A stretch of 64,000 nt of DNA from Rhynochetos jubatus. Its lineage: Eukaryota > Chordata > Aves > Eurypygiformes > Rhynochetidae. Where the stretch lies: the NCBI GenBank assembly GCA_027574665.1, contig CM050666.1, positions 8,866,001 to 8,930,000 of the forward strand. The letters are read 5' to 3'. Position 1 is the stretch's first letter. Every line of letters starts with the position of its first letter. The notes under the pieces were generated by a model. That model was not told the origin of the DNA. It did not search any database and worked only from the letters and a program-made list of their open reading frames with translations. This document shows positions 1 through 64,000 of the stretch, one piece after another. The translations under genes were made by a program, and so were the position numbers.

Positions 1-1670
1 AGACGTAAAACCATATTATAATAATGTGTTTTGCTTTGCTTGAATCAGAATTCTAAATCTGGGATTTGCTTTTTTTTGACAAAATAAATGGTAAAGAACC
101 AAAACCTCTGATGTTACTTTTTTATTATATCAGAATAGTTAATAAAGTGAGCTTTTTTAACTTCTTTTTGAAGCTTATGAGAGTTTTGTCATTGGCTTCG
201 GTGGAAACAGGCTCAGGACTGCAGTGCAGATATCGGCAATTGATGGTTGTCCACAGAAATGATCCGGTGCTCATGAAGTGCATAACTTACTGTGTGCAAA
301 CTACAGTTGCAATGAATCCACTGAAAAAAGTAAACTGCAGCTAAAGTTAACAAAGTGTTTTATTTTTATACAAGTGTTTTTAAGGATAAAAGAGGAATCT
401 AAGTATCAGTTTTAAAGGGTATGAAGGAAAAACGTGTATATAGGAAACTATTGCCTGACATTTTACTGAGTTTGCTTATATATAACATCTTTTTGAAGTC
501 ATAAATTTGCAAGAGATCTTTGTTTTCTGTCTCTTTTCTATCAAAACGATAGTGGAAGAAATTTTAAAATATCTGTAAAAACTCAATTCTGTTTTTTTGC
601 TTAAAGTTGTTTCATAGTTGTTGTTTACATGTGTGTTCAGAACCACAATCAGAATAAAGTCAATCTGTGACCAGTCTTTGTCAGCGTTAATAGATTGTGC
701 GATTTTGCACATATGCTTGTGTTAATTTGCCTGTAACTTTATGTGATAAGATGAAGTAAAATCGTTCATGAGGTATTAGAAATCAAAGAGCTTTAAGTCC
801 ATTTCCGGTACTGAATTCCTTTTTAAGAGCATTGTTATTTTGAGGGGAGCTTTGTTCTGATTTTTGTTGTGTGTTGGGGTTTTGTTTAATTCTGTGCTGT
901 TGCATGATCACACTTTTAGCAATAAGAAGTTGGAAAATATTTCTTTAAAGCTAATAATACAAGAATTGCCAAGATCTGCAACAAGAGAAGATTTATTAAT
1001 TCAGGAGCCGCTGCACTTGTCACTGCTAATTCTTGTCTGTGCAACAAGATAAAGTCGGTCTGGATTTTACTGATCCTGAAGTTAGGTGGTTGCATCAAAT
1101 CTTTGTGGCAAGAGCAGTTATTAATTATCAGGGACCTTGAAAATTAGTGTAATGATAACTACATGTTAGAAGTACTTTGAGGGGCTCAGGTTTCCCCAAA
1201 GAAATTGAAAGAAGTGCGGCAGAGATGCTGTACAGGTAATATGAAGGAAAGAGCGAACCCAGTGCTTCCGTAGTGTAAAGCCAGAGCCACACCAAGTGCT
1301 ACTGAAGGGCAAGAATCCAGGTTCACTGTGGAAAACATTTGGATCCTGGGCAGACCTGAGACTTTCGTTACACTAAGCTGAGACTAAGTTAATGTTCTGT
1401 CCTACCGGGACACTGTGGGGGAGATGCAATTGTCTTGTCTCCCTGTCACCAGTAGCTTCAATAAACACACCTTTAAGAGACCAGAGAATGAGTTAGGCCT
1501 TTGGAGGTCCTCAGTATGTTCAAAGCTTAACTGATACTGTTACAAGTGAAATATATCTGACAAAGTATTTAGACAAAACATTGTTAAGACCTGGATCACT
1601 GTTTGCATAATATCATAAAGAAGTAAGTAATTTCACAATGAATCAAAGAAATACTAAGCAGTAATCTAAA
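1..1670. other. Upstream flank, no gene recognised
   Basis: AT-rich DNA with no exon I can identify. In mammals the gene upstream of DGCR8 on the same strand is TANGO2, but I found none of the TANGO2 C-terminal coding sequence I remember. An AATAAA lies near 1461, so part of this stretch could be 3' UTR of an upstream transcript; that is speculation. A short open segment at about 1190-1236 ends at a GTAATA donor-like site but has a poor acceptor. Confidence 0.4.
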
Positions 1671-1989
1671 GGGGGGTGTCAGGAGGATGGGGCCAGGCTC
1701 TGCTCAGGGGTGTCCAGTGACAGGACAAGGGGCAGTGGCCATCAACTGGAAAACAGAAGGTTCAACCTGAATGTGAGGAAACCCTTCTGCCCTGTGAGGG
1801 TGACAGAGGCAGAGGGGACAGAGGGGACAGGCTGCCCAGAGAGAGGGGGGAGTCTCCTTCCCTGGAGACTTTCCAAAGCCACCTGGACGTGTTCCTCTGT
1901 GATCTGCTCCAGATGATCCTGCTCAGGCAGAGGGGTTGGACTGGATAGTCTCTAGAGGTCCTTTCCAACCCCTACCATTCTATGAAATC
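1671..1989 (+). mobile_element. CR1 LINE 3' fragment, sense orientation
   Basis: The segment has typical CR1 3'-end text in order: the 'gtgacaggacaaggggcagtgg' region, the 'ttcaacctgaatgtgaggaa' region, 'ggctgcccagagag', 'ggttggactggat', and the terminal 'cctttccaacccctaccatt' followed by 'ctatga'. It is 5'-truncated with no intact ORF. CR1 is the main LINE family of birds and reptiles, which supports an avian source. Confidence 0.9.
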
Positions 1990-3530
1990 AGGCAATAATT
2001 AAAGCATCTTACGCTTTAGCTTGAAGAACTTAGTGCACATTTATGACTTAGCAAGCATCTCTGCTTATATGGAATATTAGCTACTAGGAATTTGGTTTCT
2101 ATCTTTCAGATTCCTGTAATAGAACATTGCTAATGTTCATCTGATTCATTTTCTGCAGAGATTTTTTGTTGATAACTTCTGAGGATTTCAGAAATGGTCT
2201 TAACTTGGTGGAAATAAGATCTGTATCGTAATCAACCAGAAAGGCAGTAGAATAAACAGAATTACATAACCCATCAGTATGACTCATGCTGCAAAATATA
2301 AGTTAAGGTGAACGGAGTGAAGAAAATGATGAATACATAAAGCAACTATCTCTGGAACATCCTGTATCAAGTTTAAAACAATGAAAAAGCAGTATGAGAT
2401 TAAAGTACTCAAATTTACCACATCTTTAGAGATGGAATACGTAAGGACTGAACTTAGGATCATGAATGAGGGAGAAAAATACTAATGAATGTAACCTATT
2501 GTATTAAATATGATAGGTAAGGATTACAATCTTTGTCATACACCACATGAATGAGGAAAAAAAAAAGCAATTTCTCTACTAATTCACATTAAATTTTTGT
2601 CTTTGTACTAGAAAGATAAATGGAGAAAAATAAATCCCAACTAAAACCAGATCACAAGTTGGAGAAATGGAGAAGGCCATAGTTAATGTAGCAGACAACA
2701 AATATAATGGAGAAAATCTGTTATGTTGAAAGATGTTCTGAAGATCAACTGCAGAAGCTTGAATGGAAAAGGTGTGGCTATTTACACGTTAGCAAAAATG
2801 AGCAGTGTAGCTTTAACATGTCTAGGCCATCAGGAATATTTACTGGCACTCTACTGAGACCTTTACTCTACATTTAAAGTTTTGTGTGATCTGATTAACC
2901 TACTGTATTATTTATAAGTACATAATCATTTATAACTATATATGAAGTATAATATATGCAAGCATATATAAAAATATATTTACAAATGATTTGGTGGAGA
3001 ATTCAGATTCATATTTGGAATGGAATATCTGTTCTAACGTGACTTGCATTCAACTGTGCCAAAAACGTTACTCTAGATCCAGAATTCTGTAAGGTATTGC
3101 TAGAGACTGTATGTTTTTAGGAGTGGTTATAACACAAAGGTAAAATAAACAGCAAGTAGTACTGCCAAGTTGGAGAATACTTGATATTGGCTTCAGTGGA
3201 GGCATTAGGTTTAACAAGTGAGTGAATCAAAATAACCTTGATATTCTGCATATCTCTGCTAAAATGGCATGTTTTCAGCATGCATTTCCTTTCCATCTCA
3301 TTCTGTGATTTATCCTATTTTCCTTCTTTGCTTCTTTACTAAATATCAGCTTGAATGACCACATTAGTTATTAAATAATGCAAATACTACGGTTTTAATA
3401 TTTGCCTAAACAGGCAAAACCTTGACTTTTCCTAAAACATAGAAATGTACATGAAGTCCTGATCTCTCTCCTGAAGAATTTGCGCTGGAAATGGCATTTA
3501 GTGATGTATTCTTTTGATCAAAGGAAATAA

Positions 3531-3651
3531 TAATAAAAAAAAAAACCCACAACACCTAAAACAAATAAACAAAACCAAAGCAAACAACACCCAAAACACA
3601 ACAACAATAAAAAGAAACCAAACCCAAAACCCCAAACCAGAACAACCACCC
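3531..3651. repeat. A/C-only low-complexity tract
   Basis: About 120 bases built almost only from A and C on the plus strand, starting with an A run and continuing as irregular AAAC/CAAA/ACCC units. There is no fixed repeat period. A smaller tract of the same kind follows at about 5913-5965. G/T-rich mirror tracts occur in DGCR8 intron 1. Confidence 0.8.
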
Positions 3652-4668
3652 TGGGCATAGATTATAAAGCTTCCCCTGAAGCTATGTGATTTTTACATAG
3701 ATATGGGATTTAAACTACTTTGTCTATGCTACTCAAAATAATTAATTGTTATGAAAATAATTAGTGCAGAATACATTTTTATCTATTAAAATTAATACGA
3801 ACTGTCATGATGCCACTGTATGCTTGGTCTCTGCAATTATGATTATGTAATAGTAACTTAAGAAAGAATTTAAATTTATAAGCTGGCCTTTGCGTGAACG
3901 CTTAGAAGCACATTTAATCTTCATTCAACTTGCTCTGAATTAATGGTACTCCAGCACATTCTCGATAATCATTATATGCTTACGTATCCTCACCAAAATC
4001 TTGCGGAACTGAGCTGGTTGTATGAAACTATTTTATGTGCTCGTTCTTTTTGTGGCCTTCGAGAAACAACAGCGCCTACTAAAGCAGTAAGGTGCCTGAC
4101 AAGGTTGGCTCTGGTGACAGAGGAAGTGTTTCCCGTGGATCGCTCATCTGACATAGCAGCACTTACAGGCACAGAGCCAACCTTGGTCAGTACTTACAGA
4201 TTGTGTGAACACATTGATTGCCTCTGTTCGGTGGAGGAAACCACATCCCTTTGCAGACACTAATTAAGATAGATTAAATAATAAACTGGAGAATATGTGG
4301 AGCAAATAGTGTCTCTTTTTGTGGTACAACATTATAATTAGTATTGAATAATTGAGACTTTTGCCTCTCGTTCAAAGAATGGGCTCTTCCAAGAAAAAGG
4401 TGAATGAGAAAGATAGGGGGTTTGTGTCTCCCTGCACTAGCTCTGCTGTGAATAACTACTGGAAATAACCACAGAGCCAAGGGCTTAGTCAAATGCTTTT
4501 ATCCATCTCATGTTTGTCATAGCTCACTTGAATGGCTGGCATTTAGAGAGGAATTAACTGTCCTTTCCATTACAGATGTGTCTACATTAGTATGTTGGTT
4601 TGATTAGTAGTGCCTTTACAGGATTTTTCTGATAGTCACTATCTACTGTGCTTTGGCTCACATTTCAG

Positions 4669-5214
4669 GGCAACCAGAGATCACAGGGGATAGGCTGTTT
4701 TCAGATGGAATGGAACTGGTAGATGAGCTTCAGGAACGCGCTGAGTGTACTCCGGCAGGTAATACGTTTAGCCTAAAGCAAAACTGTCTGGAATGCACAC
4801 AGCAAGGACATTAAGTACCAATTGTTTTGCTGCATAAACCTGCTTATGTTGGTCTGCCTTACTTATAGATGTGGCATGTGATAGATGTGCGCGGTATTGG
4901 TAACATTGCAATATGGCAGTTGCAAATTTTTCTGGGTTTAGCAATATATTGTGCCAGTCAAGCCTGAGTACTCTCTTGGTGTAATATGCATGTGTTTAGA
5001 CTGGCAAAGAAATCCCAGAATGGCAGTTGCATAAAAAACAGCCATACCAGCACAATTGTGCTTTCAGAAGCATAACTTATTTTGCTTCTGTTGGGGAAAA
5101 CAAAGGTACTACCTTTATGGTTTTGCTCATATAAGTACAACTACATCTGGATTTTTGGCAGCCGACGATTATGCTCCTGATTCACGTCTGCGTGCCATCA
5201 GCAGTGTAGAGTAG
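4669..5214 (+). other. Possible last two exons of an unidentified gene
   Basis: Exon A at 4669-4758 has a good acceptor (catttcag) and a CAG|GTAATA donor. Its only open frame has a mixed, charged, protein-like composition (contains FSDGMELVDELQERAE). Exon B at 5162-5214 follows ttttggcag. The A-to-B join is in phase (g + cc = Ala) and reads DDYAPDSRLRAISSVE before a TAG at 5212-5214. I recognise no family, and it does not match the C terminus of TANGO2 that I remember. A 30-codon open frame is not rare by chance, so this is a hypothesis only. Confidence 0.2.
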
Positions 5215-8200
5215 ACCAAGCTGAGGTATTGGAGCAACAGTTTCTTAGCTGTAGTTCACAGCAGCCCTGGGGAACAACGTAGTATGCTTTGTTATCACCA
5301 GTTGGACTTTAAAAAACATCATGATGTGTAATGACTCACAAGAAAAATTGCCACTCAGCAGAAGTCAGTGGCTGGAGAAGTTCAGAAGCCAGAACATCTA
5401 AAGCAGTAGATGTCAATGGGGTATGAATGCAGCTCCTGACAAGTAACTGAGGCTGACCTGCAGGGTTAGTTTAACATCTGAACAGCAGCGTATGGTAGAG
5501 ATGCATGACGTGAAAGCAGCCACAGGCTGGGTTAGATGACTTTGGTTTATGGTTCATTTTATCTTTAGAAATAGCAGATAAATGTTATCTATTCTAGCGC
5601 ACTAGCTTCTTGGATGAATGGGCCTACAAAAAACCAAGTGTCAAGACTGGTATTCTGTCCCACATGGGTGGTGTTTAATTTTTTTCTCTAATATTCCCAT
5701 AGGTAAATAGTGTATTTACACATGCAGGATTTTCAGCCCATGAACAAGTTTCTTCGAGGTATCAAGAAGAAGCAAAGTAGCACCACCCCAGGTCCAATTG
5801 GCGATTGCAGGGAACGTTACTTATGAGTGATGTGTGCAGTCCAGTTTCTAACGTGAAGGTCACCTAGTTAATTAAAAATCGACTTTTTTTTAATCCAAAT
5901 TTGGAATATCTTTAAAAAAAACACAAAACACCCACATACACAAATACAGCAAAACAAGCCACCCAGAAAATGTTAATTAAACCAAACTGGTCAAAGGCAA
6001 ATTATTGAATGGGGAGCTAAGTGCTCTCCTCCTGATGGTTAGAATTACATGGAGCAGTATGCCTATACCAGGATAGATGAGAGGGAAAGAGCTTTGCTGT
6101 TGCACATGTCCCATATTTAAACTGCAGCTGCATCCACCTTGTAAATTTTCCACCAAAACAATAGTGGATTTGATTGCTAGTCACTTAGCAATGTTGCTCA
6201 AAGTATGTAGTAGGCAGGAATTCAGATCTCCAGTGTTGTGTCCAGAAACATTTATCACATGAACATTCTGTATATAAAATGCTTGACTATAACTATAGAG
6301 TGTGGGAAGAAAACCTGAAACAGAAAATGACTTGTGGGATATAACAGGGACAAGTTGTTAGTTTTTATTTGACCTTTTGGTCATCATAGCCCACCAAAGT
6401 AATGATGTCTATAAAAATGCCTGCCTTGTTGGACAAAATGCTGACAGTAATCTGAACCTTTGCAGAAGTAACCAATTGACTGAAGTTTCATCAATGGAAA
6501 AATTCTCTTGCACTCCTTTTTACTCCCACAAAACAGTTTTCCCACTAATTCTTTTGATTTGACCTTTTTTTAAATTGCATTTTATTTGATTTTTCCATGG
6601 TTGAGAGCTTTTCTCAGACTTCCAATCTACTTAGCTTTATTTGGACGCTACTTGAAAATACAGAAGGCTCGGTCATTTCCACTCCGGTGCAGTATGACCA
6701 GGTACCAGGGAAACAGTGTACACAGCAGCGTTTCCCTGCTGAATGTGAGGTTGGGCTCTGCAGAGGTTCTGGAGGCTGTGTATAGTCTGGAGCCAGATTG
6801 CCTCGACTCGTTGCCCATGGTGGCTGAAATGTGAATACTGTATCCAATTGTCCCCTGAACAGGGCGTAGATTAAAAATTTGTCAGGTTTAATAACGGTAC
6901 TAAGGAGGTTTTTTTTCAGTATAGCTCCAGATCACTGAGTGCAAACCGGCACGCTGTAGGCTGTAGCTAGAGTGACTCAGCTCCATCAATCTGGTCGTTG
7001 TTGTTTCCCTCAGGTTAACAATACATACTGCAAGGTACATGCAAATCACGTGTACCTGTAATCTAGTTCATCCCTTGATGATTGGTGTTTAAAGTGTCTT
7101 TGGAAAGATAAGGTGGGGTTTGGTTTTGGGCTTTCTTTTACATTTCACATCTTCAGAAAATAAAATACCTTTTTTGCAAAACAACTTATTTTACTGAAAT
7201 AAAAATAATGCGGGCTGAACAAAATTTGTCTTCCAGTACATTTCACTGTCGGAGCAGCACAGGATGTGCTGCAGTTACTGACATCGTAACTAACAATATG
7301 AAAAAGACGCTGGCTCCACCTAATTTTCATTCTGGTTAATGCAGCCTCTTAGCTATGAGGAAGCTTGTGGATGTTTCCTTATAGGCTTGTTTTCTGGTTT
7401 TTTGTGTTGACAGCAGTTGTTTCTGTCCAGCCGCCCTCTGTCTGGTGTATGAAGATCTCCTTGTCACTAGGAACTGATTTTTTGGCTGATGATAATGATA
7501 GTTCCCGGTACTATTGTAAATCCCGATTGCGCTATGCAGGTGGACCTGCCCGCTTCTCACTCAAAAGTCTGGATGGGAGCTAAGCTTTTTGTGCATGTTT
7601 GGCAAGTCTTTTGCCAGAAGTCCAGGCGATTGAAATTTTCAGGTGAATCTGCAGCTTGTCAGACGTAGCAGATCAGATTTAGTTCTCCAGAGGTCACACA
7701 CAGGCCTTCGGGGTTAAACATTTAACCGTGGGTTTAACACTGGTTTGATGAAACCACCTTCTGGATCGTTACTCTTTTGTGTATGAAAAGCTAGAAGTGT
7801 ATTTCCCTGGAGTGGCAGAGGCTCGAGGAATCAGCTGTTGCATTGCCGCTTTGAGTCACAGTAGCGTGATTCTCTGAAAACAGACGCACAACGGCAAAAC
7901 TAACACACCAGTTAGTTTTTCACTTTCAAAGTACTGCAGGTGTCTTAGTGCTTCCAGCTCTACCCACAAATCTGTGTTCGTGCCTCTCCTGGTCCGAACT
8001 GGAATGTTGCTGTTGAAGCACGTGGAAACCATGTCACCTATCCTCTGCAGTGGCAGTACTCGGTGCACAGTCGCAGATGGGATGCAAAGGGGTCATGGTA
8101 GTTGCGTTTTCATATATTCTTTGAAAGGGACGATCTTCTCCTGTCACAGTGTTAGCAGTTTATGAGGTGCCATGACACAGCAAATGCCAACATCAACTCA

Positions 8201-9741
8201 AATTCTGTACTTAATGATGCTCCTTTCCTCAGCTTTGAAGGTTGAAGTGTGATGTGAAATGGCTGCTTTGCAAACCATGGTATTTATTAAATATGCGTTC
8301 TTAAGTGGTTTAATATTAATATAAGCAGTCATAATTTAAAAACCACTCTAAAATAATGGCTTGAGTGCAGAAGCCTGTTCAGAGGAATTAAAAATTAGAA
8401 ACTGCTTTTGGTTTTTGAGGGCAGCTTGCAAAGACTCAGACCAATTTCAGTAACCTTATCGTTGTGTGTTGATACAGTACCACGACACTATGCCCATATA
8501 AATTACCACCATATCACTAGATATGTTGGCCTAGTCAAACATGAAATGAGAGGCCTAACAGAGGTCTTCAAAATGCTGTTTTAAAATATTACTGTTGTCT
8601 TTCCTAACAGCATTTGGGGACCTTGAAGACATGAGTGAAGTATTAGAAAAAGATTCTCTTGTCCTGAAACTGCATGTGGGAGCAAAGACATTTCTTGTAG
8701 TTAAATGTTATGTTACTGCAGGTGATCAAACCACTGGTGTGTTATGATATTTTGTCTGAGGTTGATTTCAAATTAGTATGACAGCGAATGAGAAGAGAGG
8801 CAATCCTGTAAATATATAAATAAAAACTACTGCAGTTTTTTGTTTTGGAGGGGAAAGAAATTGTAAAGTATCAGAGCAAATCAGACCAGCCAGTATTAAT
8901 CCTTTATAAGTAATTTTACGTGACTTGGGTGTTTTCTGTAATTATGTAAGAGCAGTGTCTGAGCACTACAGCCAACGCTTGTGTTCTGTGACCGGCTTGG
9001 TACATGGGGTGTGAAACAGGGACCTAACTTTGCTTCATCCTTTTTAAGCAAAGTTTTGAAGGGGCGATGCTGCTGTTGTGCCCCTTGCAGATACACAGCC
9101 GTGTTTGTAGGTAAAAGTGGCATCTCCAGCAGGCCTTCCGTCAGGTCTGAGACACGAACTTCCTCCAGCCCTTGCTTCTGCCGTGTTTTGTCCAGTTTAA
9201 GGTGGGAGCAGCTGAAGTGACAGGGCAAAAAGCACTCGGCATCGGCTGGGCCCGTAGCTCATCCCATCTCGCACTCGCACAAGAGACTGAAGGGGGGAAT
9301 CGGGGCACGGCCCCCTCTCTGCCCCGGCCCGTGTGCGCCCGCCGGGCACAGCTGGCAGGTGCCGCCCCGCGCCCTGCACAGGGAAGGCTGCTGTTCAGGG
9401 GCCGCGGGCCTGCGTTCGCCGCCTGCCGCTGCGGGGTACAGGGCACCGGTGGGTTTGTTCTGGACGCGGCCATCCCCGAGGCGGCGCCCCAAAGGCCAGG
9501 CGGGTCACGGGCCGGTGTGCGCCGGGAAAACGCGCTGCCGTCCCCTCAGCGACGGCGAGGCCGCTCTGCCCGCCCGTCTCGCCTCGGCGGCCGGGTCCTC
9601 TCGGCTGGGTCACCCTGGAGATAGCGCGCTGGGAGCTGCTCGGGGCCTCCCCGCGCACCAGACAAAGGAGCCCGCCCTCCGCCAGGCGCAGCGCCCCGTC
9701 ATGGCCCTCACGCCAGCCCGTCCCGCCCTCGCCTCCCTTTC

Positions 9742-9871
9742 ATTGGCTCGGTACTGTGAGGGCGTATGCCTTTCTCGTGTCTATTGGCAGAGCGGGTTAA
9801 CATGCCGGGGAGTCCACCAATGGCTACAGAGATTTCAAATTCCTGACGGGAGAGACTGGGAACGCGATTGG
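9742..9871. promoter_or_regulatory. Cluster of four CCAAT boxes (NF-Y type)
   Basis: ATTGG occurs at 9742-9746, 9783-9787 and 9867-9871, and CCAAT at 9817-9821, giving spacings of 41, 34 and 50 bases. Several CCAAT boxes 30-50 bases apart, just upstream of a TATA-less start region, fit NF-Y binding. Occupancy is inferred. Confidence 0.65.
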
Positions 9872-9928
9872 CTTGTCGAGCGCGGAGTCCCGCCTGCGGA
9901 GACCTGAGCGGCTCGGAGCAGGCGTTTA

Positions 9929-9939
9929 AAGATGGCGGC
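9929..9939 (+). promoter_or_regulatory. YY1-type AAGATGGCGGC element
   Basis: This is a perfect match to the AAGATGGCGGC motif common at the start sites of housekeeping genes. It lies about 60 bases after the last CCAAT box and probably marks the DGCR8 transcription start zone. Confidence 0.6.
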
Positions 9940-10047
9940 AGCGGCGCGGAGTGGGGGACGGTTTTCGTGAAGCGGCCGAGGTCGCCCTCCCCGCCCCCCA
10001 TCCCCCACGCTCGCGGAAGTGCGGCAGGGACACCGGGGATGGCTCAG
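9940..10047 (+). other. DGCR8: Probable DGCR8 noncoding exon 1 (limits approximate)
   Basis: The DGCR8 start codon lies in an exon that begins with a splice acceptor (15618/15619), so an upstream noncoding exon is required. The CpG island offers a CAG|GTGTGT donor at 10047/10048, just after the YY1-type element. The transcription start is not visible and another donor in the island is possible; transcript data would be needed. Confidence 0.4.
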
Positions 10048-10390
10048 GTGTGTGCAGGCGCTGTAGGGCGACGGGGAGGGCGTGCGCGGGTGGGCCTGTG
10101 TGGCCCAGTCGCCGCCGCGCGGGCAGTAACTCCTCCGTCCCCACAGGCCGCGGCGCCCGCGGGGGCCGCCCGGCCCGTCTCGTCTCACTCCTCGGCGCTT
10201 CTGCCGCGCTGCCCCGGGCTTCCGGGCCGGGAGGGAGCCGTGAGGGGCCTTCCGCCGTGCAGCGGAGGAGAATGCAGCGACATCCTGTCCCTCGAGCGCG
10301 CAGGGGGCAGCGGCCCGCGGGTGTTGCTGTGAGGCCCTAACACACCTCGCCCCCCCGCCCGCAGCTGGGGCATCCCTCCTTCAGAGCTGG

Positions 10391-10460
10391 TGGGTTTTGT
10401 TTTGTTTAGGGGGTTGGGTTTGGGGGGGGGGGGGCGGAGTGGGGAGGTGGTGGGTTTTTT
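10391..10460 (+). repeat. G-rich tract with quadruplex potential
   Basis: The plus strand carries G runs at 10409-10413, 10416-10418, 10422-10434 and 10441-10444 with short loops, followed by GGTGGTGGG. This satisfies a four-run G-quadruplex pattern. If intron 1 starts at 10048, the tract lies in the nascent DGCR8 transcript. Confidence 0.7.
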
Positions 10461-12995
10461 GTTTCCCGCCCACCCCCAGCCACCTCCCTACCCGCTCCTG
10501 CCGCCCAATTGCACTGGGGGTAGTAGAAGGAAGGGAAACGCCTTGTCTTTGCTCTCCCGCACACCTCCCTGGCCCTGGGGTGATGGGGAGTATCGGCTGT
10601 GCCACGAGTTCTGCATCGCATCGCGCCTCACTGTGCGGTGAGAGGGCGGGTTTCCACTAAACATCCGTTAATGAGAGGGAGAGCAACGTGTCTCTTCCCT
10701 GCAAAGTTAGGAAGAAAAGGCAGCCCTTGGCCAGCACGTGTGCGCACGCCCGTTGACTTCTTTTAGTTCTGGTACGAAGTTGGGACGGTGAAGATGAGTG
10801 ATGCGTCTGTTCCTAGCCCTCAGCGTTTTTCTTCGTTTGTACCTTCTATTCATAGTGAAGTACTGTTATATTTTCCTCTTAAATTATCTCGTTCGGTCTC
10901 TGAAAGTTTTATTCGCTTAATTTTCTTCACCTTTTTCGGTTGCAAAAGTGTCTTTTGGCACCTCTTTTCCTTAAGCTTCAGTTTTCTCTATAAAGCCTGT
11001 TTGCCCACTGAGCGGCTCAGCCCCCTGACATCCAGGCATCACTCCCTCATGTCCCCTCATCAGCTGGGACTGAGGGATTCTTGGGTGAACCCCTTTCATT
11101 TCCTTACTCTCTTAGGTTGAGTTACAGACATTGGATTTGGAACTTTAATTTTTCTTTTGTAAGCATTCCTCTGCTCCCTTTTGTTTAGGTAACTAAGCTT
11201 TAGGGTTGCTGTTTGTGATTTTGGAATTAGGTCACTAGTTCTTTTGGGCAACTCCTTTTGATTACCAGGATTGTTTTGCTTTTTTAGAGAATGAAAGAGT
11301 AATTTGGTTCCTGTGTCTGTTGTTGCTCTTTATAAGTAAGAAGCCATTTGTGATGTGAAAGTATGAATAATTTTTTCTTTTTCCTGGACTCTGATTTGCA
11401 GGTGTTTTTAAAAACGGTTACCTTTTATATGCAATTAATTGAAACCATCTAAACCCTGCCAGAAAACTGGTCAAGCTATAAAAGCAGCAATTGCTTTGCC
11501 ATTTCTGAGGGTGCCTTTCCAAAATTACGTCCTCTGTTCATTCTGAAATGGGATGGTCTTGATTTAGAGACATTCTTTAGCCTTCTCTGTATTTGTCACT
11601 GATAATATTACAGTTGGGCCCTAACTGCCTTTCCTTAGACTGCCTCGATGACTTACACAAAGTGGTTGTTTCTTTCAGAATCTTTCTAAAGCTGATAATG
11701 TGGAGAGAAATGAGTTCCTGTATGTAGCAGTTCTCTTCCAGGATAGTTTTCTTTTGAGACTTTGTGTTCTGGTTTAAACAAACCAAATTCAGTTGGCTTG
11801 GGTTTTGGGTGTATTTTTTCACAGTTGATAATATATAGGATTAATTTATTTTGAAGATTGTATGTATCAGAAAGATAGAATAGGTATAGGTATAATAAAA
11901 AAGGGTAGATGACTGTGAGTGAGTAATTACTTAAAGAGTTAAAGCTGAGTGGATATTTAAGCGTGCTCAATGCCTCGTAAGTTCTGCTCTGCAGAGTTAC
12001 CATGTGAAGCTGGAGGATGAGGAACACTGTATTTGGATAGCAAGTAAGGAGAGTTTGCTCTGAGATGTCATTCTTCCTTTTGGGGTCCACTGAATATCAA
12101 GTAAGCAGTTTCTGACAAGGAACCCGGTTGCTTTTTAAAAGTGACTTTTGAAGAGAGAATCTGTGGTATGCTCTTCCTTGTTCCTGGCTGCAGCTACAGG
12201 TATTCGTGAAGAAAATATGTTCGTTATTGAACTGTAAGTCTGCTGACATGCTGTACAGTAAAGGAAATTGCTCCAAGTTCAGGTAGTGCTGATTACAAAT
12301 TTTAGGGTTCTGGTTTTGTCCTGGCTCGAAAAGAGACACCCTTTACTCTGTGTACCTTTTTTTCCCTCCTGATCTGTCGGTTCTGATTGCAGGAATAGGC
12401 AGTCATTCATATTATGCAAAGAAGTGGTTGGGTTTTTTCTTTCTGCCTTCAAAGACCATCTCTGAGACAACCAAGCCAAGACCCTGCTTCTGCTGGGACC
12501 TGTGCAGTTTGCTACGTGACTTTTAGATGTCCACCATGTATCCGTTGGTTTCAGTTTACTTTGTGATACTCAACTTTTCCAGAACAAGAGCGAGCAATTA
12601 AAAAAGTGAAATTTCTGCCTATTAGTGATCTGTGGAACACGAGCTGTGCGTTCGTATTTCAGCAGTTCATCCAGAGTTCCTTCATCGTCTTGTACTGGCT
12701 GTTGCAGCTGTTGATGGTGTTCTGTATCTTTTTTAAGGAGTCCTTATGGAAACTGTTGATGGAACTTGGTGGAGCCCAGGGGAACAAAATCTGTTCTTTC
12801 AGGACAAGTTAATTGAAGATGACAATAGGCAGACTAATTGATGTTGTATTCTAATGTTACATAACCTAGTGTGCTGAGTCTGGTTTTATACGTGGTGGTT
12901 GGGTTCCCTTGATCTAAGGTCTGTTTGGCTGTTTTTAACCTACAGACTCATCTAACTCTTTAAAAACATTTGATATCTCAGGGAAAATCCTTACT

Positions 12996-13083
12996 GGTTT
13001 TTTTGTGGATTTTGGTGGGCTTTGTGTGTGGGTTTGGGTTTTGTTTTTGGGGTTTTTTTTGTGTTTGTTTTTGTGGTTTTTCC
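12996..13083 (+). repeat. G/T-only low-complexity tract
   Basis: Nearly 90 bases are almost only G and T on the plus strand, with irregular TTTG, GTGG and GGGTTT units. It is the strand mirror of the A/C tract at 3531-3651. Confidence 0.75.
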
Positions 13084-15618
13084 CAGCCCCTGATATAAAG
13101 GGCATATTGTTACATCGGTTGGCAGTAAAGTAGATGGGAATTGGACCTGTGTTACTGTGCTTCTCCCTGGCTTTTTGTAGCTTCTGGAAGGTATTGTAGC
13201 CCATTGTACCTGTAGAGCTGCCAAACTCTGCTATCTTACCCTAGGGATGTGGCACATTTATGGCTACAAATGCAGAAGCCAGCTTAAACTCATCTTTGCC
13301 TAATACGTTTTCTGGCCATAGTATGTGTACTGAGTAGTAGACAATCTCTGGCAGTGATTTGGTATGCTGTTCATTATTTCAAGGCTAACAAGAATTTCAT
13401 TGTTAGTAGTGCTTGAATATAATCATAAGACATCTTTTCCATGAAGAGTGGAGGTGTAGTATCAGCAAACTGCCAAAGGTAGGCGGGTAAAGATTCATTT
13501 CTTGTGTTTTGACATTGGTGGTGTTAGAAAACTCCTTGGTGTAGGAGCAGGACGTGTATCAGGGATGTGGAAACTGCATTCACGATCACGTCTCAGGACT
13601 TGTCAGAAACAGTCTTTCTAGTTGGACCAAGGAGCTCCTTGATCATACAGGAAGGTAGTGCTCTTTCATTTTCTCGCATACCAATTTCATATTTAATATC
13701 TGCACAAATTGCTTCTCTTGGCTCTCTTCAAGAATCTTGTAAAGACTAAGTGGTGAAAATTAGATTACTTAGGCATTTAGTTTCCAGGAGTTACTGAACT
13801 TGTACTGTGACTTTTGATTCTTTCATTCAAAATTAACAGTGACAACATTAATGATTTATTGTGAAGAACTTAGTAATTTGTCATTCACCCTTTCTTTTTC
13901 TTTTTAATCTGAAGATGAGGAAGGGGGAAGATTATTAGACAAATACATTTCTGGAGGTGTTCTGTGTAATACTAGGTGTTTCAGAACCTCTTGAAAGAAG
14001 GAGGAATTGATCATTGCTCAGGTGATTTTATGATCATGTTGTAGTATGGAATGGGTTTAAATATATAGAACTGCTTGTCTTACTGGTGAATGAGCTGGTT
14101 TTTATTCTGGAAGGTACTATGTTTGCATCTGAGAAGATGGGGTTATTTTAGAGCTTTACCAAAGTGGAGTCTTTTTCCTCAGTGATTCCACAATGCATGT
14201 CAAGCTCAGCATCTTGAATGTGTCACATCTTGAATATATATTAAAAAAAAAAAAAAAGACCAAAACCTCCACAAAATATGAGCTTTTCTGTTGCCCCGGC
14301 AAAACTTTTATTGCAAAATCACTAAAATAAGCATTTGTTCTGTTGTATATTCTGCTTTCTTCCAGCTTCCAGGTAGGTAGTTCCTGTATGCTGTTGTATT
14401 TTAATTGAGCCCATTATAACTCCCGATTCCCAGCTGCCCCAGTTGGTGTTTGGATATTGCTGTTGGTTTGTTCTGTCTGGGCTGGTGTAGAGATACGTTA
14501 GAGAATTATATTTGGCTTCTCTAAGTCCCTCATGACAACCCAGACGTTCTGCCCTGTGCCTTCAGATATTGTATAGCAACATTATCCTTCTAGAATACTT
14601 GGGTAGGCTTTCTCTGCTACCTGAATTGCCTGAACGGTGCAGATTCAGCCAGCTGGCTGTCTTGGGCAGAGTAACGCCGCTTTATTTAAAACTGGTAAGA
14701 AGATTTAAGCCCGGTTTGGGGTGGCATGGGGGGACTTGGAGAAACCAAAATAGCAGGTAAGAAATTGTGCTTATAGTCCTGCACAGATGACAGAAGTATA
14801 ATTGAAGAAGCCATCGCAGGCTGTAAAAACCCAAATAAACTACACACTCGCCAGCCCCTGTAAAATCTCGTAGACCAATTGCATTTTTTTTACCAGGTTA
14901 AATAACCTAAAACATTGGCTTTTAAATGTCTTCCAGAAGTAATTCGAGCTTTAATGTTACCTATCTGGACCTGAATTCCTTAGACATAACAAATATGTAG
15001 TCCCATAACAGTATGATACATAAATTCAAATGGTTAATGGCAAATGGCTAACATCTGGTCACCTGGAGAGTCCTTTTGTGTGAGTTTTTAGTTAATGGTG
15101 AGATTTCCTGTTAAAACTTACAGTGGTATTTCAAAAGTATCTAATAACTTTAAAAAAACCTTGTGTCTTATAAGACCATGGTGGTTAAAATCTTGTTGGT
15201 TTTGCAGATTGCCTTAAACTGTCAGCTAATTATCCTTTCTGCTGTGTGGGTAAGTATGGCTCCAATACCAGGGTGTTTTAAGTGATGGGAGAAACCCCCC
15301 AAAAGGCTGTGTTTAGTCTGGTCCCTTCAAATGCCATGCTCAATGCCCTGCCTGCTAACCAAGCAGCGAGAGTCAAAACAGTATACAGGCAACTCTGTGT
15401 TAGCCAGTTTGTGTGCTGTTGTACAGATCAGTAAGTAAACACGATCTAACTTCAGCCTCATTCAAAATGGTATCAAGACACCCTGCTTTTTTCACTGTAG
15501 AAATGTCACTCTTGCTTCTACTTGAAGTTTAGGCTGGAAGGAGGGACATTTTTTCTTTTTGAGTGGGACACTATTTCCATTTTTTTCTGTGACAGATTGT
15601 TTTTTTTTCTCCTTGTAG

Positions 15619-15896
15619 GTTGAAAGAAGAAAGGGAGACCTGCTTGTCCAGTGAAGATGCAGTCTTAGTCCTCAGCTATTTAAGCTGAATGCATTGTGAT
15701 TTCCAATAATTGAGACAGTGATTCTGAAAGCTGTCTACATTAATGAAAAGAACAATGTAGTCAGCTTAACTGAATCATCAGTGTTGCATATTGAATAGAA
15801 CATGATAAACCAATCTTGATGGACTTATGCATGTTAGGAATATAGATCTAAACATTTATTCAAGCATTGTGTTTTTTTAAAACAGTAGTTTTAAAA
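15619..15896 (+). other. DGCR8: DGCR8 5' UTR part of exon 2, rich in uORFs
   Basis: The leader follows the acceptor ccttgtag and runs to the ATG at 15897. It contains several short upstream ORFs: 15657-15668, 15689-15709, 15743-15760, 15802-15819 and 15819-15845, plus another ATG at 15827. The mir-3618-type hairpin lies at 15718-15778. A TTG codon at 15867 is in frame with the CDS, but the first in-frame ATG is 15897. Confidence 0.8.
15718..15778 (+). ncRNA. MIR3618: Pri-miRNA-type hairpin, mir-3618 counterpart in DGCR8 5' UTR
   Basis: The arms 15718-15741 and 15755-15778 pair over nearly their full length, with a closing stem of 15 pairs broken by one T/T mismatch, then small internal mismatches. 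Bases 15732-15753 match the human mature miR-3618 I remember, except for one base near the 3' end. In mammals this 5' UTR hairpin is cut by Drosha-DGCR8, which destabilises DGCR8 mRNA and forms a feedback loop. Conservation of the hairpin is seen here; processing in this species is inferred. Confidence 0.85.
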
Positions 15897-18800
15897 ATGG
15901 AGAAATACGAAAGTGTACCACCCCTCCCTAAAGAACCTGCAAGAGAAATGAATGTGGAGAATCATACTTGTCCCCCACCTCTGCCGCCTAACGAACAGCC
16001 TCCACCACCTCCCCTGCAAACGTCCAGTGACGCAGAGGTAATGGACGTTGGCTCTGGTGGTGATGGACAGTCAGATACCCCTGCTGGGGACACGCACAGT
16101 ATCTGCAGAACACAGCTGCTCACAAAGGGATCTGCCTGCTACAAAAGTCGTCTTATAATAGACCCTAACAGTAGTGACCAAAGCCCAAGAACTGCTCGGC
16201 ACGCACCTTCAGTTCGCAAGTTCACCCCAGATCTTAAGTTACTTAAAGATGTAAAGATTAGTGTTAGCTTTACAGAAAGCTGCAAAAGCAAAGATAGGAA
16301 AGTTCTGTACACTGGTGTTGAGCAGGATTATAAGGCAGATACAGATTTTGGTATTAATAATGTCAATGGGGATGTGCATGTTTGTCCTTTTGGTGGTAGT
16401 AATGGTAAAGCTGTAGGAATAGGGGGTGAAAATGATGACAAGAAGGATGATGAAAATGATATTGATCAGGAAAAGAGAGTGGAATATGCAGTTCTGGATG
16501 AGCTAGAAGATTTTACCGACAATGTGATGGAAATAGATGAAGAAGGAGGAGGGTTCACCTCTAAAGCAATCGTTCAAAGAGATAAAGTGGATGAAGAAAC
16601 CTTGAATTACTCATATGAGGTAAGTAAATCCACAGGGTTTCGGTGGGTAAGGTTTCCACGTGGCTAGAAAAAATACACAGATATGTTCACTGAAAGAGTC
16701 TCATCTAGAAACGGACGGTAATCGCATCAGAAATGCAGCATTGTCAGACAGAACTTTGGCTGAAAACTTTTGTCAGTTATCTCGGTCAAATTTTTGTTAC
16801 ATGGCAGCTTCTATAGTCTTGTTTTAAAATAACATTTAAAAGGCTTCTTCCACAATTGCAGGTCATTTTATCATGAAAAAGACCAGGTCTCACTCACGAA
16901 AACTTATTTTCTTATTTTTCAGTCGTTTTACTGGGATCATTGGAAATTTCTAGTTTCTTTATGTATTGAAATACATAGAGAAAATGTGTGCTTTTGCAGG
17001 GGGAAAGGGAAGTTGGTAGCCCCAGAAGGATAGTGTCTGATGAAGTCTCTTTCAGGATGACTTTGATAATGATGTGGATGCTCTGCTGGAAGAGGGTCTT
17101 CGAGCACCCAAAACAAGGAGACTAGAAAATGAGAAATATGGTGGTGAAAGCGATCACCAGTCTGATGGAGAAACAAGTGTGCAGCCAATGATGACCAAAA
17201 TTAAAACTGTACTTAAAAGTAAGTTAATGTTCATCAAATAGCTCTAATTTTTTGTGGGGGTTATGCCTGTAGAACAAGAGTATCTGCAACCAAAGCGCAA
17301 ACTTTTTTAATGGAAAACTCAATTGTTTCAAATGCAAGTACGACTTCTCCATCAAATATAGTGGTGATTGTGCTGACATAAGTTAGTATGTAAAGGAAGA
17401 GAAAATTCCCTGGTGAAACGAACCAATTGGTCTGTATAAAAATTCGTGCTACTATTGCTTTCAGTTGGAAACATAACGGAATCTGTAATTTTGCGGGTTT
17501 TAGTAAAGCAAACCAAAATCTTTCCACAAAACTTTTTTACTCTTGTTTCAGTGTCATTTCATCCTTTGAGACAGAAAAAGCAGTACAGATAAAAACATTG
17601 ATTCTTTTTCTGGTCTTTTAAGCAGTCCAAGTTTAAAGCCGTTCTTTGCTTTAAAGGTCGTGGCCGCCCTCCTACAGAACCTTTGCCAGACGGATGGATC
17701 ATGACATTCCATAACTCAGGCATTCCTGTATATCTGCACAGAGAATCTAGAGTTGTTACCTGGTCTAGGCCTTATTTCTTGGGAACAGGAAGCATAAGGG
17801 TGAGAGCTGTCAATTACTTAAATACTTACTGAGATTTAAAAATTAGCTGTGTTCCTGCAAACAGGCTGGTTTCCAGTGTCAGAATTTAGGTGAACTTAGA
17901 ACTTGAAAATTGAACTCCTCTCTTTCTGAAAATATGATTTTTCTTAGTGTTTTGTTTTTCCATTTTTGCAATGAGTTTGGGCAGTTAAAGTGAATGAGAT
18001 GGTCTTGGTTTGTGCCCTCGTTGGTCTAGCATATGGCTGAGAAATGTTGGTTTTATTCCAGCATGAAATATATTTAGATCATTTATTTGTAGCTGTGAAC
18101 TACCTGAGCTGTGGGTTATGGTCCACATTTACAGAAGGAAGCATAAGATGTTCATGACCCCAAGGAACCTGCAGAAATTGAATTTAACATCATGGGTTTA
18201 AATCCCAAGAGACCTCAATGGATTTTGGGAAACCATGTAGTTTTTGCAAGTAATAGAACAGAATATAGTTTGTATCTAAAACAGCAAATGCACTTTGAAG
18301 TTTACTATCAGTGTATCCAGTGCCAAGATACCACAGGAGCGGATGTGCTCAGATCTTGCGTAGAATAAGATTGGCGACCAAAGAGAAGCTTGAGCCTAGA
18401 CTAAATAAAATTAACTTCCATCTTGGTTACATCTTTTGGTGACCTTGAGGTACTGAAACCTTCTGTATTATTTTATATTTGCAGAAACATGATCCTCCCC
18501 TTAGTAGCATTCCCTGCTTGCATTACAAAAAAATGAAGGAAAATGAGGAAAGGGAACAAAACAATGACATAACCCCAAATGGGGAGGTATCACCAGTAAA
18601 GCACCTAGATAAAGCTTCAGAACTGGACTGCCAAACAGAAGAACCAGACTCTACTGCTGCCGATTCTGGGCCTTTAGATGACAAAGATGCCTCAGGGGGA
18701 GACGCAGCACAAGGAGCCTTAGGACAAGTTAAGGCCAAAGTTGAAGTATGTAAAGATGAATCTGTAGGTATGTATGGAAAGCGGAGTCTCTTCTTGGCTG

Positions 18801-21800
18801 GCGTTGGGGTAATGGCGCTTGGGATACATACGCTTTATCCCAGACTTGGCAATGGAATAATATCTTGCCGGAGATCAGGTGGTCAGTTGTCTTTCTACAT
18901 GTTTCTTTGTGTGCAGAGATCTGGAGAAATAGATCCAGTATTAGAAATCAATTTTGATTCTAACAGGAAGAGAAACATTCAGTGAAGATTTTCGCTGAAG
19001 ACTTGAGAGTCTGCGTGCCAGGGCCTTACATACAAAAATGTAAACACTTTGGAAGTTTAGTCCTGTAGACTTTATTTCATTTTAAGAATCAATTGAGTCA
19101 ATGTGTACATGTGAATTGCTGTTGTCAAGTGTGTTTCTGTGACTTCTATGCAGTCTCTATATTGGCTGAAATACAGATTTTTGGTGTGATCTCTTAAGAT
19201 AAATGGTGCAATCAAACTAGATTTGTTTATTTGCACATCTTGCAGAATAAGTTATGCAAATATAATTGTACTCATGCAAAGGGCTGGTTTTGCTTCATTA
19301 TTTATGCAAGTCTGATAGCTTTTGTACAAAAAGCTGCTTACAGAAGTCATGCCAAAATCACTGCCAACTTTAGAGGATCTTGGAGAGAAAGCTCGTGTGC
19401 CACTTCGCACAGCTACGTACCCGAGATTACCCTCTGTGTAAATTACTGCAGCTCAGAATACTGACAGGGGTTGTAGGCTACCACTTACCTTTGTGGCATT
19501 CAAACATAAAACTTGTCCTTGTCCTTACATGTGCCCTGTTCAGTCTGAAAATCATGCCAAAAAATTACCAAAAAAAAAAAAAAATAATTAGCAGCAAAAC
19601 TAAACCCAGTAAGCACTTACTTTCTACATGAAGTTCACCTGTCTGTCTGTCCCTTTAAATAGGATCTGTTCCGTGTTACTCAAAAAATACTGGCTGGTCA
19701 AGTCTAAGTGTGACTTGTGTTTGGAATTCCTTGTGGAAAGAAAGAATGCCAGCAGCTTGCTTTAGTTTGTTTACGGCTTGGGATGATACTCCTTATTTCT
19801 GCCCATTATATCTGCAGAAATGTCCTAGACAGGAGAAGCAGCTGTGCTTCAAGGGGGGCAGTCCTTCAGTACTCTGAAAATGACCATGTGAAATTCTGTT
19901 TAGAGGCCAGCACATTGTCATAGAGCATCATGACACGGTGTTTTGTGGTGTACCGTTCAATAAATAAGCAGCAACAGTCAGGTTTGCCTTGGGGAAACTG
20001 AGGCTAATTGCATAACCCCTGTTACTCAGTGTATACCTTGCTGCAGGTAGTGAGAATGTTGAATCGGTGATGAAGCAGAACAATTACTAGTGTTTTGTTA
20101 CAAAGGGTGTTGGGCATTATGCTGCTTAGGGCTTGGTTAAATCTTCAGGTGACAGCATGAAATCCTCTTTTGTTTTCCAGTTTGCACTAATGTTTGATCC
20201 AGTAACAGGAAAAAGTCTAATTAGTGCTGGTAGGATAAAATAGCATCTTAGCATTGAGCATGTGAACTAACGCCAAACCTTTTGATCCTAGTCTGAAAAA
20301 ATAATCGTAATCTTAAAAGAGTGAATTTACGGCTTGCGCTGTGGTAAAGCAGAGTGTGTAACTTGCTTGTGTTTCTCAGATCTGGAAGATTTTAGACGCT
20401 ATCTTGAAAAGCGTTTTGACTTTGAACAAGTCACCGTAAAGAAATTCAGAACCTGGGCTGAGAGGCGGCAATTCAATCGTGAAATGAAGCGGAAGCAGGC
20501 AGAATCCGAGCGGCCTATTCTGCCTGCCAATCAGAAGCTCATTACCTTGTCTGTGCAAGATGCGCCTACAAAGAAAGGTTAGTGTGGATCCATCATGTTA
20601 CATAGTAGAGGAGAAATACTGTCAAAATATACTTCCTATTCCAAAGAATAATTCCTAAATGAAAGGATTTTTATTTAAGGCTGCAGTCCCGGTAACTGCT
20701 TACTGCATTCAGCTACTTGTTATTGCTGGTTGTTACTGGAAACCCTCCTGCCTGGTCACTCAGTGCTACTGCTTTCTCAGTTCTGTGCCAGTTCTGTGCC
20801 AGTTCTGATTGGACCCAAATTAGGGTCTGATTACAAATGCCAGATTGATCCAGATTAAAACCTACAATTAAAAATACATATTTAATGCAGGTTGAAACAG
20901 TTACGAAAGAACCACGTGTGCAGTTGTGCCCTGTGGTGTGAGGAGGGGATATTATGTCATATGAGAAACTGGGTGATTTATGTAGCTCTCACTGTGTTGG
21001 CTGTGCAGCCATAGTGGTATGTTTAACTGCAGCCTGAATTCAAAGTGCCCGTAGACCTGTCACTTGGGTTTCGTTCTCGTTTTGTACATTGTCGTGTTTC
21101 TGGGTTTCTTTAGGGGAATTAAGGCTTATGAGCTGTATATTGACCGTTCCCTGCTAACAGGAAGGTGCAGTTAAATTTTCTATTTAATGCACTTTATCTT
21201 GAATTCTAGGTTTAGAACAACATTGAAACCATCTAAACTAAGGACTGACTTAAACTTTATCTATCTGCATCTTAACTTTCTCTCCCGTACTGCCACAGTG
21301 CTCGCTGAGGCAGGGTTTGTGCTCTTGACTAAAGGTATTGTTGCAGAAAAAAAAATAGGACTTACAAATAAAAAGAGCGTGTTGAGGGCAAGGGGACGGG
21401 GACCTGATCTGTGGCTTGCTAAGCAGCATTTCATGGGGGGGAAAAATTGAGTGATTGTGGCTTGTGGGTTTGAATTTTCTGTGCCTGTTGTTAGAAGAGA
21501 GACAGCTTGTGTTTAGGAGCAAATTGGAGGATTTCTAATTGATGTTAGCTGCCAAAAATGCTGTGTGTGGAGGTGCAGAGATCATGGGGCTGCAAACCTA
21601 GAATATCTGAATTAGCTCATAATCAGTACACTTCCAGTCATTGATATGAATTCCTCAGACTTATTTTTTCAACACTTTTTCAGAGAAAATAGACTTTGAG
21701 GTCATAATTATCCATGTCTGATTCAACAGCGTTGCAGTTAATTTGAGTGGGCACTTATCCCTTGTAGCTTCTCATTTATGTATTTGTAGTAGAAATTGTC

Positions 21801-24800
21801 TTTTAAAGGCTGGAACAACTCAGCTGTCTTTCCCACCCCACCCCTTTTCTTTTTTTTGTAGAATTTGTCATTAATCCCAATGGGAAATCGGAAGTTTGCA
21901 TACTGCATGAATATATGCAACGAGTCCTAAAGGTTCGCCCTGTTTACAATTTCTTTGAATGTGGTAAGTCTCAGTTTTTTAATCAAGCACGTGCCGTTTT
22001 GAAGGGCTTAGCTCCTGCTTGGACAGCTTAAAAATCAAATGATGGACATATTTCCAAGGGAGTATTGTCCAATTCTAGCTAGGAAATGTTTTTTGTATCT
22101 TAAGCAGGGCTTTTGAGGACAGGAGAGGTCTTACCTTTAAAATAACAATATAGCTTTTCACTTGGAAAACTCTGCCTTCGTGAAAATGGATGTAACTAGT
22201 TTGCATCTGAAAGGACACATCAGTGAAACATGGGCAATTACTGTTTTGCTGACTGTTCACAATTAATATTTGCTTAATTTTCTTGTCGTTATTGTCCAGA
22301 AAATCCGGTTGGAAGGCACACATTGTTTTAGTGAATCATCATAATCCTGGGAGGGGAAAAATGATAAATACTAAATCCAAATAGTTTCTGAAGAGAAACA
22401 TGTAGGCTGTTGATCATGAAGGGGTTAAGAATTTGAAAGATTTCTGCAGACACGTACATACCCGTTCTAAAGCTGCAGTAGTTTGAGATATTCTTCTGAT
22501 GTTGTTCTGTTCTGGTTTATTTCCAACTAACGAACCCCCTTTTTTTTTCCTGTAAATTCCAGCGAGATGCCTTATCCAGCTGCGTCTGAGATTGCTTTAC
22601 AAAGTGGTATAGCACATGTTCCTTGCTTTTTTGCCTTTGCCAGGTTTTTTGGGGGGTACCTTATGGAGGAGGAAGAAACTACACTTTTTTGGCAGTAGGC
22701 TTGAAAGGACTAAGTTGTGCAGCTGGCATCGAAGGAATTACAAGCTGGGCATCTTGGTTTAGTGTGGAATCTGTAAATATTCAGAATTATGTTGTTCCTA
22801 TATATGCCTGCACACTCTGAATTTTCACTACCAGAATGTGTAGCTCTTGTATTTACAGCGTTAGTGATGCAAAAACTTTGGAATGAACATCTGAATTCTG
22901 GCAGGTTATCAATGTTCTCTTAAAATGTAAAAGTTCTTCCTTTGGATCCAGGAATGAACTGCATGGCGGTAAGTCTCTGTTAGTGGAAAACTCTCTTCAG
23001 TGTTTCACGTACTGGAATAAGCAATTCTTCAGTCTTTCTGAAGCGTACACAATTTCCATCCCTCTTGAAGCTGACACGAAGAAGAAAGTGAATCTTGATA
23101 GTGGTGCTATTTCATGTTCATGATGAGTGTTTTGCATTGGGAGTTCTGAAAAGCTTTCTTGTCTTTTTTCCTCCCCTCGCCTCTGCTCCCAGAGAACCCA
23201 AGTGAACCTTTTGGAGCCTCAGTGATTATTGATGGAGTAACTTATGGGGCAGGAACTGCCAGCAGCAAAAAACTTGCCAAGAATAAAGCCGGTAACACTT
23301 TTTCTTAATATCAATTGCTGAATTGCTTATCTGTTCTCATTTCTGCTTTCAGGATCATAGAATCACAGAACGGTTTGGGTTGGAAGGGATCTTAAAGACC
23401 ATCCAGTTCCAACCCCCTGCCATGGGCAGGGACACCCTCCACTAGCCCAGGTCGCTCCAAGCCTCATCCAGCCTGGCCTTGGACACTGCCAGGGATGGGG
23501 CACCCACAGCTTCTCTGGGCAGCCTGTCCCAGTGCCCCCCACCCTCTCTGGGAAGAACTTCTTCCTGATATCCAATCTAAATCTCCCCGCTTTCAATTTA
23601 AACCCATCACCCCTTGTCCTGTCACCACAGGCCCTTGTAAAATGTCACCCTCAGCTTCCTTGTAGCCCCCCTCAGGTACTGGAAGGGGCTCTAAGGTCTC
23701 CCCAGAGCCTTCTCTTCTGCAGGCTGAACAAGCCCAACTCTCTCAGCCTTTCTTCGTAGCAGAGGTGATATATTTGCACGAGCCAGGAGGAATCATTTTG
23801 TTAATAATCAAAGAAGGTACACTGTCTTTTTGGTAAAAGTGGCAAATACTGTTGCAGGCGTTTCTGACGGCCCTAAGTTCTGTGATAGGAAAGGAAGAAG
23901 AAACTTCAGATGTGAACTTCCATGTGAACTGTTGTGGTACACTGAGCAGCTGTAAGATCTTCTCTAATGATCAGAGCCATAAGAATGGGTTGGGCATTAG
24001 TATTTATCCTGTCACCTGCTATAGAAGCAGCAGGTGTATGGATTTGAGCAAAACGGCAGTCTTTGCTCTTCTTTAAAATCAAACAAAAAAACCCTCTTAA
24101 GATTCTGGCCAGGTGGTTCTCTTACCAACTTGAACAAGTACAATATTTTTTTTTTCCTTAAAAAGTGCAAGTGAACGTACATTTACAAAAAGAAGGTGCC
24201 CGTCTTACCTGTAAAGGTGCTCTCTGGTCAGAGTGGGTATTTCTTGGGAAGGTGTGAGGCTTGCTGAGAGTGCTTCATTCTGCTGGTTTTCTTTACAATC
24301 ATTGTTTAAAATAAAGGTGATCAAGATGTTTAATTGTTTTCTGCAGCTCGAGCTACACTGGAAATCCTTATTCCCGATTTTGTTAAACAGACCTCTGAGG
24401 AGAAGCCCAAAGACAGTGAAGAACTTGAGGTACTGAACTCTTGCTTGCTGTCTGTTATTATCAGAGTCTGGTTTTAAAAACATTACTCCTTTGATATCAG
24501 AAATATTGATGAAAATTTCAATTTTCTCAGTCAGATGGAAGTGTGAAATGCTTCATTTACAGCAAGATCTTTGGCAATGGAAATACTCTTTTTTTTCCTA
24601 TTGGATTAGAAAATTTACTGTGATGCAGAGAACTAGTCCCTTGTGAAATATTAGATCACTTCCTGAGGACCTGAAATGTTCCACGATGCTAGACTGAAAA
24701 TATAATACAGTTTCATAACTGGTTGAAACTAAAATAAAATAACCTTGTCCTCAGGGTGAAAGGATGATAAAGAATGTATGAGATTGTCTTTTTCATGTCC

Positions 24801-26965
24801 ATCTTCTTTGTAATGTAAAATTGGAGTTAAAGAATTAAATACCTGTGTCAGTCTTAGTGATGCTGGCAAGTACCTCCACAATGGATTTAAAAATACTTTT
24901 TTAAGTATTAAGCACAGAGTAGCAGAATTTGTTTACTGCTGTAAAGGAGAAACAAGAGTTAGGAACAGAATAAGGTCTTGCTTGTGCAAAAGCTCAATAA
25001 CCCTTTTCAATTCCGTTGCAGTATTTTAACCATATCAGTATTGAGGACTCACGGGTATATGAACTCACCAGTAAAGCTGGACTCTTGTCTCCATATCAGA
25101 TTCTCCATGAGTGCCTTAAAAGGTAAGGCTGTAGGTTGAGGAGAAACTGTCGTGTACAGGTGTTCGTGTTTGCTTGGTAGCTGGTACCCAGAGTTTGTCA
25201 GGAACTGGGACATGTGTGGACTGGCCACGCTTCCTGCACTCCCTGTGGCTGTAAGAGATGTGGTGCAGCTGAACTGGTTAATGCTGTATCTGCTCCGAAT
25301 TTCTTTTTGCTGTTTATGCCTCTTGTCTTGGAGATGAGGATTCAGTTGTGGGACATCAACATATTTGGGTTTCTTTTATACAGGCTGCCTTTCTGGTCAA
25401 GTTACTGATCTAAAAGAACTCTTTATTAACTTAGGCCTTAAAATGTATTGTTAACGTATCTAACTCCATTGCAATGACTGTCAAAGATGACTGCAACCAC
25501 TGCAGCTGTTTGTGCTTTTACTTAGTAAGTGATACGGATTTTGTTTGTGCTTAAGAAACCATGGAATGGGGGATACATCCATAAAGTTTGAAGTGATTCC
25601 CGGTAAAAATCAGAAGAGCGAGTATGTCATGACTTGTGGCAAGCACACGGTGCGAGGCTGGTGTAAGTACAGTACTCAGTGTGACCTCTGGGAATGCTGT
25701 CCTTTCTTCCTGTTCTCCTGTGGTGTGCATTTTGCTTGTTCAGCTGTCTAGCTCGTTACATGCTTATTCTGCTCCTCTCTGCTGTCTCAGTGTTGAATAA
25801 CGCAAGTAAATATTGGTGTTCATCTGGTGATGTGATGGGCCACCATTGACGCATTTTCATGGTTGTCTTTACAGGCAAAAATAAGAGAGTGGGGAAACAA
25901 TTAGCTTCTCAGAAAATCCTACAGCTACTGCATCCACATGTGAAAAACTGGGGCTCTCTTTTGCGTATGTATGGTAGAGAGAGTAGCAAGATGGTTAAAC
26001 AGGTGAACATGATTTTGTTGGATTGTAACCTACCTTGTGATTGTGTTCTTGCTTTTGTGCTTCTCGGGGGGTTCCAGTTACAGCAAAGCTTTGGTGGTAT
26101 CTGGCTTGGCCTAACAGCGTTGTTCCCGGCCGTGGCAACGCAGTGTGCGTTTGGTGAGCAGCCCTCGGTTCTTCTGAACTGATTGTCATGCCTCGCTGTT
26201 GCCAGAACACCAGCTGAGCGCTTTCATTGGCAGCAGTGATCGTGTTAACTTGCATCTTCCAGGTCAAAGTCCTATAACCTAGTCGACATGTAACTAACTC
26301 ATGGAAATACCTCCTACTGCTTGAGGAGTTACCACCATCCCACATTAGCGCTAGTGCTCCACCTATTGTAACTCTCTGGGTTTTTTCCACCAGAGAAGCT
26401 CATCTGTTGTTGCTTATGGTTCTGTTGGATAGGAAACCTCTGACAAAAGTGTGATAGAACTTCAGCAGTATGCCAAAAAGAACAAGCCAAATCTGCACAT
26501 CCTGAACAAGTTACAGGAAGAAATGAAAAAACTGGCACAAGAAAGAGTGAGTATATGCTGGGCTGTGGGGGCAGGCAGGGAGGGGCTGCCATGGGGCAGA
26601 CGTCCCAATGACCAGCATGTTTGGTTCTGTACGGTGTCTCGTGTAAAGACAGCTGCCCAAAAACTTGATGGGGGGAGCCTGCATTTAGAGAGGCTTTTCA
26701 TCCTCTCTTTTAAATGGACTTGTGACTTATTTTACCTACTGCTGTATCTTTTACACTAGAACAAGTCAGCCTTTCACAGCAATTGACATGAGTTTGGCTA
26801 AAATTATTAAAAAATTGAAACCCTGCTTTATTGTTCTGTTCTCTTCATGACTGTGGTGGGGTTTGTCTCACGCTCTTGTAGGAGGAAACACGAAAGAAAC
26901 CCAAGATGACAATAGTGGAATCGGCTCAGCCTGGCAGTGAACCTCTCTGTACGGTTGATGTGTAA
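15897..26965 (+). CDS. DGCR8: DGCR8, Microprocessor complex subunit
   Basis: DGCR8 is the dsRNA-binding partner of Drosha and positions it on primary microRNAs in the nucleus. Coding exons: 15897-16619, 17056-17218, 17657-17799, 18485-18767, 20380-20577, 21862-21963, 23193-23291, 24347-24429, 25022-25122, 25556-25662, 25875-26002, 26433-26546, 26882-26965. All introns are GT-AG and all phases close, giving 775 aa (human 773). Visible domains: acidic N-terminal region with DGSGGD-like repeats; WW/heme-binding region with W309 and W331; heme-ligand Cys354 in [10 protein letters not shown]; dsRBD1 at about 504-583; dsRBD2 at about 608-698; C-terminal Drosha-binding tail from about 700. The ATG has A at -3 and G at +4. 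The mRNA carries two Microprocessor-type hairpins. Identity is beyond reasonable doubt; small boundary errors are possible only at ambiguous splice bases. Confidence 0.97.
16002..16069 (+). ncRNA. MIR1306: mir-1306 hairpin inside DGCR8 coding exon 2
   Basis: The 5' arm at 16005-16026 and the 3' arm at 16045-16065 match the human miR-1306-5p and -3p sequences I remember, with no difference noticed. The arms pair around an 18-base loop region (16027-16044). The hairpin is also protein coding (residues in [17 protein letters not shown]), so the peptide and RNA structure are under joint constraint. In mammals it is the second Drosha-DGCR8 cleavage site of DGCR8 mRNA. Confidence 0.9.
23352..23763 (-). 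mobile_element. CR1 LINE 3' fragment, antisense, in DGCR8 intron
   Basis: It starts with the reverse complement of the CR1 tail (atcatagaatcacagaac, then tttgggttggaaggga), continues through 'ctgtcccagtgccccccacc' and 'cttcttcctgatatcc', and ends near 'cttctctgcaggctgaacaa'. It lies just after coding exon 23193-23291. No intact ORF is present. Confidence 0.95.
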
Positions 26966-29900
26966 TGAGAAAATCTACAAGTGGGGAGCAATAACACAAG
27001 TGGAGGAACTAGATTTTCAACAATGACTTCAAATTGCTGCAGAATGCAAGATAACTTTTAAAATCCAAGCTGCTTCAGTTATGCATTGTTCTTTTTGCAT
27101 CATCAGGGCAATAGTACTTTTTCCTATTCTCTCTTTTTTTTTTTTTTTTATACCTCTGAGATACGTACGTTTAAAGGATCGATCCTAAAGGTCTCTACTT
27201 GGGCAAATGCACAGAGGACAGGCATGTTCACACAGGATAAAATCAATCAAGCACTTTTTCCTGGAAAGCCATCCACGTTGTTTGGAATGGATGTGTTTTA
27301 AGGATGAAATTCAGAATATCTATGTACAGGTTGAAGCTGATGGTTATATATATACACACATTCATATATATGTATATATAAAAGAAATATATGTACATCT
27401 TCTTGTATGAACATGCCTAAAACTATTTTTGTGAAAACTTTCGTTGCATTTCAGCACATAATAATATGCACTGAGAGGACACTTTGACAGATACATGAAC
27501 GCGATGAGCAATGTTCCTAATGCCATAGGATTAGGCCAGTAATGCTGTTTGTTTTGTTTTTTCTCTCTGCCAGGCTTAGTTACTCAAGATCACAGTATGC
27601 AGACTTTTTTATTACTTGAAAAGAACAAGTATACCTGGTAGTGTTAAGAGCAACAGGCTGGATATCCAAAATTACTGGGTTATTTTCCTTGAAAAGAGCC
27701 TGTGTTAGTTTACAGCTCAGTTGAAAGGGGAAAAGAGGGCCCTGCTTACGTGATGAAAATTGAAACTGCAATTTGAAAGGCTGTTCTTGAAGCTCGGAGT
27801 CAAAACACAGCTGACAAGGGTCAACAGTCTGCAAGTCTTTGGCCAGTGAGGTGTTTAAGCCCTCCCACTCCCTTCTCCCAGCAATAGAACACTTTCTCAT
27901 TTGTCCGGAGTCAGAATACATCCGACTTGATCAATTAAGTCTTAATTAACTTATGCCATAAAAGCCAAGAATTAGTAAAAAAACCTGAACCACCACAACC
28001 CTGAGAAATCTGAAAGAACTGCAGCAATTTAGGGTTTCTAAGGAGTTTTTTGGTTTTACTCTTTAATTTCATTTTTAGTTCTTAAAGGAAAAGTGTAACT
28101 TCTGCGATGAAAATTAGCGCGTAGGTTTGGGGTATGACATAGAGTAAGGAGTAGGAGACCGCCGTAACAGGTTATACTGATAAATAAGAAAATGGCAAAT
28201 ATGCAACTACTCTTAGAAGCGGTGGTGGCAAACAGACAGTACTCGCTGTGTCGCCTGAGGCTCTGTGAAATTAAGCAGAGGAGAAGCAGGTTTGGCTGTA
28301 GTGAAAGCACTTCAGGTGGGGTTCTTCGCTGGGCGACGCAGTAAGTCCGAGAACCGCTTTTGTGTGTTCTTTGGTTTGTTCTTGAAGAAGAGAGCGAAAA
28401 CCAAGCTGGTGGTTGGGTGTCAGCGACGCAGCCGAGCGCTGCGCCGCTGTGCTTTACGCTCCTGTAGGAGCGAGAGGTCCGCTCCTGCTGCTGGCCCGGA
28501 CGGAGGTCTGGGGCCTTGGCGAGTTTGGGTTTGGTTTTTTTTTTTTCTCTTGCCGTGTTACATCCAGAGTGCTGCAGGATAATGGATTTAGTGCCTACTG
28601 GATTTTAACGACGTTGGTATCAGTATTGTGAGAGTTTTAGTATCTCCCGTTATTTTGGGAATAGGTGGGGTTTAACTTGTATCTCAAACTAATGTTCTGT
28701 AACGTGGTGCATAGAACGTTTGAGGTTAAACAGGAGGAGTCTCGGCGTCTTACCCGCTTCTGTGTTTGGGTGATGTGCCCAGAGGTCTCTGCAAATATGG
28801 ATTCACCCAGTTGTTATTATTATATTTAGCTTTTCAGTTCCACAAGTTGTAATCCTGTTCTAACAGGATACGGGTAGTTGGAAGACTGTACATGAACTAT
28901 TATTTAAAGAAGTGGCCTATCTAAAAAAAAAAACAAAACCCACAAAAAACACTGCCTCTGCTTTTTTTTGTATAGCTTTAATGACTCTCCATCTCCTGAG
29001 GGGTTTATACTCTTGGTGCAGTACTGGCAAGCAGTGATCACTGTTTGTCTCTCTTTTCGTTGTTTTTTTTATTTTCTTTTCGTAAAGACAGGGCTCGCAT
29101 CTTCTCTGCCTCAATGTATTCCTCTCTTAGGTAGGTTGTACTTCAGCTTGTTTTCAGCAGAAAAACCTGTCCCTGGATGGCACCGTCAAAGACAAATCAC
29201 CCGTGCAGATATTGTTCTTTTTCTGAAACGGGAATGTCAGAGCGTTTGCAGGTCACCTGCAGAGTATCCGCAGATGCCTCGCTTTCCAATTCGTTTTCGT
29301 TCTTTCTAAGAGGATTGCTGTATTACCTCAGTCTGCCACTATCCGAATCGCAAGGTGACCGCTGCCCTTAATTCAAACATCCAGAGATTTCCTTGTGAAC
29401 CAAAGCCTAGAACGTATATTATGCATTCTAAACTTAAACAAAAAAAGATGGTATTAGACCTCGCTGCAGCCTTTAACTGGAGAGACGTCCAGAAAATAGC
29501 GCAATAACTGCTGGAACAAACAACTTAACTGCTGTTTATGTCATTGTGAAGTATTCTTGTGTTTTAATGTTTACTATTGTTTGGAGTAAGAGTCTTGCAT
29601 TTGCACATAAGCACGAGCTGCTGTGATAGAGGATAGATCATTGCATTAACTTCGGCTTCTGCATGAACACTTACAGTGTGGTTCAAGATGTATCCTAAAC
29701 TTGTCTTGTAACTCTTGTGTGTTTCTAGGTAATCGGCTGTAAAGGTTTAGATCTTGACTGTCTGAATGCATAAAACAACTGCTGCTTTTGTCACTGGTAT
29801 TTGTTATTTATCCCTTCTGTATCCAGAGGAGGATGGGTATTTTTATAGGGATGGAGTGTATTTTTAAGAACTGTTCCATCCTTCGGGAATTAGACAGTTT

Positions 29901-30635
29901 CTGCTTTGCATATTATGTGCTTCTCGACAAAAGTGTGGTATGTTGACTTTAAGGATTAAATTAGTGTGCATTCAAATCTTTATGGTACTGATGGAGAACT
30001 TACTGTGACTTCCAGTGAATAGTCAGATGCTACCTATTTAAACACCAGTCATCCAGCTCTTTCTTACCTATTTATTAAACAAAACTGATGAAGTACTTGG
30101 GTACTTGGAAGTTTGGAAAGACCCTGTTATGCATTAACTTAACAGTTGTACGAAAACTTTCACTTTCCTGGGATGCTGTTAGGCTCTATACCAACGTCTT
30201 TGTAACATCCAAGTATTGAGAAGCATCGGGATTACCTTTTTAATTCTCTAGACTGTACTTCAGGTCTGGAGTAGAATTCAGGAAGTGGTAGCCTCCTAAC
30301 TTCCGTGGGGAGAAACGTGAAGTGCCCGGAGCCATGCTGTCGTTAACCAAGCGAAACGGTCAGTTCCAGTATTGTGATGCGTGTCGGAGAACAGCAGAAC
30401 TAAACTGCTTGCTGCCGGGAAGGTAACGGTGGTCGGGTGGTCGCTGCGTGAACCGTCGGGTGCAGTTGCTTGACGCCAGTGCTCAATTGGTACAACTACA
30501 AAGCCTCGTTTTCACTGAGCCTCTGCTTGCTTTTTTCTGCACAATCATATAATCCTGTGTGTTTGGTCTTTGAGTACTACATGTGTATTTTTCAGACAAT
30601 TAGTTTTGAGCAATAAAGTTTGATATTATAAAATG
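26966..30635 (+). other. DGCR8: DGCR8 3' UTR (probable full extent)
   Basis: No canonical AATAAA appears after the stop codon until 30612-30617, implying a 3' UTR of about 3.6 kb, longer than I recall for the human gene. It includes a T run at 27134-27149, an alternating TA/CA patch at 27337-27392, a CpG-rich patch at 28265-28560 and an ATTAAA at 29955-29960 that could give a shorter form. No other gene is recognised in it. Confidence 0.6.
30612..30617 (+). terminator. DGCR8: Poly(A) signal AATAAA, DGCR8
   Basis: A canonical hexamer, followed within about 30 bases by a GT-rich segment (ccagtgtgatcagtgtta), is the usual arrangement of a cleavage/polyadenylation site. It is the first AATAAA downstream of the DGCR8 stop. 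Confidence 0.65.
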
Positions 30636-30639
30636 CTCC

Positions 30640-32370
30640 AGTGTGATCAGTGTTACGGTAGCTCAAGCCTCTTTAGAAAAAGGAACTCTTACTCCTTGAT
30701 TCCCCGGGGTATGTTTAAATAGACGTGGAATCTGTACAGGCTCAGTGGTCAGGGATGTACTTGTGCAGGAAGGAACTGAATGTTTACCTGGCTGGAGGTC
30801 ACTTGGAGTGAAGCTCGTTTTAAACAGCTTCTTGAGCTGGATTTGTGTTGTACTTAAACGATGTTACAGTTGGAGGTGACACAGCCCCAGCCTGAGGTGC
30901 TGGGTTTGGTGCCTGATGTCACCAGAAGGGAGGGGTACCGGCACCCCCACACGCTGTAGTAGTACGTGTTTTGTTCTGTCCGTATTTAAATGTGCGTTAG
31001 AAGTCTGCTTACTGGCCTGAGACTGCAGGTGCTTATCCCTCCTGGCAGCCGGGTGCGGTCGGGTCTGTCGCCGGGACCACAAGCCGCAAAGTTAACGCTC
31101 GGTGCCGATGGCGTACAGAAGTACGAATCCTGAGCGGGGAGCTGCGCGTGAGGGTGGGAGTCTCACCCAGGTTTGTCTTCACAGCCACCCCGTACAGGGG
31201 CAGTGCAGCTGAAGGGGCTGCAGCCCAGGCGTGTTCGCTGGTGTGACCGGGCGTCTGTGATTGCGCTACTCTGCGAGGGCTTGGCGTTAAGTACACTGCC
31301 TTGTTCTCTTGGTGCAGGAGTAGAGCGGCCGCGGGACACCGGAGATAGATCCTTTGGAGTCTAGGGCGGAGGCTTGGTCGAAAGACACTGTCAGTAGTGC
31401 TTCAGTTACAGCCTCGGATGCTGAACTGCTGAGGGGGTAGTCCTGGTTTTTCTCGGTCTGCAGCAGCCACCGAGTCACGCTGCCATCAGCGGGTTTTCCT
31501 GGAGGCTGAGGTTGGCCTGTCTAAAGCTGCTGCGGGATCAAAACGCCCCACTGGGGCTCCCGAACTCCCTAGCGGTCACTGTGACAGAGCTGTGCACAGA
31601 GGGTACCCCCGGTGCAGGATCACAGTCAGGGAGGAAAAGGAGCATCTATCCAAAGGGAAAGATCCCTTACTCCTTCCTGCCCAGCTGGTGCAGGTAATTC
31701 CTGGCTGTAGGCTTGCACGGGTGAGGGTACGGCGAGGGTGAGCTCATCTCGGCTTTGCTCGGACGCTGTAGGGAGCGGTCTAAGCCCTCGCTGCGCTGAC
31801 AGGGACGCTGCCGTCCCGGAACGGATTTCAACTGCGAGAACTGCAGCACTTTAATTACAACATGCTCCTGTTGCTGCCTAGGGAAGGTTGAGCCAGGGCA
31901 TGATTTTGGGAAGGTTTAACGCTTTACTGCCGTATTCCAAAGACACACGGCAGTGTTGAGACTGGCTAGTGAGCCGAAAGAAGCTGGTCCTGCCCGTCAC
32001 AGGTCCCCGCGCCAGGGCTGCCTGCCTGGGGTAGGGGATGCTGTGTGTGCCAGCCCGCAGGGCCCTCCCGTTCGGATGCTGCTGGTACGTAGCAGCTGCT
32101 CGCGCGTGCTTCGAGGCGGCTGCGTGGTACTGCCAGGGCAGGGGACGGTGCCGCACGGTTTCACGCGGCTGTATCCCAACAGATAAGGAATTGCTGTATT
32201 TAAAGCTGCACTGCAGCTGTGTAAGGAGTGAGCACCGTGTATGTTACTTCACTCCCCTGAACTGCCCCCTGCAAGCAGGAGGAGAAAAGCAGGATTTGGC
32301 CAATAACGAGGTTTAACTGCAGTCAGTATGACGCAATAACCTGGAAGCCTTGCAACTCCTGTTGTAGAGG
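30640..32370. other. Gap between convergent DGCR8 and TRMT2A
   Basis: No gene is recognised. The DNA is richer in GC and CpG than the flanking introns (especially 31020-32250), but shows no promoter motif cluster. Several short open frames on both strands have arginine/proline/glycine-rich compositions typical of noncoding GC-rich DNA. Confidence 0.5.
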
Positions 32371-32376
32371 TTTATT
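32371..32376 (-). terminator. TRMT2A: Poly(A) signal AATAAA, TRMT2A
   Basis: TTTATT on the plus strand is AATAAA on the minus strand, only about 77 bases after the TRMT2A stop codon. It is the first canonical hexamer on that strand, so the 3' UTR would be close to 100 bases. Confidence 0.6.
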
Positions 32377-32452
32377 ACCTGGCTGGCACAGAAACAACGC
32401 TACGGAGGCAGTTACCAAGCAGAAGTAGTTTCTGGGAAGCGTCCCTCAGCGG

Positions 32453-35400
32453 CTAAGCCCTCTCTTCACAGGCAGTGTCCAGGGGTACAGGAGCTGCCTG
32501 GCCCACATCAGCATTAGGTGGGTCGGTGCCATCCAAGCACTCCGCGTCGTATCCTGCTGTGACTTGAGGAGCGTCGGGTGCTGCTTCGGCAGAGCTCCCG
32601 TTTGCATAGTCCGGCCTTTCGAAGAGCAGCAGTAACTCACAGTGCCTGGTCTGAGGGAAGAGATCCACAGCCATCGCTTTCACGGGACGGAAGGAGGCTC
32701 CTCTGACCCTGTTGGAAGGGGCCCGGCAAAGGCTTGATGGGAAAGGGAAGAAGAACTACATTAACGCTATTGTTAGCATACTGTTCCTCACGGCTACTCT
32801 CCAGGGGACGCTTTTTCTCCCCAAGCCTCAGCAACGCGGTGGGGTTATCCGCCACCCCATGTCCTTCCATCAGGACTTGCGCGCAGGGTAACGGTTCCAA
32901 GCTTGCTGTGTAGCAGCTGTTGGCCCTTCCAGGTGAAAGGTGAGCCTCAATGACTATGGCTGAAAGACAGAAATCCCACCTCCCCAAGGAGCGCCCGTTT
33001 CTCCTCTCGCTAAATTTACTTAGCTACCAACGCAAGAATACTCACTCCACAAAGTTACTCATTGCGGCTCTGGGATTGCAGGATACATAGATCAGCTTCT
33101 TCAGGTGTTCAGCTCTTCTAATGGCAAGAATGACCTTGGAATCTAGATGGTGGAAAGCAGACAGGTCTGTATCAGCGCTCTGCGCGCAGCCCTGCAGACC
33201 AATTCCAGGTTCTACTCCTGCCTCAGCAAAGCCGCTGCCACACCCAGTTGCTTCAAGCTACGCCTGAAGCCTCCCACCTAATATATCGCACTGGTGTTCT
33301 CTTCGGTTCACCCCCGGGCACCAGGAAGGGGAGAAGGTCAACTTACGCAGCCCTGCTCGTGGCGGATCTACAATAGTGATCAGATTCTGAGGAGCTAGTG
33401 AGTTAACGAGGGAAGGGACGATGTCTTCGGCCTTCCCACAATGAAACTCGGTATTATTCAGCTCTACAAAAAAATGACAAGATGGTATCAGCGTTCTTTG
33501 CTAGCCAAAGCCTCTCCTGGTGTGCCCAAATGGGGTGTTAAGGTCTGATGCCCTAGAAACTACAAACTGGTTCGTCTGCCCTGAAATCAGCGTCACCTCA
33601 ACAGTCGCTGGTACTGCAGGTAATTTGAGCCACAGTAACTTGAGCCTCTCCGGTTATCTGGACTAAAGCAAAACCCCACAAAAACCAGCTACTGAAGATG
33701 TTTTATTTACGAGGGTAGCTGTGGCATCAGCTTACTTCTGCACCGCAGTGTCTTATTTCTGGAGGAAAACCAAAAGCCAGCCCTCAGTTAACAGGGGAAT
33801 TCATCTCTGGGATTTCGTGGTGTCTGTTTTCAGGAGAGATTCAGTGTTTAAAACGGCCAGGATTTCTATCAACAACATGCAACTCCAAGCTGCTTAGGTC
33901 ACGTGAAGGGGAACTAGCTGCACAGCTCCTGGACCTGCTAACGAAGGTCTCTGCCGCTAGTAACTCACCGTTCATCTGGGCATTGGCTCTGGCATCCTGC
34001 ACTGCCTCCTGGCAGAGTTCAATTCCAATCACTTTCTTCACTTTCTAGAGAGTCAAGGGAAAAAGGTCTGGTATGTAGACGTAAATTTAACCCTTATTCA
34101 CAGCCCCAGCAATTAGCCACCGTGCACGCAGGCTGCCTAGCACCTGGTCTGTGCAGGGAGCCGTGCAAATGAAGAGGCACTCCGGAGACTGAAACTGGGG
34201 GGTGAACACCGTTTACCCCAACTGCGTGTGACAGACTCCAGTTATGCTGATGTCTTTTCTTTTTGGGGGGGCCAGACTTCCTTATACAGTCTAGCGAGGT
34301 CCTCGCTAAAAAACTATATAAGAAAGTCTGGTTATTCGTTAGTCAAGTGGAGAAATTCTAGGAAGTTTTGGCTATCCCACAGAACTACAGCCTCTTTTGA
34401 CTGAATTAGTTTCCAATTAATTTAGGCTGCTCCACACAAGGCTGGCCTTTCAGAATGATGTGGTGAAACAGCTGCAGGCAGTTCAGTTAGAAAGTGGGGA
34501 AAAAAAAATACAGTGGGTTTTGTTTTAAATACAGCAAGTATTTTCTTTCACGGTAAGCACAACTCAAGATCTCATTTGTGAAAAGTAGATCATACCCAGG
34601 CAGAGAAGTTACCCACCTTTGCCAAAGAAATCCCAATAGTTCCGGTACCGCAGCAAACGTCAAGTACAGTGCTCTCGGGGCTCAGCTGCGCCCACTCCCT
34701 AATGGCGGTGTACAAAACCTCGGCAGCTTGCGTGTTTACCTGTGAAATGACGTGTCAGATAGGTCTCCTCCTTCATAAATAACACAGGTGTTTTGATGAG
34801 TCTTAGGAAAGCACATTTTCTTGTTTCTAAGAAACACGTCAACCTCACATGTAAGTTAAAATCACACGTACGTGACCCAGACCAGCCCGTACCGAGGCCA
34901 CCGTTCCATTGCTACAGGCTCCCTCCATTCTCCCTGAGACGTAACGCTTTATCTGTGTTCTACTAAAACCGTGACTTGTTCTATAGGACCTAAAAAGTAC
35001 ATTTTGAAGGTAGAAGGGGCAACAAACAAAATCGTGAAGCAATAAAGGCAAGTCTGCAGTTTCAGAATACGTCCGTGAGTAGTAAAGATTCAAACCCAGG
35101 AGAACGTAGCCATGACAGCGCGCTCGGCAACCTGTGTTTAACCGGGTTTGTAATACTGCTTTCAAGTAAATGCTGTAATTACACACTGTGCTTAAGGAAG
35201 TAGTGTATACTGAGCTTTCTACATCAATGCCTCTAGAGCAAGCAAAGCACGCTGTGTGTGGGGAAGTAGCCTATAATCTACAGCAAATAACAGAAAATAG
35301 AGTTTCGCTTCAATGTATTTATGATGCCAAATGGTAATACACTTCCTTCTACTTCCCACTTTCTGTTTCAATGATACAGGCTACCTGCTGTGGCTTTACA

Positions 35401-38400
35401 GTGTTGGAAGGGAAGGAGCAAGTTTTGGAAAAACAAACAAACATCAGTACTACAGACATACGTGAACTCCATGTTGCATGTCCTGTTCAACAGGACGCAA
35501 TTGATGCTGGACCAGTAGAAGGGAAGAAAAAGTTGCCTTCAGCCAGCCCCCATCAGGTTTACACTCAATCACCTTTTTACATTTTGTGTTTCATCGCACC
35601 AAATATATAAAAGATGAAATCTCCAGGAATACACTGTCTTGTTGCACAGTGTTAGCCAAGCTTAAGAGCATTAATGCAAATCCGGTTAAATCAGCAACTT
35701 CTCATCATCCTTACTTGGAAAAATGCGTGAGGAGAAATCCTAAATTTTAGGCCAAGAAGTTCTTCGTATATGTACTTATCCCCAGCCACGTGCTCCAAGG
35801 GCAAGTCTTCTAGATTGGGGGATTTCCTGGACAGGGGGCAAGGATGGGGAGACAAAATAACAAAGAGAAGACAGACGTGTGTTACAATTTTTACCACACG
35901 TGTAGGTACCTACATACTAGGCACTAATTCATACAGGCCAACGTTTATCCTTTCAGAGACTGTCTTCTCGGCCGCTTTGTTCTTACAGCGCACAAGCGGT
36001 CCACTGACGTAACAGTGGGACTACACTGGCTCTAGACGAGGAGTGTGAGCCTTGTGCTCTGTGGAAGAGGACAGGGAGATGACAAAAATCACATGAAATG
36101 GGGAAGAAAGGAGGCAGAGGTTACTCAGTGCTAATAAATACCCATCTACTGCAGCGAGCACTTGCGCGGCTTGACAGCCAGCAACTAGGAACACGTTCAC
36201 CCACTGCAACTCTACCTGCCTTTATCCGGCGGACTCTGCAGAGGAGAAGGAAGTTTCAGTGGGCTCTTGCGGGAAAGGTAAATGACTTTCGACCGAATCA
36301 GTAACATTGCTGCTACTGTTACTGAATAGACAAAGTGTGGAAGTGCAGCCTGCTTCTCTCTTGCAACACCAAAATCCCCCACAGCAAAGCCAACTCCCTT
36401 ACCTTTGTCCTTCCTCCACGAAGTACAGCGAAGTAACGCCACTGTCCTTTCCCGTCCCTTCCGTGAAGTATTTTGCCAGAGAGATTTTCAGGTTGGCCAG
36501 CTCTTCTTTACTTAATTTCTAAAGGTTTATTTGAAAAAAGGGAAAGGAATCATCTTAGCGACTTCAGGCTGTGATTCAGCGTAAGCCTCCTGTAAGCACG
36601 GTGGTTATTTGCTCATCCCAGGCATCCCATCGGTCTGAGCAGAAGAGCAGTACGCAAGGTAAACTACACCGAGCGACGGTTTCTTCTTTTGCATGCACTG
36701 CTCGTACAATCAAACTGCTGCACTTTTAAAGCCGCGTGTCTGGGCTGCGCGTTACAGATCAACTTAATTACCTGAGGATTAAAATAAACAATTGCCATAA
36801 TGTGGCCGCTGCGGCTGGTACGGACGGTGAGCTGTTTCCAGTGACCTTCGTAGGTTTCTGGGCTGTAAACCGAGTAAGGCGCTGACCTGCAATTTGCAGA
36901 AGCTCCGTTACTTTGCAGAGAACTACTCTTTTGCCTAACATTCAACAGTTCATTGAGACAAAAGCAGCTCAAGATGCAAAGGGATGAAAAATGTTAAGTA
37001 CAAACAGGCTGCATTGATTTGTCAAGAAAAGAATGACTTGCACATCCTAATTAAAGAGACTGATAACTAGCTCTTAACTCCTAATGCAAAATAGCCTGTC
37101 CCTATATCTCACAATCCTCTTGCCCGTTTTAACCCTTCCAAAATTACAGGTAGGATACAGGCAGCGTCTCACCGCATTCAGACAATGGCACAACATTTAC
37201 AATGCCTTCGCTGGCTCCTGTGCCTCATACCAAATTCAAACTTTGCATCTTCGTGATTCCCTGTTTTTTCCATTTCTGAGGGTTTAATTGCTTTTTAAAG
37301 AAAACCACTCCTTGTTCTAAAAAGCATTGCTGCTTGAACAGACAACTTCCATTTTATTCCTTGTTGCAGGATGATTCTTCTCTTCATCCAAGGAAGCAAC
37401 TGACCTTTGTTACACAAATTCCTCTTTTAAAGAGCCTTTTTCTGAGTATTTCGTCACAGTTAGCGGAAGCAGCTCTGCAGTAACAGACACTTTTTACTGC
37501 AGGCTTACACATCTCATTGCTCACAATGCAGCTGTGCTCGGCAGGTAGCTGTCCCTCCACCTGGAACGGCTGAGCAAGAGCAAAGGAAACACACCCAGCG
37601 ACCGAGGCACAAGATGCAAACGTCACAGAACTGCTGCACGTTGAGACCACTGCATCTTAGGTATTAAAGCTCAGAGCAAACACTGAGTGTTTCACAGTAT
37701 TTCATTTTATAGATGTGTTTGAGTAAGACATCAAAACCTTTACGGATAACTCATTTTACTTATGCTCACCTTATGTAGTCTTGGAAAGCTTTTACTACTT
37801 TTTTGGCAATAGCAGGAATGTGAATGGTATCAAATGGCTCCACTACAGCACATGTACCACCCTTATATTTGCCAAGACGACAACCCACTGTTTTGTCTTC
37901 TTGATTTACACCAATCCCAATCAAGAACTCACATTTGTTGCGATATTCAGTCTAGATTTAAAATAAAGTTATGTAAGATATTTACACAGCACTTATTTGT
38001 ACATGCCAAGTTCCTCCTGAAACAACCCTCCTATGGCCAAACGTACTTGCAAATCACAGGACGTTTAATTCACATGGAAGACATTGATGGGTTTTGATAC
38101 ATGAGAACTACCAGCAGTAAAGTATTAGTAAGTCTTGTTATTTAAAGAGCATAATATTGCCTCTGGGAAAAATGTCTGTGGTAGCCTACAACGCAACCTT
38201 GTAAGGACAGCAGATTCATTTAAAGGTAGAATATCCAGTTAATTCTAACTATTCTTCTGCTTCCTGTAAACATTTCCACACTGTAGTTACATGAAAGGCA
38301 ACAACGTCTAAAATGCATCATTCATTACAAGAAGTCGTCAAGTACTCGGTTTATCCACTGTCTCTTAAGACCAAATAACTAATTTAGCCCCAAACTCATC

Positions 38401-39851
38401 AGCCCCGCTCCGCACAGCACCAGGATTACACTACCTGTAATGGTGATGCTTCCACTCCCTCTACTGGGCAACACAATTTATTATACTTCTGCTTCTGCAG
38501 GAACAACCAAGGTAACAAAGCTCTGTTGTTGTTTCCTATTTCCCTGCCCAAAACAGAAACAAAAATGTAAACCACAGTTAGAAAAACAGAGGTTAACAGT
38601 CACACGGGGATTTTTTTTTTTTGCATAGGGAATAAAAAGGTATCAGATTATCAAATGAAGAATACTTTTTCCCGAATTTTTAACAGGCAACCCACCCCCA
38701 AACTTTGTAAGAGCTGTAACCTGAAAAGTTAAGCTAAATGGATTTATAAAGGTACCTACTAGATTCATCAACGTACCCACGCATGAAAAGAATGCCAATT
38801 TTATCTATGTAAGCGAGTAAGGCAAGAGACAGGAGTGGTACTTTCACCTACAAAGAACTGTCGTAAAGATTTTAGGGGATTTTTAAGAGAAAATCCTAAC
38901 AGTAATTTACCAACTCTGCAGATCCATTACCTCTTATGCCATTTGGCAGTGCCAATTTTTTCTGAGCTTTAAGGACACCTGCATCCTTTGGCTTAGGCCT
39001 ATGGAACAATGGACCTTAAAACAATGCCCCTTCAGTTACCAATCCTTCGAGGCTGACCAAGGACAGCAACAGCGTTTTGTCAGCTGGAAGTGTTGGAGTC
39101 CTAGCAACGCAGATCATCTTTTATTTGCCAGGGGATCTGGGCTCTGACCTACCTCTAACTTACTTTATTTTAGAGATAGCCATTTGTGCAAATTGAGCTA
39201 TATCCCTTGTAAACATCACAGTAGCTTTACAAACAGGAATTACTTTGTCAGCTTCTGCAGCACTTGTTCACATTCCTCCTTCTTTCTGGCCAGCTGCTCT
39301 TCGTAGGGCACATTCCACAGTGGGGTCACCACATCGGCTATCTGCTTGCTCAGGGGCTCCTCTCCGCTGGCTTTGGAGGGAGCCGGCCGCTTTGCCTCTC
39401 CCTGCTCCGTCTCCTCTTCCCTCTTCCTCTTTTTTGCGATGGGGTCGGCTTTCGGCTTGGCAAGCCTCACGCTCAGGTGGCGGCTCTTCCACAGAACCCC
39501 GTGGAGGACCTTCATGGCCTTGTCCCTCTCCTCTTCGCTCTTAAACGTCACGAACGCGAACGTCTGCTTCCCAAAAAGTTTTATCTTATGAGGACTGAGT
39601 CCGTACTTGGCCAGGAACTTTTTCACGTCGTTAAACCCGATGTATTTGGGAAGGTTTTGTATTTCTACTTTATAGATCTCGGAGGTAAACAAGTCTCCCT
39701 TAATGTATCCGTACACGTCGGGGCCGGCTGCGGGGCTCTCCGCCGGGTCACCCCCACCTCCGCCGGCCTTGCTCTCCACCTCAGCCCCATCTTCAGCCGG
39801 CACAGCAGCCACGACGTGGCCGGGGTCGCCGCGGCCGCCCCCCTCCGCCAT
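32453..39851 (-). CDS. TRMT2A: TRMT2A, tRNA (uracil-5-)-methyltransferase A
   Basis: TRMT2A is an S-adenosylmethionine-dependent enzyme making m5U54 in cytosolic tRNA. Exons, 5' to 3': 39851-39244, 38543-38435, 37951-37770, 36886-36772, 36518-36403, 35826-35715, 34739-34617, 34044-33969, 33463-33347, 33142-33046, 32732-32453. All introns are GT-AG and phases close, giving 644 aa (human 625). An RRM lies near residues 57-131 ([15 protein letters not shown]), then a basic linker with KKRKREEE. The TrmA-type catalytic half has the SAM loop [11 protein letters not shown] (440-450), DPPRAG (513-518), nucleophile Cys541 in YVSCNP and general base Glu584 in [10 protein letters not shown]. The ATG context is AGCATGG. 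The C-terminal tail after the enzyme fold is acidic and probably disordered. Confidence 0.97.
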
Positions 39852-40170
39852 GCTCCCACCAGCCTCCCCTCAGGCCGGACACCAGGTCAACCCCAGCCCA
39901 GCGCGTGGCTTTCTGACCCCGCGCACACCTCGCGCTTCCCGGGGCCGGGCCCCTGGGGGCGGGGCCGTGGCGTCACCGTCACGAAAGGAATCGGGGGGGG
40001 AGAAGCGATTATTCGTTTTAACGTCTGCCCCTCACCGCTGCCGCTCCTCGCGCGCGGGGCCAGCCGCACCGCTTCAAACCAGCGGGAACAGCGGCCAAAA
40101 CTCTGCCGCGCCCGTCACGCGCGTGGGCGCCATCTTGGGCGCGGGGGGAGGCGCCGCCATGCCGCGAGGG

Positions 40171-40365
40171 CCGATGGGAAACTCCCCGGGAACCGCGCGA
40201 GATAAAAACCCTTTGCCTGGGGCAGCGCGGGCCCGGGCCGGGGCCCGGGATCGGTACCGGGGTCGGTGTCGGCGCGGCGGGCGCTCTGTCCGCGCCGGGA
40301 CTCGTCGCTGCGGCGGGGGCGGGGCGGGAGCGCGGGGCTGAGGGCGAGCGGCCGTTTCCCATCGG
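40171..40365. repeat. Perfect 12-bp inverted repeat in bidirectional promoter
   Basis: CCGATGGGAAAC at 40171-40182 is the exact reverse complement of GTTTCCCATCGG at 40354-40365, with 171 bases between. G/C-rich bases flank both arms. Two copies of one factor site in opposite orientation, one facing each gene, is a plausible reading. Confidence 0.6.
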
Positions 40366-40475
40366 GCCGTGCGGCGGCGCGGGCTGCGGGAATGAGGTAA
40401 AGGCGGGAGGGGCGGGGGCGCGCGGCAGGAAGCTCGGCGGGCAGGCGGCAGCGGCGAGCGCGGCGAGCCGGGCCC

Positions 40476-49289
<8,814 letters not shown>

Positions 49290-49890
49290 ATCATCCTGGG
49301 CCTTGCTGTTTTTCCTTTACTTTTATCTTTCTTTCTTTTTCCTTTTTTTTTTATTTTTACAAGGGACTTTATAAGGAACTGAATTCAACATTCAGGTTGT
49401 TTTTTCTAAGCTTTTGCCCTTTTGAAGATGTCTTCAGAAAATCCATTCCCCAGTCATGAAAATGTACTGTGCTAACTTTCTTTTCCATAGTGGAAACACT
49501 TATTTATAGTCATCCAAAAGAGTGAATAAAACAAACTTGAAAACGGCATCAGAGGACAGAACTGAGTTTTCTATATGCTTTAAAGGCTTATGAATACACG
49601 TGTTTCATTGGGTGTTGAGATACATATCATCATACCTGTGGATTGACTAGGTTAACAGATTCTTACCAACAGGGAAGATTAAGATTACATACGTGTTTCT
49701 TGCGCGGCTTTTAGAACGGTAATATAAATGACCTTTCATGCTTCTGCTGCATGTTGCCGAGCAGGGAACGTGCCTGTGAGCCTTGAAATGCAGCAGACTT
49801 CTGAAATCAGGCGATAGAGCATTCCTGGCACACTGTTAATGATGTTCCATTGGACAGTGACAATAAAGGTGGGAGAGAAAATGTATTACC
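49290..49890 (+). other. RANBP1: RANBP1 3' UTR with alternative poly(A) signals
   Basis: AATAAA occurs at 49525-49530 and 49862-49867; the second is followed by GTGGGAG. Either gives a 3' UTR of about 250-600 bases. More hexamers lie near 50391, 50408 and 50599, so longer forms are possible. Confidence 0.6.
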
Positions 49891-52800
49891 TGAGTCCTGA
49901 GAAGTATTTTCCTCTTAGAAAACAAAAATCTTTGCACACCCCCCTCCAAATTTGTTAGTATTACAAATGCTTGACTTGGTACAAAGTTGTTGCTGTGGTC
50001 CCAGATGTTCTATGATGTGCCACATGCTGACTGAAGGCAGCAGCAGCCTCTTACACGAAGCTGTATACAAAGGCATCTTGACTGTTCGAGTACCTTACGA
50101 TGAGATTCTCCATGTCAGCATACCACAGAAGTTGTAGTCTGTAAGCTTTTCTTCAGGGATTTGGAGCTTCTTTTGTTTTGACGCACTGGCAGGATTCTGA
50201 ACTTCTGAGATGCATGGTGGGAGGCTGTCCCTCTCGGAGAGAGGCGGTCTGATGTTCACTTTGAAACAGTTAATTATGTTGTAAACACTCGAGGGGCACT
50301 CTCCTTGCCAGAATGGGCAAATGGATCAAATCTCTTCCCTGCACATGTTTTCTGTTTATCTGGTTTCAAGCTAGTGCTAGCGAGTAGGAAAATAAACTAG
50401 AGTGAGCAATAAAATCAACACAATTTTGTAAGTCTGATAATCAGTTGAATTTTGTTGTTAACCACTAATATGAAAGTAGTGTTATGATAGCAATAGAATT
50501 CTGTAATACTGGTTCCAAAATGATTATGAAAACTGGATAAAACTTGCTGAGCTTTTAACACTGTAGTTACTGTTGGGCAGCAAGACCTTTTTATCTTAAT
50601 AAAGAGGTTTTCCAAGTAGGTCAGGCTCTGCAGTCTACCTGAGGAAAAGATATGGTTTAGAATCTTATCTTTTTACTTAGCACTGCCTTTTGATGCTACA
50701 ACGACCTAGTCTGAAATGTGGAACTGTAATTGAGGTACTGACTTCATTCCAACAAAGTAATTCCTTTGGTGTTCATGTTCCCCTTAAAGTACAGCAGATA
50801 CCAAGAGTCTGTTAATTAACAAAGATGGTTGAAAGGCAAAATAAAATGCTCTTTAGTGTTTCTGGTTTGGAAATAACAAGACAAAGCTATTCTGAAGTAC
50901 TTAACATTTGAATGTAAAAGTCAAATCTTTATCCGTGAGTCACTGTAAATTCTCTGATCTGATAATGTTGAACAGTGTGTCTAAATTGATAGAAATGACA
51001 TTTAAAATTTTCAAAATAAATTTAAATTTTCATTTAAAGGATTTGCTTTTTATTTAAAGAACTCTTACTGGGAATGCATTTTTTAGCCTGCAGGGGCAAA
51101 GTGATGGAGGCGGCAAAACGGGTGAGTTCGATTGCACTGTCAAACATTGTACAGAGGAGGGGAGGAAATGAGTGACTTCATTTGTCTTAATCTTGATGCC
51201 TCCTGCTTAACTTTATTACCCTCTTTTCTTCCCGTCCAACTTATTCATGCATGCTTAAATGTCAAGACGTTTCCATTCCTGTTTAGGTTAACTGATCCAT
51301 GTTTATAGTTCACGGGTTACAGCCACCCTTAATGCGAGTCTGCAATCTCAGCCAAGTTATGACGGACCACTGATAATTTCTCTGGATAGCATTTGGCTGA
51401 AGAATGTCTGGGTCTTCTAAAGTAAAGGATGGTTAGTCAATGTTCTGGTCACTTTAGAAGCCACAGGTGTGCTTTTCTGCAAGTTGACAAGCAGTAAGTA
51501 TTTTTAAAATTGATCTCTCTGAAATAAGGCTTTTTTTTGTGCAAGCCATTCTAATGATGAACTTTCCTGTGTGTAACATAGCCTACTGAGAGATGCCCTC
51601 AAAATGTTTTATGTCTTTATAGCTTACCGTATACCGAGCGTGCTAGAGTTGTAGCTGATGTTGTGTCTTGTCCTGCCCAGGTATTCATGCTTTCCCACCA
51701 TCTTCGCTGTTAACAGCGTTATTGAGGTGATAGAAGCTGACCTGTCTTACCGGGCAATAGAGAATCTTAGCTCAAAAATTACAGTAGTGCTTTGACAAAA
51801 AGGTAGGCTTGTGCAAAAGTTTCTTTCTGAATTTGTGGGCAACTACTAAAATACGTCATCTGCCTTGTGGTTGTTGCTGACGTGGCAATAACTGCAGTGT
51901 GATTTAAATGTCTGAACACGTTTGACGGGATTGTCATAGTGAAAATTGATCACGTAGAAAGTGTTCTAATGTGGTGTTCAGGCACAGCACAGAAATTCAC
52001 TGCATCTTTAATTTCTGCACTTTCAAGACTTATTTTGTCTCTAGGATTCTAGAGAGAAATTGGATTCTAGTCTCGTTAACAGCTGCAGTTGGATAGTGGC
52101 TACTTTCTACTCCCCGTGAGGCAGGGTAACAGCGTGTTTAAATGTAGACTAAAACAATGGGGAATATAATTTTGTTAATGCAGCTGGCTAGAGAATGAAG
52201 TCCTTTTTTAAGCACTTCTAACTTCAATAACAGCATTACTAGGAATAAGGCTGAATATTACACGTGGAATAAGTGAAGATTTTTAAGAGGTTTTAATCTG
52301 TTTTGGGTAGAAAGGCAAATGACAATAGAATTAAAGCATCATCGTATTCTGAAGTCTGCAATTTGTACAAATTCTGCTTGCTTCCAGTGCAGAAAGATGC
52401 TATGTAGCCAGGCTTAATCCAGCCTTTGTTGGTACTGAAGGTTTTGTGTGCATAAAACAGGATGGGTGAGCACACCTAAATGGTGAATTCAACTTAGAGA
52501 GGGTTTAATTTTGGTGAGCATCAAAATAGCATCTTCTTAACAGATAGTTAAGGTCCTCAAAAAGTAGACTTAAGGGGGTTTTTTATTATAAAAATTAATT
52601 CAGAACAGTTCTAAGTACCATGTTAATTATTCTGAAGACTACACTAATAGGCTTGGGTTTTTTTAATTCCAGGTATAAGGTGGTATTAGTGATACTAAAT
52701 GTCTCATTCACAAATCGGAAACACCCCAATCTGCTGTATTTTAACACTGCAAATGATTTTTTTTTTCCCTATAGAATAAGGTAGCTTGTATCAATCACAG

Positions 52801-55800
52801 GTCCTCTGTGATACCAAAACTCAGAAAATTAAGATTCTTCTCAACACTATGCAGACATGAGAGTGCTGTGAATCTTTATTTTTGATGCAACATGCTTAAG
52901 AAATACCTGTATAGAAAGGGGCAAAAATACTGAGTCTGAATAGTTCTTTTAATTTTGTCGCTAAATATCTTGGAATAATACTTGTTTAATTTAAAAATTT
53001 GAAGGATTTAACTGACAAATGAGGGATCATGGAAAGAACTGCAATAGGGCTGTGCACGAGAGGAGGAGGGGTGAGGGGGGCACGTATACCATCGCCGCTC
53101 TCACTGGGCATCCTGTGGGGAGGTGTTTGGACCAGCTGTACCGTAGGAGTATGGATTTCCCCATTAGCCTGTTGGGTGCAGAAGGTGGATGCTGTGCTTT
53201 ATGCCTAATGACGAGCCATGCTGAACTCTGACTTGCCACAACAAAAATGCCGTGCCTTACGCTGCTTCATTTCTCAGTGTAGCGCCCTGAATAACTTAAA
53301 GAAAAGCTTGAATGTTGCTAGAAACTTTTCTCTAAAGAAAAGACTAGCTGAGGCAGAAGGCTCAACTCGATACCTTATTAATACTGAATTGCAACTGTTT
53401 GTGTAGAAATGGGGACTGTGGGAACTACCATTCTGGTTTTGATCTGTACAGATCGCCACCAGCTCTTGACGCGGAGTACTTAAAGGTGGTGTGGTTACTG
53501 AAACCCAACCCTCTCACCAATTAAGTCTCTGTAGCCTCTTCACTTACGCCCTTCTGTTCCCAGTACAACTACCTGTTCTGGCTGGTCCAGCTTGCTTCTA
53601 GCAGGCTGTATTTTTGAAATTGTCTGTGGCAAGCTAATGTCTTAATTTTGATTAGCCAAACTAATTTGAAAGTGTTCTTAAATTGCTGATGCTTATGCTA
53701 GTTTAGTGAAATGAGGTGTGTATAAAGTGCTTTTTTCTAATTTTTGCTATTATAATGGTTTATTTAGGATTTACTCTAAAGGTCTTCCTATTATATTTAA
53801 CTAGAATTACACTTTAAAATAGAAATAAGAGGAATTACCAGTCTCATTAACCTTAACTAAATCTCTGACAACCTATCATTTTCAGGAGATAATGAAAACT
53901 AACTGCAACAGATCACAATTATTTTGCTTGGTGAAGAGAAGTTTGGAGTAATCAGCTGTAGAGTGGATTGTACATGTAAGTGATTACTCAGACTGTAGTT
54001 CATGTGAAAACAGGGTGCTCTGAAATAAGCAGCTTGCGCACTTACAAGGAAGTAATTCTTAAAGCTATGAGAACTGACAAGCACAGGAGCATGAAACCCT
54101 CCTTGTATTTAAGAGTTGGATAGTTATTAGTATCTACAGCTATGCATCAGATTGACAACTGGTGTATTTTTCCAATGAGCAGATTTAAGTATGGAGTATC
54201 TTCTGTCACATTAGACATTAACCACTGGATTAAGACCTGTTCTGATTTGAAAGGCTTGTTTGTATAACTAGGTTGCTATAGTCTCCTAGTGAAAATGCAG
54301 CCTACATTGGATCCATAAATAAGTTATATTTCTAGAAATACTTTTTTGAAGTACTACTGAGTGAAGCTGGGGTTGGAGAGGTATAGTTTGTTACTGCTTT
54401 TAACCAATATAATGCCAAATGTTTTAAGTACAAGCAACGTGCTAGCACAGTTCTGGATTAGATGTCACGTACAGCAAACTGTTTTGTGGAAGGTGTCTGA
54501 CTACTGTGAGTATTTCGTGAACTTTAGCCTTGAGCTTCTTTTCAACTTTCAGGCTAGAGAAGTTCAGCTCTTTGTTGTTGTTTATCAGTCCTGACTCTTC
54601 AAATTTACATCAGCTGGTTCACTGTATTAACTTGTATCAAGATGTGCAATTTACTTGTGAATTAACAGAGAAGCTGGTGGTGTCACAAGCTCTTGCCTAT
54701 TCATGTTATGCTGGCTGTCCTCATGTAGAGGGGCTGTAAGTGTACCGTTTTCGAAGGCTGGTTTTCCACAAAAGCAATTATAGCTATGTAAACATCAACA
54801 AAGATGGATTGGGCACTAAAATGACTGTGTATTTTGCATTCTTTGGAGGGTATTTATCAAGATTATTCTACTAGGCATAACTGAAGTTACATGTAAGTAG
54901 TGCTTATCAGTTTTAATGCTGGTACATGAACCACTGTTGGCTTTCTGAGTTGCAGCAGCATTTAGAGTGATATTGCATCCCAGTGAAGGAGAATTACACT
55001 TTATTTAAACAGGGCGGTTGGTGAATCTTCAAAACTTTTCAGAGGCCTACTTTATTCTAATGTAAGTAGTTCCTTGAGGGGGTGGTTTAGGAATCAGCCT
55101 GTAAAGAATGTAATCAAAGTCTCATAAATGCAACTTGTCATACCCCATCACTGCAGTTAGGAAAGTTGTGTTACATGAGAGCTGTTCTGAGCAAATGCTG
55201 TTCCCTGGAAAATACCCATTGGAAGAGTCTAGAAGATTATGTGGGAGATCTGTTTAGGCAACTGAAAAGTCATTGTTAGGCAGTAATTTCTTGATCTATC
55301 TAGTAATAAGTAAACTCGAACAACTACATGAAGATTGTCAAATTAAAGTTCTGAGGAGTAGTTTAACAGGCCTGGCTGGTTCCCAGGGCTGCCTAGCCAT
55401 GCTTGGACTTTCTGCCAGCAGCGTGCTCTGCAGGATGATCCGGTGTCCTCTGTACTGAGCACTGCGAGTGTGAGGAAAAACCCGCTTGTACTTAACACCT
55501 AATTGCGGATCCTTCAGGGTCCTGCCAGTGACCTGAACAGTGCGCCGGACACTGGTGCTACACGTTTATTGTAGTAAGCAAATCCAGTAAGAAAAGTAGA
55601 ATTATTTATTCTCAGAGTAGTTGAGGTGTGGAGATGTGCCTCTTCTGTTGCTATGAAAGGTACAGTTCTGACACAACACGCTCGCACTGTTACCTTTAGC
55701 ATCCCTCTCTGAGTGTTGTGTGACCTGGAGATTGAAGAAAGCCTGCAGAGTTGCTCGTGGCTGAGTACCTCTTCAGAAGGTAGCGGCTGGACAGATTGGC

Positions 55801-57150
55801 CCGCTAAATTGGGGCTGTTGCAGTGAGACTGTGGAGAAGCATTAGTGTCTGAGTGACAAAGGGGAAAGCATTCTGAAGGGTGGAAGGAGCCAAAGCACTG
55901 AATTCTCCCATTTTGCAAAGCTGCCTTTGAGAACCAGCCTTGCCAGAGGTGAGAATCGTTACAGGACAACACAGTCATAAGTAATGAGGTGGAGAGAAGA
56001 GAGTAGTGGATGTGCATCAAACTGGTAAGTGACGGTCATAGATTTGTTGCCAAAGTACGCTTTTATCCAACTTAATATGCTAGTGCAGATGTGCCTGAAG
56101 GCTTCAGATTAGTATGCGGAGTTTGGTTCTGTGGGAAGTTGTTGACCTTTTGATTAGTTACAAGGATTTTAAGAATCATTTATTTCAATAAGCTGGCATG
56201 ACAAGTAGTGAAGCATAGGAAACATTCAGTGTCCCCCAGGCATTTGAAAATAGCTTAAGTGGATGTTGTCCCTCCCTTTCCTCAAAAACCTAAGTCTGGA
56301 GTTTGTCTTCTGGCTTTTGGATAAAACCTGTTGTTTTTAAAGTTGTTCTCAGAGGGCTAGAGAATACTTTTTTTTTTTGATGCGGGGCAGTTGTTAGCCA
56401 AAGCTGAGATTTCACATAACCATATGCCTGGAACTTGCTGGATTTGCTAATATTAAAGCTGATGCTTACAATATTTTTTTTCAATCTGCAAAGTTGAGGA
56501 CCCTTACTTGCTTTGTTGTTGGGTTTTACTTGTTCTGTTCTTAATACCCCTAGGACTGTCAGTCTCATCTAGCCTCTTACAGTGGGAAATGATCGTCATT
56601 TTTGGAACAGAACTGGACTGTACAGCTTCTAGGGCAAGTTTACTCTTCAGAACAGCCAACAGAAGCTGCAAACGTGGCTTTTGTTGTCTTAGGCCGTGGT
56701 TACTTTATCTCCATGTTGGCAGCTGCAAATGGGGGATTAGCTGGGGAAGAAAGCAGGAGTGAGGGAGCAAGCTGCAGCTGCTCATTTCTAAACTTCCAAG
56801 TGGCCTTGAACCCTTCCTCTCGTCTGAGGGCTTAATTCTGCCTAAGGAGAGCTTCTGGGTGGTGCCCCCGTATGCGAACAGAGGGGCCATTCACACAGTG
56901 CTGCCGGAAAGCCGATTTGGTGAACTCTCAGATGTTACCTTAAATTACCTCGTATTTCTGCCTCCTGATGCTAACGGGTAGATTTAAAAAGAGCGGACCG
57001 TGGTGTAATCGCAGTTATGTTTGCACGCCGTTATTCATCTTAGAATTAGTTCGCGTTGGTGGAGTGCGGCAGTTCCTTTAGCACCGTGAATGTGGGTTTA
57101 GCTGAACGGGGAGCAGGGGTTTGTTGGCGGAGCTAGCGGTGCACGGTTTG
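49891..57150. other. Intergenic region between RANBP1 and ZDHHC8
   Basis: About 7.2 kb with no coding exon I recognise on either strand. It is AT-rich with several AATAAA hexamers in the first 1.2 kb. The longest open frame is on the minus strand at 55514-56020 (168 codons, no domain recognised). No CR1 copy or RNA gene was noticed. Confidence 0.5.
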
Positions 57151-57716
57151 TGTCCAACGGGACTGGTCGGGAGTTCACTGCAGGCCCTGATCCCGCAGTC
57201 CGCCTCTCCCCCGCGGACCCTCTCCCCTGCGGAGCCCCGCCGAGCGCAGCGGGGTGCTGCAGCAGTGCCGCAGCTTGAGAGCCCAGGCGTTCCCACCCAG
57301 CTCTACAGCACGGCTCCAGCGTGAGCTGTTAAAATAGCTTTAATAGCTCAATAAATAGCTGCTTTTTTTTTTTTTTTTCCCCTTGCGAGCGGGAGAGAAG
57401 CGGGCGCCGCCGCGCCGCACCCCGCCCCGCTGCAGGAGGCACTGGCTTGGGCTGCCCCGTGGAGCCGGCGCTGCCCGCCCGGGCCCGCCCGGCCGCGGCT
57501 CCGTGGGGCCGCAGCGCTCTCCCCGCAGCGCTACCTTAAGGGGCTGGTTGACATCAGCCGAGTGGGCTGGGCGGTGTGGGTGGGATTTCCTGTGCTGGAG
57601 GTCAGCTGCTGCCCGTCCCTCTCTCGTCCCTCCCTGCCGCCCGGGTCCCGCTCTCCCCGCGCTGGAGGGTCCCGCATCCTCCCGGCTCCCTCCTCTCGGG
57701 TTGGATTTACATAGTG

Positions 57717-57761
57717 ATGTGTAAACTACAGGATGCCCAGCAGCACTGGAAAGAGGTTTAA
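57717..57761 (+). other. uORF overlapping the ZDHHC8 start codon
   Basis: ATG at 57717 opens 14 codons ending in TAA at 57759-57761. It runs past the main ATG at 57733 in another frame. If transcription starts upstream of 57717, ribosomes translating it could not reinitiate at 57733 without back-scanning. The uORF ATG has A at -3? No: its -3 base is G (57714), with T at +4, a moderate context. Confidence 0.5.
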
Positions 57762-57836
57762 ACCTACTAAATACATCCCTGTCTCCACAGCAGCTGCCTT
57801 ATTAGTGGGTTCGACTACTTTATTTTTTGTTTTCAC
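57733..57836 (+). CDS. ZDHHC8: ZDHHC8 palmitoyltransferase, first coding exon (partial gene)
   Basis: The frame encodes an N terminus starting [17 protein letters not shown], then the hydrophobic segment [16 protein letters not shown], the first transmembrane helix. It ends at a GTAAGT donor (57837) after 34 codons plus two bases. This closely matches vertebrate ZDHHC8, and differs from the paralogue ZDHHC5 at the helix. ZDHHC8 is a membrane DHHC-type protein S-acyltransferase; the catalytic DHHC-Cys-rich domain lies in later exons beyond this window. The ATG has A at -3. Position after RANBP1 on the same strand matches mammals. Confidence 0.92.
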
Positions 57837-60800
57837 GTAAGTACCGCTCTGGCGGAGGGGGGCCCGGCGGGGGGAGGCGGCTGGGCTTGACAGCTCCCCC
57901 GGGCCCTGCCGCTGCCGGGCCCTGCCGCTGCCGGTCCCGCTCCCCGCCCGCCTCCTGCTTTCCCTTCCCGGCTTTGGTTTGCAGAGGCTCCGAATCGTAA
58001 AACGTGTCTGCCGGTCAGAGCCACCATTTCATGGCACACGAGCCGCGCCAGGCTCCTGCAGCTGCCGGCTGTGCGCGTCCGAGGTGCCGCTTGGCCGCAG
58101 CCCCCGCTCCGGGCTGTGCGGGCAGGGCTGCCCTGCGGGAGACGCACCCCCGCCCGGGTGCGGACGGGCGGGATCCAGCCCAGGCTCCGGCTTCGGCAGG
58201 CGGAGTGGCCTTTTCCGACAATCCCGAGTGTTACGGGGTTTATCCGGCAGAGCCTTTGCAAGTGGAAGGAATCCTCTTCTGAGCCTTACGGATTCTACAT
58301 GTTTTTATGTAACTGTCGCTGAAAGGCTGAGGAGCTAATGAACGAATTTAATTTGCTTGAAGGAGGGAGGGGGAAACTTTTTTTTCCCCTCCCTATTTCC
58401 TCTTCTCTCATTCTCTTCGACCTTAAATGCAAAATCGGGCTCTGGCAGCGGGCTGGCAGGTCTGTAGGTGTATTAGTATGTGAGTGGTGTGGTGCCGCGG
58501 CTTTCTGTCTCCTCTGCCTTTATGTAAACGTGAGTTAAGCAGATCGCGACCCCCCTCCCCGTGCCGGGCAGCGCAGCTCCCTGCAGAGGCGTTGTTGGTG
58601 TTGGGAGGGAGAGATGCTACACAAGTGCTCCGAGATGAGCTTTGGCTGAGCTGCTCTGTGGGAAGGTGGAGAGATTGCTGGTGGACGTCAAGATTTATTG
58701 TTTCGCTTATTTTGCAACTGTTTTCCTCCTTTCGCCATTACTGGTTTTGAACAGGGAGGCTGTCAGCAGCAGAAGGCTGTGTAACCGCGGGAGTACGTGT
58801 CCGCGTCTTTATCCTGCTTGGTTTGGCTGTGATAGGATTCTCGATGTTTCAAAATGCCCATTACTGGTACGATAGTCTTAATGTAGGGTTCAGAATAAAA
58901 TGGGAATGCTGTTTGTCTAGCAGTTCTTAAATCGGAACAGGTTTTGACACTGAGTAATGCTCTTGAATTCTTGTGACTTACTTCTCCTTGCTGGTTTTTG
59001 GTGTATTTGATGGTAAATCCTTTCAGTATATTATACTGTTTCAAGAACTGGTACAAGCCCCAGAACTGGTACAAGTATAAGCCTATCATTCATCATTTGG
59101 GCATGTAATTATAGTTTGGCGCTCTCGGGCAAACACAAGACAGAAGTTGGCTTCTGTGATGAACTTGGTTGACGCTGGTGGTGTGAATATTTTTTTTAAA
59201 TGGTTTCATAGTCAAAAAAAGGGGTCTTAATGCCAGCATTTATTTTTCCAGCATCTCGAGAAATGGATGTATGCGAAGGTTGGTTTGGAAGCTGTATGTT
59301 TGTTTTCACATGATACTTCCAGTGTAGAGCTACAAATTGCTTAGTGATGTATGACTTCCCTGGTAACACAGTTGTTGTTGAAACATCCTTTTGGCAGCAG
59401 GACATCAACCGAGATGTTCGGTTGAGAATTTGTTACTGTACAGGAGAAGCAATTGGCTTTACCGAATCTCAAACTTAACTCTGCTCCCTCTGTTATCAGT
59501 GAAAAATTTCATAAAAAATGAAGTATTTTTAGGATCTCTCCGTATTGTAACTTGGCCTGTGCATCTTGAAGTGTCAGTAAATTTTTGGAGGACTCTCCCA
59601 GACCTATGTTCTCTGCTGCTGCCAAGTCTTGTGGGTAATAAAAGTAACACGTAATTGAGCAACTGTTGTCAGGCAGTATCTGAAGCCCTGTCCATTCAAA
59701 AATACCCAGATACATTTCTATGGAGTTGCTGCTGGCTTTTATCCTGAGCAGTTTTAGTAAAATCTATCTTTGTCACGGTATCAAAGCAAGCAGCATGCAC
59801 GAGATTAATGTCTTTTATGTGGTGGTGGGTTGTTTTCCCCTCTCCTGAGTGCTCCCATTTTTTTATCCTTTTCCACAGGCAGTGTTTTGTGTCCTGAAGA
59901 TCTTTGTTGTGATATGTTATTGAAGGCTGAGGTAGGCCTGAATTTTCAGGGGTGTTGATTTGCACAACTCTCGTTATTAGGTAGATCTCTGACATGCAGC
60001 AGTTAAGGCACTGGCCTGAAATTGCTTTAGGCAGTGTTGTTGACACAATCCACGCTTGCTTGTCATAGCACAGGAACTTTATCAGATGAAGATCTACATG
60101 TGTGTTTATTAATTCCTTGTTTGTGTCATTAGGAAATAAGGCTGCTGTGTCCATTAATGAACTAGCCTGTGCATAAATACGTGAAGCTGATGGTGCATGG
60201 ATGCCTGTCATCTCACTTGGATATCAGGGACTTGAGCAACTTCAGTGTGGTGGAATTGAATAGTGGAGGTGAATATATGTGGAAAAAATGAATAATTTTT
60301 TTAAACCACTTACTGAATAAAAAAATATTTTAGGGCACTGCAAACATTTCTGAGTAACACGTAGCAAAAACAGAGGCTCTGATTCGGCTTTCTCCCTAGA
60401 CGTGTTTGTGGGCTCAAGCTACATGTGTCTTCTGCTACATGAAAAGCTCTTTGAACTTGAAGGCCAGGGTTAGCTTTTGAGCAATGTCCTCTTTATTTTT
60501 AGCTTTTGTCCAAACACCTTTGGTAAACAGCAGCACATGCAGAGTGTTTGAAATACACTGGATTTGCTGTTAGTTCATGGTGTTGATCAGTGGTACTCAT
60601 ACATTAATCTGGGAAAATTCCATTATAGATTTCCCTTCATTCTTCTTCTCAGCTAACTATTTAGGATCTGCTGTATCGCTGTTATATTCCTTCTGGTTTT
60701 ATAAGGGGGAACCAAACTAGCTAGTTAGTGAGATTATCGCCTGGAAAGGCAACCAAGTATGGCAGTTTCGTTGTCGTAGGCTTTTAGCTCTCCATGTGTG

Positions 60801-61289
60801 TTCCTTTAGACCACCTACTCACACACTTGTATTTATTATTAATTTGTCACAGTAGGAGAGTAAACAAGCATTAACTCTATGCATTATGAAGGAACCTATC
60901 AATAATGTTATATATAAGTATTAGGTTAATTTACTTATATGAACAAATCCAAATGGCATAATGTTAAGAAAAATGGGTTCTTCCTTCATTGCAAGAATCC
61001 AGGGTGATTCAGTTGTACCAGACCTGAATTTATTTCTAAGAAAACCTTTTTTCTTCATATTTCTCATAAGGCTTTTTGTTAAAAGATAACAGTTTAACCT
61101 GTTTCGATGAAGTCTGGGCTCTTATGCCTTGACCTGCCAACCGCTAGGATGTAAACCTTAGTGTGTTCATTCAAAGAACTGGCGTTTTGCTGACTTCCTA
61201 CCTTATGTTTGGTTGTGTAACTTCAATATTAGAGAATGCACCTTGTCAGTAAGCATAATGCTATGGAGTACTACGTCACACAATGAACT

Positions 61290-61345
61290 GTAATGGTTGG
61301 ACTTGATCTTAAAGGTCTTTTGCAATCTAAATGATTCTGTGATTA
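61290..61345 (+). mobile_element. Short CR1 tail fragment, sense
   Basis: The text 'ggttggacttgatcttaaag', then 'gtctttt', and finally 'atgattctgtgatt' is the diverged 3' terminus of a CR1 element. Only about 55 bases remain. Confidence 0.75.
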
Positions 61346-63312
61346 TTCTGGAGCTAATAGTACTCTTCACCTGTTTAAATTGTACCACGTACTGTAGTTA
61401 TTAGTGCTGAGAACCTCTGAATTCGTTTAGCAGCTGCAGTGCCTCTATCTGTAGGATTACACAGTAGCTAAAAGCTTGAAGCTGTAAGGAAAAACTGTGG
61501 CTCATTTTAGTAAGAAGGAAAAAAACCTCTTCATTCTCTCACCGAATATTGTAGACCAAAAATTTCGGATAAAATAGCCATTTTCAGACTGTTCTCTGTA
61601 GCATGCAGTCACTTGCGCATCTTTGAAGTTCGACAGAACCACGTAATTCGTAACAGAGGTCCAGGTGCCACTGCTTCTTTGATATACTGGTAGTAAAGCT
61701 GCTGTGTATTATTCCCTTAAATGGGGTAATAAAATGGGTAATTTTCTGGGTGAAGTGAAAGCACAAGTAAGGTGAAAACTCATTCAGTCAGTACTGAAAT
61801 TGAGACTTCAACTTTGTTCTTAGAAGGCATAATGGGAGGTAAATCCTAGGTGTACGCCCCAGACGTATGCAACTGGCACCCTAATGTAGTCTGTGACGCA
61901 GGGGAATTTAGTATCAATAATCCTCAGGAAGCAACAGAGGGGTGATAAATTGGTGTAAAAGTGCAACCAAAGTTGGAGTCACAGTAGGGATGAAAAGAAA
62001 ATAGAGAATTTGCTATTCAGATGGTAGAGGGAGTATCAGGGAGGAATGGCTGGTAGCAGGGCTGGTGGATTCACCTTAGGTAGAAAGAAAGCTCAGCTTC
62101 ATTCATGAATATTTAAAAACAATTTTGGTATTCCCCTCACATTTGGATATCATGTTACTGTATTTCATGAACCAGAAAGACTGAGCATTTCTGCAATGGC
62201 CTAAACACACAGGTTAGCTGTATGTTAGTTCAGATGCACTTATGTTACGATAAATGCACCTCTTAAATCATAAGCACACCATCCCACCCCCAGTTACACG
62301 ATCCTACACTGGAATAACTCTAAATCTGTAACATCATTTTAAAGTTCAAAAATACAGGAACCATTCTGGATGGTGGTTAACAGAAGTGTATTTATGTGTA
62401 CCTAAAATTCTTGAACTGTCTCTTAGATGTTGCTCTCCTATGACTTGTATGTGTTCATGGATCAAAAGAGGGGAAAGCATCGTCTGCTTTTTTGACTTCA
62501 GTCACTAGCGAAGTTCAGGCTAATAGGAGATCATCTTCGCTTTAGTGAATTTGATTTGTATCCAAATATGTTTTTCTTACCTAAAGTATTTTAAGGACTT
62601 CAGTGAACTCTGGTTCCAGATGTTCAGATGTTCACTGCTGCCAGTTCAGTGTTCTGATTTCGGTTAGAACAAATGATAAAATGTGATTTAAAAGGTGTAT
62701 TACAGATGTTATGTAGCTTCTTCTGTAATGCAGGTGGATCTTATACCAGCCTAGAGGAAATAGGACTGGATGCTGATAAGTAGATACACAAAAAAGGAAA
62801 TAAAGATCATAGCTCTGATTGTGTAATCTTGAGAAGCTGCTAGACAGCATAAAGTCTGCCTTGGAGTGTGACTGCGCACCCGCTCACGGTTTGGCCTCTG
62901 CCTGGGAACTTGCTGAAGGCTGCTTGTTGGTTTGTGCCTTCTGATGCCCAAAGTTGAAGATTTAGGATATGAAAGCCTGTGGAAACACTACCACTCTGCT
63001 CATCCTCTTCCCCCTCACGCTAACTGAACATACCAAATAGCCTTGTAATTTTGAAGCCCTTGCAATCAAAGCTCATCTTCCTTGTCTGTTTCCAGCCATT
63101 CTCAGGATTCATTTGGTATTGTTAATGCTAATTGTGACAAAGAACAAATGCTCCTTTCTTGAACTTTCTTTCCAAACCATACTTCACTACCTGGAGTATT
63201 AATGTATTTGACTTTTTTTTTATATCTCTCCCCCCACCCCATGCCAAATCAAGAAATTGCTGGAACTGCAGGGAGCAGCTTCTCAAAGTATACCTTCACT
63301 GACAGCCAGGCA

Positions 63313-63368
63313 GATCATAGAATGGTTTGGGTTGGCAGGGACCTTAAAGGTCATCTAGTTCCAACGAC
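63313..63368 (-). mobile_element. Short CR1 tail fragment, antisense
   Basis: The text 'atcatagaatggtttgggtt', then 'ggcagggaccttaaaggtca' and 'tctagttccaac', is the reverse complement of the CR1 3' terminus. The copy is truncated after about 55 bases. Confidence 0.85.
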
Positions 63369-64000
63369 ACTATATAGAGGAAAAAGGCTGTGCAAAAAAG
63401 GTGTGCGTTGGTTTAATCAGGTGAACTTCAAAACTGCCTTCACAAACCAACACTGATTTCGAGTCCTGCAGAGGTATCTTAACGTTTTCCATCTGAAATG
63501 CATCTTTAATGGCAGGTTTTCCCTGTCCACTCTACTTGCGATCCAGAAAAGGTAAGGCTTGCCAGGTTGACCTGAGTCATTTCAGTTGTCATGTCTGTCA
63601 GCTTCTGAAAAATGTTTATTCTTGTTATGACAAAGAAATGTCCTTTTAAGCTGTGGCAATTTCATCGTGGTATATAATTTTTGTGAAGAGAATCTAGACA
63701 AACTTGTCATGCAAGATAAAAAGACAGGCAATCTCGACAGGAATATCCATTTAACCGAAGTGTGAAAAGTTGTGGAGTTGTTTATTTTTTAATGCTGGAA
63801 GAGAGCTCTGTTTTACTGCTTTTACTAAGTTGATTCTATTATCTTTGCTTCCAAGGGGATCAGCACTGTTGTCAGTACAGGACACTTTTGAAAGCTATTA
63901 AAATTCATTCCATTTGGAAAAAACCTGATGTTTATTATCAACAGGAATAATTTTTCTTCCTGCAGTTTGGGAGAGGGGAAGGGAGAAGCATTGGTGGTGG

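Follow-up and report, generated by a model that had tools for sequence, protein, structure and literature searches.

In mammals, according to reviews of the subject, Drosha-DGCR8 (Microprocessor) cleaves the DGCR8 mRNA at stem-loops located in its 5′ end, lowering the level of that mRNA. Depletion of Drosha is reported to raise DGCR8 mRNA, and one review describes loss of the stem-loops, through the use of downstream promoters or by deletion, as an escape from autoregulation that leaves DROSHA and DGCR8 unbalanced. A 2026 Outlook (PMC13041536) describes mir-3618 as optimal and mir-1306 as its suboptimal neighbour, whose cleavage SAFB2 or ERH aids. Some findings speak against a strong effect: in one study DGCR8 abundance did not respond to overexpression of Drosha, and one review puts the effect on Dgcr8 mRNA at only twofold and regards its physiological relevance as unclear. 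In human cells, miR-1306 is reported to be far more abundant than miR-3618, which sits oddly with the description of mir-3618 as optimal.

Products of these hairpins are in print for several other vertebrates. miR-1306 has been placed in chicken DGCR8 (PMC3675212), gga-miR-1306 reads are reported from chicken libraries (PMC3511444), and the rat mir-1306 precursor and its mature forms are given in Table 4 of PMC3314633. For channel catfish, ipu-miR-3618 is listed with 372 reads in Table 1 of PMC3546936; it was placed by mapping to the zebrafish genome, and the account given with it does not say in which gene the catfish locus lies. Among the literature matches listed, none is a bird miR-3618, all those with gga names being gga-miR-1306, which is weak evidence of absence. 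The two-hairpin DGCR8 module described here is an instance of this already known system, which is well described in other vertebrates. Our analysis adds a corrected span for the 5′ hairpin, the perfect match of its 5p arm to the catfish read, and a conserved island of peptide that coincides with the coding hairpin.

Both hairpins lie in a single DGCR8 exon

We scanned the whole 64-kb window (the stretch of Rhynochetos jubatus DNA analysed here, 64,000 nucleotides) with Rfam 15, and obtained three matches above the curated cut-offs, all on the + strand: mir-3618, mir-1306 and SNORA77. The mir-3618 model (RF04152) matched over its full length (model positions 1-88 of 88; 110.4 bits against a cut-off of 99, E = 1.2e-25), as did the mir-1306 model (RF01014; positions 1-72 of 72; 106.3 bits against a cut-off of 70, E = 2.5e-23). 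The two hairpins lie in one exon on the + strand (Table 1), mir-3618 upstream and mir-1306 downstream, separated by 229 bases (15769-15997). An earlier note on this DNA was thus correct that both elements are present, about 230 bases apart.

The exon is preceded by a 3′ splice site whose last base is 15618 (TTGTAG) and followed by a 5′ splice site whose first base is 16620 (GTAAGT), and the DGCR8 frame continues in frame into the next exon. We aligned the frame that opens with the ATG at 15897, together with the next exon, with the DGCR8 chain of PDB 6lxd, which we take to be human. The alignment begins at residue 1 of that chain (E = 1.5e-129), and on this alignment we identify the host gene as DGCR8. 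The region 15620-16100 was matched at one place only in the animal's own genome (1.33 Gb, 148 contigs). Before the DGCR8 start, the leader holds eight upstream ATGs on the + strand (15657-15831), with frames of 1-17 codons; those at 15689, 15743 and 15755 fall within the mir-3618 hairpin and open frames of 6, 5 and 1 codons.

Other features of the window lie further downstream. The SNORA77-like H/ACA snoRNA is at 48319-48451 (+ strand; score 51.8 bits, above the cut-off of 42). A TRMT2A-like coding exon (RRM_1) lies at 39240-39869 on the - strand, opposite to DGCR8, and matches tRNA (uracil-5-)-methyltransferase homolog A with E = 5e-30. Many long frames overlap on both strands at 39197-41249, which suggests a G+C-rich promoter region.

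Table 1. Positions of the DGCR8 exon, its two hairpins and their putative products in the window
Feature	Position	Strand	Basis or match
DGCR8 exon, probably exon 2, with both hairpins	15619..16619	+	Ends placed from splice motifs only
mir-3618 hairpin, 5′ UTR, favoured fold	15681..15768	+	Rfam RF04152 covariance model
Putative miR-3618 5p	15698..15719	+	Equal to catfish ipu-miR-3618, PMC3546936
Hairpin of the earlier note; competing, weaker fold	15718..15778	+	-21.5 kcal/mol when cut out
Putative miR-3618 3p	15732..15753	+	21/22 with miR-3618 of PMC8431113
DGCR8 coding start, 241 codons in exon	15897..16619	+	PDB 6lxd DGCR8 chain from residue 1
mir-1306 hairpin inside DGCR8 coding sequence	15998..16069	+	Rfam RF01014
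Putative miR-1306-5p	16005..16026	+	22/22 with rat miR-1306-5p
Putative miR-1306-3p	16044..16065	+	22/22 with rat miR-1306-3p

The 5′ UTR hairpin has an upstream 5′ arm

The earlier note had placed the 5′ UTR hairpin at 15718-15778, a span that has the wrong 5′ arm. When 15675-15785 was folded, the Rfam structure reached -32.7 kcal/mol and the structure of the earlier note -22.2 kcal/mol, a difference of about 10 kcal/mol. With the whole exon folded (15620-16619, the segment also used by our scripts), all 31 Rfam pairs of mir-3618 had probabilities of 0.69-1.00, and all 20 pairs of the shorter hairpin had a probability of 0.00. The longer hairpin is thus the favoured fold in transcript context. 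It also stands out from its surroundings: among 307 windows of 90 nt with starts from 14000 to 18590, 15680-15769 ranks first for structure (z = -7.1; the next is -3.7). The minimum-energy fold adds one pair, 15688-15761, which the mir-3618 consensus would not form. The next most structured windows, 18200-18289 (z = -3.7) and 16910-16999 (z = -3.5), both on the + strand, are outside both identified exons.

The 3′ strand of the shorter hairpin belongs to the longer one (15681-15768), and the mistake is understandable because 15728-15742 resembles 15681-15695, either of which can pair with 15754-15768. For the same reason 15718-15778 folds well in isolation (z = -5.3, with none of 200 shuffles as good). 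Folding of 15700-15800, which the earlier note had proposed as a check, does give that stable hairpin, but it does so because the true 5′ arm is absent from the stretch.

The mir-3618 hairpin has the same letter as the Rfam consensus at 78 of 88 positions, and the ten differences leave the structure the same. Six of them make up three replacements of a consensus C-G pair by U-A (15681-15768, 15690-15759 and 15697-15752); the rest comprise one that is one-sided and keeps the pairing, and three at positions that are unpaired in the Rfam structure. Ten random positions would include at least three whole pairs with a probability of 0.0016, an optimistic figure because Rfam sets the letters of its consensus one base pair at a time. 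In the shorter fold, two of the ten differences fall on paired bases (15758 and 15759); given the consensus letters, 15758 would be unpaired (C-A) and 15759 would form G-U, against A-U in the window. Taking together the energies, the pair probabilities, the consensus pairing and the catfish read considered below, we rejected 15718-15778 as the Microprocessor substrate.

The basal UG and CNNC are sequence motifs of primary miRNAs. By eye, a CNNC is present at 15776-15779, beyond the usual distance downstream of the cut sites implied for mir-3618.

Putative products of mir-3618 and comparison with fish

For the 3′ arm of the 5′ UTR hairpin, we used a printed miR-3618 sequence that we take to be human. 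Elsewhere in the window, neither miR-3618 22-mer matches with fewer than 6 mismatches. Two-nucleotide 3′ overhangs are the signature of Drosha and Dicer. On the predicted pairs, the duplex of 15698-15719 with 15732-15753, whose matching arms come from different species, has 2-nt 3′ overhangs at each end. The source of the 3p sequence is PMC8431113, where a table gives it as the tenth name and the tenth sequence. ipu-miR-3618, as printed for the catfish in PMC3546936, is identical to 15698-15719 at 22 of 22 bases, and thus lies on the arm that the earlier note omitted. That a catfish small RNA matches this arm suggests an origin of the 5′ hairpin before fish and tetrapods diverged.

The coding hairpin is well matched but not outstanding in stability

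The mir-1306 hairpin carries the consensus letter at 71 of 72 positions. The span given for it in the earlier note, 16002-16069, is close to that of the Rfam match and has a folding energy of -29.4 kcal/mol (z = -3.0; one shuffle in 200 does as well); for 15990-16080, the stretch with flanks that had been suggested for folding, the z-score is -2.3, and 5 of 200 shuffles do as well. It is not outstanding among the same 307 windows of 90 nt (starts 14000-18590), where 15980-16069 comes twelfth (z = -2.5). Synonymous recodings folded at least as well as the coding hairpin in 170 of 3000 cases when drawn by exon codon usage, in 404 of 3000 when drawn uniformly, and in 327 of 3000 when its own codons were permuted; mir-1306 is thus not clearly more stable than other codings of the same peptide. 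With the whole exon folded, 7 of the 18 mir-1306 pairs had probabilities of only 0.58-0.59. The low rank and the weak recoding result fit the published label of mir-1306 as suboptimal, and by themselves are no evidence for structure.

The hairpin matches in full length the described mir-1306 (RF01014; rat, chicken and gorilla miR-1306). The rat precursor, as printed, is identical to 15997-16069 at 71 of 73 bases, the differences being a Ser-to-Pro change in the 5′ flank and a silent one at 16031, and both rat mature arms are identical here. Placed on the mir-1306 pairs, these arms leave 2-nt overhangs at both ends of the putative duplex. A 25-nt chicken miR-1306-5p mimic, as given in its source, matches 16004-16028 with 0 mismatches. 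A 16-base piece of mir-1306 was also found in 12 stretches of viral contigs, which we take for chance matches.

Conservation of the RNA and of the peptide it encodes

The mir-1306 hairpin spans 23 whole codons, of which 21 are comparable with the printed rat sequence; one of these differs synonymously, and none of 15 fourfold sites differs. The neutral rate between rat and the animal studied here is expected to be high. The probability of at most one synonymous difference in 21 is 0.006 at a rate of 0.3, 0.058 at a rate of 0.2 and 0.36 at a rate of 0.1. The peptide in the same place is itself an island of conservation: DGCR8 residues 35-58 (15999-16070), coextensive with the mir-1306 hairpin, are identical to the 6lxd chain at 22 of 24 positions, against 15 of 34 in the flank before and 9 of 24 in the flank after. 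Conservation rises again in the 20 residues after the second flank (15/20) and extends over much of the sequence further on.

Selection on the hairpin RNA is supported by four lines of sequence comparison: the catfish identity at 22 of 22 bases, the three paired C-G to U-A differences in mir-3618, the absence of change at 15 fourfold sites in mir-1306, and the coincident stretch of peptide. The earlier note had described the arms as matching human mir-3618 and mir-1306 almost base for base, which is an apt description (78/88 and 71/72 letters of the consensus sequences, 21/22 of the printed miR-3618 and 71/73 of the printed rat mir-1306), and it had argued from this near-identity that the feedback loop itself is under selection. 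The argument finds support as far as selection on the RNA is concerned, but the conservation is less surprising than was suggested, because miR-1306 of chicken DGCR8 and a fish miR-3618 were already in print.

Discussion

We are confident that this exon carries a conserved DGCR8 autoregulatory module, which would be cut by Microprocessor with cluster assistance. Both hairpins are present in the DGCR8 exon, with the predicted structure, homology and conservation described above; cleavage, cofactor help and feedback would operate in this animal by analogy with published work in other vertebrates. In the proposed mechanism, mir-3618 (15681-15768) would be a good Drosha-DGCR8 substrate and mir-1306 (15998-16069) a poor one, cut with its neighbour's help (cluster assistance). 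When Microprocessor is abundant, DGCR8 mRNA would be cut at the hairpins and lost, and DGCR8 would fall; when Microprocessor is scarce, the mRNA would be spared. Small amounts of miRNA would be released as by-products.

The anatomy, with mir-3618 upstream, then mir-1306, in one exon and with 229 bases between them, fits the assistance model as developed for other vertebrates. The element known from the 5′ UTR of vertebrate DGCR8 (RF04152) has the same location in the leader here, and the three pairs in which it differs are compensated. The described cross-regulation of Microprocessor (Han 2009, Jang 2025 and Shang 2026, via PMC13041536) involves the same two hairpins in the same order in a single exon, here known from sequence. 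In naming DGCR8, mir-3618, mir-1306 and the self-cleavage loop, the earlier note was right, the loop being one that the sources describe as established for mammals.

Several other accounts of this conservation can be given. The one we take most seriously, while thinking it unlikely, is that the sequences are kept for miRNAs with targets elsewhere and that cleavage of the mRNA is a side effect. Identity in the mature arms is very high (22/22, 21/22, 22/22 and 22/22), a target of chicken miR-1306-5p is in print, MIR-1306 is entered in MirGeneDB 2.1, listed there as a non-canonical microRNA, and rat miR-1306-3p was detected by microarray in 5 of 6 samples (PMC3314633). However, the eight rat libraries reported in the same paper hold only 0-4 reads each of miR-1306-3p and 4-28 of miR-1306-5p, which is low for a trans-acting miRNA; the lower stems beyond the mature arms keep their pairing too; and loss of the stem-loops, as reviewed, acts directly on DGCR8. 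Somewhat less probable still is that selection on the protein sequence has preserved the coding segment, with the hairpin an incidental feature, as the match of 22 of 24 residues to the 6lxd chain and the unexceptional standing of the hairpin against synonymous recodings would allow; against this, none of 15 fourfold sites and only one of 21 comparable codons differs synonymously from the printed rat sequence, and the flanking stretches of protein agree less well with that chain (15/34 before, 9/24 after).

Two further alternatives concern the leader alone. Translational control by short upstream frames could explain why it is conserved, and has in its favour the eight upstream ATGs, three of them within 15681-15768, yet the frames within the hairpin run to only 6, 5 and 1 codons, the three paired replacements keep structure, and the reported catfish small RNA suggests that the arm is processed in a fish; we consider this explanation very improbable. 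Hardly any credence goes to the idea that the shorter hairpin at 15718-15778 is a real second conformer and the leader a bistable switch. The shorter hairpin does fold well alone, as would follow from the resemblance of the two segments that compete for 15754-15768, but its pairs vanish in context, with the consensus letter at 15758 it loses the pair to 15737, whereas the longer fold stays paired at that base, and 20 of the 22 bases of catfish ipu-miR-3618 lie outside it.

With an autoregulatory module as the preferred reading, the peptide island invites a further proposal, which we advance tentatively and think rather more apt to prove wrong than right. The 24 residues may exist because of the RNA: mir-1306 would dictate them within an otherwise divergent tail (residues 1-82), mir-1306 itself would be retained for its role as the assisted neighbour of mir-3618, and the whole two-hairpin module would have been held since before the split between fish and land vertebrates.

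The corrected 5′ element has a practical consequence, in that reporters, deletions and conservation tests of the leader all need to include the arm 15681-15719. For the animal itself, the finding means that its genome keeps both of the RNA elements through which Microprocessor is believed to restrain one of its own subunits, DGCR8.
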